The translations under genes were made by a program, and so were the position numbers. The notes below the pieces were generated by a model, which saw only the letters and a program-made list of their open reading frames with translations, ran no database searches and had not been told where the DNA came from. A stretch of 64,000 bases of DNA, taken from contig JAXQJY010000032.1 in NCBI GenBank assembly GCA_037042185.1, positions 3,224,001 through 3,288,000 of the forward strand, given 5' to 3'. Shown piece after piece: positions 1 to 64,000 of this stretch. The stretch comes from Sordariomycetes sp. S80-01Y (lineage: Eukaryota > Ascomycota > Sordariomycetes). Position 1 is the stretch's first letter, and the number at the start of each line of letters is the position of its first letter.

Positions 1-48
1 ATTATCTTCATCGTCCTCGGCATCCTTAATCAGCAGCAACTGACTCAT
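1..48 (-). CDS. 5' end of a gene running off the left edge (partial)
   Basis: An ATG at 48-46 on the minus strand opens 16 codons without a stop up to the window edge, reading MSQLLLIKDAEDDEDN. The stretch of acidic residues and the position divergent to the neighbouring STK19 gene, about 220 bp from its start, suit the N-terminus of a real gene. Too little is visible to name a family. This is inference from a short frame and could be chance. Confidence 0.35.
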   Translation of the reverse strand, partial: MSQLLLIKDAEDDEDN

Positions 49-270
49 GGATCCCAAGAGCAACTTTGTATAATAGTAGCCGGATACATACTTCTTCTCA
101 GTTGACATCATCCGTCTCTACTTTAGCTGTCGAACGCAGCTTTAATCCCACATGGCCGCTTTGGGCTAGTCTCACATTTGCCACTTACACGACGGCCTCA
201 TCTAACGCCCGCGATTTTCTCACCCGACATCTACGGCAACAAGCTTCTTCCCTGTGCAGGGGTCTTCATC

Positions 271-1401
271 ATGCCACAGAGTCTTCACAAGATTCTCGGG
301 AAATCATCGCGAGTGAGGAAACCCTCCAGGCAGACGTCTTCTCAGTCGCCCTCGCCCCAAAAACGACCTCAACCCAGCTCTGCGCAGTCACCATCTCCTC
401 AGAAGCGCCAGAAGAAACCAAACCACCAAAAAGAGGATCCCTTGTTCGACGAACAGCTCGACGATGTCGGCTCCGCAACGGCACTATCAGAGAGCCTCAT
501 CCTGCGAGATGTCCCGCAAGCCATGCGCTACGTCAGATCCCACATGTTCAGCCCGGTTCCCGAACGGGGGTTCACATCCACCCGGACCACGGAACTGCTG
601 AACCAGAGGGCTGTGTTTCCTGGGATAGTCACTTTGGGACACTTGCACGCCATCCTGGATTCACCGACCGGGATAGAGCGGGAGGTCGCGGAGTTGACGA
701 GCAAGGGCGTGTTGAGAAAGGTGAGAATTGCACGGAGAGGGGGCATGGGGGAGGCGTTGATCGAAGCGGGCGACTACGATGCCATGATGGACAGAACCAA
801 CTTGAACGAGGAAACCAAGAGCAGGTACAAGACCTATCTCCGAGAAAATCCCACTGCTTCTACAATCCCGGACGACGTCCTCTCCACCGCTCAAGCAGAT
901 GCCCTGATCCGACACGGCTTCCTCACAACCCACCTCCAAAACGACCCCTTTTCAACCCTGTCCATCCGCCCGGAGGACCGCACGACACTGACGTCAATAC
1001 AACGCATCGCCAAAAACGCATCTGGCTCACTTTCCGCCGTCGGCGGTTCCAACGTAATCCACCTCTCGGGCGGCGGATCCGGGGCTCCAACCCTCACACA
1101 CGCCTCATCTTCCTTCTCCCAAGATCTCAAGATAGCAATACCAGGTCATGGCAGGTATTTGAAACTTGCAGCTGCGGGCGTAGCCTGGCTAAGGGACATG
1201 TTGAGCAGGACAAAGTGGGGAGAGTGCCCGGAGAGCTGGCTCGAGGAGAGGTTCGAGGGCGGAGGGCTGTACGGACCGCGATGGAAAGATTTCTGGGGCG
1301 TAGAGTGGAGTTGGATTCTGGGAGAGGCGGTTGGGCTGGGCGTGGTGGAGGTCTTTGAGACGAGAAGCGTGGGAAAGGGTGTGAGGGCTCTGGGAGGGTG
1401 A
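271..1401 (+). CDS. STK19 family protein (winged-helix DNA-binding, formerly 'serine/threonine kinase 19')
   Basis: An intronless gene of 376 codons. The basic, serine-rich N-terminus (about residues 1-60) is followed by the conserved body: a helix region around FTSTRTTELLNQRAVFPG, the stretch GIEREVAELTSKGVLRKVRI, and a C-terminal block IPGHGRYLKLAAAGVAWLRD followed by WGE and a Trp-rich end. This order and these words are typical of fungal STK19-domain proteins. No kinase motifs (glycine loop, HRD, DFG) are visible, in line with the current view of the family as winged-helix DNA-binding proteins linked to transcription-coupled repair in animals; the fungal role is inferred. The frame stays open upstream to an ATG at 178, but the ATG at 271 gives the usual MPQSLHK-type start and is preferred. 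Confidence 0.85.
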   Translation: MPQSLHKILGKSSRVRKPSRQTSSQSPSPQKRPQPSSAQSPSPQKRQKKPNHQKEDPLFDEQLDDVGSATALSESLILRDVPQAMRYVRSHMFSPVPERGFTSTRTTELLNQRAVFPGIVTLGHLHAILDSPTGIEREVAELTSKGVLRKVRIARRGGMGEALIEAGDYDAMMDRTNLNEETKSRYKTYLRENPTASTIPDDVLSTAQADALIRHGFLTTHLQNDPFSTLSIRPEDRTTLTSIQRIAKNASGSLSAVGGSNVIHLSGGGSGAPTLTHASSSFSQDLKIAIPGHGRYLKLAAAGVAWLRDMLSRTKWGECPESWLEERFEGGGLYGPRWKDFWGVEWSWILGEAVGLGVVEVFETRSVGKGVRALGG

Positions 1402-1508
1402 TTGAACCGGGAGAACGGCGGCACGTAGAATTCTTCAACGTCTAAGAACTGTTTGACGACAAAGATACTCTTCGAGTCTTCGAGGCGATGCTTCCACAAT
1501 CTATGAGG

Positions 1509-4468
1509 CTACAGTGACCGGGAAAGAGGGGTTCGTCTCCTTGCAGAGCGACTAAATAACATGGTCCCGCCAGCCAAAATGACAGGCAAAACGCTCACAA
1601 GCTCTCCCAGCCCAGCGAACTGTGGCGGAATCCGGACCTTGTCATTGCCAGTGGCGGCAAACAAGCCACTAGCCAAGAGGATGGCAAGGGTGTTGTAGGC
1701 GATAGCCCAGGCAAAGTTGAACAGAATCCGTCGAAAGGCGCAGCGGCTCAAGTGCAGCATATACGGAACACCCTTGAGCCCACTAAACAGGACAACGTCG
1801 GCTGCGTCGCAAGTGATGTCGCTCGAGGAGAGGGATCCTCCCACATGCACGCCTACATCGGCACGGCTCACGGCGCCCGCGTCGTTGGCCCCGTCGCCGC
1901 AGAACATCACCACTTTGCCTTGCTCTTGCAGACGGGTAACGTAAGTCACCTTGTCGGTTAGAGACCGCTTCGAGGCTACGTTGCCGTCGGGTATGCCCGC
2001 CTCCCGCGCAGCATGCCAGCAGGCAACGTCTTGGTCGCCTGAGACCAGGTGGACTGCGATGCCTTGACGCCCCAGATCGTGGACGACCTCGGCGGCGTCG
2101 TGTTGCAGTCGAGCACGGAGCGGAAAGCAGGCAATGAGCTTGTCGTCCTGGGTGACGCTGAGGATGCTGAACCCATCACTTACAAATCCCTTGACAATGG
2201 GCTCAGATTCGCACAGAGTCCAACTGGGGCTGCCTGCCTTGACAATGCTGTCCCCTAGATGCGCCAGCACCCCCTTTCCCGGGTGAGAGTGCGTGTCGGC
2301 TAATTGAGCAGCCTCCACCTTGTGGTCCTCCAGATACTGGTTCACCGCAACCGACACGGGGTGCCTGTTGTTGGCAACCAGTGCTTTCACAATGGAAAAA
2401 ACTTCCTCTCTGCTACGCGAGAATGTCGCGGCCGTCACAACCTCGAGAGTGGACAGGGTGATGGTCCCTGTCTTGTCGAAGACGACGTCGGTGACCCTTC
2501 TCGCGCCTACTGTTGCCTCGCTTGTTTTTATGACGACTCCATTTTTTGCAGCGACGCCGCCAGCTACGACAATGACCATTGGAACTGCGAGGCCAAGGGC
2601 GCACGGGCATGACACAGCGAGGACGGCAACCGCAAAAGTAATGGCCCTCGCAGATGCTGTGCCGACATCGACCTGTCTGGCTCTTGTTTCCACCAAGAAC
2701 CAGGTCAGGAACACCAAGGTGGCCACGGTGACGACTATTGTCACAATGTACTTGGCAACGCGGTCCGCCAGCTCTTGGACACGCGGTCTGGAATTGGACG
2801 CCTCTTCGACCTGCTTCGCGATGTCCGTCACCGTGTTCGCTCCAGGCAGCCGCCTGAGCTCTACTACAAACGCCGCAGAGCCGTTGAGAGTGCCTGCAGA
2901 GACCATCGACCCTGGGCTCTTGGTCACAGGGAGACTCTCACCAGTGAGCATAGACTCGTCCACTTCTCCGGTGCCTTCGACGACGATGCCGTCCGTGGGG
3001 ATCTTTGTCTCGGGCAAGACCTTGAATCTGTCGCCTAGTTGCAGGAGGCGGCTGTCGATCTCGCTGTCTCTGCCGTTCTCGACGACGACGGCCCTCGTCG
3101 GCTGCAGTGACCGAAGCGAGACTCGCTCCACGGCGTAGGTGCGAGCGCAGGCGGCTGTGAAGCGTCCTAGTAGAACGAATGCGATGAGCAACGCGCTCGT
3201 CTCGAAGAATGGCTTTTCCTCGAGTGGCTTCCCTGCCATGAGATAGCCAAACGCGGCAACGGAAAATACGTATGCCGCCGTGATACTGACGGTCACCAGC
3301 ATGTCCATCTCAAGAGTCCGGTATTTGATGGCCGATATGAGTGCAGGTCTGTAGAAGTCGGGGATGGCAATCAGCTGCACCAGAGTCGCCAGCACAAGAG
3401 ACACTGTGGCCTTCTTTCTCTCATCCATTGGCACATCCCCCATGTTCAGGACAGCAACCGGTAGGGCGAGGGCTGTCGCCAGGCAGAGCTTGATGAACTG
3501 CTCTTTTCGAGCCTTCCTTCCGATTGATAGGGCAGGATCGTCTTCCAACGGCGCAAGTTCCACTTCTTGATACTTCTGTCTTAAAAGATCAAACAGTACC
3601 CGCGCGCCCACGACAGCAGGGTCGTAAGTGATGCGTCCCACGCCATCCCCCAGACTGAGGATGTCCAGTATACCTGGTACTCCCTGCTCTTCCACGGACT
3701 TGATCAATGAACGTGAAATGGACACATCCAGATGGTGGTGCTCTTCAGCTACTGGTATGCAGCGATATCTCGTGTTCATCTTGTGGACGGCCCGAGCAAC
3801 TCCATCCGAGGAGTTCATCGAAGCATCAAGCTGAATATCGGCCTTGCCATGCACGAAACTAACGCTCGGGTGGTACACTCCAGGCAATCTGATCAAGTTC
3901 TTGCGCAATCTCTCTGCACAGTCGGAGCAGTCCATGCCGAAGACAAGCAGAGTGACACGTTCGAGCACAGCACCGTGCTCGATATCTCGATGGATATGTT
4001 CTCCGGAAACGTGTTCTGAAGTAGTCTCGACATGCTCCTCCGAGTCACCTGATGCATCGTGATGCCCGCCGCAGCAAGTGGATTTTGTCCGCTGATGCGA
4101 ACCACGGCAGTGGTTCGCATTACTTGGGGATACAGTTTCGAGGGGTATCCCAGAATGATTGGCGTCGTTCCCAGAGGTGTACGAAACGCTTCCCGAAAGA
4201 GGCGATGCGATGGGGACTAGAGCGATTAGCCCTGTGTAGCACGAGATGAGACGAGAGGAGGGCAGAGGGATGGTTTCCCTATTTATGGGTAGACTATTGA
4301 CTTACCATGGCCCAACGGAGGCTTTGATAGGTGCTCTGGCGTGTCTTCGCCTCGGCTATCTTCCTTTGAGCAACTTCCGGGGTCGCTACATGCGGGCTCG
4401 TTGTGATCTTGCGGCGAAGACATCTCTTGAATCCTTCCGTCATCCGGAGATAGTCTGACCTGGGACAT
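1509..4468 (-). CDS. P1B-type heavy-metal (copper-like) transporting ATPase
   Basis: Pumps a soft metal ion across a membrane using ATP. Exon 1 is 4468-4306 and exon 2 is 4231-1509, joined by a 74-bp GT-AG intron (donor GTAAGT, acceptor ACACAG); the product is about 961 residues. Visible in order: a Cys-rich N-terminus with CCGGHH, one heavy-metal-associated domain with GMDCSDC (about 3940-3917), a second HMA-like fold lacking the cysteines, TGES, the membrane CPC motif (about 2609-2601), the phosphorylation motif DKTGT (about 2477-2463), an RHP motif of the nucleotide domain, and GDGANDAG. About eight membrane helices. TM7 keeps the YN pair but the last helix has GELVSVLPVILAGG instead of the M-x2-SS signature of classical Cu+ pumps, so the metal is uncertain. 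The N-terminus is provisional: an acceptor-like TTGCAG near 4535 could bring in a further upstream exon. Confidence 0.85.
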
Positions 4469-4555
4469 TGCGCAACAGCCGATATCAAAACGATGGCTAC
4501 TCGGGGCCGGATATGGGGTCGTATTTCGAGCCTGCAAATCCGTGGTCAGTAACAA

Positions 4556-7500
4556 TCGAAATTCAGAGCAGCTGAACAGGGAAGAAAGCCCTTTTACTCC
4601 TTGGTCTGTGGTGACCTTTTCTTGTGCTTCTTGTTATCGAGGCACTCGCTTGCGTTTGCCACAGGCGCATGGGGTTTGCTGCCACAGGTGTATCGCCAGG
4701 TTTGCGAGCAGTCCTTGTCCAAGTCGGACTGCTGTATATTTGTTGTCCGTGGGCGACGCTTCGATCGGTAAGTCCGACCCGCCGTTATTATATGATTCCA
4801 GCGTTCCATCGTCACGGGCTTTCGGGAATGTCTCAACCTCATTTTATGAGTGACGGACTGCGCTTGCGGGTGCGTAGCGTTGGTCTCGGTCTTGCAATAC
4901 GCACGAGCTCGACACAGCGTACAAGAGCTTGCTTGCAGAATTACGCTGGAGACGCGAAACCACCCAGATGTTATCATCATTCTCACTTGCGGCCTCGAGA
5001 GCCATATTATGCGCCAAGTGTTGTTGGTGATTCACGAAGGCGAAAGGAGGTGAGGCGCATTCCTCGGTTGGGTAGGGCGTGCTACGTCCTAGCGAGCCTC
5101 TGACTAGCCCAATGACTGACTGATACAAGAGAAGGCCTTCGTCGACTGCAGGGTAGGTGCAATCCAGTGTGTACTCCGTAGTACAGACAGCTGTGTGATT
5201 CATGGGCCGAAGCAGAGCATTTTGCCATTGTCCCCATGCGACAACCAACGCCTGCTATTGAAGTCTACTTGTGATAAGGGAGCGATGACACGCCGACGCC
5301 GGACCGTTCGAGATCCGGGCCGCACATGGCGAGTTGGGGAGTTGAAGTGGACCATAATAGTGACAGCCGCGTGTAATGCAGAATGCTGCGGACAGCCGCA
5401 GCTGCATGCATCTCAGGGCGAAGTACGTACTTGTGCCAGGGCGGGTTTTGGTGGTGCTCTACATGAAGAAAAGGCTCATCGACGCCCGCGTTGAAGCCCC
5501 TCGAGCCCTTCTCGTCAGCTGGACAGGGTGCGAGGTCTTTGTGTGGCTCCTCGTCCTCCGCCTCGCAATCTTCGAAGGGACCTGGGCGACGAGCAGCGAT
5601 TGGACCCGAGGGTGTGAAATCGTGTGACGGCTCTGCGTGAGGATAAGGGGTCGTCCAAAGAGGCGGCAGATACCGGGGATGGAGCCGGCGCGGGCAGACA
5701 AGGCTAAGCCCTTTTGGGCGCCGAGGGAGGGCCCTACCTAGTCGGCATGGGGACGCTAAGATCAAGGGGCCCGGTCCGTCAATTTGCAACACTGACCGTT
5801 GGCTTGGCACCTCGCGCAGGAGGAAGCCTCGCAAGGAGACCGTGGTCAGTCAAATCAAGTGGTCCGGTGCTCAGTGCAAACCTAGCAAGTCATGGCGACT
5901 TTGGGCGTCTGTTGAGCAGCCCTATATGAGCTCATCTTGTCTCAGACCAAGGCGACGAGTACTCCGTAGGGGCCAAGAGAGAGCTTGAGTGGCTTTTAGT
6001 TGTTCGAGTTGCCTGGAACTTGTGGAAGATGTCGTCGTGTCGGGGGTGACGATGGAAGCAGACCACTGCGCAGGCCGGGGTTGCCCAGGCATGTGGCATG
6101 GATAGCAACAAGGAGAGACAGGCCATGGAGCCCGTTGCTCCCGACCACATACGTACGTTGCAACTGGAAAACGGGCGAGGACCCCGTCAGCTTCTTCAAC
6201 CATAACCATGATCGCAACTCGCCCATCGGCGCCTTGATGCCCTTTTCGCAGCATCAGCACCGCTGAGCTCCGCTGGCCCTGATCAATGCACTCCAGAGCC
6301 GGGAAGTCGAGACTCGAAGCCTCATGCGAACTCGCAAACACCCCCAGTCCCTGCAGTCGTCGGCGTTGCAGTGGGGTTCCCCAATTCTCTGGTGCTAAGT
6401 GCGAGCGGCGTGGCATGGTTGAAGGAATGACCCGTTCATGTCGGCTTTTGACGAGGCCTTCATCTTCGCATGCGCCTGAGCTTCCGGCAGCATCTGGAAA
6501 AGCTGGCTGCTTTGCCATCGCTCACGCGCTTCTCCTGAGATCTCCTGGCCCGACAGGAAGCCAATGCGAGCTTACCCGTAGGGAGTGATTGACTACACAA
6601 TTTTGACTGCCTTCTCCAGCCCCACGCTCTCCCAGCCACTAGCATCTGCATGGGTGCGGACTGCTCGCCGTGGGCGTCGAGTTTCTGCCAATGGCAGCTC
6701 GCTGTCACCGGACCCGCATGTCGTAATTACGGTAATTACAGCCATCGCTCCATTTTGTCAGGGCCGGGTCGGGTCGTCCACTGTTACCGGAGCACTGGCG
6801 TGGCCACTGGCAGTGCGGTGCAGTGCGGTGCAGTGCAGTGCGATGCAGTGCACTCCGTAGTGGCGGGAGAGGCTCGACATCGAATGTGACAGTGACAGTC
6901 GGGAGACCAACGGCACCGCGACCGTGGCCGTGACCCTTCGCTTCGCGTTGCGCTCCCCTTCCCCCTTAACCAGTACTCGTACAACGTCGTTCAGCACGCG
7001 AGTCAATCGACGCGACTCCCCGATTCTTCTTTTGTCCTGTCGCTCCTTAGACCCCGATCGACCCTTCTAGCGCCTCCGTTGCCTGGCACCGGCCAAACTC
7101 TGTCTCTCGAGAACCCCACGGCGTTCGTTTGGATTAGGTTCGAGCCTCCTGTTCCCAGCCGCCCCCTCCTGTCTCGGCAGCCTTCATCCAAATCTGCCTT
7201 TGTCGGTCACTGCCCGTGTGGCTGCCAGGCACAAACGCCAAACGTTGCACTTGCCGACGCCATCTCAACGGCTACGATTGCGCTGCTCTGATTTTCCGCT
7301 GTCAACAAGGACTAGGGAGCCCTTCTGCGACACTCTACCCGAGGGCATCGCCGCCCCCAGACCAGTGCTGCACCTTCGCCCTTAGTGTCTCGAGAAAAAG
7401 CAACCCAGACGACCAGCGCCGCTAGTGCCTGACTATTGTCGAAAACACTCGCTATCGCTTCGAAAGGGGGTTTTTCGACTTGCTGTATCCCCATATTCCC

Positions 7501-7908
7501 TCACACTCAGCTTCGCACCGCATCCCCGGTACCCCTTGGCGACGCATTGGCTGCTCTACCTCTTCTCGATAGCCGGCTTGGTATGTCCGCCCTTTCCATC
7601 ACTTGAGACACTGCCCATTCTGCGTCACGACTCCTTGCCTTGCTTCGTTGGTAGGCTAACCTCTATCGCAACAGTTAATTTAATTTGACTCTTGCACGCC
7701 GGAGTCGACAGCGCACGAAATCCTGGAGCGCCTTTGCTGTACCCTCGCTCACTTCGAACGCCTCGATGACTGCGACTTGACGATACGATCACTACGAACC
7801 CGGCGATTTCGACCGAGCGTTGAGGGATAACGCAGCTCAAGGCTACCGCTCTTTCGTTGACCTTGGAGTCGCACGATCCTTTGGCCCATCGTTTCGAACG
7901 ATTTCGAC
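4556..7908. other. Long non-coding stretch between metal ATPase and kinesin genes
   Basis: No reading frame here has family resemblance. The stretch holds short palindromes built on TACGTAC (5421-5432, 6149-6158), three copies of the word ACTCCGTAG (5173, 5961, 6852), a degenerate GCAGTGCGGT-type repeat at 6810-6852, and from about 6950 a CT-rich run that probably includes the kinesin promoter and long leader. Confidence 0.6.
6810..6852. repeat. Short degenerate tandem repeat (CAGTGCGGTG unit)
   Basis: Seen directly: the 10-bp unit CAGTGCGGTG occurs twice in a row, then two decayed copies (CAGTGCAGTG, CGATGCAGTG). It lies about 1.1 kb upstream of the kinesin start codon in non-coding DNA. 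Confidence 0.8.
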
Positions 7909-10872
7909 ATGACTACAACTCTTCCGAGGCCGTCAAGGCCGTCGAATGGCCCGCCCAACATGGCACTGCCATCCCTCCCCGTTAGCAAGTCGCGAAAGAG
8001 CACAGGAAACATCCCGACCCCGAGTTCGAGATCCGCGCCCAGCACACCTAGCGGACTGCGTGCGCCTTCGACATCGCACCTCCCTCCCCCGCCAAGTCCC
8101 TCGCCGCTCTCCGCGCTACCTGCTCTTCCAAAGACCCCAAATGGCAGTACTCAAACACCAAAGACTGTCCGAAAGACCGTCAGCATCAACTCTTTCCCAC
8201 AGCCACCGAGAGGCGACAATCGGACAGGGACTGTTCCTCCCAGTCCGCTGGGCAGCGACAGGCCTCGCACCGCTCGGAAGTCGAAGTCATCCAGGGAGTC
8301 TATCCACAGCAACTTCAATGCCGGCACGCCGAGCTTCTTGAATGGGAGCGGTGAGGGCAAGTCCATCACTAGTGTTCGCATGTCCGATGGCCTCGTCAGT
8401 GTCGGATCTGAGACGCAAAGTCGCAGCTCCTCTGCACAGGACTCCTACTCAACTTCCGCGACGACATATGATGATCCTGCGGATGGATCGACTCCGAAAC
8501 CCGATTCCGTATCCGAGAAACGCGCCTCAAAGCCTGACGGGAAGGGAAACGTCATCGTGAGCGTGCGTGTACGCCCAACAGCTAATGGCGACCATGGTAA
8601 TCCTGAAGGAGAATGGATGGTTGATGGGCGCCGGTCGCTCATTGCTTACAATGGAAAGGAGGGCGGAAACCACTATTACGGTAAGACACCTGGGGAATCG
8701 GGCTACAGACTTGACTAAACAGCCGCAGACAACGTTTTTACGACACACGACAACAATTCCCGAGTATATGATCATCTTGCCAAACGATTGGTTCGGAGAG
8801 TGATGGAAGGATACCACGGTACCGTTTTCGCTTACGGTATGACTGGAACGGGAAAGACGTTTTCGATGCAGGGCACAGCGTCATCTCCCGGTGTGATACC
8901 CCTTGCTATCACCGATATCTTTTCATATATTCGTGAAACGCCTTCAAGGGAGTTCCTGCTCCGAGTCAGCTATCTCGAAATCTACAACGAGAGAATCCAT
9001 GATCTGTTGAGTATGCCTACCAACGGTGGGGGCTTAGGAGGCGCCGGGCAACAGGATGAGATCAAGCTCAGGGAAGATAGCAAGCGCGGTGTGTACGCGA
9101 CGCCGCTCAAGGAAGAGATCGTTCAGAGCCCTACACAACTGCTGAGAGTAATCGCTCGGGGCGACCAAGCCAGGCGGACGGCGAGCACGCAGTTCAACGC
9201 GCGCAGTTCTCGAAGTCATGCCGTCGTTCAGATCGTGGTGGAAAGTCGAGAGCGCACGCCTGCCGGCGCAGGAGCTGGTGGCGAAACGGGGAACAAGCGC
9301 TCCGGGCTACTGCCAGGCGGTGTCCGTGTGTCGACGCTGAGCTTGATCGATTTGGCGGGCTCTGAGAAGGCTGCCGAGTCCAAGGAGAGGCGCCAAGAAG
9401 GTGCTCATATCAACAAGAGTCTGTTGACCTTGGGCACAGTCATCTCCAAGCTATCCGAGAGCAAGCCTAAAGAAGGCAAGGGGGCTGACAAGGATGGCAA
9501 GCACCTGCCATATCGTGACAGCAAGTTGACTCGTTTGCTTCAGGGTGCATTAGCCGGTAATTCCCTGGTGAGCATCCTTTGCACCATCCAAGTTGGCGCC
9601 CAGGGCACTGCAGCAACGGTCAACAGCCACACGACGGAGACCCTCAACACTCTGAAGTTCGCGTCGAGAGCGAAAAACAATATTGTGAGCCACGCGAAGA
9701 AGGCCGAGGAGTCATTGGGGGCCGGAGGTGAAGGAGGTGCCCGCGTGCTACTGGAGCGATATCGCCTGGAAATTGTCGAGCTTCGACAGCAACTCGAGAA
9801 ACAGGCTAAGAAGAAGAAGGGCGAGGTTGAGGAAGAGGAGGATGATGACAAAGTTGAGCGTGAGGAAGAGCAGGTGAAGGAGCACCAGCAGACCGAGAGG
9901 CACGAAGAGCAGCTTCTTGAGATGCAGCTTGCAAGAACTGCTCTCAAGGAGCGCATCGACCATCTCAACCGGCTCATTTTAAGCTCCAAGTCCTTCGGTG
10001 TCAATTCGAACGGGTCGATCAGCTCACTGGGTAACCACGCGCGGTTCTCCCAGGTATCTTTGCCTGGTTCTATCCGCTCGTCAATTGCCACCTCGGTCAG
10101 TGGCAGGCCCCTCATGGAGAGGACTGCATCCATGACCTCTGCTTCATCCACGATAGGTCGGAGGTCGAGCAACGGCGGGCCCCGCATGTCCATGGATGGC
10201 GAACCTCTGGACAACGACGAAGACAGCGCAGGCGAATTCGGGGACGGAACTGCATCGTTAGCTGCCCAGAATCGTGCCCTGCAGTCCGATCTCGTCGACA
10301 AGAACAGATACATTGCCACGTTAGAGAAGCGGCTCCTGCAAGCTAGGCGCGCAAGCTCGTCACGAACGTCGGTCGGCATCGGAGCGTCAGGCAAAGGCAT
10401 CATGGTCGGAGAAGACCATAGCGTATCTGCCGCGCTGAAAGAGAAGGATGCTGAGATTGCCGAGCTCCGGGCCAGATTGGACGATAAGGATAGGATGCTG
10501 GGTGCACTCCGAAGTGCAGCTCGGTCTCGAGATACGGCCGAGAGTAGAACTGAAGTGCGCTCCCCGGTGTCGCCCGTGTCCCAGACGCACTCGCAGAGGG
10601 ACTCCAGCCCAAAGGGGGTGGTGAACGGGTCGCCAACCAAGGACGACAAGAAGCCGAGGAGGAGCGTGGACGAGGTGACCTGGATGCTGGACGAGATGAT
10701 CCAAGACAGGGTCGACGATGGCTACATCGTCAAGGGCCAGAGGGGCAGCGTTCGCCTGCCAGCCGGCAGGAGGGACACGCTTCAGGAGCCGACGCACAAC
10801 ATCGAGCCCTTGAGGCACACACCGACTCCCCTAGGTGACAGAGACAGGACGCCCGTGCCCGAGGCACACTAA
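7909..10872 (+). CDS. kipA: Kinesin of the KipA/Kip2 type (plus-end-directed motor)
   Basis: A microtubule motor; in filamentous fungi KipA-type kinesins move along growing plus ends and help keep hyphae growing straight. Exon 1 is 7909-8680. The intron begins GTAAGA and ends at AG 8722 or, better given the branch-like GACTAAAC, at AG 8728, so exon 2 is 8729-10872 and the product about 971 residues. A serine/proline-rich basic N-terminus of about 210 residues precedes the motor: SVRVRPT (about 217), P-loop GMTGTGKT (about 293), switch I NARSSRSHAV, switch II LIDLAGSEK (about 462). A long coiled coil follows, with an acidic EEEEDDD stretch, then a Ser-rich tail. The N-terminal basic extension before the motor and the motor motifs fit KipA better than kinesin-1 or Kip3. 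The name is by family, not by ortholog testing. Confidence 0.88.
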
Positions 10873-13434
10873 AGTAGGTGGCGGTTCGTCAGACAGGTGT
10901 CGTTGAAGGTGGAAGTGCAGGCGCGCCAAGATGGGGATGCATTTGACTTGTAAGGCGTTTGGGTTTCTTTCGGGCAGACAGCCCTGCTTTGTGGTCGGTT
11001 TGCGTCGTATTTCGCGTTATACCCGGTGCCTTTACCTTTCTTGTTTTTATAGTTGTTTTCTTGGTGGGAAGTCTGCTGTCGAGGGTTGGCTCAGGGTGAA
11101 TTGTATGATGTTAGTCAGGCGGCATCTGAGCTGGAGCTGGCCGTTGATGAGCAATGCATGAGCGTGTGGGAATAATTTGCTATATAAGTATCTTACATGA
11201 ATGCACACAGAGAGGGCAGGAGAGAGCCTGGAACCATTTGAACTTTGTTTGCCGCCGACTCGAGCTACGTGATAAACTTCACATGGTGTTTGGCGCTGGG
11301 TTGAGGAAAGGGGGCCAGGGCCGGCAGGGCGGGTCATGAAACGGCTGGGTTATGCAAGGTGCCTAATGCACGGCGACGGCCCAATGAGGCTGGCCAGACA
11401 GCGGGACAGACGGACAGCAATGCCCTCTCATGCCTCCTCTACTCACGCTGCGAGGAGCCTTCATTATTCGAGTGCTCGATGCCTTCCCACGACTGGGGCC
11501 GCTGCGGTGCTGGCAAAGATAGCCCCGAGCTGGGCGCAAGGATGTCCCTGACGGGGACCCTCTTAGTCGGCTGCTCGGCTACCCACGTCGCGGTATTCGG
11601 CGTGATGATTACTCGCGCGTACGTACTTGCAGCACAAATTCCTGCAGACAAGGTCGGACGCGCTGCGGGAGAGGAGCAGTGCAAAGCAACGAAGAGTGGT
11701 GAAGACGCTGTGTCGCGTGCCCCCTTGCCAGGTTTGGATGAGGACGCGAAGGAGGGCATCAAGACTATCGCACGTGGGATGGCTCACAGCTCAGAATTGC
11801 GGACTCGACGCTCAGCAGCAATGCAATCCTACATTTGCACTCCAAATTTCCCGCTCTGCGTTGGCAAACATCAGGCTGAGAGGGCCCCTCCCAAACTCCC
11901 GGCTGAGATTGGTGTCCTCGAGAGCTGTGCTCGTAAGCAATCTCCATATCCGCAGACCGAGGGATCTCGCAGGCAAACGCGGGCCGATCAAAAACTGTGC
12001 CACCCAAGATCTTCGAAGGAGGATGAAGGCCTGAGCGGCCTGAGCAGCCTGTTCGGGCGGCGTGTTTGCTCGACCCTCGAAGCCCAATACAAGTTGGTTC
12101 GCGGGTGGCAAAGACACCAGCCTGTTGAACGCCAGACGGGGTCAGAGTCCCAGAGTCCCAGAGTCCCAGAGTTCCAGGCTCGCCAGGTTGTCGTTGCGGC
12201 GGGGTATGGCAAAGCAGCAACAGCCTCTGGGCTGTCGCTTGTTTGGCGATGATTTCATCGACATTTCCCATCTCTTGGCCAAACAATCCCGTCCTCTGTT
12301 CTGTTCAGCGCGTCCTCAGTGTGGATTCGAGAAAAACGTCGCAACCCCTGAGGGTCCAAACAGGGGGCCCCGGGAGGGTTGATAGGCTGAGAGCGCGTCT
12401 CAGGGCTCTGAGCAGCCCAATTCGAAACGACCAGACTGCGGGAGCTCGAGGTGGGGCGCTGCTGTCAGGGAAGGACGGGAGCGCGTGATTGGATGGGCTC
12501 TGGGTGCCTGCCCTGTGGGGTCACCCGTCTAGTGCTTCCGAGGCGAAGGCGAAGGACGCCATGACGAAGGACAGCTCCAGTGCAATGTTGATAGACAGAG
12601 GGCACCTAAGGGAGAGGCCTATCCTTTTCTTCTTCTTGGCTGCCACTGTTTCACCTTTTCCCCCCTCTGCAGATCGGACAATTATCTAATTAATTGCATT
12701 GCATCACATTTCAATAGACTTCTCCCCGATTCCTGTTTTCCTGCTTCAGACGCGCTCGCTCGCCTCCTGCCGCTTCCAGGCACATCTCCTGTTACATCTC
12801 CCACCTCCCGCTGAAACACTCTCGCTCCCCTTCAGACAAGCTTCTTGTCGCTGCAGCGGCTTCCGAAGACGAGCATAGACATGCGGGGACGCTTCTACTG
12901 CTGACTGACTCGGAGCGACATCATCCTCCAGGACCGACCGAGACAGCCATATCCCTGGATCTGGGGGTGCGCTCAGGGAACCTTCGTTGCCCGCGGCTGG
13001 TCATGATCGACGGACGCTGCTGTCCAACCGCCTCAACCAGACGTGCTCTGCGCCCTCCCTTCGTCTGAGTCTGACGCCTTTCTCTCCTTCGACTTCGCTC
13101 TTCGCCTCAACTTTGTTTCCCTCCTCTTCTTGGCTGCGCTTGTTTGCGACGACGATGCAGGCGACCCCTTGACGTTGAACGGTCTCGCCCTCCCCGAAAC
13201 ATCCCTCTAGGACCGAACCGGATTCGCGCGCCTTGCTCTTGATGGACTTCTGAAACTACTGCTCTTCTTGTTTCTCTTCGACCCCTTGGATTGCATCAGT
13301 CGAAGTAATCCGCCGCTGTCTTTCATTCTACACCTATCACGACTTTTATTCGAGGCGCTTTGCTTACTGTACTACGACACCATCTCCAACTTGAATACCT
13401 CATCTAATACGGTGCCTCTCGTAACGCCGTCAAC
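10873..13434. other. Non-coding region and CT-rich leader of the glycosyltransferase-like gene
   Basis: No convincing gene. A 297-codon plus-strand frame (11359-12252) lacks any recognisable domain and has low-complexity, Arg/Ser-rich composition, so it is treated as chance. A fourfold CAGAGTCC repeat lies at 12142-12176. From about 12700 the sequence becomes strongly CT-rich, as in fungal promoters and leaders. Confidence 0.6.
12142..12176. repeat. CAGAGTCC tandem repeat
   Basis: Seen directly: an 8-bp unit CAGAGTCC or its one-base variant repeated about four times head to tail in non-coding DNA. Confidence 0.75.
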
Positions 13435-15309
13435 ATGCCTCCGCGGCTCGAGCTCTCTCATTCTAATCACAGTCCAAAGGTCATGGTCGCCCCACCGCGC
13501 ATGAACCTCCGACGGGCCAAGTCCTACAACACGGCCCAGGACCGTGGACCGCTGTCAGCGACATCGTCCCGGTTCAACTTCAACCATCTTCTCTTCTCGC
13601 CGCCTCCCTCGCCGAGCTTGCCGTCTTTGGTGCCACGGCCAAAGCGAACGGGGAGTGATCTGTTACTGAAATCTCGCCCGAGCCGAGTCGTCCGACTGAC
13701 ACTTCTGGCCGTCCTTGCCTTTTCAAGCTTATATCTTCTCACCTTTGCGTTGCGGAACAAGGAGGCTCTGCAGGCAGTATGGCCATACTTCGCCGAGGAG
13801 GAGTTCGAGATGGTGGGACAGGATGTGCTTCCTGACTTCCCCACCCCGGTGGTCGTCCGCGATGCAAAGGGCAAGTCCAAGTGGACCGTCTCAATACCAC
13901 CGAATTACCCTTTTCCGTTGTCGACGCAGGAGTATGCGGGTTTGAGCAGTCAGTGCCGCGAGGTCTCTGCGCGGGCGCGGGATCTCCACCACAAGGCACC
14001 TTTGTCGGAGCAGATCTTGACCAGCTACGATGCTCCGGATGATTACTTTGTGGATGTGTACGAGGCCGAGAGCACGGGCCTGTTGCTCCATACACAGAAG
14101 CAGTGGAGTGGGAGGAAGAAGACGGGGCATTTCGTGGGTGTGACGGCCGCCAACATGGAGGGCAAGCCCTTCTGCAAGAGCTCAATGACTTATGTGCTGG
14201 AAAGCGAGGATGCGGGGATGGGAAACAACTTGATGATGCTGTGGACCTTCTATGGGCTGGCCAAGGAGGATGGCAGAGCTTTCTTCATTGACGACTCGAG
14301 ATGGGCATACGGCTCCTACACCCACATGTTCGAGGCCCCGCCAGTACCCGAGTGCCGGCCGCCTCCACGACACCAGATTGTTCCGTGCCCGTTCCAAGCT
14401 CAGCACCTGGTCGTCTCCGGCATGACGGCCAAGGAGATCTTCCCCTCGTTGCTCGCAAAGCACCACCGCACCGTCGGCACGGACGACAAGGCGCACGATC
14501 TCTGGAAACTCGCCAACGCCGGCTACAAGGATCTCTTCAAGCTCAACAAGGATGACCTCAAATATGTTGAGAACCGCGTGGCAGACCTCAAGGTCAAGTC
14601 GCAGAAGGGCATCACAGCCCCTGATGCCCCCATCATAGGTCTTCACGTCCGTCGAGGCGATCGTCATCCTCTCGAGTACCAGTACAAGGAGACGTACATA
14701 CCCGCAGAGGTCTTCCACGAGAACGCGCGGAAACTCGCCCATCAGCACGCGAGTTCGGCTGGTTTCAAGACGGAAAGCCATTGGCGAAGGAACGAGCCCA
14801 TCGTGCTCCTCGCCTCAGACGACCCCACGGTGCACGACGAACCGGACTTTGCCCACTCGACGCTTGCTCAGGAGCGCATCCGCCTGGCCACCAAGGATGC
14901 CATCGAGCAAGCCAACGGCGGCGACCACCACTACCTGCACCACTTCGTCGATGAGGCATTTGGCTGGGAGGGCGGCTTCTACGCGCCCATGTTCTGGAAC
15001 CTCGGCGTTTCGCGGAAGAACAACGCCGCCAACGCACCCGAGGGTGTGCAGATCACGGGCGACATCAACCAAGAAGCACGGCTCATGGCCCCTCCGTCGG
15101 AGCAGACCCTCAAGCTGCGCAGCTTCGTCGGCAGGGCCTACATGATGGACCTGGCTGTCGTTTCGCGAGCCAGCGACGGCGTCGTCTGTGCTGTCAGCGC
15201 CATGGGCTGTCGTCTGCTAGGTGTGATGATGGAGTGGGAGAAGGGCGTTGGGGGAGATGGGTGGGTGAATGTTGATGGGGGCTACGGGTGGACGGGAATT
15301 GATTGGTGA
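13435..15309 (+). CDS. Type II membrane protein, fucosyltransferase-like (GT23/O-FucT-type fold)
   Basis: An intronless gene of 624 codons. A basic, Ser/Pro-rich cytosolic segment (about 1-83) is followed by one membrane span with LTLLAVLAFSSLYLLTF (about 86-104) and a large lumenal domain, the usual layout of Golgi glycosyltransferases. Near residue 402 is GLHVRRGDRHPLEY, matching the H-x-R-R-x-D signature of alpha-1,6-fucosyltransferases and protein O-fucosyltransferases that binds GDP-fucose. Upstream, GMGNNLMMLWTF suits a nucleotide-sugar-fold start, and PECRPPPR and CPF give candidate disulfide cysteines. Acceptor and exact linkage cannot be read from the sequence. An in-frame ATG 48 bp further on is an alternative start. 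Family assignment is by motif only. Confidence 0.7.
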   Translation: MPPRLELSHSNHSPKVMVAPPRMNLRRAKSYNTAQDRGPLSATSSRFNFNHLLFSPPPSPSLPSLVPRPKRTGSDLLLKSRPSRVVRLTLLAVLAFSSLYLLTFALRNKEALQAVWPYFAEEEFEMVGQDVLPDFPTPVVVRDAKGKSKWTVSIPPNYPFPLSTQEYAGLSSQCREVSARARDLHHKAPLSEQILTSYDAPDDYFVDVYEAESTGLLLHTQKQWSGRKKTGHFVGVTAANMEGKPFCKSSMTYVLESEDAGMGNNLMMLWTFYGLAKEDGRAFFIDDSRWAYGSYTHMFEAPPVPECRPPPRHQIVPCPFQAQHLVVSGMTAKEIFPSLLAKHHRTVGTDDKAHDLWKLANAGYKDLFKLNKDDLKYVENRVADLKVKSQKGITAPDAPIIGLHVRRGDRHPLEYQYKETYIPAEVFHENARKLAHQHASSAGFKTESHWRRNEPIVLLASDDPTVHDEPDFAHSTLAQERIRLATKDAIEQANGGDHHYLHHFVDEAFGWEGGFYAPMFWNLGVSRKNNAANAPEGVQITGDINQEARLMAPPSEQTLKLRSFVGRAYMMDLAVVSRASDGVVCAVSAMGCRLLGVMMEWEKGVGGDGWVNVDGGYGWTGIDW

Positions 15310-15811
15310 AGGCCATCTGCTTGGCGGGAGCATTTTGACACTCTTTGAGAGATTTCAGCATATAATAGCGGTCTAGCATGATTTAGGCGTTGGGGTCGTT
15401 TGGGTTTGATACCCCCTTTCACGGTCGTTCACGCATCCTGCCGTCGGCAGATACACCCAAAACTCAATTCATAATCTATTTGTTCAAACAATACAAGAAA
15501 CTCCCTGATATGGTGCCGAGATCCGTGGAACTAATAGCGACCAGAATCAAGGCTTCTTGCCGCAAGTAGGCAGTGGTGAGCTGCGGCGATGACGGTGGCC
15601 GAGGGAGGCGACTCCCTCGGCGAACCCCTTTCCAAAGCAACGCTGACCGCCTGTCGTCATCTGCCTCTCTTCCGGCATCGCACCTCTCTGCAAACAGTCG
15701 CTGCTCAATCTTGAATACGCAAAGCATTTGTTTCTGCTTCAGCCTTTCTGTTACAGTGGTGCTCTGGGAGAACGATTGACTGTACAAAACATCACAGTAC
15801 AAAACATCGCC
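15310..15811. other. Intergenic region before the UAG-interrupted gene
   Basis: Nothing coding seen. The downstream end carries the good start context CATCGCCATGG of the next gene. Confidence 0.5.
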
Positions 15812-17203
15812 ATGGCTCTACTCTATACTATTAAAACGCCCAGCACGGCTGACCGACGCTCCACCCTGCGAGCTGCGCCAAAGCCCTCAAAGAAGACATC
15901 ATCAAATGGTCCGGATAGAGACTTGACGAGGAACTTAGCTCAGGGAGGCACCGTGGCGAAGTCAAAGTCCACGACGAAGGTTGCCGCCAGCTCGGGTGCG
16001 CTGAGGTCGATTCTCAGGGACCCTTCAACCACAAAGTCTAGCTGCATCGTCACGTTCAAGAAGGACCCAGCGACTAGAAGAACAGTGGTTCTCAAGCCAG
16101 CTTGTAGTCTGGGCCGGGAGGTCCAGCCCGGAACCTCAGAGATGGAAGCAGGTAGTTCTCGTGCTGCGCCAGATGGCGTGGAGATCCAGCGGGAGGGCCT
16201 TCGGATGAAGGGCGAGGATGGAACATCCAATAGCGATCTTAAGGGTTCCGTGGATAGCGGGGACAGCGAGTACTGGCGTAGCCTAGATGAATAGGCCGCA
16301 TGGGTCGTCGCGGGGAAGAAGTCCAGAGAGAAGGCGGAATGGGACGATCTTCACCAGCAGCTCCGGGTAAAACAACAAACACAGGGCGATGCCGCTCTTG
16401 ACTGGACAGAAAAACTTTTTCTCAAGGAGGCTGAGGAGCAGGATCTGGGCGTCTCTCGCGAGGGGATGAGGGATGATATCGAGCATGAATCTCGCGCCGA
16501 ACACACAGCCAAGGGGTCACATCCTTCAGAGCCACTGCTTGAGCCCGGGTCTCTCTTCGCCGTACTGAGCAGCGAAGCTGGTCCAATTCTTGATTGCAAC
16601 AAATTAGGATCCAAGGCACCTGGAACGCCTTCCTGGATGGATGGTATTATGAACTCGGTGGATGTCCTCGCGGCTTGCGGGGATGAGCGCCCTGACTACG
16701 ACATGTTGAGAGCTTCCGATACACTATGGTGTATGAGCCAGGGGAGGGAACCAGCGGCCAACTTCCCCACGCCTCAGGATTTGGGGGAAGCTGCCGAGCT
16801 GCTGGATCTAATTAGGAAAGGGGGCGGATGGGGTCACTTGGTCGACGAGGAATCTCAGGCGGGACCTGGTGCCACCGAAAGCACGGCTGCCGCACTGGAG
16901 TACTCGCAAGACTTCGATATCTTCCATGATACGAGCGATGCATCCTTTGGGAGTTTATCTCCGGGTAAGAGGTCAGTGTCAAAGGCCTCGCTTCCAGCAA
17001 CGACCGTCAATAGCAAAAAGGCCCGAGTTGGAGAGGAGAATCACCCGCCAGTATATGAAGACGACCACAAACTTCCGAGCGCAGTTGGGGGAAAAGAAGT
17101 AGAAGAAGCCTATGTGGTTACAGGTGAGACCAGACTAAACTCTGATGACATAGTCATAGATGGCGTTGGTTACTCGTCGCTCGGGGCCGGTGGTGCTTGG
17201 TGA
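15812..17203 (+). CDS. Unrecognised protein gene with a single in-frame UAG (possible recoded, edited or spliced gene, or pseudogene)
   Basis: From the ATG at 15812 (context ATCGCCATGG) one frame runs to the TGA at 17201-17203, 464 codons, broken only by TAG at 16292-16294 (codon 161). The 302 codons after the TAG are open and show normal, acidic, charged protein composition. The first part is basic with an SILRDP...VTFKKDP stretch; near the stop lies SGDSEYWRSLDE; after it comes a Lys/Glu/Gln-rich helical stretch (KKSREKAEWDDL onward). This order faintly recalls the fungal spindle-pole-body protein Cut12, but the resemblance is too weak to name it. Explanations to weigh: UAG to UGG editing by A-to-I deamination, as in sexual tissue of Fusarium and Neurospora; read-through; a cryptic 45-nt intron 16250-16294 (phase 0, weak donor GTGGAT) ending exactly at the TAG; or a young pseudogene. 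Confidence 0.6.
16276..16299 (+). promoter_or_regulatory. Predicted RNA hairpin containing the in-frame UAG
   Basis: GCCTA (16281-16285) pairs perfectly with TAGGC (16292-16296) around a six-base loop GATGAA; GCG (16276-16278) can extend the pairing with CGC (16297-16299) across a two-base bulge. The UAG forms the loop-proximal part of the 3' arm. The pairing is visible in sequence; any function is inference. Confidence 0.4.
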
Positions 17204-17749
17204 GCGAGGACATAATGGCCGGTGAAGAGACGACAGTGGTGGGGATCAAGAGTTCTGTATCCTTAAGCTGTATAGACTAGTAAATTTTCATATGAGTAGC
17301 ACAGGTTGCTACTCGACTTTGCTTGCCGCTTGCTTCTATACCTCGATGAATAGCATCGTGAAGATTGAGCCAGTGATTAACGACGATTGTGTTGGAAGAC
17401 TACCGTTCAGATCTAGGTTCGCTTAGCTTTTGCCCACCAAAGCCATTACTAAGATATAGATGTTACTTAGACTATCGAGACATGAGGTACCACTTGTTGA
17501 GTCACACCTGATTTATAAGGTAAGGTAAAAAATACTATCCGTAAGGCATGGTACTAAGTACTACTATACCTTAAGTACTATGGTACGTGCACTAGTGGCA
17601 CGCTCCAAAGTGGAGCCTGGCGCATCGGCCGGCACCTCGAACTCGAGCTCTCGCAACCTTTGTCCTACTCACACCAGCGCACCCACGTCCATCTCAGAGC
17701 GCATCTACGCGTCCCCCTCCGCTGCGCACAGCACGATAAACACGCCATC
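17204..17749. other. AT-rich island with imperfect inverted repeat upstream of TAF7
   Basis: About 17270-17580 is clearly more AT-rich than the flanks. An imperfect inverted repeat built on GGTACTAAGTACT (17550-17562) and AGTACTATGGTAC (17574-17586) lies at its right end, with repeated GGTAAGGTA and CCTTAAG words nearby. No coding frame is supported. It could be a decayed small transposable-element remnant or simply promoter DNA. Confidence 0.45.
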
Positions 17750-19291
17750 ATGTCAGGCGACAAGGACGGCCCGCCGCCGCCCACGAAGCCGCGGCTGAAG
17801 CTCGTCAACCGCTCCTCGTCCCTCGCGACCGCCAGCGATGCCAACGTCAAGGCCGACTCGCCCTCGCAGGCCGCCGTGCCCGCAACCCCCGGCGCCGACG
17901 GCCCCCGCAAGGTCAAGCTGAAGGTCCCGTCCTCGCAGCCCGCTACGCCCGTCGACGGGCCTGGCCCGGTTGTCAAGACCAAGGCCGGCCGTCAGCCCAA
18001 GCCAACCCAGAAGCTCGTGGACAGCAAGAAGCGCCCCGCCGAGGATGACGACGACGACGACGTGCCGCTCAGCCAGAGCCACCCCGCACCCAAGATCAAG
18101 ATCAGGCCGACGCCCAAGAACACGCCGAGGGGCGCGCCGCAGGTGCTGATCAAGCAGAAGGGGAAGCCACCGTACCACCCGCCGGGCGATGGCTACGATT
18201 CCGAGGCGAGCGACAGGGAGATTGATCCTGCCATCGAGGAGCAGCTGATACTGAGGCTGCCGCCGGGCGAGCACGCCGACTACGTGAGGAAGATGATGGA
18301 CGAAGGCAAGATCGGGGTCCCCAAGGCGCAGGGAGGCGCCGACTTCTACATGAGGTTCTTCGACGAGGAGACGAGGAGGGCGTGCGTGCATGTCAAGGGA
18401 CAGCCCTTTGCGGCGGTGGTGGTGGACCTGCCGACCATCACCGAGGCCATGAAGACGTGGGATCGGAAGAGCCTGATGAAGTCTGCCGACATCTGCCAGA
18501 TGCTGCTCGCCTTCCAAAAGGTCAAGAACGAGGAAGAGGCGAAGAAGGCACCCCTGCCAAGCATAATAGACAGCCACTTCAAATGGCCCCACGGCCTCAC
18601 GCCGCCCATGCACGACTGCATAAACCGCCGTTTCGCCAAGACGATATCACGGAAGGAGATCGAGGACAAGGAGGCCGAGGTCGAGAGGCTGCTCGCGGAG
18701 GATGCTAAGGCGCGTTCGACGAGATGGGAGTGGATCGACGACAGGGACCAGGATGAAGACGATGAGCACGGAATGGAGGACCTCTCAGGTGACGAGGAGG
18801 AGGAGGAAGAGGAAGACGCCGAGGGCGAGGTCGACGACAGCATAGGCTACTTCGGCGAGCAGGATGACTACGGCGACCTCGAGGACGCCATGGAGGCCGC
18901 CTTCGCCGACGCCGCGGACGATGTCATGACGGACACGCCCGCCGCCGGCACCGAGGCCGCCACGCCCATGACAGCCACGCAGATAGAGACCCCCGGCGGC
19001 GGCCCCGTGCAGGCCAGCATCGAGGCCGACGAATCCGAGGAGGACGGGTCCGACGACGACGATGATGACGACGACGACGACATGGACGACGACGAGAGGG
19101 CGCAGCGCGACGAGGAGCAGGGCATCAAGGACATCATCGCCGACATGCAGAAGCAGCTGGCCGCCAAGCAGCGGGAGCTCGCCGGCCAGCAGAACCGCAT
19201 CCTTAAGGGGCGCATCGAGAACCAGATCAGGGAGCTCAAGTCCGAGATTGAGCTGAAGATGTCGTCGATCGGCATGGAGGCGGATGAGTAG
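17750..19291 (+). CDS. TAF7: Transcription initiation factor TFIID subunit 7 (TAF7/TAFII55)
   Basis: Subunit of TFIID, which places RNA polymerase II at promoters. The intronless gene encodes 513 residues. A low-complexity Pro/Lys/Ser N-terminus precedes the TAFII55 domain (about 160-315), visible as EEQLILRLPPGEHADYVRK, then ACVHVKGQPFAAVVVDLPTI, TWDRKSLMKSADICQMLLAF and the Trp-Pro-His-Gly-Leu-Thr-Pro-Pro-Met word. The C-terminal half has very acidic Asp/Glu runs and ends in a helical coiled-coil-like segment rich in Gln, Lys and Glu. The frame is open upstream to an ATG at 17660, but the ATG at 17750 (context CGCCATCATGTC) starts the typical MSGDKD-like N-terminus and is chosen. Confidence 0.92.
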   Translation: MSGDKDGPPPPTKPRLKLVNRSSSLATASDANVKADSPSQAAVPATPGADGPRKVKLKVPSSQPATPVDGPGPVVKTKAGRQPKPTQKLVDSKKRPAEDDDDDDVPLSQSHPAPKIKIRPTPKNTPRGAPQVLIKQKGKPPYHPPGDGYDSEASDREIDPAIEEQLILRLPPGEHADYVRKMMDEGKIGVPKAQGGADFYMRFFDEETRRACVHVKGQPFAAVVVDLPTITEAMKTWDRKSLMKSADICQMLLAFQKVKNEEEAKKAPLPSIIDSHFKWPHGLTPPMHDCINRRFAKTISRKEIEDKEAEVERLLAEDAKARSTRWEWIDDRDQDEDDEHGMEDLSGDEEEEEEEDAEGEVDDSIGYFGEQDDYGDLEDAMEAAFADAADDVMTDTPAAGTEAATPMTATQIETPGGGPVQASIEADESEEDGSDDDDDDDDDDMDDDERAQRDEEQGIKDIIADMQKQLAAKQRELAGQQNRILKGRIENQIRELKSEIELKMSSIGMEADE

Positions 19292-19667
19292 AAGAGCTTC
19301 TTTGCCCCCCTCGGTTACGTCCTGACTCCGGGGTCGTCTCGTTTAGGTCTCTTTGGGTTTCTTTTTCTTCTCTTTTGGCATGGCGCTCACGGTCTGGGGC
19401 GGATGGCACGGGACATCTGGCGTTACGAGAGGACATTGTTACGGGGCATGGTCAGGTTCATCACACATTTGTAGTATTCCTTGCGGAGATAGGGCCCTCC
19501 TTTGAAGAGCAATCTTTTTGCCACTCTACCATTTCAGCGATTGAACTTCAGTAAAAATCGCCCCCTTCTTATTCGCCTCTGGCTTGTCATGCATTCCGAC
19601 CTAAAGCAAAATGCTGAACGGCCTATCCGCCTCGACGGCACAGCACCATTCGAGCCTCCTCCGCTCC

Positions 19668-20660
19668 TCATTTCTTCTTGAAATTGGCCAGCCGTCTAGC
19701 TGTGGCCGTCCTCTCCTTGACCGTCAACTCGAGTATCGTGGCTTTCACGTCCGACCATGCCAGGTTCCTGCAGAACTCCCCGAGAGTCGCGTTGCCTGAG
19801 AGGATCACGCCGCGGTGACGATGTAGGGCCTTGGACAGATGCCGCTGGATGAGCATGGCCATCGGTTTGTCGCGAAAGGCCTGAGCATTAAGGTACTTTT
19901 CGATGAAGGCAGGGTCCTCGAGTTTTGTGAAGCGGTGCTCAATGTTCCACCGGCGGGCAGACTGGGTGGTCTCTTTGATACGGCCTTCGATGTCAGCATC
20001 TGCGGCACTCTCAGCGGAGCTGCCCTTCTGTTTCTGCGCGTCTGGGTATAGTTGGCTGACAGTCTCCTCTCCCTTGACCTCAGAGTGCTGCGAAAGAGCA
20101 AGCAGCCTCTGAACCTCGTCCGGGCTCGGCAGCTGGGCAAGGAGTTCTGACGCCTCCCGCACGATCCTCCTCTGCTGGTCCCATTCAGTTTTAAACGCCT
20201 CAATAACCTCCTGCGCTTCCTTCTTCACATCCTCGGTCGAAGCGTGTGGTTGATCCCGCACCTCGTGAGCCTTGGCCTTGACGGCGTTGACCTCGTTGAA
20301 GAGCTCGGACAGGCGTGCCTCGTTCTGTCTCCTGTACGCCTCTTGATCTGCGGTGCGCTGGCAGAGCGTCTCGATCTGACTCTCCAACGTTCGGGAGTGT
20401 TCCTCGAGGAATCTGAGCTGCATCGCCCTCGTCATCTCACTCAGACCCGCGGAACGGGGCTCGAGGATCCCGAGGTCGCGCTGGCCGTTGCTTGCGGATA
20501 TTGTTCGAGACGGCGTGCGGGAAGCAATTGGCGTAGGGGTCTGTCGAAGAGACATGTCCGTGTTGACGATCCGAACAGGCCGGGAGTCACCCCTGAGGGT
20601 GAGTGAGCGGCTCCGGGGAGGCACCATGATGGCGTTGGGCGGTATAGACGGGTAGGTCAT
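19668..20660 (-). CDS. Unrecognised coiled-coil protein
   Basis: A single frame of 330 codons. No family was recognised. The first 70 residues are basic, Ser/Thr/Pro-rich and probably disordered. Residues about 75-180 have heptad-like spacing with many Glu, Gln, Arg and Leu (for instance RFLEEHSRTLESQIETL), suggesting a coiled coil. The C-terminal third has a compact helical look, with RWNIEHRFTKLEDPAFIEKY and LIQRHLSKALHRHRG, and ends in KKK. A second ATG twelve codons in (MVPPRSRS) is an alternative start. It lies tail to tail with TAF7, with a 376-bp gap that shows no other gene. The coding call rests on length, composition and lack of a better frame. Confidence 0.6.
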   Translation of the reverse strand: MTYPSIPPNAIMVPPRSRSLTLRGDSRPVRIVNTDMSLRQTPTPIASRTPSRTISASNGQRDLGILEPRSAGLSEMTRAMQLRFLEEHSRTLESQIETLCQRTADQEAYRRQNEARLSELFNEVNAVKAKAHEVRDQPHASTEDVKKEAQEVIEAFKTEWDQQRRIVREASELLAQLPSPDEVQRLLALSQHSEVKGEETVSQLYPDAQKQKGSSAESAADADIEGRIKETTQSARRWNIEHRFTKLEDPAFIEKYLNAQAFRDKPMAMLIQRHLSKALHRHRGVILSGNATLGEFCRNLAWSDVKATILELTVKERTATARRLANFKKK

Positions 20661-20906
20661 TCAATATGGATGCGTGTGAGAGGTGAGACGAGAGAGAATT
20701 GAGATTAAGCTCGTAGCTGCCATTCGAATTGGTTCTGCCTGAGGAAGCATTGAGGAGGCAGGCGTCAATGGAAGCAGCCCAAAAAGGGGAAGGAGGGACT
20801 CGGAACTGATTAATGCAGGGCACCCGCTGACAGGACCATCACTATCAACATCACCAGTCTTTGCTCAACAAGCAAGCCTCGTAATGTTCAAGCTGTCAGT
20901 ACACCC

Positions 20907-21881
20907 TTAAACCGCCACCTGATGCCGCTCTCCTCCGTCCATCCCATTCTGACCGGCCTCTTTGCTCAACGCCTCGTTCCCCTCTCGCCTCTCCCTCGCA
21001 ATCCAGCTCAGAAACATGTCCACGTCCTTGGCCACCTCCTTGGGCATGGCCAACCTCTGCGCCCAGAGCGGCACCACCCCCCTGGCGTCGCTCGCCGTGC
21101 CCATGATCCACTCGCACTCCCTGTTGCCTACGTCCTTGACCTGCTCGATGCTCGTGTAGCCGCCCAGCACGCTCTGAGCGCGCTTCGTCTCCTCCTCCTT
21201 GGCCGCCTCGGACACGGCGCCCGCCGAGATCTGCACCACCAAGAACCTGCGCACACCCGCGCTGATGACGGACGTGGTCGCCTGCAGCACCGGGAAGACG
21301 CGCGGCTTGAGCAGCGGCGCGGGCATCTTGTGCCTCGACTGCTCCAGCTTGAGCGTCCAGTCCCCCCACGTCAGGCCGTCCGCGTCGACCGTCACGCCCG
21401 AGCAGTCCCATTCCCGCTCCACGTGCGTCTCCACGACGGTGGGCGTGAAGCTCTTCTCCGCCTGCGCGTGCTGCTTTTTGAAGCAGCGAACCCACTCATC
21501 CCAGCTCGCCGTCCCCTCCTCCGCCTTGTCCTCGTGCACGCTCCGGCGCAGGAACCAGGTCTCGTCGCCCATCTTGCCGTCCGGTGCGACGCCCGCCAGG
21601 TTGTGCTCCTTTGCTACCTCCTTGAGCGCCTCGGCCGGGACGTGGCGCTCGTAGATGTACACGGGCGACTTTGAGTGTGGGTACTCGCGACTGCCCTTGG
21701 TTTTCCAGGTGGACGTGTGCGGGCTCTGCTCGCCCGAGGGCACGTCCGCGATGAAGGGCAAGGCCTCGAGCAGGATGGAGGTCAGGAAGGGCACAAGCTC
21801 ATGGCCAGTGGCTGCTGGGCTGGGGAGTTGGTTGGGCTGAATGCCCCAAAGGCGAACGAAAGGGCCGTACTCTCCAGTCAT
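20907..21881 (-). CDS. DUF3074-domain protein (START-like lipid-binding fold)
   Basis: 324 codons, no intron seen. The N-terminus reads GPFVRLWGIQPNQLPSP, followed by a helical stretch and the segment SPVYIYERHVPAEAL; the middle has DETWFLRRSVHED and a strand-rich body with two Trp-containing strands, and an ISAGVRRFLVVQIS strand before a long C-terminal helix. This Trp-Phe-x-Arg-Arg-Ser-x-His-Glu word is typical of the fungal DUF3074 family, which structure-based work links to START/StAR-related domains. Ligand and cell location are unknown. No signal peptide or membrane span is visible, so a cytosolic protein is likely. Confidence 0.72.
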   Translation of the reverse strand: MTGEYGPFVRLWGIQPNQLPSPAATGHELVPFLTSILLEALPFIADVPSGEQSPHTSTWKTKGSREYPHSKSPVYIYERHVPAEALKEVAKEHNLAGVAPDGKMGDETWFLRRSVHEDKAEEGTASWDEWVRCFKKQHAQAEKSFTPTVVETHVEREWDCSGVTVDADGLTWGDWTLKLEQSRHKMPAPLLKPRVFPVLQATTSVISAGVRRFLVVQISAGAVSEAAKEEETKRAQSVLGGYTSIEQVKDVGNRECEWIMGTASDARGVVPLWAQRLAMPKEVAKDVDMFLSWIARERREGNEALSKEAGQNGMDGGERHQVAV

Positions 21882-22441
21882 GTTTTCTGATCCCCGGAGG
21901 AAACAAGTCTAACCTATGCAATAGTTGTGTGTGTGGAATGAGATGAGCGCGAGGGTTGAGAAGGGTGAAGTGGTCAAACACCCTCACCGAGGACCGTCCA
22001 GGAACATTTATAAGTCACTAGCCCGTGTGGGAAATAGCGTCAAATCTACCATCCAAAACACCCGGGAGACCCTCTTTCACCATATCGTCATCGCACTGCT
22101 CGTTGGAAGAGTCGAGATCCCGGAGCTCGGAGGGTTGCGACCCTTAAAGCTGTCGTGCACGTCAGATGGCGCCCAATGGAGTCTAGGGTGTATCGGCAGA
22201 TCAACGTGCCGCAACCCGTCCAAACACATGTCGCACCGGACGGACTCCCGCAGATTCGTTGTGATGGCAACATGATTGACGGGAAATGCGAGCTGGCCGG
22301 GAAGGTAAATTGCATTGCATTAGGCATTATCTATGTGGCATAGCCAGTGCTGGCTTCTAAATCTTCAGACGCCCCGGGCCCGGGGGCTTCCCCTGCTCCT
22401 TTATCTTGTATATACAATCCGTCCACTGCACGCAAATTCAT
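21882..22441. other. Region between DUF3074 gene start and CYP51 stop
   Basis: Contains the promoter of the DUF3074 gene and the 3' end of CYP51. No additional gene or clear regulatory motif was seen. Confidence 0.5.
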
Positions 22442-24140
<1,699 letters not shown>

Positions 24141-24817
24141 CGCGTGTGATTCGTGTCGTTGGAAGGCTTCGAGGAAAAGGAAAGGCCGTTGCGCTGAGAG
24201 AACGGAGGGAGATGGTGAAGAGGAAAGACGGGAAGGCAAGAAATGGTTCGATGTTCCCGCTGGACTTTTTCTTGAAATTGGCCGTCGCGCAGACAAGGGG
24301 TAATTCAAGATCCATAGCACCATGCCGGGGAAGGCGGTGTGGACCCTGGAATCCCGATGTGGTTCCCAACTGGCCAATGAGTGACGACACAAACTCAGAT
24401 CCTTCGTATTCGGGTTCGTTGGGAAAAGTCTCTGTAGCCAGTTAATATGAGCTACACCTACACTGCCACCACCACCACCACCACCATCCACTGGGATCCT
24501 CAAAGACGTCAGTATGTTCGGCACTTCAGGGAACACACGTCCTACGTCCTATCACAGTGCAGATGAACGCTTCGGGCTTGCTTGACTCTTGCTTATTTGC
24601 TAACCTTCCAGATCTGAACTGATGTAACCACAACCACATGCGCCGACGCCAATATCAAGCGCTGAAAAGGAACGCCACATTTGCAGACTGCTATGCCAGC
24701 AGTGGCATCTTTCCACCTTAGGCCCTGTCATGGGTCTGTCTCCTCCGATATGCTGGGATCGAAGCATCTGGAGGCCCCTGCGCCAGATTGCTGAACATGA
24801 ACGTTCACGAGTGTCCT
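24141..24817. promoter_or_regulatory. CYP51 promoter region
   Basis: Upstream of CYP51 (minus strand). It holds a CCAAT pentamer at 24373-24377 and a (CCA)n microsatellite at about 24466-24486. Binding of the CCAAT complex or SREBP-type factors to CYP51 genes is known in other moulds; here it is inference from the motif alone. The far end also contains the 3' region of the next minus-strand gene. Confidence 0.45.
24466..24486. repeat. (CCA)n microsatellite
   Basis: About seven CCA units in a row in the CYP51 upstream region, read directly. Confidence 0.85.
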
Positions 24818-26068
24818 TCATGCCACGATGCTCTTCCCTACAGTACTCCATTTGAACCTCCTCAAGGTCCCCGACGAGGACCGTATCGCCTCACGACCGC
24901 ACGAGGTCGTCTCGTTTATACTTCCAGCACTCACCGACATTGCCTCTTGTCGACCAACTTCCCGGCCTATGACATAGCCCGCGCCGAATCCGACCACGGA
25001 CACGAGCACGACTACTCCAGCACTAACTACCCAGGTCAGCAACGTCGGGGAGATGTATGTCTCGCCCTCTATTGCCTGAGCTGTCTTCTTCTTCTTTGCC
25101 GTTCCTCTGCCGGAGGAAGAACTGCGCTGGGCCTTGCTTGAGCTCCCATCTGCACGAGAACGTGATCGCGTCGGCGAGGAGCGCTTCCGAGGTGATGAGC
25201 TAGCAGTGGCTGGACTTGGTGCAGGTCGCTGCCCCATCAGCTCGGATTCAGGCACGAGCCCGAGGCTCATGGGCTGATCGCTCGGACCTACTCCGTTCCT
25301 CGCCATGGCTTGGGCCTCGGCTTCTTCCTTTGACTTTGGAAGCCCTCGCGCTGCGGCGGCGCATGACAGAAGCGTGGTCAAGGAGGCTCTCAGGGCAGCG
25401 TCATGGTCTTCACGCGCAGAAGGTGACATGAAGCTAGGCCCGCCGCGATGTACCCTGGTCTGGGATCGCTGGGAGAAGGAGGGACGAGTGAAGCCGCTGT
25501 GCGGATGAGGCGGCATGGCAGCGTTTGTTGAGTAGCTCCTTTGAGGTTGGCTGGGGGCGTGTGTGAAGGCATTGGGTTGTGGTCGAAAGACCGGCCGATC
25601 AGCGACCCGCCCGCCCAGCGCTGTCGCATCATCGCCATCGTCGGATGAGTCGCCGTCGGATTCATCAGCATCGCCCTGCGTTGAAGGGATGTTCTCGGCC
25701 GAGCTCGCCAACCGTCGATCGTCTTCGCTGTCGCTCGAGGCGTCGTCGTCTTGGCTGCTCGCACCAACGTACATGGCGGTTTGTTGCTGGGTGAGAGATC
25801 GTGCCGAAGCTGGCATCCGCCGCCTGCGTCCATACTGTCCTCCGACTTGCAGACCTGTAGTGACAATTTCGTCGCCGATGCTCGAAAGAGAGGACGATGA
25901 GGGTTGGGACGACACCTCGACCCATGATTCTGATGTGGCTGTCAGATGATGTTGAGGAGTGTTGGAGGGACTGGACTCACCGTCGAAGCGTCGCTGCTGT
26001 TGAGGCAGCACTGGGCTCGCTCGCGCAGGGCCTTGCGATGTCCTGCTGCGCGCAGTCTGGTCCTCCAT
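24818..26068 (-). CDS. Low-complexity protein with one C-terminal membrane span
   Basis: 416 codons from the ATG at 26068. The N-terminal part contains SWVEVSSQPSSSSLSSIG followed by DEIVTTGLQVG, a stretch I believe recurs in sordariomycete orthologs; the middle is Ser/Asp-rich and disordered. A single membrane helix lies near the C-terminus (LTWVVSAGVVVLVSVVGFG, then GYVIGREVG), preceded by a Lys/Arg-rich KKKK patch, so the bulk is probably cytosolic. Function unknown. A 42-nt segment near residue 30 begins GTGAGT and ends CTGACAG; it can be removed without changing frame and may be an optional intron. The frame extends 34 codons further up to 26170, but the start at 26068 seems better. Confidence 0.65.
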   Translation of the reverse strand: MEDQTARSRTSQGPARASPVLPQQQRRFDGESSPSNTPQHHLTATSESWVEVSSQPSSSSLSSIGDEIVTTGLQVGGQYGRRRRMPASARSLTQQQTAMYVGASSQDDDASSDSEDDRRLASSAENIPSTQGDADESDGDSSDDGDDATALGGRVADRPVFRPQPNAFTHAPSQPQRSYSTNAAMPPHPHSGFTRPSFSQRSQTRVHRGGPSFMSPSAREDHDAALRASLTTLLSCAAAARGLPKSKEEAEAQAMARNGVGPSDQPMSLGLVPESELMGQRPAPSPATASSSPRKRSSPTRSRSRADGSSSKAQRSSSSGRGTAKKKKTAQAIEGETYISPTLLTWVVSAGVVVLVSVVGFGAGYVIGREVGRQEAMSVSAGSINETTSCGREAIRSSSGTLRRFKWSTVGKSIVA

Positions 26069-28069
26069 ATTGGGTCGCTGTGTGTCGATTCTCGTATCAA
26101 GCGATACTCGTAGGAGTCGTCGGTCGGTCGGGTCGGGCAGCTGTACTCTATCGCGCCGTCTAAGATGCACCCACGTCGACCACTAGGATGAACCCCACTT
26201 TGTCTCTGTTGCACGCCGCCACCGCCGGCCTGTCGCAAGAAACAAAGGCGTTGCTGGTGAGGATAATCAAGGGACGTGAATTAAAGGGAGGCACAGCTAT
26301 GGCGATAAGATGCGGGAACAGTTGGAAAGATAACGCGAGTTGCGAGATCGGGGGATATGCTCAGAGCGGGAGGGTCTCGCTGATCTGACTTGGCTGATTG
26401 CAGATGCAGATGGGCAGGTGGCAGATGAGCTGGGCGTCGACGCCTCCGAGTCCAAGGTTGGAATCCGCAGATAACGGCGGTAAGGCTTCCCACAGAAACG
26501 AGTCCCCAACTTTAGCGGTACTTTTTCACTGTCGGCTGGTATTTGACCCTATGCGTAGAGACAATGACGGACGCACATTGGACTGGTTGCGTGATTGATT
26601 GTCGCTCATCTGCACCACTCGCGCGACGCCAGCACATGACCACTTTGGGGCCCATGACGATGGCGCAGCCTACGAACACGCCTCTGGCAGTATCCAACGC
26701 TGTGAGGCTGTCTCTCCTTGCAGCTACGGCACCGTACTATACGAATGCTCCCATTCCGAGTAAACGATAACAGTGGAAAGTCAGCTCATTGTCAACATCG
26801 AAGCCGTGCACTGCAGCCGGTCCCGCGCTTCCGTAACGATGACGACGAGTAAACCACTCGAGTCGGCGTACTAGGGGTCTCTCCCCCCCCAACGGATCTG
26901 ACTGGCACCGTCGGGGGCTGGTTGGGGCCGCTAAGGAGAAGGCGGTGAGGGTTGCCTCCCTTGGATCCCTTGGAGAAGGCTGCTGGGCACCGAATGGGAT
27001 GCGCGAGTTCGAGGCCCCCCATCTCTGATGATGTCTAAGGTGCTCTGGCGCGTCACGGTGCTGGTTGGGCCGAATGCAGGGTAGTAGTCACAAGGGAAGC
27101 GGGGTTGGCGGCGATGGCGGGGCTGGCAGGACGTCGCCTAATTACCCTACGGTTCAACCTGATCCGACTGTCTCCTCGTTGCAAGGTCAGTTGAGCCGTT
27201 CAAGAAGCGTTTCTATTGTGCTTATGAAGTTCAGTAATTGGTTTTTCAATGCGCACTTCTGGTTGTGAGTAATAACGAGGTAAATACAGAGCGAACACCT
27301 GAGATGGCGCTGTGCCGCCTCTTTACACCGGAGTCATCAAGGGCCGTATTTGGCACTTGCTACAACACGTGAAGCGGATTGATGCCTCGTGGCTGTTGAG
27401 ACACTATCTTGGGGTCGAAGGGGACTGGAACGTTGATTGAGCAGATGCAGTATCATGAACACAAGTTGATTTATTAGAAAATGAGAACAAGCAGTTACTT
27501 TTTCCCCCTTAAACGCCAGTAAATCATTCCTGAATGCGAATCCGGTGTGGACATCGTGGACGGTTCGGGTATACCTAGTACCAATCGTAAAGTATCAAAA
27601 CAATCGTCTGAGATCTACAGGTGAGGTAAAGGAGCAGGCTCGTTGGGGGGAGGAGGAGGGGGTTATGTAACTCTGGTTTGGCAAAAAGGGGGTGTCCGCG
27701 GGTGCCGGTGGTGGTTGGAGCAGACAAAGAAAAGATCCCCCGGAAGGTCTCTCAAGTATTTGCGTTTGACAACCCCCAGAACCCTCATCAGTCTTTGTGG
27801 TGTACCCAAGCTGGTTGATCCAAGAATGTCCCCTGGAGACATTGACAAGAGATCGTGCCATCGGTTGCCGTCAAATCCCTCAGAAAGCCGACTGGTCGAG
27901 TGGTGCGAGAGGCACCACTCAGTAGAGCCCACAGATCAAAAAGCCAAGTTGCAGCAATCCCAGAAGCTGCAGAAGCCCACGGTCCAAAAGTTAAGCCCTC
28001 AGGTGTACCGCCATCCGCAGAGGATGGCAGTATCTCAAGACCGACCCCGCTGAACCCTCAGTCCCACGC
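26069..28069. other. Intergenic region
   Basis: Upstream of the membrane-anchored protein and downstream of the NSR1-like gene. No supported gene. A cytosine run occurs at about 26883-26890 and the part after 27400 is richer in A and T. The last few hundred bases are presumably 3' UTR of the NSR1-like gene. Confidence 0.5.
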
Positions 28070-29680
28070 TTAGTCGTCGAAGCTGACCTTGGTGCCAGCG
28101 AAGGAAGAGCCGCCACCGCGACCGCCTCCGAAGCCGCCACGGCCACCTCCACGACCACCGAAGCCTCCGCGACCACCACGGCCACGGTCACCACCACCGC
28201 CGCGGCCACCACGTCCGCCAAAGCCGCCACGGCCACCGCCGCGACCACCGAAACCACCGCCGAAACCACCACCGCCGCCGCCGTTCTGCGGGGGACGCTG
28301 GCTGGCAAAGTCCAGACGGATGCTGCGAGACATGCGGCCGTTGCCAATGGGGGCGCCGTTGCACTGCTGGAAGACCGTCTTGGCCTCGTCAACAGAGCCG
28401 AAGGTGACGTATCCGAAGCCCTTGGGGCGACCGCTCTCACTATTCAAGTTATTAGTACATAGCAAACCAGAAGGGGAACGTGGAGCAACTCACGGGTCGG
28501 TAGGCAGGCGGACGGAAACGACCTCACAGACCTCACCAAAGAACTCACGGACGCCATCTTGATCAACGTCGAAGGGAAGGTTGCCAACGAAGAGAGTGTC
28601 AGACTCGGGAGAGACACTGTCACCGTGCTTGGCAGCACGGTCCTGAGCGCGAGCCTGGGGAGTAGCATCAGCAGGCTTGGCGTTGGCGTAGTCAAGGTTG
28701 ATGGCACGGCCATCGACCTCCTGGCCCTGCATGGCCTCGTAAGCCTTGGTGCAAGCCTCGGCGGACTCGAAGTCGACGTAGCCGAAGCCCTTGCTGCGAC
28801 CAGAGTTGCGGTCGTAGACGACGCGGGCGCCGCTGAGGCCCTCGAAGTCGGCGAATGCAGCGCGGAGGCTGTCATCATCGACGCCCCAGCTCAAGGAGCC
28901 GGCGAACAGAGTGGTGGGAGCGTTGTCGGTCTTGGCCTTCTTGGGGGTGGCCTCAGCGGTGTCCTCAGCCTTGCGCTTCTTGCTGGGAGCCTCGGCCTTC
29001 TCCTCAGAGTCAGACGCATCGGAGTCGTCGGAGGAATCGTCGCTGTCGTCCTCAGAGTCGTCAGAAGAGTCATCGGAGGAAGCCTGTCGATTGTTAGATA
29101 AGTGATCATATAAAGATAAAGCGCAATGACATACCTCGTCCTTCTTGGCGGCCTTAGCAGGCTTCTCCTCCTCATCAGAGTCAGAAGAGTCGTCGCTATC
29201 GTCCTCGGAATCCTCGTCAGAAGACTCCTCCTTCTTGGCCTTTCCGTTCAGCTTGACACCGTTAGACTTGGCCTTGACATTCTTGCCAGAGTCGGAGTCC
29301 GAGTCAGACGAGTCGCTGCCGTCAGAGTCAGAGTCGGACTCGGAGGAAGACTCCTCCTTCTTGGCCTCGACCTTCTTGGCGGCAGGCTTCTTGGTCTTCT
29401 TGGTCTCCTTCTCGGACTCGGAGGAGTCAGAGTCAGACGAGTCAGCCTCGGAAGCAGACTCAGAAGAGTCGGAGTCGTCAGAGTCAGAGTCGGACTCGGG
29501 CTCAGGGACCTTCTTCTTGGTCTTCTTCTCCTCCTTCTCGATGTTTTTAGCAGCGGCCTTGGCCAGGTCCTTGCTCTTAGCCTTGGAGGTCTGGGAGGCC
29601 TTGGTGACACCGCCAGCCTTCACGGGCTTAGCGGGAGCGGCGGCGGCAGCGGCCTTCTTGCTGTCCTTGGTCTTGCCCAT
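28070..29680 (-). CDS. Nucleolin-like nucleolar RNA-binding protein (NSR1/gar2 homolog)
   Basis: Acts in the nucleolus in pre-rRNA processing and small-subunit assembly, by analogy with yeast Nsr1 and fission yeast gar2. Exons are 29680-29135, 29083-28494 and 28439-28070; introns of 51 bp (GTATGT...CGACAG) and 54 bp (GTGAGT...GAATAG, with an exact TACTAAT branch). Product about 501 residues: Lys/Ala-rich start, long Ser-Asp-Glu acidic runs (about 60-230), first RRM with TLFAGSLSWG and GRSKGFGYVDF, second RRM with TLFVGNLPFD and GRPKGFGYVTF, and a C-terminal RGG tail (GGFGGRGG repeats). This domain order is diagnostic. The first intron is 51 nt with no in-frame stop, so its retention would insert 17 residues without breaking the protein. 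Confidence 0.93.
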
Positions 29681-30122
29681 TGTGACTAGTGAGGTGGTTG
29701 AAGGTGATAAATTGGGAAGAGAACGGGTAATGCGATGGAAATTTTCGAGATGGGCTACTCGAAAATTGTGATGTGAAGGAAAAGTGAAGAGGGAAAGGGT
29801 GCTGCAGGGTCTTTAAAGCGGGAGGCAGGGTGCAAGGCAAAATCCAGATTTTTTTTTCTGCTGCCGACTTTTTTGCCCGCCAAATGGTGGGGCGGTTGAA
29901 AGCGGTGAGCGCGCTGAATCCACGTTCGGTAGGTACGTACCTCCCACGTTCAAGCCTGATCAATCAGGCGCAATAATTGGCTCGACCTCCGGTCAATCGC
30001 ACTGGCAGGCTGGTGCAGCGACAGCTTCAACGACGACGGCATTCGACGACCACGCCTTACATTCGCCCATTGCCAACCACCACGACGTCTTTTGAAGCCG
30101 CCCGAACTCCCATACAGTCACG
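29681..30122. promoter_or_regulatory. Bidirectional promoter between NSR1-like gene and complex I subunit
   Basis: A 442-bp divergent intergenic region. It holds the perfect 12-bp palindrome AGGTACGTACCT (about 29932-29943). Direction of control is unknown. Confidence 0.5.
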
Positions 30123-30570
30123 ATGCCTACTCCCGAGTCCGCCGGCTTCAAGAGGGATAAGCCTGAAGTGGCCCCGACCTTCAATGGCGTCGACTACGAC
30201 AACATGACTGCCTTCAAGAAGGCCGAGGACGCTGTCATTCGCGAGCAATGGGTTGGCGCCATGATGACACGTCTTGTTGGAGAGGAGCTGGGCAAGTGCT
30301 ACAACCGCGAGGGTGTCAACCACCTGGAGAACTGCGGCCACCTGCGAGGTATGGCGGACAACGTACGAGCTCAAAGCACTGTTAGGGACTGACACCGGCA
30401 CAGAACGCTACCTGCAATTACTCGAATCAAACAAGGTGAAGGGCACCAAGGCTCTGCAGCAGAACTACATCAACAAGTCCGATGAGGAGATGGATATGGA
30501 AGCGAAGGTCCACCCCATCAACAAGATCCAGAAGCTGAGGGAGGACCCTAAGAACGCCAGGCCGCAATGA
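30123..30570 (+). CDS. NADH:ubiquinone oxidoreductase (complex I) NDUFB10/PDSW-type subunit, 12.3 kDa type
   Basis: Accessory subunit of the mitochondrial complex I membrane arm. Exon 1 is 30123-30348, exon 2 is 30404-30570; the 55-bp intron begins GTATGG and ends GCACAG; the product is 130 residues. The sequence shows VAPTFNGVDYDNMTAFKKAE, REQWVGAM, then CYNREGVNHLENC with paired cysteines and a following Arg-Tyr-Leu stretch, matching the fungal 12.3-kDa subunit. It is short, soluble-looking and lacks a cleavable presequence, as expected for a subunit on the intermembrane-space side. It is divergent from the NSR1-like gene. Splicing restores the frame across CACCTGCGAG/AACGCTAC. Confidence 0.88.
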
Positions 30571-30955
30571 GCGTTGAACGAGACGAGGGGATTGGAATAG
30601 AATCATCAGAAAGGAAGAAATGTCAACCAGAGTTACGGCTACGAAAGTGTACATAGAGCGATGGATATCTGCGGTCATTGCTTGGTCCGGTGGCTGAACG
30701 GAGCATTGTACGATTGTGAAGCGAGAACGCAAGAGACTATTTCGCACACTTAGAAGTCATTAAGTCTATATTGCGATCATGCGATACCCAATTACTTAAA
30801 CCTTTGATCATTCTTCCTGACCTTGTAGGTTGCGAGGCTGAGATATCAGATACCCCACGCCTCTGATTGGTCACCCCTACCCAAAATTTCGACATCCCAA
30901 ACCCAGGCTTCACATCCGCTCCCAGACTTCGGAGCCAACATCCAAACCACACAAA

Positions 30956-31605
30956 ATGTTCTGCACACGTTGCATACGTGCCTCACGGCAGCTGCCGCTG
31001 CGTGCCGTGACACGTTCAATATCGACGACATCGCCCTTCCGCGCCGAAGCTACCGCAGCCGCCTCCGAACCTTCACTCTCAACCCCTACAACAGCTCCCG
31101 GCGAGCAGCCTAAGGCGTCCGCCACGCCCATCAGCTCCTGCCCCGAGGGCACCGTGATCACGGGTCTGCAGTATCTGAAGGACGGCACGGATCCCGTGGC
31201 GATGAAGGATGAGGACTACCCTCCTTGGTTATGGGACTGTCTGGACGTGATGAAGAAGGCGTCTGAGGAGGATGGCCTCGATGACGAATTCTGTAGGCTC
31301 CCGTCTCTTCGCGCACGCTCAACAGAATTGGTACTAATACCTATACAGCAAAGTCAAAGAAGAAGCGCAAGGCCGCCTTGCGCAAGAAGCGAGCCATGGA
31401 AGCCGAGCTCATGGCCGAAGGCAACCTAGAGGCCCTCGCCCCCAAGGTGCCAATTCCCGAACAATCGATCAATCTGCCGGGCAAGGAGGGCGCCTCGCTA
31501 GAAGAGAACCTCGAAGCTCTGAAGGCGAGGGATCAACTTACGCGTGCTATGCGTATCGACCGGAAGGCTAAGATAAAGGAGCGTAACTTCTTGAAATCGA
31601 TGTAA
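30956..31605 (+). CDS. Mitochondrial large ribosomal subunit protein mL54
   Basis: Homolog of yeast Mrpl37 and human MRPL54. Exon 1 is 30956-31292, exon 2 is 31349-31605; the 56-bp intron has a perfect TACTAAT branch box 14 bp before its AG; product 197 residues. The N-terminus (MFCTRCIRASRQLPLRAVTR) is basic without acids, as a mitochondrial presequence. Conserved core: SCPEGTVITGLQYLKDG and DYPPWLWDCLD, typical of mL54, followed after the intron by KSKKKRKAALRKKRAMEAE and the C-terminal ERNFLKSM. All splices keep the frame. Confidence 0.88.
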
Positions 31606-31885
31606 GGAGAATGTGGGCTACAGCTGTATTTTACACTGGGGTGGCTTGTAACAACATGTAATAATCGTATATTTGTCTCTCGTCACCTCACAACCTTGCT
31701 GCTTCAATACGCTTCTTGGGCCGAGATTCACGGTATGGTGCTTGAGATATCACTTGTCGCGCGGCACGTGGTATCAGGTTGATAGAGCTTCAAATGGATC
31801 TATAGATTCAGGGTCGACTCGCTACTTAGGAGTTACAACAACATGTCTTGAAAGGTGGAGGCAGCTCTGTCTCTGCTCTTGGCAG

Positions 31886-33310
31886 CTATAGTGCGCTTAG
31901 GTCGATAGGCACACTGCTTCCTCTCCCTGCTCTGTACTTTCTTGGACGGTTAATGTGCTCTCTTGGCTTTGGCAACAGACTTTCGTCTTTGAAAGTCCAC
32001 CTGTTATCGGTCACGGTGAACCTGGCACCCCCGCCACCGGTGCCCCCTCCGCCGCTTGGGGTGGGCGAGTGTCCATGAGGCGATGGGCTTGGCGACTTTG
32101 ATCCGTTGGCACTCAAGGTGAAGGCGCTTGGATCGAGCATCGCCTGGCGCAAAGAGGAGCCTCGAGGTCTTGTCGGGGCAGCCTCTGGCGGTGGCGAGCT
32201 CGTATTCGGGGGAGCAGGAGCTGCTGAGGGCGGCGGGGGTGGTGGTGGTGCTGGCGGCGCTGCACTTGGAGCGGGAGACGCTTGGCCAGCGGATCGTATG
32301 GCTGCTTGAGCAGCAAGGCTCGCCGAGCTGTTTGTAGGCTGAGGCGGAGGGGGTGGCGGCGGAGCCTTTGGCGTCGGGGAAGGGGTCGGCCGAGAGGGTG
32401 CCGCTGCTGGGGGCGGAGGCGGAGGAGCAGGAGGAGCTGATGGAGCTGACGACGGCGGTGGTGGAGGAGGTGCCGATGGTGTAGGTGCCGAAGATGTTGG
32501 AGGAGGGGGCGGGGGTGCCGGAGGAGCGGGCGCTGAAGGGGCTGTGGAAAGGCCAGAGGGCTTGCGAGATGTCGGCAGAGGGGGCGGCTTCTTTCCAAGA
32601 GGCGGAGGAGGAGGCTTCTTCAGAGCTGGGGGTTTGGGTGCCTCTTTCCCAGGGCCTGGAGGAGCTGGAGGAGGTCCTGGTGGTCCTCTACCAGGGATAG
32701 CTGGAGCGGCGCCAGCTGGTGGTTTGGGTGCCCCGCCTGTGGGAGGCTTTGGCGCTGACAGTTTCGACTCCCCTGGATCCGAAAGATACGAGGCCTCTGT
32801 GTCTCTTCCTGTATCAACGCCTCCCCTGCTCTTCTTCAACTTGGGCATGCCACCGGCGAAGAGGCCACCAAGCTGCGGCGCCGAGTCCGCGCCACTACTT
32901 GTCTGACCCTGATCACTGTTGCTTCTAGCTCTGTTCCCTGGCACAGGTGGCGCAAGACCTCCCGGAGGCTTTGGCGCTCCTCCGATCCCAGGAATCGGCG
33001 GCGCGCCTCCAACTGGCGGCCCGGAGGGTGTAGCCCCAGCATTACCGACGATGGGCGCCGATCGGTCGTTCGTAACGGCTTTTTTCAAGGCCTTCCCTTT
33101 GTGGATATCTGACAGCAGAGCGCCCTGGGAAGCATTAGCCATTCGTCTTCATGTTGAAGAGAGTTGAGTGCATACCCTGCCTTTGCCATCTGCTGGACGA
33201 TTAGGGAGATCACCGGCTTTGGGCGCACCGCCAGGGGGGAGCGGTGGCGGTGGGGGAGGTCCGCCAGCACCTGGAGGAGGAGGGGGCGGTGGAGGAGGCG
33301 GTGGTGGCAT
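31886..33310 (-). CDS. Verprolin/WIP family actin regulator
   Basis: Binds actin and WASP-type proteins at endocytic patches. Exon 1 (33310-33176) encodes a start of twelve prolines and ends in DGKGR; a 50-bp intron (GTATGC...TCCCAG) leads to exon 2 (33124-31886); product about 457 residues. Spanning the junction is a WH2 motif, RGALLSDIHKGKALKK. The middle is almost entirely Pro-rich runs that could bind profilin and SH3 domains. The C-terminus RFTVTDNRWTFKDESLLPKP matches the WASP-binding region of verprolin/WIP. Gene length fits fungal verprolins. The mirrored purine/pyrimidine content creates many spurious frames on the other strand. Confidence 0.92.
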
Positions 33311-34070
33311 TGTGAGGTTCGCTCAAATTCGCAATCTCTGTTCGCTAGAGGATCGTGCTGGTGCCATCCAGGGCTGCGATTGCGCGCTGATGTCCAACGA
33401 AGCGGACTCGGACTGTGACCCCTCGGAATTAAAGCGTTTTCTTGACTGGCGGGGTCCAGCGTTGCGCCGCAAGATAGCTGGCGGTTCTCAGCGGACAAGC
33501 GTGTTGTTTGGAGGGCGGGATGTGTTGAGAAGAAGGTCGGAGGCGGTTGGTTGTCGTGTGCAGTTTCGTCATCCAGCCTGCGCCTTGGACTTCAAGTTGG
33601 GGAGAGCCCAGGCTGACGCCGGAACTGGCCCCACTTCGCCGAAGGCCCGGGTGCTGGTGCTATCTGATTGCTGAGGCACCTGTACATAGTTGTTAAATAG
33701 GGCACCTGGAGAGTTGACTCTCGCAGAAGACACCGACAGAAATTCAATGTCTCCTGAGACAGTCGATGGTATCAAACAGGATTTACCGCGCATCGATATT
33801 GGCAGTCACTTCGCATCTGCTAGTTGCTTCCATGTTGGCAGCTGCGCTTCATGTCTCAGAGACTAGGCACCTAGCTTACCGCGACCCACTTCCCAAAGTC
33901 CGCTGGGGCTCAAATTCAACGTTCGAACCTCTTCGCGAACGATTCACCCCCAGACTCGCCCTTCAGCAATTGACTCGCCGCCGAAGAGCCTCGTCACACT
34001 CCTGAATGAGGAGAGCTCGAGGCTCACAAGTGTCCCTGCCAGACGAACGCCAAGACCTGCTTGATCCACG
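33311..34070. promoter_or_regulatory. Divergent intergenic region between verprolin and mitochondrial protein gene
   Basis: About 760 bp serving both neighbours. No coding frame is supported; no strong motif seen. Confidence 0.45.
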
Positions 34071-35318
34071 ATGCGACGCGCGACTCCCCAGCAACTGGGC
34101 TCCATCTGCCAACGATGCGCCATCCTACCGATCCGATCCGCGCAAGAACCCCTCGCACTTCGATCTATTGTGTTACAGGCACGACGATCTGCTAAGAATG
34201 TGTTGAGCCAGCCTCAAGGGAGGAGGTGGCTGGCCACGGCTACCGACGACGGTCTGAAATTGGCCTCCGCCTCGGGTTCCCCTGCGGGGACGAAAGAGGT
34301 TGTGTCGACGCTGAAGAGAGGCAACCTGGTTGAGAATGTGGACAAGAAGTACGCCAACTTCTTGCAAGAGACAAAAGAATTCCCGAACCCGGGCGCGACG
34401 AATCAGGCACTGCAGGCCTGTCTGCAAGCTGCCAGCGACTTGAACCCCCTTTTGAGGAAAGCAGAGAGCCAGGCGAGGGCCTCCGCGGGACGTCTCGCAC
34501 AGCTCGGCGCGGAGAGAACAGGACAGTCTTTTGCAACACCTTTGGTGCTGCAGAGTGCAAATGAGAGGATATCGCAGACGGCCTACAACATCGTTGTCCA
34601 CCACAACGTCGAAATGACACCGCACATCCTTGAGGCCTACGTCCACATTCAGTCGCAACTGGGCAGGGCCGAGACGCTGCCGCACGTCCTCGAGCTATAT
34701 GCCTGCAAGGCCAAGCCCGTGGTCAAGAACGGCGTTGTTCAATACGTGCCGCAAAACCCCAACTCGCCAGAGAAGGCTATTGACAAGCAAGTCGCAGACA
34801 TTGCGTTGCAAACTGCGATCGATGCCAAGCATTTAGACGCTGCTCTCGGCATCACAGAGGTCTCGTTCTGCGTCAAGGCCTTCAAACGCCAAAAGATTCT
34901 CAAGCGCTCGACTGTACCTGCGGTTGCCATGCTCTCCATGCCCATCGGCATTGTGGGCTTGAGTGCCGCCTACGCCACGTATGCGCAAAATACTCTGGAT
35001 ACCATCACAGCGACGGGCATTGCTGTAGCCGCCATCTCGGGCTATTTCTTTGTCACTGGTGGGCTTGGCATGGTCGCGAAGCTTAGTAACAAGGACCAGA
35101 TGAACCGTGTGACATGGCTGCCGGGAACGCCGCTACGTTATCGGTGGATGAGGGAGGAGGAGCGTGAAGCTTTGGACAAGATTGCGTGCGCATGGGGCTT
35201 CAAAGAGAAATGGCGCTACGGCGAGGAATCCGGGCCCGAGTGGGAGGGCCTACGGGAATACATGGGCTATCGCCAAATGATCTTGGACCGCGCGGAGTTC
35301 ATGGAAGGCATGAACTGA
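34071..35318 (+). CDS. Mitochondrial membrane protein of unrecognised family
   Basis: 415 codons, intronless. The N-terminus is basic with few acids (MRRATPQQLGSICQRCAILP), and a likely presequence cleavage region lies near GRRWLATATDD, as in matrix-targeted proteins. Residues about 150-250 look like helical repeats (ETLPHVLELYACKAKP), and then two membrane helices follow, VPAVAMLSMPIGIVGLSAAY and ITATGIAVAAISGYFFVTGG. A conserved-looking C-terminus has YRWMREEEREALDKIACAWG and YMGYRQMILDRAEFMEGMN. I expect an inner-membrane protein but could not name it. The call rests on full-length open frame and sensible targeting signals. Confidence 0.72.
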   Translation: MRRATPQQLGSICQRCAILPIRSAQEPLALRSIVLQARRSAKNVLSQPQGRRWLATATDDGLKLASASGSPAGTKEVVSTLKRGNLVENVDKKYANFLQETKEFPNPGATNQALQACLQAASDLNPLLRKAESQARASAGRLAQLGAERTGQSFATPLVLQSANERISQTAYNIVVHHNVEMTPHILEAYVHIQSQLGRAETLPHVLELYACKAKPVVKNGVVQYVPQNPNSPEKAIDKQVADIALQTAIDAKHLDAALGITEVSFCVKAFKRQKILKRSTVPAVAMLSMPIGIVGLSAAYATYAQNTLDTITATGIAVAAISGYFFVTGGLGMVAKLSNKDQMNRVTWLPGTPLRYRWMREEEREALDKIACAWGFKEKWRYGEESGPEWEGLREYMGYRQMILDRAEFMEGMN

Positions 35319-35733
35319 TTCCCATTTGTTGAGCATATGTATACTATTGTCGACATGTACAAGCGAAGAGATAGAATCTTTACCCACACCACCGCCCTTG
35401 TGCCTTCGGCCGGTCAACTGCTGATGAAGTGTCCAAAGCCATCAGGGCTGGCAGTATAAAGCGGTCGCATATTGGATCGAAACCGTGCTATTCCCAGAAT
35501 TAAGGTTATTCATCGCGCCTTCTGCTCCTTTAGGCGTCGACACGGGCCGGTATCGTCTTTCTTAAGCTCTGTTAGCAACAAGCACGTCACGGATGCTCCA
35601 GGGCATGCACAAAGCTTGTCGTTTTGAACTTCCTTAAGAACACCTATAAGCGCAAACCACCGTATCATAATACCTCCTCTGCTACGAGCTTCAGCTCATC
35701 CGCCAGTCCATTGCCAAAGCCCTATCCGACAAC
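35319..35733. other. Intergenic region upstream of MFS gene
   Basis: No gene seen; the promoter of the following transporter presumably lies here. Confidence 0.5.
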
Positions 35734-37503
35734 ATGACGATCACCACACGAGGTCCAAGAGCCGACTCGATGCAAGCCGGAGAGAAAAGGGAGAACTTAA
35801 ACGTGCCCGAGGCTTTAGATCCTACTACCTCGACCGAGAACGTGGCGAACAAGACACCTGAACGAGTGGCCGAGATTGAAGGTACTCGAGTAGTTGGTCT
35901 CACAGAGGATGACGAGAACTTCTACGTCAACTTCACCAAGCTCCAGCGTCGACGAGTTAGGACCAAGACGGACCTGCGTCTTCTGCCACCTCTTTGTATT
36001 CTGTACCTGTTCGCACAGTTGGACAGATCCAATATTGGCAATGCAAAGATCGAGGGGTTGAAAGAGGACACACATCTGACCGATAACCAGTGGAATGTTG
36101 TCCTCGCCGTCTTCTTCGTTCCATACTTTTTCCTAGGTGAGAATGCACGACAGAAGGTTCATAACCAGGCTGGAGCTGACTGCGTGCAGAGGTCCCCAGC
36201 AACATGCTTCTCAGCCGTCTCACCAGGCCTTCCCTCTACATTTCGTTTCTTGTAATCGCCTGGGGGATTGTTATGACCTGCCACGCCTTTATCAAGAACT
36301 TCGCCGGCGCTGTTTCGTTGCGTGTCTTACTCGGCGTCTTTGAGTAGAAATCCGGCTCTCCTTCACCCTGGCCATGTATACTTACATTACTCCCAGATCC
36401 GGATTCTTCCCCGCTGCCATCTTCCTATGTAGCAACTGGTATCAACGTCACGAGCTTGCGTTCCGTACATCTGCCTTCATGGCCGTCGCTTCTCTGTCCG
36501 GTACCTTCTCGGGCCTCATGGCCGCTGGTCTCGCCGAACTCGGCGGAACACTTGGACTTCGATCCTGGGCATGGATCTTCCTGGTCGAGGGACTGATCAC
36601 TATTTTCCTGGGGCTTTTGACCCTGTTTCTCCTTGTGGACACGCCGAAGAGGTCGGGGAAGTGGCTTGCGCCAGAAGAGATACGGTATCTGGGTATCATG
36701 GCCTTCATAAAAGATGGGGGCAAGCAGACAGTCAAGGCCTCAGACAAGTGGAAGGATCTCAAATCTATTGCCTCCGACTGGAGGTATTGGGCTTTTGGTC
36801 TAGTCCTGCACAATGTTGGTACTTGTGGATACGGTAAGATGCCTTGGTGGCTTTGCGATGTAGTATGCTAATTCTCGCAGGCCTGAAGTTCGCCGTTCCT
36901 TCGATCATTAAGGGTTTAGGCTGGTCAAAGCAGAGGTCCCAGCTCATCAGTGCCATCCCCTACATCTTTGGCACCATCTCGGCCCTTTCGGTTTCCTTCA
37001 CCTCCGACTACTGCGCCAAGCGTTGGTACTTTGTCATTGCTGGGCTGTCAAGCATGGCGATCGGGTTCAGCATCATCCTCGCCATTGTCAGAAGCATGCC
37101 GACGGAGGAAGGCACCCCGGCAATCGTGACGGGCATGTCTTGCGTCACTGCCGGTCTCTTTCCCATGGCACCCATTTGCGGTAGCTGGGTGTCCAACAAC
37201 ATGGGCAACGCTGGACGCAGGGCTATCGCGATCGCCTTTGTGATGGGCTTAGGCAGCATAGGTGGTCTCACGGGGTGTTTCATCTATATCGAGAAGGAAA
37301 AGCCTACATACGAGACGGCATATAGTATCTCTCTAAGCTTGGCCGTTATGGCTATCCTCGTTATTGGTGGTCTAACGCTTTCCTATCACCTGGACAACAA
37401 GAAGCGGGACAGGGTTTCGTCGGAGACGGTGAGAAGTACTTACAGCGAGGAAGAATTGAGAGAGATGGGCGACAAGTCGCCTCTGTTCCGATACACTCTG
37501 TAG
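35734..37503 (+). CDS. MFS transporter, Dal5/anion:cation symporter (allantoate-permease-like) family
   Basis: Plasma-membrane importer of small organic anions such as nicotinate, allantoate or sugar acids. Four exons (35734-36136, 36190-36343, 36397-36833, 36881-37503) with 53-, 53- and 47-bp introns give 538 residues and about twelve membrane helices. Family words: LYLFAQLDRSNIGNAKIEGL in helix 1, VPYFFLEVPSNMLLSRL across the first splice, and GVFESGFFPAAIFLCSNWY across the second. The long charged loop (VDTPKRSGKWLAPEEIRY) sits between the two six-helix halves. Substrate cannot be read from the sequence. A short hydrophilic N-terminus and a charged C-terminal tail are normal for the family. 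Confidence 0.88.
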
Positions 37504-38414
37504 GTGAGGAGCGAGGTACCGGTCTTCGCCTCCCAATCTTAGTCTCAGGAAATGTTTGAATACCAATTAGGACTATTGGTCAACCTTGTGTCAGTTATTC
37601 TTCAACGTGCCGTCACATTTGTCTTGCTCCTAGGCCGAACAGCAGTTAGAATCGAATAATAAGCAGCTGCTTCTACTCTGGCTATGTCGATCTTCAAGAA
37701 CGAACACCACCCACACTTGAGTATAAGGCGCCGCGATTCATGACGGTCACGACATGTAAGCAATTACGTGGGTTCAGAGTAGCGGGAAAGGAGTAGCAAG
37801 CTTTGTTGGGCAGCTACTTTGGCACATCGAGCAGTATCCTTTTCGTCGCTCTTGAATAACACTCTTCGGTGAGCTATTCTCGGCCTTGGATTCCCTGGCA
37901 TTTCTGCAGGTTCTGCCTGAACAGGTGCATTTCCCACCACTCAATGCAACGCGACAGTGGCTGTTACCTGCTGCGGTTCGGAGTCAAATTGCTTCGGCCT
38001 CAGGATTTATCTCGCTCTTAAAGCTTCCTTCCAAAGCTAGGAACCATAGGTTTACCCAATCACATATTTACCCTATGGATATAAGCATGCGAGTGCGGTG
38101 CGTGACTGTGCTCGGAATCTAACTCTCGGAACAACCGCCCTGCGATCAATAACCACCCGTGAAGGTTAAAGATATGCAGGTTCATAATTGGGGCAAATGA
38201 CGATGAGGTTACACTCGTGGAAATGCTTGGCCGAGCACCTGCATGATGCAGACCCGGACGCTTCACCTCACAGGTACAGCATTCCGATGGGAACCGAACT
38301 GGCCGCATTTGCGCTGAGTTGAAAACAGGCTTCTTCCCTGACACCTCTCGGATCGTCTACGCCATTCTTAGACCTTCTCCCATATATCGACAAGGCCTGA
38401 CTGCTTTCTACATA
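37504..38414. other. Intergenic region upstream of secreted hydrolase
   Basis: No supported gene. Some A/T-rich promoter-like DNA; the ATG at 38319 in the hydrolase frame is judged upstream of the real start. Confidence 0.5.
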
Positions 38415-39455
38415 ATGAGACTCTCGCTGCCTGTTGCGCTACTGTCGGGCCTCGCCTTGGCTTCACTCGCAAATGCGCAAGCCACGGGAACGATTGACGA
38501 GGGCCCTTTTCCTGAAGACCTCAATGGCTCCAACTTCACTTATCAGTGGCCGGTGAAACTATTTCGGTTCGAGAGCCAGCTTCATGATCTCGAGATGGCT
38601 TTTGTGGATGTTCCGCCTCAATTATACCCAAACGCTTCGTCGACTGGCGACAAGACTGCCGTTCTGCTACATGGAAAGAACTTTTGCGCGCCCACCTGGG
38701 TTCGAACTATCGAATATCTGACGGCCGCGGGTTATCGTGTCATTGCGCCTGACCAGGTGGGCTTCTGCAAGAGCTCTAAGCCCGCGGACTATCAATACAG
38801 TCTGCATCAGCTCAGCTGGAACACCAAGGGCTTGCTGGACGCCCTGGGCATCGAGAAAGCCACCATCATCGGTCATTCCATGGGTGGCATGCTGGCTGCC
38901 CGATTCACCTTGCAATATCCCGACTTTGTCGATGAGCTGGTCTCCATAAATGCGATAGGCTACGAAGACTACATCGCCAAAGGCGTCCCGTACATCAGCA
39001 TCGACGAATCCATCGAAGACGAATCAGCCTCGAACTACACCACCATCCGCAGGTATCAACAGCAAGTCTACTACGTAGGCGAATGGAAGCCTGAATACGA
39101 CGTTTGGGTGAATATGTCTGTGAACATCTACTACGGCTCCGAGCGGGAGAGCTTTGTCCGCGCTCAAGCTCGAATCGTGGACATGGTTTTGTCACAGCCT
39201 GTTGCCCCACACTTTGAACAGATAGCACCTCCGACTTTGCTCATGATCGGAGAGAAAGACAAGACTGCAATTGGCGCGGTCTGGTCGCCGCCCGAGGTTG
39301 CGGAGAAGCTGGGTAGGTTTGACGAACTAGGACCGGAGGTCGTTGGCAGGCTGAAGGACGGCGAGCTGATTCGATTCCCTGAGTTGGGACATTCGCCGCA
39401 TATTTCCCATCCCGAGGTTTTTCACGAGAAGCTGCTTGGATGGTTGCAGCGTTGA
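38415..39455 (+). CDS. Secreted alpha/beta hydrolase
   Basis: 346 codons from the ATG at 38415, which begins a clear signal peptide (MRLSLPVALLSGLALASLANA). The rest is an alpha/beta-hydrolase fold: LLHGKNFCAPTW forms the oxyanion-hole HG loop, nucleophile elbow GHSMGGM with Ser at about 155, acid in GEKDKT (Asp about 282), and histidine in ELGHSPH (about 326). Several N-glycosylation sites (NGS, NFT, NMS, NYT) fit secretion. The sequence resembles the epoxide hydrolase/proline-iminopeptidase branch, but substrate is unknown. It neighbours an MFS carrier, which could suggest breakdown of an outside compound followed by uptake; this is speculation. Confidence 0.88.
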   Translation: MRLSLPVALLSGLALASLANAQATGTIDEGPFPEDLNGSNFTYQWPVKLFRFESQLHDLEMAFVDVPPQLYPNASSTGDKTAVLLHGKNFCAPTWVRTIEYLTAAGYRVIAPDQVGFCKSSKPADYQYSLHQLSWNTKGLLDALGIEKATIIGHSMGGMLAARFTLQYPDFVDELVSINAIGYEDYIAKGVPYISIDESIEDESASNYTTIRRYQQQVYYVGEWKPEYDVWVNMSVNIYYGSERESFVRAQARIVDMVLSQPVAPHFEQIAPPTLLMIGEKDKTAIGAVWSPPEVAEKLGRFDELGPEVVGRLKDGELIRFPELGHSPHISHPEVFHEKLLGWLQR

Positions 39456-39614
39456 GACATTGGCGCTACAAATTGCCACTGTAGGCTTCATCGTATGAGG
39501 TCATCAGCTACAATAGTTGACTACGAATAAAGTTGGTCTGAAAGACATGGATATACCACAGATTCTGCTAAGGGAGTTCACTATTCTCGTGAAATAGTCG
39601 CTGGAAGCCCAAGC

Positions 39615-40763
39615 TTACTCGCCATACGCCCGCGGCCCGAACTCGGTCTTTCTCAACTTGATCGTGATGGTATTGACGATGGCCACCTCTACCTTGTATT
39701 TAGTCTTGTGAGTACTTAGGGATATGTCGCAGCCAGTGATGTCGAATAAAACGGGCACGAATGAAGTACCTCCGTTGTTCTCCTTCTCTACAAACTTGAA
39801 GTGGATTGTCAAGATCTTCTTCACTGCTTGCCCAGCCCCCTCGGAGTGACCAGGCCCCTTGATATCCTTGAATGGCATGAGCAGCATGGAGACGGAGTCA
39901 TATCCGTCCTGTTCAGTCGGCGCTGAACCACTGGAAGGGCAGCGAGGCATAGAGGCGAGCCGACGCGTGGGATAGCCAGGATGGTCGGGATCTTGAACCA
40001 ATTTGAACACTGAGATTGCTCTGAGACCCATAGGATTCGGGAGGCAAAATCGTGGCAGTCTGCGGGCTTGCCTCGTGTGATGGTAAGGGCTATCCAATAT
40101 CAGCCCCGTGCCTTGCTTCCAGTCACCTTCCTGGCGAATTCTAACATCAACCCGGTCCTCTTGATAGGAAGATATCTCGCCGGTGAAACGCCGGTGCTGG
40201 CCAGCTCTGAAATGGACCTCGTTGGTTTCCTTCTGGGGGGTTTGAGCTGGAAAGGCTGTGTGCTCGGACCTGATGAACTGTATCCCGCCCCTTTCGAAGC
40301 GTTCGCAGGGTTCGTCCAGGTCCTCGTTGCCAGATAGGAAGATGGCGAACTCATCCTTGAACATGTGCGCCTCGGGTATCTCTATGAACAAAGCCTCGAC
40401 TTCTGTGCCCCTAGGCAGGTGGATGCCATTGCGGAAGCTGCGCGGGTCCCTTGTGGCTGTCCCGGCTATGAGAACCAAGCGGCCGATTGGGCCGGTTGTG
40501 CAGTCGAGGATCCTCATGCCCAGCATCTCGCATCCTACTTCTACCTCTAATGTAAAGTGTGGTATAAGGTGCTGAGGATGTTTATGGATGAAATGAGTTT
40601 GATGTGCACAAAGAGGTTGCGATGTGTCTAATACTCTGTGATCTTTCAGGTGAATGAAGACGACGCACAGCGGAATACTGAACACAGCTCTGTACCAGCC
40701 GGCGTTCTGGGAACGATAAGATGTATGCACCGCTGTTCGCGTCTGTGTTTTCCACTGCATCAT
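39615..40763 (-). CDS. Unrecognised protein
   Basis: About 382 codons from the ATG at 40763; the frame is open one alternative codon further. No signal peptide or membrane span stands out except a mildly hydrophobic stretch AVFSIPLCVVFIHL near residue 30. The central part reads GPIGRLVLIAGTATRDPRSF and HLPRGTEVEALFIEIPE, and the C-terminus is strand-rich with many Thr, Lys and Ile (SFVPVLFDITGCDISLSTHK). No family was recognised. An internal ATG near residue 80 is a possible alternative start. The evidence is an intact long frame and ordinary codon use. Confidence 0.5.
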   Translation of the reverse strand: MMQWKTQTRTAVHTSYRSQNAGWYRAVFSIPLCVVFIHLKDHRVLDTSQPLCAHQTHFIHKHPQHLIPHFTLEVEVGCEMLGMRILDCTTGPIGRLVLIAGTATRDPRSFRNGIHLPRGTEVEALFIEIPEAHMFKDEFAIFLSGNEDLDEPCERFERGGIQFIRSEHTAFPAQTPQKETNEVHFRAGQHRRFTGEISSYQEDRVDVRIRQEGDWKQGTGLILDSPYHHTRQARRLPRFCLPNPMGLRAISVFKLVQDPDHPGYPTRRLASMPRCPSSGSAPTEQDGYDSVSMLLMPFKDIKGPGHSEGAGQAVKKILTIHFKFVEKENNGGTSFVPVLFDITGCDISLSTHKTKYKVEVAIVNTITIKLRKTEFGPRAYGE

Positions 40764-40930
40764 CACCTACTTATGTACTGTTGGTAACGTACAACTCATT
40801 GCAAGACTAGCCAAACAACTGAATGAGACCTTTTGAAAGACTTCGGAACTAGACAATTGGGTGACGATTCAACCTCACTTAATAGAGGATAAAAAATCAA
40901 GTGGTATCAATTTTGAGCAAACGATATTCT

Positions 40931-42263
40931 TCAGAAAGTCCAGCCATTGAAGTTGGTAACGAAGGTAACAGCGGCATGCAGATAGTGCTCATGCACATCA
41001 CCCCAGGTCCTGGCAGCCTCCTTCATCGCTCGGATAGCTGTTCAATTGTTAGAGAGAGTTCTTAAGCAAATTTTGGAGCGACGACATACCCTTGACGTAG
41101 TGAGCGTCAGTTGCCCACGGCGAGTTAATTGCCTGGTCCTCCACATAGGACCAATGCTTCCCCTTGAGATCCTTATCCACATTGTCAGGATCAATCTCCG
41201 GACGACCCTTCAGTATAAAGACAGCAAGGACCAGAAGCCACCATTCTCGCACCAAGGTGACATGGTGTTCGGGAGGGAAGAAAGGCAGCAAGATGCGGAC
41301 CGCGTGACTGGTGGTCAGTAGATGCACAATGAGGAAGTTGTACGCGTGCGTTCCTGGACGGACCGTGGCAACGAGGAGGTTCACAGCCGCTTCTTGGGAA
41401 AGCTCGAATTCCTTGAGCGCGTTGTTGATCTTCCAGCCGTTCCAGTACTCCATTATGAGAGACTCGTGCTGGTCGAAGATGCTCTCGAGGTCACCGAACC
41501 CAGGGTTCCTTGGCAGACTGTTGAATCTTTTGTCGTTAGACATCTTTTGCAGCAGCTCTGTTGGTGTTTCGGCAGAGAGCGGCGAAGCTTTTGTATAAGA
41601 GGCGTCTTCTGAGTACTTGTGGAGGAAGTCATACTGCACGGACGTGAGCGCCAAAGCCTCCATTGCAACGTCCTTGCTATCCATCTCAAAAGCGTAGCCG
41701 AGGTGAATGAGAGGATGACCAACTGATACTGATTAGCGCGAGAACTTTGTGATGTGAAGAGTGATGAGCTTACGCCCGCCAACAAGGCCATGAAACAGCG
41801 GATGCTTGCCGCTGAACATGAAGTGGTGAACCACCTTCTTCCAGTCATACGCAAAGTCCATCGCTAGCTTGTCCTCAAAGAAGTCGACATAAGCCCTTTG
41901 ATACCTCTTGTCGCCCAGAAAGTCCCTCCAGTCATTGTCCGCGACTTCCGCCGGCGACGGCTTCCACGGTTCCAACACCTTGGACTCCTCTTCGTAGATC
42001 TTGTTCAGCTGGGCCTCACTAGCCCCAAGCAGGTACGCTGAGCTAAGAATGTGAGGATTGTGGTTGTCAAACTGAAGATTGTGGTAGATGATGGAGTAAT
42101 TGACGTGGTTGGCCTTCAGCAGATGCTTGAGACACCGTGCCCGGCGGTCTGAGCTAGTCTCGACATGATGGATTTCGACCGAGGGAAGATCGATGGATTG
42201 CGAGGTCGAGGCTGACCCGGTGAGTCGATTGACGATGGGAACGTAGGATAAAATACCAGACAT
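40931..42263 (-). CDS. Questin oxidase-like protein (DUF4243 family)
   Basis: Three exons (42263-41774, 41722-41090, 41037-40931); introns of 51 and 52 bp with GTAAGC and GTATGT donors; 409 residues. Family words include NPHILSSAYLLGAS, KRYQRAYVDFFED, HPLFHGLVGGRLGHPLIHLG across the first splice, and HAYNFLIVHLLTTSHAVRIL, then REWWLLVLAVFILKGRP. DUF4243 proteins include GedK, which carries out ring-opening oxidation of questin in geodin synthesis, and AflY. The family is also found outside toxin clusters, and no polyketide synthase lies in the window, so a metabolic role is only inferred. The real start is taken as the MSGILSYVP methionine; the frame is open upstream. Confidence 0.82.
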
Positions 42264-42697
42264 GATCTTGGTTCTCGCTGTCCTGAATCTACGAAAGTCG
42301 GCGAAGTGACGGATGGTGATGACGTTTGTAGTTGGAGATGACTGAGGGACCAGTCTGGTCCTTTTAGTCTTGTTGGGCTGTCTGAGTGAGTGGCGATCTC
42401 TGCGACCACGCGCTGTACAAAGCCCAAGCCTCGATATTTCTGGTATTTGGTCGACAGTTGTAGCAAGACATTCGTGATGGAACGGCTCGACGGCGATTTT
42501 CAATATTTAAGAGATCCCCAAGTCAGGAACGTGAGGCTGTTCTAGGTATTCAAGTCGATGCAGCACAGTGTCCCAACGAGTTGAGGGGTTCCACACTGTG
42601 GATCCTCCAAGCCTGTGGCGCCTCGGCCACACGTTCAGATCAGTTGCTTCACTTTGGCCTCTCACAACACGCACTCACTCATCACGCTCTGTCCGCC
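42264..42697. promoter_or_regulatory. Divergent promoter region between questin-oxidase-like and E3-like genes
   Basis: About 430 bp. No coding frame supported. Confidence 0.45.
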
Positions 42698-44256
42698 ATG
42701 CCAGCGGCGACGACACGAGCCGAACCCCCAATCACTATTTATGCTGAGCTTCTCGCATTCATTGGCCAAGTTTCTGTCACTGTCAGCCTCGCCACCGTCA
42801 CGGACTCTGGGACTCGCGCAGAGATCATCGACCATGGGACCACGATTCAAGTACATCACGCTGGCCGCTCAGAATCCATAAAGCTGCCCGCGGCTGTCGC
42901 TCAGGCATCCCCTCTTCCTATACCTCAGCCCTCGTCATCGAATATTAGCTGGAGGCTACCTTCCTTGACCAAGGCGTCAAGGTCTGCCAGCAACTCCCTC
43001 GAAAACCAGGCGCTACCGTGGAATGCGGTGGATATCAAGCCGGGGTCGTCGGTCAAGTGCAGAAACTGCAACCATGGGCTTGTCAGGCCGGGGGTAATCA
43101 GTGTCTGGAAAGACTTGCCAAGCGAAAACTGGGCAGAGATGATGGAGTTTTGGCACTGTCACAAACCTCACGATCACGAGGAGCACCCTGATGAAGAGCG
43201 TCTAATGAAACGCGGCTACGGCGCGAGCAACTCTATATCTGCTCAACAAAGTGTCGGCTTCGTGGACATCACATCTTTTGTCTTTGTTGAACAAGATTGT
43301 GATGGCCTTTTGGTAAGTCAATTGCGGACATCAGCCAAAGCCCTAGATCTGGGAAGAAAGAAGTTGTCCCGCCAGTCTATGGCGTGGTCATCGATACAAC
43401 TTCCCTAGAGCGATATCTTGTCGTTCTCATCTTTGGATGAGCAGCTTGACTTGCACGGTGAAACCTTCCCTCGCGAACGGGTTCTAGTGTTTAGATAAGC
43501 TGAAGACGGCTCCCATTTTCATCTCGCAGGTCAGAGGAGTGGCCTTTGAGAGATTTCTGGAGCCACATTGCACGTTGTCAAAGCCTACTCATATCATACG
43601 CAATCCATGTGTGACTAGCTGCTAATGCATCCCAGTTCTCTTCGTCAACTCTCGACACCACGCTTGACCTGAGCACGTTGGCGCTGAATGAGTCGCCCGA
43701 GTCCAAATTCCTCCACGTCTACTGCAAGGCTTGTAGCACAGAGATTGGGCTTTACAACGTATTAGCATCCTCAGTATCTCTTTTCAAGTGGCAAGTAATC
43801 TGCGACACGCAGGTTCCCACGCCTCGACCGACAAGTTCGCAGTGCTTGGCGGCGACTCTCACAGCGACCATTTCCAGATCTGGCTCCTCAAAGTCCGTGA
43901 TACTACCCCACAGTGTCTCGAAGGGCCACATCATCGAAGGAAAGGCCGTCAGTGCATTGCATCTGTGGGTTCTGAACCCAAGTGTCACCTTCGCATCCTC
44001 GCTAGCCGATGTGGGAGGCAGCGCGATGAAAATCCTATTTCGGATCATCGACGTTGAGCAGGGGAATGCTCTGGCAGACTCCATGACTTCCGATGTCCAG
44101 GATATCAGTCTCCCTGTGAGTGTCATTGACAGCGCTGCAGAAGCTCTTGAGACTAGTAATCTATACCTCCCCGAAAAGGAGAGAAGCTTCAAGGAATGGA
44201 GGGTTGGTTTACTCGGGCGGTGGGGCTCAAGCCTTGAGGCGCAGATCGCCTCCTAG
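42698..44256 (+). CDS. E2-binding HECT-like ubiquitin ligase (HECT_2/UBE3D-Ipa1 family), middle exons uncertain
   Basis: Family members bind ubiquitin-conjugating enzymes. Exon 1, 42698-43312, has CRNCNHGLVRPG and the family hallmark DLPSENWAEMMEFWHCHKP, then FVDITSF. A GTAAGT donor at 43313 is clear. The last exon, 43636-44256, begins after TGCATCCCAG and shows VYCKACSTEIG, the second Cys pair, then FKWQV and the C-terminal FRIIDV and LPEKERSFKEWRVGLLGRW. Between them, a short exon from 43409 (acceptor CCCTAG) is in phase and reads LDEQLDLHGETFPRE; its donor is weak (GTTCTA at 43481 or GTGTTT at 43487). The product is about 435-437 residues. The domains are certain, the middle exon is provisional. 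Confidence 0.75.
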
Positions 44257-44722
44257 GAACATGAATCGATTGGTTTCATGAGCATATGAATATTTTTCCA
44301 AAAAGGGAATTCTCCCCAACCTCCGCTCTGTGGTCCGCAGAGGGCGGTGGCAAGCGATGAGGCCAACCAAGAACCGTGTGGGATACAGTGTGTCAAACTG
44401 TATTCATGCGCGACGTCACGGGCTGCCAGACAGTGCGATTGAATGGACTAGGCAGACACCCTGCGAATCGGTCTTCCGCTGCATGTTGTAACACTCACTC
44501 CGTTAGTCTCCCACATCATACATCACCTGGTTATTCACTTGAAATCCTCCCTCTGCGCACAATTGTTCACATTCTTGTTTTCGATACGCCTCTTTGCTTG
44601 CGGACATTCCATTTTCTCAGAGCATTCTGTCATGGGATCCTGAGACCTAGCCTCTCTACCTGGTATCAGATACGGCGAGTCATCGATACCGGCCGCATCG
44701 TTCACAACGCAGCGCATCCCAT
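44257..44722. other. Intergenic region upstream of SNF2-family gene
   Basis: No gene supported; promoter presumably here. Confidence 0.5.
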
Positions 44723-47700
44723 ATGCCTCGCTGGAAGCGATATCAAATAGCCGCTGGCACGCTGTCAGTCGACAAGGATGACAGCCGCCTCAGCGCAGCA
44801 GTCTGGCAAGAGTTAGAGGAGCGGATCTGGTACACCTTCACTCACCAAGACGATCCGACAAACGAGAACGAGCTGCCTCTTTCTCCCGAGTTACAATCAT
44901 TGATCTTTTCTACGACGGGACTCAAGCAGATCGGATCTCTTTTCCGGAAAAGATGGTTAAAGCTAGAGTTAATGGTTCCCAGCGCTGCCCACTTCCTCAT
45001 CCGGGTTTACCTCCTCCCGGACGATGTGTTGCGGGGGTCCATTGACCGCACAGTCCCTTCAAGCCGCAAGGAGCGAGCCGCTCTTATTCCAAGGCTTAAT
45101 TATTCAACATCGGCCTGGAAAGGGGCGTGTTGCTCTTTGAATGACCACAGTACTGTCACAGTCGACACCCTGGGCCCCGAAAGCGAGCAAGACACCTCTC
45201 TCTTGGAGCTCTTCAACACCATCCCGTCACCGAACCCGGCCCCTGAGGAAGTCCTTGATCTGTTCTCACGAGAGGCGATCAGCAATTTGCTTGAGAGTAA
45301 GGTTTTGGGATTGGTAACTGAGCTATACCCTTATCAGAGGCGCTCAGCTGCCTTGATGCTTCAGAGGGAAGTCCAGCCAGGCCAGATCTTGGATCCTCGA
45401 CTGCACCGGCGAATTGACCAGGACGGGAAGTGCTTCTACTTCGATCATATCTCCACGACTTTTCTCTCCGAGCCTCGCTATTATGATGGCATTTCCGGAG
45501 GCATCCTGGCGGAAGAGATGGGCGCGGGTAAGACGATTATATGCCTTGCTCTGATACTGGCATCAAGAGCTATTCCAACGAGGGTGCCCGAGATATACGG
45601 CATACCACCCACACCTACACGTCCGCACGCCGTCAGCCTCATGGATATGGCGGCGTCGTGCGTGACACGACATGGTGTTCCATGGCGATCCTACCTCGAT
45701 GTATATGGGGGGCAACAACTTAACTATTCCCGCTGCATCGATGCGGTCAAGCGCAATCCGGGCTACTACCTGGTTCCCCCGCCAGAACCGCGCCGTGGTG
45801 GGCGACACCCCAGCGCGGTAGAGCTCCCACCTCCGAAGAAAGTCTACCTTACATCCGCCAGCTTGATAATTGTTCCCACAAACCTTGTCGCACAATGGAG
45901 GCAAGAGATCAAGAAGCACACAGACGACTTGAATACTCTCATTGTGACGAAGGCCGACCGTATCCCGTCTCACGAAGTTCTCTTGGACTATGATATCATC
46001 TTATTCGCGCAATCTCGCTTCGAGACATTCGTTTGCCAGACGCAGGACGTTGGATCTTCTCCTTTGGGTCGACTTCACTTCAAGCGATGCATAGTCGACG
46101 AAGGACACAAGCTAGGGAACTCCAAGATCAGATCGCAGAGCAATCTTCTACTAGGGCTAAACAATCTTCACTTCGAGTCACGTTGGGTAGTTACAGGCAC
46201 GCCGTCGCACGGCCTATATGGCTTCGAAAGTGGCAAGGGGTCGCTCACGGTCAAGAACAGCAACACTGAGAACGTTCCGGATGAGTCCAGCCCGGGACAG
46301 CCTCACATGGAGAGACAAGACCTGGAGAGGATAGGCTCTATGGCGGCCTTGTTTCTGAAGGTTCGCCCATGGGCCAACAACAGACTCGAGACTGGAGACA
46401 CACCTGCGGACTGGGATTCGTACGTCATGCTCCCACGACACAAGAAAGGCAGTCAAGGGCGATGGGATACATTGAAATCTGCACTCAATTCACTTATCAT
46501 CCGCCATCGCCTTGATGAGGTGAGTGACATGCTACCTCCTGTCGAAGAGAAGATCACCCTTCTTGATGGGTCATATCAAGACCTACTTTCGACAAACATC
46601 TTCTCTATGATGATAATTTTCAACACAATCCAGTCACAACGGACGGACCAAGACTACTTCTTTCATCCAAAGCAGCGGAAGGCGCTGCTGCAGATTGTCC
46701 AAAACCTAAAGCAGGCGAGCTTCTTTGGAGGTTCCTTCTTCACTACTTCGGAAATTTCGAAGGCTGTTGAAACGGCTGAAGAGTTTCTGGAAAAGAAGGC
46801 TGTCGAGGTAAGCCCTGACGACGAGGCACTTCTGAAGGATGCGATCTCGTTTGGGCGTTTGGCGGTGCAGAACACACTGAGAAATCTCAGTAACCAGTTC
46901 CACGAGATGCCAGTTATGGTCGAAGGGTTCCCTGGGGGAGCTGGCCGTTCATGGTCTCTCGGGTTCGGCACTGACGACTTGAGTGAGGATCGCATCTGCA
47001 CATCGGCCAGCTTGGTACTATCTCTCCAGAAGTTGATATACAACACAGCAGGAAACCCGGAAAAGTTCAATTCCCTTCTCAACGGAGGGTTGCAACAAGA
47101 AGGCATGATTGAGAAGCAGAAGTTGATGGATGCTTTGAACCCAAACGGCAGCACTTCCGAGACCAGGACATCTCATCAATCTCAATCGCAGACTATGGCT
47201 GGGAACACGAAGCTGGGAGGCGACAGCCCTCACAAACCACGATTCCATGGTGTCAACGGTGCCAAACCCATGGTAAAGTTGGCTGATGATAGCTTCTCGG
47301 CATCTTTAGAGTCGACAAAGATTACGGCAACGGTGTCGGCGAAGCTATCTTATCTGGCGGACCAGGTGGTGAGACACCAGGATGATGAGAAGATCATCAT
47401 CTTTTACGAGAATGACAATGTTGCATTTTACCTGGCCAGCATGCTCGACGTGGTAAGTTTCCCGAGACCTCTCAAAGGAATCGAGGCTGAGGCATTATGC
47501 AGCTACAGATCCAACACTTGATCTACGCCAAATCGTTGAGTGCAGAACGCAGGGCTCAGTACGTGAGCACCTTCAACAACAAGGACGAATTCAGGTGAGC
47601 AGTACGCACATGCATACCAGTACCTTGAATTGATTTCTGAGAAGGGTTCTGCTGATGGACCTTTCCCAAGCTGCTTTCGGTCTCGACATGAAGGCAGCCT

Positions 47701-48239
47701 CGAGGATTTACTTCATCAACCCAGTCCTTAACCCTCAGGTGGAGGCACAAGCTATTGGGCGTGCCCGTCGAGTCAGCCAGAAGAAACCGGTGACAGTCGA
47801 GACGCTTGTTCTAAAGAACAGTCTCGACGAGGTCATCCTTGAGAGGAAGCAGCATATGACACCTGCGGAGCATCGACAGGCCAAAAGCATCCTAGACATC
47901 CGGCCCATCTTCAACTGGATCAAGAACACCGAGATACAGGCTATGCCTGTAGTAGGCGACGATGAAGCTTCGCAGATGGCGGCATTGAATGCGTCCCGCC
48001 ACGTATTTGGACGTGGTTTTGGCAGGACCCTACATCCGGACGACGGGCTGGAACCAGGGAGTCCGACGGAACGGAAGGGTACCCGGGGTCAATCATCATC
48101 GGGACTCGCTAATGGAGTCAAGAGATCACTTGAATCAGAAGCAGCAAATCCTAGGACTCAGGATCTGGCGAGGGCAACTCGGAACGACGACGGCTCGGTC
48201 CTTGCTGAACGACCAGCCCGGCGTGTACGATTTGGTTGA
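44723..48239 (+). CDS. SNF2-family DEAD/DEAH-like ATPase
   Basis: DNA-translocating ATPase of uncertain target. Exon 1 is 44723-47452; the intron begins GTAAGT. Exon 2 is 47503-47594. The third exon starts at 47645 or, because two AGs lie three bases apart, at 47642, giving about 1138-1139 residues. Motif I is GGILAEEMGAGKT; Ia region LIIVPTNLVAQW; motif II DEGH (in CIVDEGHKL); motif III RWVVTGTP. The C-terminal lobe has KIIIFYEND and, after the splices, VLLMDLSQAAFGLDM and QAIGRARRVSQKKP, the motif V-VI region. A long insertion (residues about 500-800) separates the lobes and lacks any RING cysteine pattern, unlike Rad5/Rad16. The final tail is basic. Role probably in chromatin or repair, by family. 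Confidence 0.88.
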
Positions 48240-48602
48240 AGAATTCGAATTATCGTTATACAGACAAGAGTGTCTTGAGAGCGCAGGGAAGTTAATCTTT
48301 GCATTTCGCAGCGAGTTCTCGGCGTTTTGCCCTAGGTATTTGGGACACGATTTGTTACGAAACCTGAAAAGAATACCACCTCTAGCCATGGCTGAAGCCA
48401 CATTAACGGATCACACAGCCAACAAGTGATGTCGCAGCTGCGCCACGATCTATCTATCTAGACCTTGGTTTTTGGTGCATTGAGTGGCGAGAGTAGCAAC
48501 AAACAAGCAGACTTGGAAGGGGGGGCGGGTGGCGTCTAACTATTTACGAGTGCGTCATGGCTTGGGGAGCCGCACTGGTTTCCTGCAGGCGCAGAAGGCT
48601 GG

Positions 48603-48623
48603 CTACTACTACTACTACTACTA
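48603..48623. repeat. (CTA)n microsatellite
   Basis: Seven consecutive CTA units, read directly in intergenic DNA. Confidence 0.85.
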
Positions 48624-49480
48624 TTAGTTCTCTGCTCTCTATGGAAGAAGAGCAGGAAATGTGCAGCTATGGCATCGGGGCCATGTATCAAAGTGGCAAT
48701 GCTTCGCGTTCCCGCATACTCCCCGCATGGCCCATCGTGTGTCGAAAGCAGCACAGCCGCGAAGATCGGAAGCCCTCTAGCGATTCAGCAGGCTTTGGGG
48801 CATTCACCTTGCCTCGAATCCACGTAATCGCCTTCTTGAGCAGCCTTGTCTCTTGCCTTGGCCAAATGACGGACATTCATGCAACGGCTCCCACCGAGCA
48901 CGGATCCACTGCCGAGCCTTGTTCGACTTTCTTGTTTTCCAAGTGCGCCAGGCTTTTCTTAAAAGGTTGGCGGGTGCCCACAGATGGCGCGCAGGTTTTT
49001 GGCGCGTCGATTGGAACTAGCTTGGCGCCCTTGAGACGCTTTTAAGACGCCGTGCCCGGGGCCAGCTGCGTGTCTTGAGCTGACGACTGGCAACAGCTGC
49101 TTGCTTGCCTGAGTGATTCTTCGCTCGATGAGAAGCGTCTGTCCATCGAGGACTCTTCCAGCCAACCAGCAGGCAACCAGCAGGCAATCAACTTCAAAAG
49201 CCTTTGCGGCTGACGATTCGAGCCCCTCCGCAGCCCTCACTCATCGCCAAATACCGGCGCTGTCGGTCTCCGAAGCCGCACACGTGCTCAGCCATCCCCT
49301 GCCTGCGGCTGTATACACGCGAAATATACGAACGGCCTCGACCGAAAATGCATCGTCTTTTCGGCGCCAACAAGCGCGGGGGCCCACCGACCGTCGAAGA
49401 GAAAAAGGCACCAGACGCTCGTCAACATGAGAGGCCTCAGCCCGTGCACGCCGATCGACGTTCGGCAGATCTTGGGTAAG

Positions 49481-49500
49481 TTTCGAGTTTCGAGTTTCGA
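49481..49500. repeat. TTTCGAG tandem repeat
   Basis: About three copies of a 7-bp unit, intergenic. Confidence 0.7.
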
Positions 49501-50416
49501 CTTGTCCCGTGTCCTCGCTCCCGGGATTTCTGCATTTGCCCATCTCCCTTCCCAGCAAGCGGCCCCGTCGTCGTCTGGGGCAGCGTGCGGTCGCTGTGCG
49601 CCGGTGGTCCTCGTGGGAACTTTATACGATGAATTATTCCCGACTACTCCCCACCCCTGCCGGTGTTGCTGGGCGAGAGACTATTAATTTGGTGGTCTGT
49701 CTCGGCGCCTTTATCCCACGGCTCCGTGCATCCACACTTACACGACACCATCTCAGCCGCTTATATGAGGGCGAGACAGCCTCACCCAGCAAAGTTGCTT
49801 CTCCCCGTCGACGGCAGCAAGAGTCGACAGTGACTATGCCAGAGCCGCCAATGCTAACACCGCTTCTCCGAATCTCCTCCTCGTCCGGCCCGGCGCTCAT
49901 TGGAGGTTCTAATTACATGTCCACAATTTCCCCCTGAGATCGCCGGGCTGCCGTACGCTAGAACCCTGCCAAGCGGCCAGCCTTGGTGCGCTGAACGCTG
50001 ATCTCTGCTTCAGCACGAAGCCTCGCCGGGTTCGCTGCCACGGGGACACTCGAGACTCAGGCTGTCTGTCACATTGAGGCGCTTTGGTGAAGACGCCAAA
50101 ATTAATCCGCGCCCCTGGCTGGCCTGTCGCTCGTTCTTCTTTCCTTCATCCCGCATTGTTTTGCTTTGCTGTTTCTGTTCTTGCAGCGTTGGCTTTCGGC
50201 TTTGCTTTACTCTGCTCTGCTCTGCATGATTTGGCCGTGGCTTTACACTCAGCAGCCTGCTAACACCGATCCGACCGTAGACGACCCAAGCCGAAGAAGC
50301 TACAGTCTAGGAGACGACCAGCTTCGACGCCCAGCCTCCAGTTCCCCTACGATCGCTCGCGAGAGAAGAGACTCGAAAAACTGGGCTCGTCCCCCGAAAC
50401 AGGCGGATCGAACACC

Positions 50417-52676
50417 ATGGCTCGCACCGTCGCCATCCAGCCCATTCAGACCGCTGGCCTGAACAACCCGCCCGACTTATACTCCATATCCGAAGATGGA
50501 CAGAACAATGGAACACCTGACAGCCCGCGGAGCCCATTCTCAGCGTACCCCATGTATCCGGGTCTGCAAACCTCGTCTGGCAAGGCGCCGGGCACGCCAC
50601 CGCCCACGGCCCTCAACTTCCCTCGCAAGCTCTCCAACAGCTCCAACAGCACAGCGTCGACCATCCTCTCCCGCGAGCCCGCCCGCTCAGAGCTCCAGCG
50701 TTCCGCCTCCTACGGCAGCCTGACCAGCGTCGAGTCCTTCAGCTCGGGCACGTGGAAACCCGTCGAGTACGGCGGCGCGTACCGGACGCCCCAGCCTCTG
50801 AAACGGAGGAGGACGGCACCGCAGCCGGGGGAGCTCTTCGCCGCGCTGCCTGGCGAGGTGCTGGAGCTGATCCTGGACATGGTCATGAGGATCCATCTGG
50901 AGCGCGGAAGTGACAGCTGCGCGACCTGCTGGATGAGGGACATGTGCAGCATCAGCCTCGCCTCGCGCCGCTGGTGCAAGTTTGCGCGCGTTGCCTTGTA
51001 AGTCCTGGCCGCCGTCGACCCGGGCCTCCACCGTCGTGGGGCCTCTGTTCCCACACTTGGCGACTGACTCAATCTGCAGATACGAGGACATCCAACTGGT
51101 CGGCCCGGATTCGATATCGCAGAGGAAGAAATTCAAGCTGGCCCACGGGTCGCGCATGCTGATGCTGAGGCGGACACTGAGGGCAGACCCGGACTTGGCC
51201 AGCCTGGTTCGTTCGCTCAAGGTGCCGCGACCCGACACCACGGCCAAGGGAATCAACGCCAAGACGCTGGAGCAGTATGAGGATCTCACGGCCTCGCTCG
51301 TAATGGCCTGTCCGAACTTGGAGAGGTTATCTGGGCCGGTGATGGGATACGCGCACTCTTTCAAGAAGATCTACCAGGCGCTGTCGACGAGGGGCCGGCT
51401 GAGGCAGATGGACTGGCTGGTGGAGCCCGCGAGCTCGCAGAGGCAAAAGGGGTCGCAATCGGGGTCCAAGAAGAACGAGGATGGATTCGTCATGCCAGGG
51501 GAGCTCCAGCCGCCCCAGGAGGGCGCCTTTCTCGACATGCACCGTAACTGGTCGCATCTCGAAACCTTGTCCATACACTGTCTCCCTGGGGCGACGCTCA
51601 CCCCCGACAGTCTCCTGACGCGAACCCTCTCGATGCTGCCGTCGCTCAAGCATCTGTATCTATGCAACCTCCCGCCCAATGCCTTCAACGACACGACGCT
51701 CCTTGCGCTGCCGCCCCTGCAAACGCTGTCCCTCACCCACATCACCGGCATCACCTCCAACGGCCTCTCATCCTTCGCGACCCAGGCGAACAGCCAGCCG
51801 CTGCGGCAGCTTCACCTCCGTCACACGCCGCTGACTGAGCTCGCCGCCCTCGCCCGCATCCTGTCCAACCTGGGCTCGCTCACCTCCTTCTCGCTGGCCC
51901 AGGCCTTCCCGCCCCTCATGCCCGAAGCCGACTCCTTCGCCCTGTGGATGATGCCGTACCTCTTCTCGCCGAACCTGCGCAAGCTGCACTGGGACATCAC
52001 CAGCCACCTCGACTGCGCCAACGCGGCCGACGACATCCTCGCGCGGAGCATCCAGGCCGGCGGCTTCCCGCAGCTCCGCCTCCTCCGGGCGCCCAACGAC
52101 CCAGACGCCATCTTCCAGAACCTGTGCCGCCCCGTCGAGCGCGTCGATCTGGCCACCGACCGCTTCTGCCCCTCGGACATGCCGCCGGGCCCGAACTCGC
52201 CCGTCGTCGACGCCGTCCCGCCCTCCCCGGGCATGTTCCTCACCCGCTCGCCCAAGACGCCCACGACGCCGTCCTCGGAGTTCCTCGCGCCGCCCGCCTC
52301 GAGCACCGACCTACGCCTTGCCCGCCTCTCGGCCCAGACCCGCCTCGAAACGGCCAGGTCGAAGCCCAGGTTCGCGGTCAACGTCGTCGACGAGGACGGC
52401 GCCGTGGTGGACAAGTTTCACCTGGGCGGCTACATCGGCACCGTCGGCAGCCGCATCACCTACTACCTGCTACCGGACGCGGGCTCCAGCGACGAAAAGG
52501 GCGGGATCGTCGACGTGAGGGACCTGAGCGCCGACTCGGGCGAGAATCTCGTGAACGGCAGGGAGGGGTGCCAGGGGTTCTGGAACAGGAGGGACGGTGT
52601 CGTGGCGGACAAGAAGGAGAAGGAGAGCTGGTGGCACACTGAGCGGGGGAGGTGGAACAGGATCGAGCTGCAGTAG
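50417..52676 (+). CDS. F-box protein with leucine-rich-repeat-like body
   Basis: Probably the substrate-recognition arm of an SCF ubiquitin ligase. Exon 1 is 50417-50997, exon 2 is 51080-52676; the 82-bp intron (GTAAGT...TCTGCAG) gives 725 residues. The N-terminus is disordered and Ser/Pro-rich. An F-box starts at LFAALPGEVLELILDMV (about residue 140) and continues after an inserted HLERGSDSCATCWMRDM loop into SLASRRWCKFARVALY. The middle has LRR-like strands, for example LKHLYLCNLPPNAFNDTTLL and LQTLSLTHITGITSNGL. The C-terminus is Arg/Gly-rich, ending in a Trp-rich WWHTERGRWNRIELQ. The inserted loop with paired Cys in the F-box is unusual and worth comparison with orthologs. Confidence 0.78.
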
Positions 52677-53251
52677 ATGCTGCGGCAGGGACAGTCTGGT
52701 GCTCTAAGCTCGGCACGGGAACGGTTTTCTTGGGAGCTGCTGGACTTGTGCATTTCTACATATACTTCAGGGGCAAAGGCGTTGCTCGGCACGGAGAACT
52801 CGCTTGGACGGTAATCACGGATACCCCGATCCAGTAGCACACTGGTCATGGAAGGCGTTGGGCGTGCATTTTACAAGGCGGTAATGTCTAATACGCCGAA
52901 CTAATGAAAAGAGAATCAAATGCGACTTGTTTTCCTCTTGTTCACAACCTCCTCTCCGCGTCTTTCAACCATTTTATACTTGATGTTGGGGGTAAACTGA
53001 CAAAGTCTTGTCATGTTCTATGTTGGTTCGTAACTCGCTAATGCACTTAAACCAAGATCTCTCAACAGCCTCGTACGGCCAATTATCCAACGCACTGCTG
53101 TAAAAGCAGACTCTGTTCTCCAAGGAAGATGCAAAACTTGCCAAAAGCGTCAAACTCCACACTATATGCAAATGACCAATGCAGCACCGTATTTAGTTGG
53201 TTTTTTTTTTTCTTGCTTCTTTGGGGTCCTCGGAACGCCCGAGCCGGTCAT
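52677..53251. other. Convergent intergenic region
   Basis: Tail-to-tail gap between the F-box gene and the large minus-strand gene. A run of 10 thymines occurs near 53200. No gene seen. Confidence 0.5.
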
Positions 53252-56200
53252 CTAAAAGAAGAAGCCCTTCTTTTTAGCCGGCTTCTTCTCAGGTTCGCCA
53301 AGGATGTCGTCAAAGGTGGCGCCAGAGTTGTCCTCGGCCGGGTGGTCTTGCTTAGGCGCGAAGCTGCTCGGACGGCCTTGCTGCGCGTTGATAGCAGCGA
53401 GGTTGCCGTGCGAGCGACTGCGGGCGCCCAGGTTGCTGCTCAGGGGGCGCGGGCCCTGAGAGCTGCTGCGGTTGTGGCTGCCAAAGGGAGCTTGGGGCTC
53501 CATAGGTACAGGTTCGAGACCCAACGCCATGCTAGAACGATAGGCGTGGCTTGCACGGTTTGCCCGACCCCCTCCTGGAGACAGGTTCCGTGGTCGAAGT
53601 TGGACAGGAGGTGAGCCAGTACCGATAGGAGGAGTAGGTGAGCCACCCATCATGGGCGGTGGGGTGTTGATCATGCCAGTAGGGTCGTCGTTGAGGACCG
53701 GAGGTGGTGGCTGGAGAATAGGCAGAGCAGGCTCCTCAGGCGGAGCCTCCTCGGCGTCAGGATGGCCCTGCCACTTCTTCGCAGCGAGCCAGCAGTGGCT
53801 GCGATGGTAGGTAGCCTCGACGCTGAATAGCACCGCATCGGCTGAGAGTTGTACTAGGCCACCACCGCCAGCGACTTCATACCACATCTTGCGGACCTGC
53901 CGATCCTCAATCCACGGCGGGTTTCCCATTGGGGGCTCGCAGAGGAAATACTCGGTTCCCTCAGTAAACTTGAGGCCAGGGGCATCCACGACCAACATGG
54001 GCAGCGACTGAATGGTCACGTAAAGGAACAGCCAATAACCCATGCGCTGATCCACAAGATCGGGTGCCATCTTGCCCTTCGCCTCGCGCAGCTCGAACTC
54101 CTTGAACTTGTCGAGGAAGGGCAGTTTAATCCTGTTCGCATCGTAATTGTAAGCCTTGTTGAGGATGAGCATGAGCTCGTGCTCCTTCACATTTTTGTCG
54201 AACTTGATCTGCTCCTTGGCTGACAGAGTCGGGTAGGTCTCAAGGACGGATGTCATCGACGGGAGCTGCGGGCGATCGAACGGAATGGGAGGCAGCACCG
54301 GAGGCTTCGACCGGTCGAACTCGGACATGATGTTGCTAAGAGCCGACATGGTCATTTTGCTTGGCTCGCTGGAGATGGCCGGGACCTCGTCCATAACACG
54401 AGACGTCAACTTGGTGCGATCCACCAGAAGATCGTACAAGGCGCACATGTCCGAGTACAAAACCTTGAGTACGAGCCTGTTCAAGCCGCTCTCGGCGAAC
54501 GGGTTCTTGGAGCTGCTGGCTTTAGGGGGCCAGCTGCCGAATGTGGACTTGTAGTGGCTCAAGACGAAAGAACGCAGCTTCATAAACGAGCTCTTCCAGA
54601 TCTTGAATCGGACGTGCCTCAGTTCAGATATCGAGGTTGAGTTGGCGATACCCGCGAAGAGTGATGGGAAGTCGAATTGCTCGATGTGAAGATTGACACC
54701 TTGCTGGCGACCAACAAGATCCAAGTGCGCCTTCTCCAGTTGCTGTCGAGTATGAGGGTTGACCATTTCGAACAGCGGTAGCTTGAGGTCCATAATGGCA
54801 ACGTACTTGCCAGCCGCATGCGCGAATGCCTCGCTGTACAGATCGATAGAGCGCATGCGTTCTCCCAAAATCAAGGCCTCGATGGTCTTCTCTCGGCTGC
54901 TGCGGCAGTCTGCCAGCCCCAGCTGATCGATGTAGAATTCGAAGCTCAAGTCGACAGCATTTCCAAAAGTTGCTCCCTCGTCGCTAGCGAAGCCAAATTC
55001 CTCCAGGAGGGCGGCAATCTGAAGAAATGCGCGGAAAGTGTTTGGGTGTGACTTGGTCGCGACCAGCGGCTGGCCTGTAAGGAAGGCAAATAGGTTCCGG
55101 ATCGCGATCAGACGGTCTACGTCGGCATCTGAGCTCTGGTCAGGGGACGACAGCTGGCCAGCGTCGGCTGATGGGGGAGCGGTTGGCAGGTACAGCCTCA
55201 AGTCGCCCGGGGATTCGTCGAGAGGCGGTGATGTGGGAGGTGAGCGAATGCGAGCCGCATCCTCGGCAGTCAAACTGTTTCGGCCGCCGAAGCTCCTCGC
55301 GCGGCTCCTAGTCCCAGAGGTAGGTTCACGGTCGAATTGGATGAGTTCGTTGAAGACGTATGAAGAGCTGACTGTGAACTCCATCACCTTGAAAGAGGGG
55401 CCACATCCGCTACCTCGGGGGTAGAGGTACACATAGACGTTGCCACTTTCGTTCCAAAGCTCGGGAACCTGCGCGCTGCGTTAACTGTTGGAGTTCCACA
55501 CCGGTATTATCAAACTAACCTTTTCGCCGTTCTTCAAGAAAGACGTATTGTACTCCGCTTGGCTTTCGTCGGCCATCCAAGCATAAGAAGAGTGCTTTCC
55601 CCCCTTTCCGGTAACATCGACCGAGTTGGATCGTGACCGGCCTCCGGGAAGCCAGCTTCGCCTAAGGCGGCCTCTGGAGGGACTCTGACTGCCACCATCG
55701 GCGGTCGCTGACTGCGTCCCAACCGGCAAGGATGAGATTCGAGAAACTTTGGGATCCTGCGGGGCAGAGGGCGATTGGGCAGACACAGCCCGCCGGCCAC
55801 GCTGTTCCGGCGACTGCCCAGAAACAGCCGTCTGAAGACTGTCGTGCGCCTGCCCTATCTTTGGTTGCTGTAGCGAATTCCTTCGGGAGCGATTCTCGTG
55901 GTTGTCTTTCTGCAGCTTGCCCTGTCTCGGGGAGTTGTCGGTAGGGGAGCTTTCGACTGTCGACGTCGAACTTCGCTGGGTGCCAGCTCTGGCGGCCGGT
56001 TCTTGCTTCAACAACGTCGCTCTCCTGGTTTCTGGCGAGGGCGGAGTGGGAGCCATGATCTGGGGGTGTGGTGGATATTGCGTCGAGAAGGAGGAGGTAG
56101 GTATTTGCGTTTCGATTAGGGGAGACGACATCGACGAGGAGAGCGAGGACTTCTGAACATGTCCTGATTCGGGCCTCGGGGGTAGGACCGGAGGGCTTGC

Positions 56201-56704
56201 GGTCGGACTCATGATCGATTCGTTTCGAGCTGGGCTCTGTGGACTGTGGGGGTCCACGAGTCGGTACGGGGGAGGAGCGCTGTCAGGCGGAGGAGTTGCA
56301 GACGAAATCGAAGAGCCGACCGGCTTCCTGCGGACGGAACCGGTTTGCTGAGTATCTGTGTCGTTGGTGATGAGCGAAGGAAGAAACGTAGAGATTCGGT
56401 CACTCCAAGTTCGAGATTTGCGGTCGAGCAGTTGAGGAGGCACTGGCTCTTCCTGGATCTGCTCGCCGCGAGTGGGTGATATCTGGCGTTCGGGAGATCT
56501 GTTGACCCTCTGGCTGGGGTTGGAGAGAAAATCGATGCCCGACTTGCGCCGAAGCTTGTTGCCTTTGGAGGCAGGTCTGGAGCCAGGGTCGTGGTCGGAC
56601 TGGGACTGGGACAAGTGGGGAGAGGATCGGAGGGCAGACAAGGAGAGAGAAGAAGGCATCATGGAGGAACGAGAAGACTTACTCGAAGTCATGTTGGGCA
56701 GCAT
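53252..56704 (-). CDS. Large conserved fungal protein (DUF8004-like)
   Basis: Exon 1 is 56704-55520, exon 2 is 55468-53252; a 51-bp intron begins GTTAGT; product about 1133 residues. The first 390 residues are Ser/Pro-rich and look disordered. The folded part starts just across the splice (NGEKVPELWNESGNVYVYLY) and runs through a large helical domain with FKVMEFTVSSSYVFNELIQF, then LRLYLPTAPPSAD, HIEQFDFPSLFAGIAN and MGYWLFLYVTIQSLPMLVVD. A second low-complexity stretch precedes a basic C-terminus ending in KKPAKKKGFFF. The layout resembles the large fungal-specific DUF8004 proteins, named from memory of the family. No membrane span is clear; a peripheral-membrane or cortical role would be speculation. 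Confidence 0.8.
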
Positions 56705-56936
56705 GACATTCGACGTCTTGTCAGTCTCGGTCCGTCCAGGTTCAAGTCCAGGCCGCAGGGCTGCAGCGATGCAAATGCAGTCACGGCGCAGTGCAACGGC
56801 GTAGGAGGATGAACCCAAGCAGGAAGGAGTACGAGAGAGACGGACGACGAGGCAAAGACGACACGGACACGGCGGCCCGGGACTGACACGAGACAAAGCC
56901 CGGTACCTACGATCACTCCTCCAACTCCGGAGCCAG

Positions 56937-56959
56937 TGGCACTGGCACTGGCACTGGCA
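56937..56959. repeat. GGCACT tandem repeat
   Basis: About four copies of the 6-bp unit GGCACT, read directly. Confidence 0.75.
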
Positions 56960-57887
56960 GCAGCTGTCCGGCCGTCCGCTGTCCGCTGGTCCACCAGTAA
57001 CCTACGAGCCTCAAGCACCGGGCAGGCAATCTGGCGGGCAGTGGCAGCGTTCAGGCGTCCTTCTGTGGAACGGGGCTAGCGGAGCGAGCGTGGCGGAGAC
57101 CCTGAGGAGGGACAAGGAGTCAAGGGCCGATCAAAGGTTATTCTTGGGCGTTGCGCGGCCTTGTCGTGTGTCAGACAATGGGACAGGATCCCCTGCGCAG
57201 GGACACTCACCTGTGGAAGTGCCTGCAAACGCTCCACGAGTCGCCGAACAAGCGCAACAAGTGCTTTTTTTCAAGTCGCGGAGCGGGTGCGGGTGGCTTG
57301 GAGTGGATACGCGATGACGTTGACCGTCGTTTGAGGACGTGGGCAGCGGTCGACACGATGGGCCAGACCCTTTTTTTTTCTCTCTCTGCCTCCTTGTCTC
57401 TCGGATGTGGCTTTGCGACACGAGCTCGGACGCGTGTCTCGTACGGCCGGCAGCGGGAACGGTAGGGGGGAGTCGGGCGGGATGCTGGTTGGAATGCGGG
57501 AGAGCGTTGGCGTCGAGGGAACAATGAGAGGAACAAAGACGGCCGGAGAGAGGCCAGAAAGACGACGCAACGAGGCTCCCACTTGGCACCCGACGGCTGC
57601 AGAGGACTGAGCCACAGGACGGAACCCGAAACCGCCGCTCAGCACCATTCTTACTGGGCACTGGCCGTGGAATCATGGAAGAAAGATGCTCAAGCCTGCG
57701 GCTGAGGCCCCGAGAAGTGGGCTGCTGTGTGGCTCCCCGGTCACTTTCGCAGGACCCTGTTGGCTGCCGGCAGGAGCGGGTCAGAAACATGGGGATACTG
57801 CAGTGGGTCAGGGACGCCCACGTCACAGGCCTCTCTCGCTGGAAATAGCTTACACAAAAGAATGCCAAAACCCCCCTCGCCCCTCGA

Positions 57888-57912
57888 CCAACACCACCAG
57901 CACCACCAGCAC
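57888..57912. repeat. CACCACCAG tandem repeat
   Basis: Nearly three copies of a 9-bp unit in non-coding DNA. Confidence 0.7.
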
Positions 57913-59335
57913 CATCCAGTGCCAGCTTCTTTGCTGTGCCGCCGTGATCTCGCATCCTTTGTGGCTGTCCACTGGGTGTGACCTCGCGGAGACGCCTCGG
58001 AGTATTTGTTTCTTCGTTCCTTTCTTCGTTTGTCGGCAGAGGTTGTGTGATTTTTGCTCCGACTTGCGCCTTGCCAAGACCTCTAACCCCAACTCCTGCC
58101 ATCATCTCGCCTTGACCTGTTCTGCCGTCCTGCCCCAACCCAACCTGGAAATTCACAGAGTCGACGAATAGCGATGGCGCGTTGCGGTGCACGTGCTACG
58201 GGCTCAGGGCTCAACTTGACTCTCCCATAGTTCCCTGTCCTTTATCCCATCCCATGAGCGAGGACACGAGAAATCTCAAATCATGGGGTTTCGGGGCTGC
58301 AGCGATCGAAAGCTTGGCTTCCCATTCCCCCCTACTTCTGCTGCTACGCTCTGGGACGTGCATGAATGACCTCATCCTTGGCTGGTCCCCTCCCAATTCC
58401 CTTTTCCCAGCTCTCCTCCAGATTTGCTGAACATGCATGCATTGCCCCTTTTCTTCTGCCGTATTTTGAGCCTCGCCCCTTTTCTGGCTCAAAAACATGG
58501 GCATCCTTGGACTTTTGCGCCACATCTCCAGGCAGCGGTCAATTCCACTCGAGGGGCTCCTGGCTCCCAGATTGATCGCACGGCCCGCTCGTGCCAAGAC
58601 TGATCTCTAATAAGCTGACATCGTGGGGTGAATGTTGCATCCCGTCATCGCGGCACTGCTCTGGCGCCCCCCTTCCTATTCCCTTGGCCCTTCTTGCTTG
58701 CTCTGACGTACCGGCGTCCATCCTGTCCTCGTGTGTGGTGCGTGATGATCCTTTGCCATCGGGCAGTGCAGCAGCGGGGTTTTCGCCCCAAGCCTGGAAA
58801 TATCGGTACGTTGCCCACAACCACACGCCTAGCGTCTGTGGAATATCAGCGGCGCTGTCGGAGGACTTCCGGCGGTGCCCACCGGGAGAGAGGAGCTCGT
58901 GGTGAAGTGCGCGAGTCAGACATAGAAAATCAGGGTCCCAGATCTCATTACATTCCTTGTGCTCGACGGTCCAGGAACGCGCAATTGGCGTACGCGACGC
59001 TCAAGCACTAGGAGCGCCCCGTGCATTCCAGCGTTCCAGCGACTCTTGGTGGGATCTAGCCGTTATGAAAGCCATCCCGACAGTTCGGGTGAGTGGGAGG
59101 CTGATTTGTATCACGTGACCGAGTTTTACCCAAAACGTCGTCACCGAGGGTATGGTGGATGTCGAGCCGTTATTGGTTGCTTTGGAGTATTTTCCTATTA
59201 CGTACTGACGAACTTGATGTCAATGCAATGGTGCTTCAAAGGCATGTTTGTATTTGTCTAAATAATCATTCTCTTCAATAATCTACGCTTTGATCAATAT
59301 TGCAGATCGCTTGGTGCCTTTCTGAGGACACGAAC

Positions 59336-61127
59336 ATGGTAAACGATCCGTGTATGCTCGACGTCGAATATGACTCAAAAAGCCACACCCCAACTTCCAT
59401 ACCAGACCTAGATATCTCACAATGGCTCGACATCAGCGAGCTCTGCGGGAGCGATGACCCCATAGATGCCCACCCAGGGTCATTTGCCAGGCGCGATGCC
59501 GGGGCGCAACTCGAGAGTCCGAGTCCGCTTCCGGGTAGCTACAGCAGAAGGTGTCGAGGAGTGGACGAGGAACATGTCCTGCCACAAGCAAACCCCATCT
59601 CGGATACTCCTGGTCGAACAGAGCTCTCAGAAGGGCACAGATCGATCTTTGCCTTCACATGCTTTCCATCAGACCCTGCTCGGCCCGAAGGTAGGAAGAA
59701 GAAACGACGGGACTTCACCGAGAGCCGCCGGCAAGAGGTTGCTCAGATCCGCAAGGCTGGGGCCTGCCTGCGCTGCAGAATCAGAAAAACACCAGTGAGC
59801 CACCCCGGGCTCCAAAAAATCGCTTGAGACGACGAGGGGCTGATGACTGTAGTGTGGTCAGGGGACGCCATGTCAAGGCTGCTGCAAGGCCGCGGGGACA
59901 CTCGGCCTTCAGATCTGCTCGAGGGAAAAATTGACAAAGATTCGCTTTGCAACAATGGGTATGTACACCGTAAAGTATGAAGACCGGATCTGGGTTAACA
60001 CCAGCAAGATGTGCACTATGTGGATGTCACGACGCAGCTCCTTGACCAGGAGCTCGTGGCGGGCACCACCCACGTCGGACAACCTCGAACCATCTCGGTG
60101 TCACTCGACTACAGCAACACCCCCAAACTACAAGTCGAAGTGCAGGACTTCTACACTTCAAAGGGGCACGAGTGGCTCGCCTGCTGGGCTGTAACCAATA
60201 CGGTGGATGGTGGCCTCGAGCTCCACCGAGAGCAGAGCTCACACTACGCGCTGACCACGCTACCAGCCGCGGAGACGCTGGTCGACTGGGCGGAAAGGAT
60301 TGCAATCGCCCAGGAGAGAAAGGTGATCGGATTGCAACAAGCGGTGGATAGCTTCCTCCTGAAGTATGCCAAGTCAGAGCATGATCTGCCGATGGTCAGT
60401 GGCAGCGAAACCCTTGTGTAGCAGACGCACTCACTGACTTTTTAGAAATCCCTCGTGCAGAAAGTTCACCGACTCAACTGTCTATCCAGGATTCGACTCG
60501 GACTCGTCCTCAGCACCGACCAGGATGGCAAAACAATGCCCCCGTCCTGCGCATTCCACACTCAGTTCTGTCTCATCTCCAAGCACGCCTCGCAGGGTCT
60601 GGAGAAAGAAATACTCAGGGAGCTCGAGAAAGTCGTATTTGGCACTTCGGGCATTGGCCCGAACAACGGCGTCGCGCTTTGGGCGACTTTGTGGTGCCTC
60701 ATCCTCATGTACCAAAAAGTGGTGCGGTCGTACGTCGCCTTCCGTCGTTTTCCCTGCCACGTGCCAAAGGAGTATAGCGGCTTCCCCGAGACCAAGCTAC
60801 AGATGGGCACCAACTTCTACCATTACATGGTTTCCATCTACGCTGCTCTTTTCCGCCAGACAACACCTCTGTACACCGACTTTCGCATCGACACCAGCCG
60901 AAAGCTTCTCGGAAACGACTCTGAACTGATTGATTCATTTATGAGCCTCCGCACAGAGAGCTTTTACTTTCGTGAGTTGACCCCCTTCTTGGCTTCGTCG
61001 ACTTGCTCAACTGGCTAAAATGCCCGCAGAGCGAGAGTCTGCCAGAATGGAGTCGCCCGAGGACCAACTCCTCAGACGCATGATCGTCGAACGGGAGGCC
61101 CTTCTGCAGCCACGAGCCAAGACATAG
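59336..61127 (+). CDS. Zn2Cys6-type transcription factor-like protein, copy A
   Basis: Five exons (59336-59794, 59853-59958, 60009-60394, 60446-60971, 61030-61127), four introns of about 50-58 bp; 524 residues. The zinc cluster is built across the first intron: KAGACLRCRIRKTP, then C, GQGTP, C, QG, C and a final Cys eleven residues later. Spacing C-x2-C-x6-C-x5-C-x2-C-x11-C; the last gap exceeds the usual x6-8 but I recall it as normal for this fungal family. The domain lies near residues 145-175, not at the N-terminus. The rest resembles copy B: FTSKGHEWLACWAV-type region, then LWATLWCLILMYQ and ETKLQMGTNFYHYMVSIY. No fungal-specific regulatory domain is recognised. DNA binding is inferred from the cluster. 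A TATTGCAG just before the ATG could be the acceptor of an upstream intron. Confidence 0.8.
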
Positions 61128-61721
61128 TCCTAACAACTGTGCCGGCTCGCGTGAGCTCTCGTCAACTCGAAGACGTTCGATCGCCTGCAGCACCAAAGTC
61201 CTTCAATGCGAGGAAATCATCCAAGCACTTGCACAAAGCCCTCCGTGGCGACAACTTGCCTGACGAACCACCATCTGCGATGCAGTCTTGCCGGCCCAGC
61301 GCATATCTCGCGGACACGCGCCTCCAGGAGTTGCCCTCCAAGGTCGTCACGTGCCTCCTCTTGCGGCCAATTCCGCAGAGATGTCAAAATCGGTGGGAGA
61401 TGGGTAGTTGATTGGCCGGTTTCTATGGGGCGCGACCCTAATATGGCCAATCAACATCCCTGCTTACACCGAGAATGCGCATCTGGGGATGGTGTAAGTC
61501 GAAGACCACGCCAAAATCTCCATAGACGCCAAATTATAATTCTCTGGCGTCAAGGCCACAGCTCTGAACCCGACAAGTCTTGCACAATAATCTCGGACAC
61601 GTTGGGCATCTTCACCCTGTCCTCGAGTCGTCGGACGCAAAGCTGCATACTCGCCTGCCGCAGGTAGCCAAGGTTCCACCAGATCCAGATCCAGATCCCC
61701 GTGACTTACACGGTTATCAAC
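61128..61721. other. Intergenic region between the two Zn2Cys6 genes
   Basis: About 590 bp; presumably promoter of copy B and 3' UTR of copy A. No gene seen. Confidence 0.5.
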
Positions 61722-63800
61722 ATGGATCACACCAGGGACTTTCTCCAATACGGCCAAGAAAACCTCGGTGCTTCCTTCTCCCCAGAGCTGGACCAGTTGT
61801 TCGACGCCGTCTTCGACTACCCAGCCCTCCTCAACGACACTGACGCCGCCTGGGAGGAGCCGTCCTACCGTGCCTCCCCTCAACACCTCAATAAGCTCAT
61901 AACGGGTATCAACCCACTCATTGAGACGCTGGAAACTCATAGGTTCTTCAGAATGAAGACCTCTTTCGGCTCAGATGATGGTAGCGGGGGCTCGCCTAGC
62001 TACTCCGGCCACCCCTCCCCCCCCGAGCTTATCCAGGGCGAGGGCAGCACCTCCCCTTCGGACCACTCTGGTCCTACCGTCCCTGAACAGCATGATGATC
62101 CCTACCAGCGGACCGATATCAGCCTCGGAGACATCCGCACCCATGACGATAAGTGGACATACCCGCAGAGTGTCTCGCCCAAGGTTTCAAGGGTCAACTA
62201 CTCCCCCCATGTCCGAGTCTTGAACCATGGCGGCACAAGTCCCGTCGTCCAGACATCCAACTTCAAGACGTCCTCTGGAAAGCATACCGGCAAGCGTCAA
62301 CGGCAGCTTGAGAACCCGGACCAGACGGCCGATGTGCGCAAGAGTGGAGCTTGCCTGCCGTGTCGACTGTCCAAGACTCGTGTAAGCCCAGTGAGAGTTT
62401 ATGCCCGCGGAAGTTCAGACTAACGATCCCAGTGCCACGAGAGTGGGGTCTGTCCCACATGCCGGAAGGCTTTCCCAGACCATTCAACCATGGTCTGTGC
62501 TCGCAAGAGCCTCATAGAACTTTGGCCAATCACCTCCAAAGCCCCAGGTATGCAGCAACCGGGAAGCTGAGACATTGTCTCGGAGACACCTTTTTTTGAC
62601 CCTGTTGCAGATGTCTTCTCGAGGGATCCATGGAAGGAGGCTGTTTTCTGCGGCTCTGATGCTCAACGCATCTTCATCGGAAAGCCCAAGCCCATCCACG
62701 TGTTCTTCTCCCCGGATCCGGGTATGCCTGCGTTCCGGGCGATCGTCTTGCCTTACCGATGGGCAGACGAGGACGAGGACAGCCAACTCGAAAAGATCTC
62801 GTTGTCGAAGGAGACCATTCTTCAAGAAGAGGCATTGACGACGTGGGTGGAACAGCAGATTCAGTCTGAACCGTGTGCGGACTTCCCCCGCGCCGTTCAG
62901 AAGTTCCTCATGACGTATGCCTACTATGGCCAGGGTCTTCCAAAGGTAAGGCTTCCCCTGTCTTGGGTCGGCCGCATGTGTGCTGATCAAGTAGCATGAT
63001 CTTGTCAAGAAAACCCACGAACTGGCCTGCTTCTTCCGCATATGGAAGACATCCACATTCTGGTGTGAAGATCCGAAGCGGAGAATGGCCGCATTGCCAC
63101 TATCTGTCCAGGCTCAGATTCGGCACATTGCACGCAAGGCAATCTCGAGGCGTGAACGCGACATCTTCAGCATCTTGGACAACCTGTCCAGTCCATCTTC
63201 CCAGCCCAAGACCGAAGAGAGGATGGCCTTGTGGGCATGTTTGTGGCAGTTGATCTGGATGTACCGTGACATAACGGCTACATGTGGTCTCAGGTCGGCA
63301 TGCTCCGAACAAGGTCAATCCGACGTCGAAGCCGGTAAGTCAATTCAAACCCTATTGTAAGGCATTCGGCTAAAGTGGCTCCAGATCCTGTAGCGATGTG
63401 GTACACCGTCTTTCGAGAGAAGGTCTTCCCGCTTGTGACGGTCTTCTACCACTACCAGTTCCGGACCAAGAAGAACCTCGAAGTGTCCATGGATTGGTTG
63501 CGTGGGTCCAAGTATGCGTCAAGATGCCGCAACGCGAAGGCAGTTGAGCACGCGGGCAAGGTGCTTCTCGACCATCGCAAAGAATTCCGTAAGTCAGGTG
63601 CCATCTTACCGGCTCTCGGACGCTAATCAAACGCAGTGCGACAGATGCAGTCGTCAGACATCGATATAGACCGTCTGCTTTGCGTCTTCGTAGTGAACCA
63701 CGAGCTCAAAAAGCTCAACGCTAGGAAGCGCACCACCAAAAGCTCCAAATCGAGCTCATCTGCGCGGGCAGACGATGACTGCGACGAAGACGCCGAATAG
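61722..63800 (+). CDS. Zn2Cys6-type transcription factor-like protein, copy B
   Basis: Six exons (61722-62381, 62433-62547, 62611-62945, 62995-63334, 63385-63588, 63637-63800) with five short introns (48-63 bp); 605 residues. Cluster: RKSGACLPCRLSKTR, then C, HESGV, C, PT, C and a last Cys after eleven residues, giving C-x2-C-x6-C-x5-C-x2-C-x11-C as in copy A, with an intron at the matching place directly before the third Cys. The body has WACLWQLIWMYRD, matching WATLWCLILMYQ of copy A, and VFPLVTVFYHYQFRTKK, so the two are diverged tandem duplicates. The C-terminus ends in a basic then acidic tail. The frame upstream of the ATG at 61722 opens only with non-ATG codons. Regulated genes are unknown. 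Confidence 0.82.
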
Positions 63801-64000
63801 GAGAAGCGTCATGTCTTGTCATGTCGACACCTCTGCAGCATTTCTGTCCTTCCCTCTTTTCTCTTTGTGTCGGTGTGGATAATGAGATCATGATGTTATG
63901 ACTGAAGGGCGGCAAATTGGGCGGAAACTTTCTTTTGGGGCTTCTTCCCTCCACTTTTGAGTATGGAATCAAGCGTGTTTGTGAGACTGTCAGGATCAAT
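63801..64000. other. Right end of window, non-coding
   Basis: No gene recognised in the last 200 bp. Confidence 0.5.

What the first reader, a model, noticed from the sequence alone, without database searches (positions are those of the whole stretch)
15812..17203. 464-codon gene broken by exactly one in-frame UAG
The frame is otherwise completely open before and after the TAG at 16292-16294, with good start context and protein-like composition on both sides. A decaying pseudogene would normally show more than one lesion, so the UAG may be edited, read through, spliced out, or very young. In Fusarium and Neurospora, A-to-I mRNA editing in sexual tissue turns UAG into UGG in a set of such genes, with U favoured at -1, which is met here.
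Basis: partly seen in the sequence, partly recalled or inferred. Interest (0 to 1): 0.75.

Follow-up and report, generated by a model that had tools for sequence, protein, structure and literature searches.

The report
Fungal gene with a conserved internal stop
A mould gene has a stop signal in its middle that two related sequences also have at the same place, while much of the protein code after the stop is kept nearly unchanged, so the cell probably has a way past it, most likely the RNA editing already known from the fruiting bodies of other moulds.

Summary
In detail: 160 open codons, TAG at 16292-16294, 302 open codons, TGA. It is not a young lesion. Two related upstream proteins end at exactly this residue (88% and 78% identical); a related downstream protein (91%), from a contig of the same length as one of them, has a 121-residue stretch with one change (0 of 20,000 permutations). 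The 57 codons right after the TAG have in-frame codon usage (above 448 of 448 out-of-frame controls). No consensus donor (16001-16292) or branch site (16001-16600) was found. The genome has a Tad2-like deaminase and a DUF726 protein with the Met-Val pair of the editing cofactor Ame1. Best reading: a premature-stop gene made full length by A-to-I editing (UAG to UGG) in sexual tissue, as PUK1, AMD1 and CHE1 of Fusarium: a new member of a known kind. Against: the A is predicted in a stem, not a loop; +3 is C; the relatives' stop codons are unseen; no RNA data were at hand. 'U at -1' is true of every UAG and is no evidence.

The parts
15812..16291 (+). upstream coding segment, 160 codons
   Evidence: open frame; P0002 and P0003 match from residue 48 on (88% and 78%) and end at its last residue. 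Residues 1-47 are not covered by either.
16292..16294 (+). in-frame TAG; two related proteins end at the same place
16281..16296 (+). predicted RNA hairpin, 5-pair stem and 6-base loop; the A of the TAG is in the stem, second pair from the loop
16295..16465 (+). 57 codons between the TAG and the first downstream ATG; in-frame codon usage; predicted as a helix
   Evidence: low-confidence model, block means of pLDDT 55-80 over residues 1-50
16466..17200 (+). downstream coding segment from the first ATG, 245 codons; P0001 91% identical
16505..16867 (+). conserved core: 121 residues with one change to P0001
17201..17203 (+). terminal TGA

Best explanation
One gene of 462 sense codons with an old in-frame UAG. 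In most tissues only the 160-residue N-terminal piece is made. In sexual tissue the Tad2-Tad3-Ame1 deaminase changes the A of the UAG to inosine in part or most of the mRNA, the ribosome reads UGG (Trp), and a 463-residue protein with its conserved C-terminal core is made. Shown here: the stop, its shared place, the continuous coding frame, uneven conservation of the downstream protein, no consensus intron signals, and a Tad2-like and an Ame1-like gene in the genome. Inferred: that the relatives' stop is also UAG, that the mRNA is edited, that this happens in sexual tissue, and that Tad3 is present.
For: Two related upstream proteins end at exactly this residue. The downstream protein differs from P0001 by 21 substitutions in 243 aligned residues, 2 of them in a 122-residue core (Fisher p 6e-5, core limits chosen after looking); the longest stretch with at most one change, 121 residues, is reached in 0 of 20,000 permutations. 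P0001 and P0002 both report a longest contig of 483,062 bases. In-frame codon usage directly after the TAG. None of the 17 GT sites in 16001-16292 fits GTRNG, and no CTRAY branch site is in 16001-16600. Own genome: L005/L006, whose best solved matches are tRNA adenosine deaminase 2 chains, TAD2 among them; three DUF726 genes, of which L011 has Met-Val where L009 has Leu-Asp and L010 Leu-Asn; PMC11087585 ties Met500-Val501 of Ame1 to editing in Sordariomycetes (passages). Precedent: 70 F. graminearum genes besides PUK1 need UAG-to-UGG correction (PMC11156358); of 47 with orthologs in F. verticillioides 34 share the event (PMC4817773, passages); CHE1 has the same layout, a 145-residue N part, a conserved UAG and a better conserved C part that annotation splits (PMC11169179).
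Against: No transcript data. The target A is predicted paired (0.93-0.999 in 6 of 6 fold sizes), whereas 62.4% of F. graminearum sites lie in hairpin loops (PMC4817773); freeing U and A costs 4.7 kcal/mol; of 1000 random TAGs of this genome 371 are in stems, 334 in loops, 295 elsewhere, so the site looks like background. +1 is G as preferred but +3 is C, not A or G. The relatives' stop codons are unseen, and so is whether their halves are in one frame. The downstream half belonging to P0003 (contigs up to 2,809 bases) was not found. No ortholog with a residue at the site was found, though full-length proteins were within the length limits. Edited stops are often not shared between genera: of 240 orthologous genes 9 were edited in S. 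macrospora protoperithecia (PMC5381528, passages). Tad3 was not looked for.
Confidence: 0.6

Rival explanations
1. Ribosomal readthrough: the UAG is decoded by a near-cognate tRNA at low level, giving a C-terminally extended isoform, without RNA editing.
For: A conserved stop followed by conserved coding sequence is equally the mark of readthrough. A hairpin spans the stop, though the region's fold is only modestly better than shuffles (z -1.72; 11 of 200 shuffles as good).
Against: The motif shown to work in fungi is UGA followed by CU(A); UAG or UAA in its place reduced readthrough (PMC4207609, passages). Here it is UAG GCC. The extension, 302 codons, is long for a readthrough extension (recalled).
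Confidence: 0.1
2. Two proteins from one region: the UAG is the true end of a 160-residue protein, and a second protein of about 245 residues starts at the ATG at 16466.
For: In the relative the two halves are recorded as separate proteins; the downstream part begins with a Met in both.
Against: The 57 codons between TAG and ATG have in-frame coding usage. The Met is not at the same place: P0001's Met stands beside the residue after the window's Met. Separate records are what an automatic caller gives with a stop in between, as seen for CHE1.
Confidence: 0.13
3. An intron removes the TAG, always or in some tissue.
For: FgBUD14 has both editing and alternative splicing over its stop (PMC11156358). 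Other in-frame stops in this genome lie, by eye, in in-phase introns.
Against: 0 of 17 upstream GT sites (16001-16292) fits GTRNG and no CTRAY is present in 16001-16600 (donors further upstream were not tested); the residues right up to the stop are conserved as protein in three sequences.
Confidence: 0.1
4. Decaying pseudogene or assembly error.
For: One nonsense codon; no Pfam match for either half.
Against: Two related proteins end at the same place, no second lesion in 462 codons, uneven conservation downstream.
Confidence: 0.04

Closest known systems
CHE1 of Fusarium graminearum (PMC11169179; outline and abstract, introduction, first result, sections 6 and 7 seen)
   Same: short N-terminal part (145 residues), one in-frame UAG conserved in close relatives, C-terminal part better conserved, automatic annotation splits it
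   Different: CHE1 encodes a zinc-finger protein, its A lies in a predicted loop and editing was measured in hyphae; here no family, A in a stem, no RNA data
PUK1 and the 69 PUK1-like premature-stop genes (PMC4817773, passages)
   Same: UAG inside an otherwise open gene, partly shared between species
   Different: editing shown there by RNA-seq; here inferred
AMD1 (PMC5496914, passages)
   Same: one early UAG (codon 211) in an otherwise open gene
   Different: MFS-domain membrane protein; 97.6% edited in perithecia
UGA-CUA readthrough genes of fungi (PMC4207609, passages)
   Same: stop followed by a conserved coding extension
   Different: other stop codon and other context

Membership tests
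A-to-I corrected premature-stop gene (PUK1-like) | in-frame UAG in an otherwise intact coding frame, not in an intron | tested here: met
   intron judged by consensus signals only
A-to-I corrected premature-stop gene (PUK1-like) | A-to-G at the UAG in cDNA of sexual tissue | not testable with these tools
   no RNA data at hand
A-to-I corrected premature-stop gene (PUK1-like) | downstream protein conserved | tested here: met
   one relative
A-to-I corrected premature-stop gene (PUK1-like) | genome with Tad2, Tad3 and an Ame1 with Met-Val | tested here: inconclusive
   Tad2-like and Ame1-like found; Tad3 not searched for; orthology of Ame1 rests on domain and residue match, no tree
A-to-I corrected premature-stop gene (PUK1-like) | target A in a hairpin loop (a preference, 62.4% of sites) | tested here: not met
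   a preference, so not excluding
A-to-I corrected premature-stop gene (PUK1-like) | A or G at +1 and +3 (preference) | tested here: inconclusive
   +1 G yes, +3 C no
fungal UGA-CUA readthrough gene | UGA followed by CU(A) | tested here: not met
   UAG GCC

The most novel reading that the evidence does not exclude
The stop is kept by selection as a switch between a short and a long protein, both functional, and is passed by a route that does not obey the known loop preference of fungal A-to-I editing: either stem-targeted editing or a UAG readthrough of a new kind steered by the hairpin over the stop.
Probability: 0.2. Interest if true: 0.6.

Novelty: new member of a known kind. Interest (0 to 1): 0.42.

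Why it matters
Stop codons kept over speciation and corrected only in fruiting bodies are a test of whether RNA editing is adaptive or merely tolerated. A gene whose better conserved part lies behind the stop, with the site outside the favoured RNA shape, is a useful case: if edited, it shows that evolutionary signals alone can find such genes without RNA data; if not edited, it points to another way past a UAG.

Tried and rejected
Intron: 17 GT sites in 16001-16292 and AG sites downstream were listed; no consensus donor there and no branch site in 16001-16600. Protein family: no Pfam match for either half at E 1. Distant orthologs: a search with the core alone (104 residues), E up to 10, found only P0001 (1 hit of 147 candidates); the first search gave 1 of 6,423 and the upstream one 2 of 111. 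So whether other genera carry Trp there is open; how well that database covers fungi is unknown to me. Structure of the downstream piece: mean pLDDT 39.6, pTM 0.19, too poor for a fold search, which was not run. A known edited gene as control: the one DNA-methylase gene found has no stop in its two matched stretches, so a RID-type stop was not seen there. Organism: not identified; no 5.8S rRNA match in the assembly; PDB comparison of three window proteins did not help to place it; a search for a nucleoporin family did not complete four times. Count of TAG against TAA and TGA: I had meant to use 664 kb, and did it on 264 kb; after inspection one case remained, so nothing is claimed about an excess of TAG.

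Full report
What is there. The frame from the ATG at 15812 has 160 sense codons, a TAG at 16292-16294, 302 sense codons and a TGA at 17201-17203. A search of its genome (30.87 Mb in 16 contigs) with the downstream piece gave one match, itself. Neither half matches a Pfam family at E 1. The next ORF downstream has a TAF7-type domain.

Is it one gene? A codon model was trained on 23 long ORFs (13,393 codons) from 200 kb of another contig. The frame scores +0.043 bits per codon before the TAG, +0.168 over the 57 codons right after it and +0.028 from the ATG at 16466 on; the other two forward frames score -0.26 to -0.52, the reverse frames -0.47 to +0.012. The 57-codon piece lies above all 448 out-of-frame control pieces and at the 59th percentile of 224 in-frame pieces (the latter come from the training ORFs themselves). 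So coding seems to go on in the same frame directly after the stop and not to resume only at the next ATG. A low-confidence model of the downstream piece (mean pLDDT 39.6) shows residues 2-50 after the stop as one helix, with block means of pLDDT 55-80; this fits but is weak.

Is the stop young? A protein search with the 302 downstream residues gave one hit, P0001, 246 residues, 91% identical over 245 aligned positions, whose Met stands next to the first Met after the stop. A search with the 160 upstream residues gave two hits, P0002 (113 residues) and P0003 (116 residues), 88% and 78% identical (89% and 76% by the local alignment). Both end at the very residue before the TAG, in DSEYWRRLDG and DSEYWRRLDE against DSEYWRSLDE. 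P0001 and P0002 report the same longest contig, 483,062 bases, so I take them as two halves in one relative (inference). A stop at the same place in three such diverged sequences is old. P0001 has 21 substitutions in 243 ungapped positions but only 2 in a 122-residue core (Fisher p 6e-5; core chosen after looking); the longest stretch with at most one change is 121 residues, reached in 0 of 20,000 permutations. A pseudogene would hardly show this. Limits: the relatives' stop codons and the frame relation of their halves are unseen, no Ka/Ks could be computed, residues 1-47 and the 57 codons after the stop are covered by no relative, and the downstream half belonging to P0003 was not found, perhaps because its contigs are at most 2,809 bases.

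Is it an intron? In 16001-16292 there are 17 GT dinucleotides and none fits a GTRNG donor; no CTRAY branch site occurs in 16001-16600. By contrast a DUF726 gene in the same genome (L009) and a window gene at 55481 on the - strand have in-frame stops that by eye lie in ordinary introns.

Can this fungus edit? L005/L006 (C10:759788-760222) match the cytidine/adenosine deaminase family, and the best solved matches of the L005 piece are tRNA-specific adenosine deaminase 2 chains (E 1.9e-26 to 2.3e-25 for the first three, one of them named TAD2). Three DUF726 genes are present. Ame1, the cofactor of sexual-stage editing, is a DUF726 protein; a mutant of its Met500-Val501 behaved like the deletion, and the authors place the gain of its Tad3 contact in Sordariomycetes (PMC11087585, passages). 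Aligned with each other, the three copies have Met-Val (L011), Leu-Asp (L009) and Leu-Asn (L010) at one place, and L011 has Gly where the two others have the Ser of GYS; in L011 the Met stands 31 residues before that Gly, the spacing of Met500 and Ser531 in Ame1 (counted). So the fungus is probably a Sordariomycete with an Ame1 (inference; no tree, no Ame1 sequence compared). The species was not identified.

Does the site look like an editing site? U at -1 and G at +1 come with every UAG. +3 is C, where A or G is preferred. The A is in the stem of a hairpin in 6 of 6 fold sizes, paired probability 0.93 to 0.999, and with 21 bases as well. Of 1000 random TAGs in 200 kb of this genome 371 are in stems, 334 in hairpin loops, 295 elsewhere. 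So the local shape gives no support. It does not exclude editing, since 62.4% of F. graminearum sites, not all, are in hairpin loops (PMC4817773).

Verdict. The gene fits the known kind of premature-stop genes corrected by A-to-I editing: 70 in F. graminearum besides PUK1 (PMC11156358, parts 1 and 2 of 3 read), 34 of 47 shared with F. verticillioides (PMC4817773, passages), though sharing between genera is low (PMC5381528, passages). CHE1 is the nearest in layout (PMC11169179). Editing is my best reading at 0.6; two separate proteins, readthrough and an unusual intron share most of the rest. None of my paper searches was for this gene itself; they were on editing and readthrough in general, so I do not claim that it is absent from print.

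Noticed in passing
L011 (G000 C13:1431556-1432602 +): Ame1-like DUF726 protein with the Met-Val pair but with Gly where the two other copies have the catalytic Ser, in line with the report that the triad is not needed for editing.
   Followed up: partly
window 55481-55483, - strand: Two long open frames (506 and 742 codons) separated by one TAA; by eye an in-phase intron with a GTTAGT donor; no Pfam match for the ORFs on either side.
   Followed up: partly
L009: A DUF726 gene with an in-frame TAG that by eye looks like the acceptor end of an in-phase intron.
   Followed up: partly
G000 C16:2899019-2899888: Only one gene matched the DNA-methylase family, no stop in its matched stretches.
   Followed up: no
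window 31886-33142 (-), 8788-10872 (+), 1509-3968 (-), 17660-19291 (+), 44723-47521 (+): Neighbours by Pfam: WH2 motif, kinesin motor, P-type ATPase with a PCA1-type heavy-metal domain, TAFII55 (TAF7) region, SNF2-related domain.
   Followed up: partly
G000: No 5.8S rRNA match at E 0.001 in the assembly; the rDNA array may have been left out.
   Followed up: no
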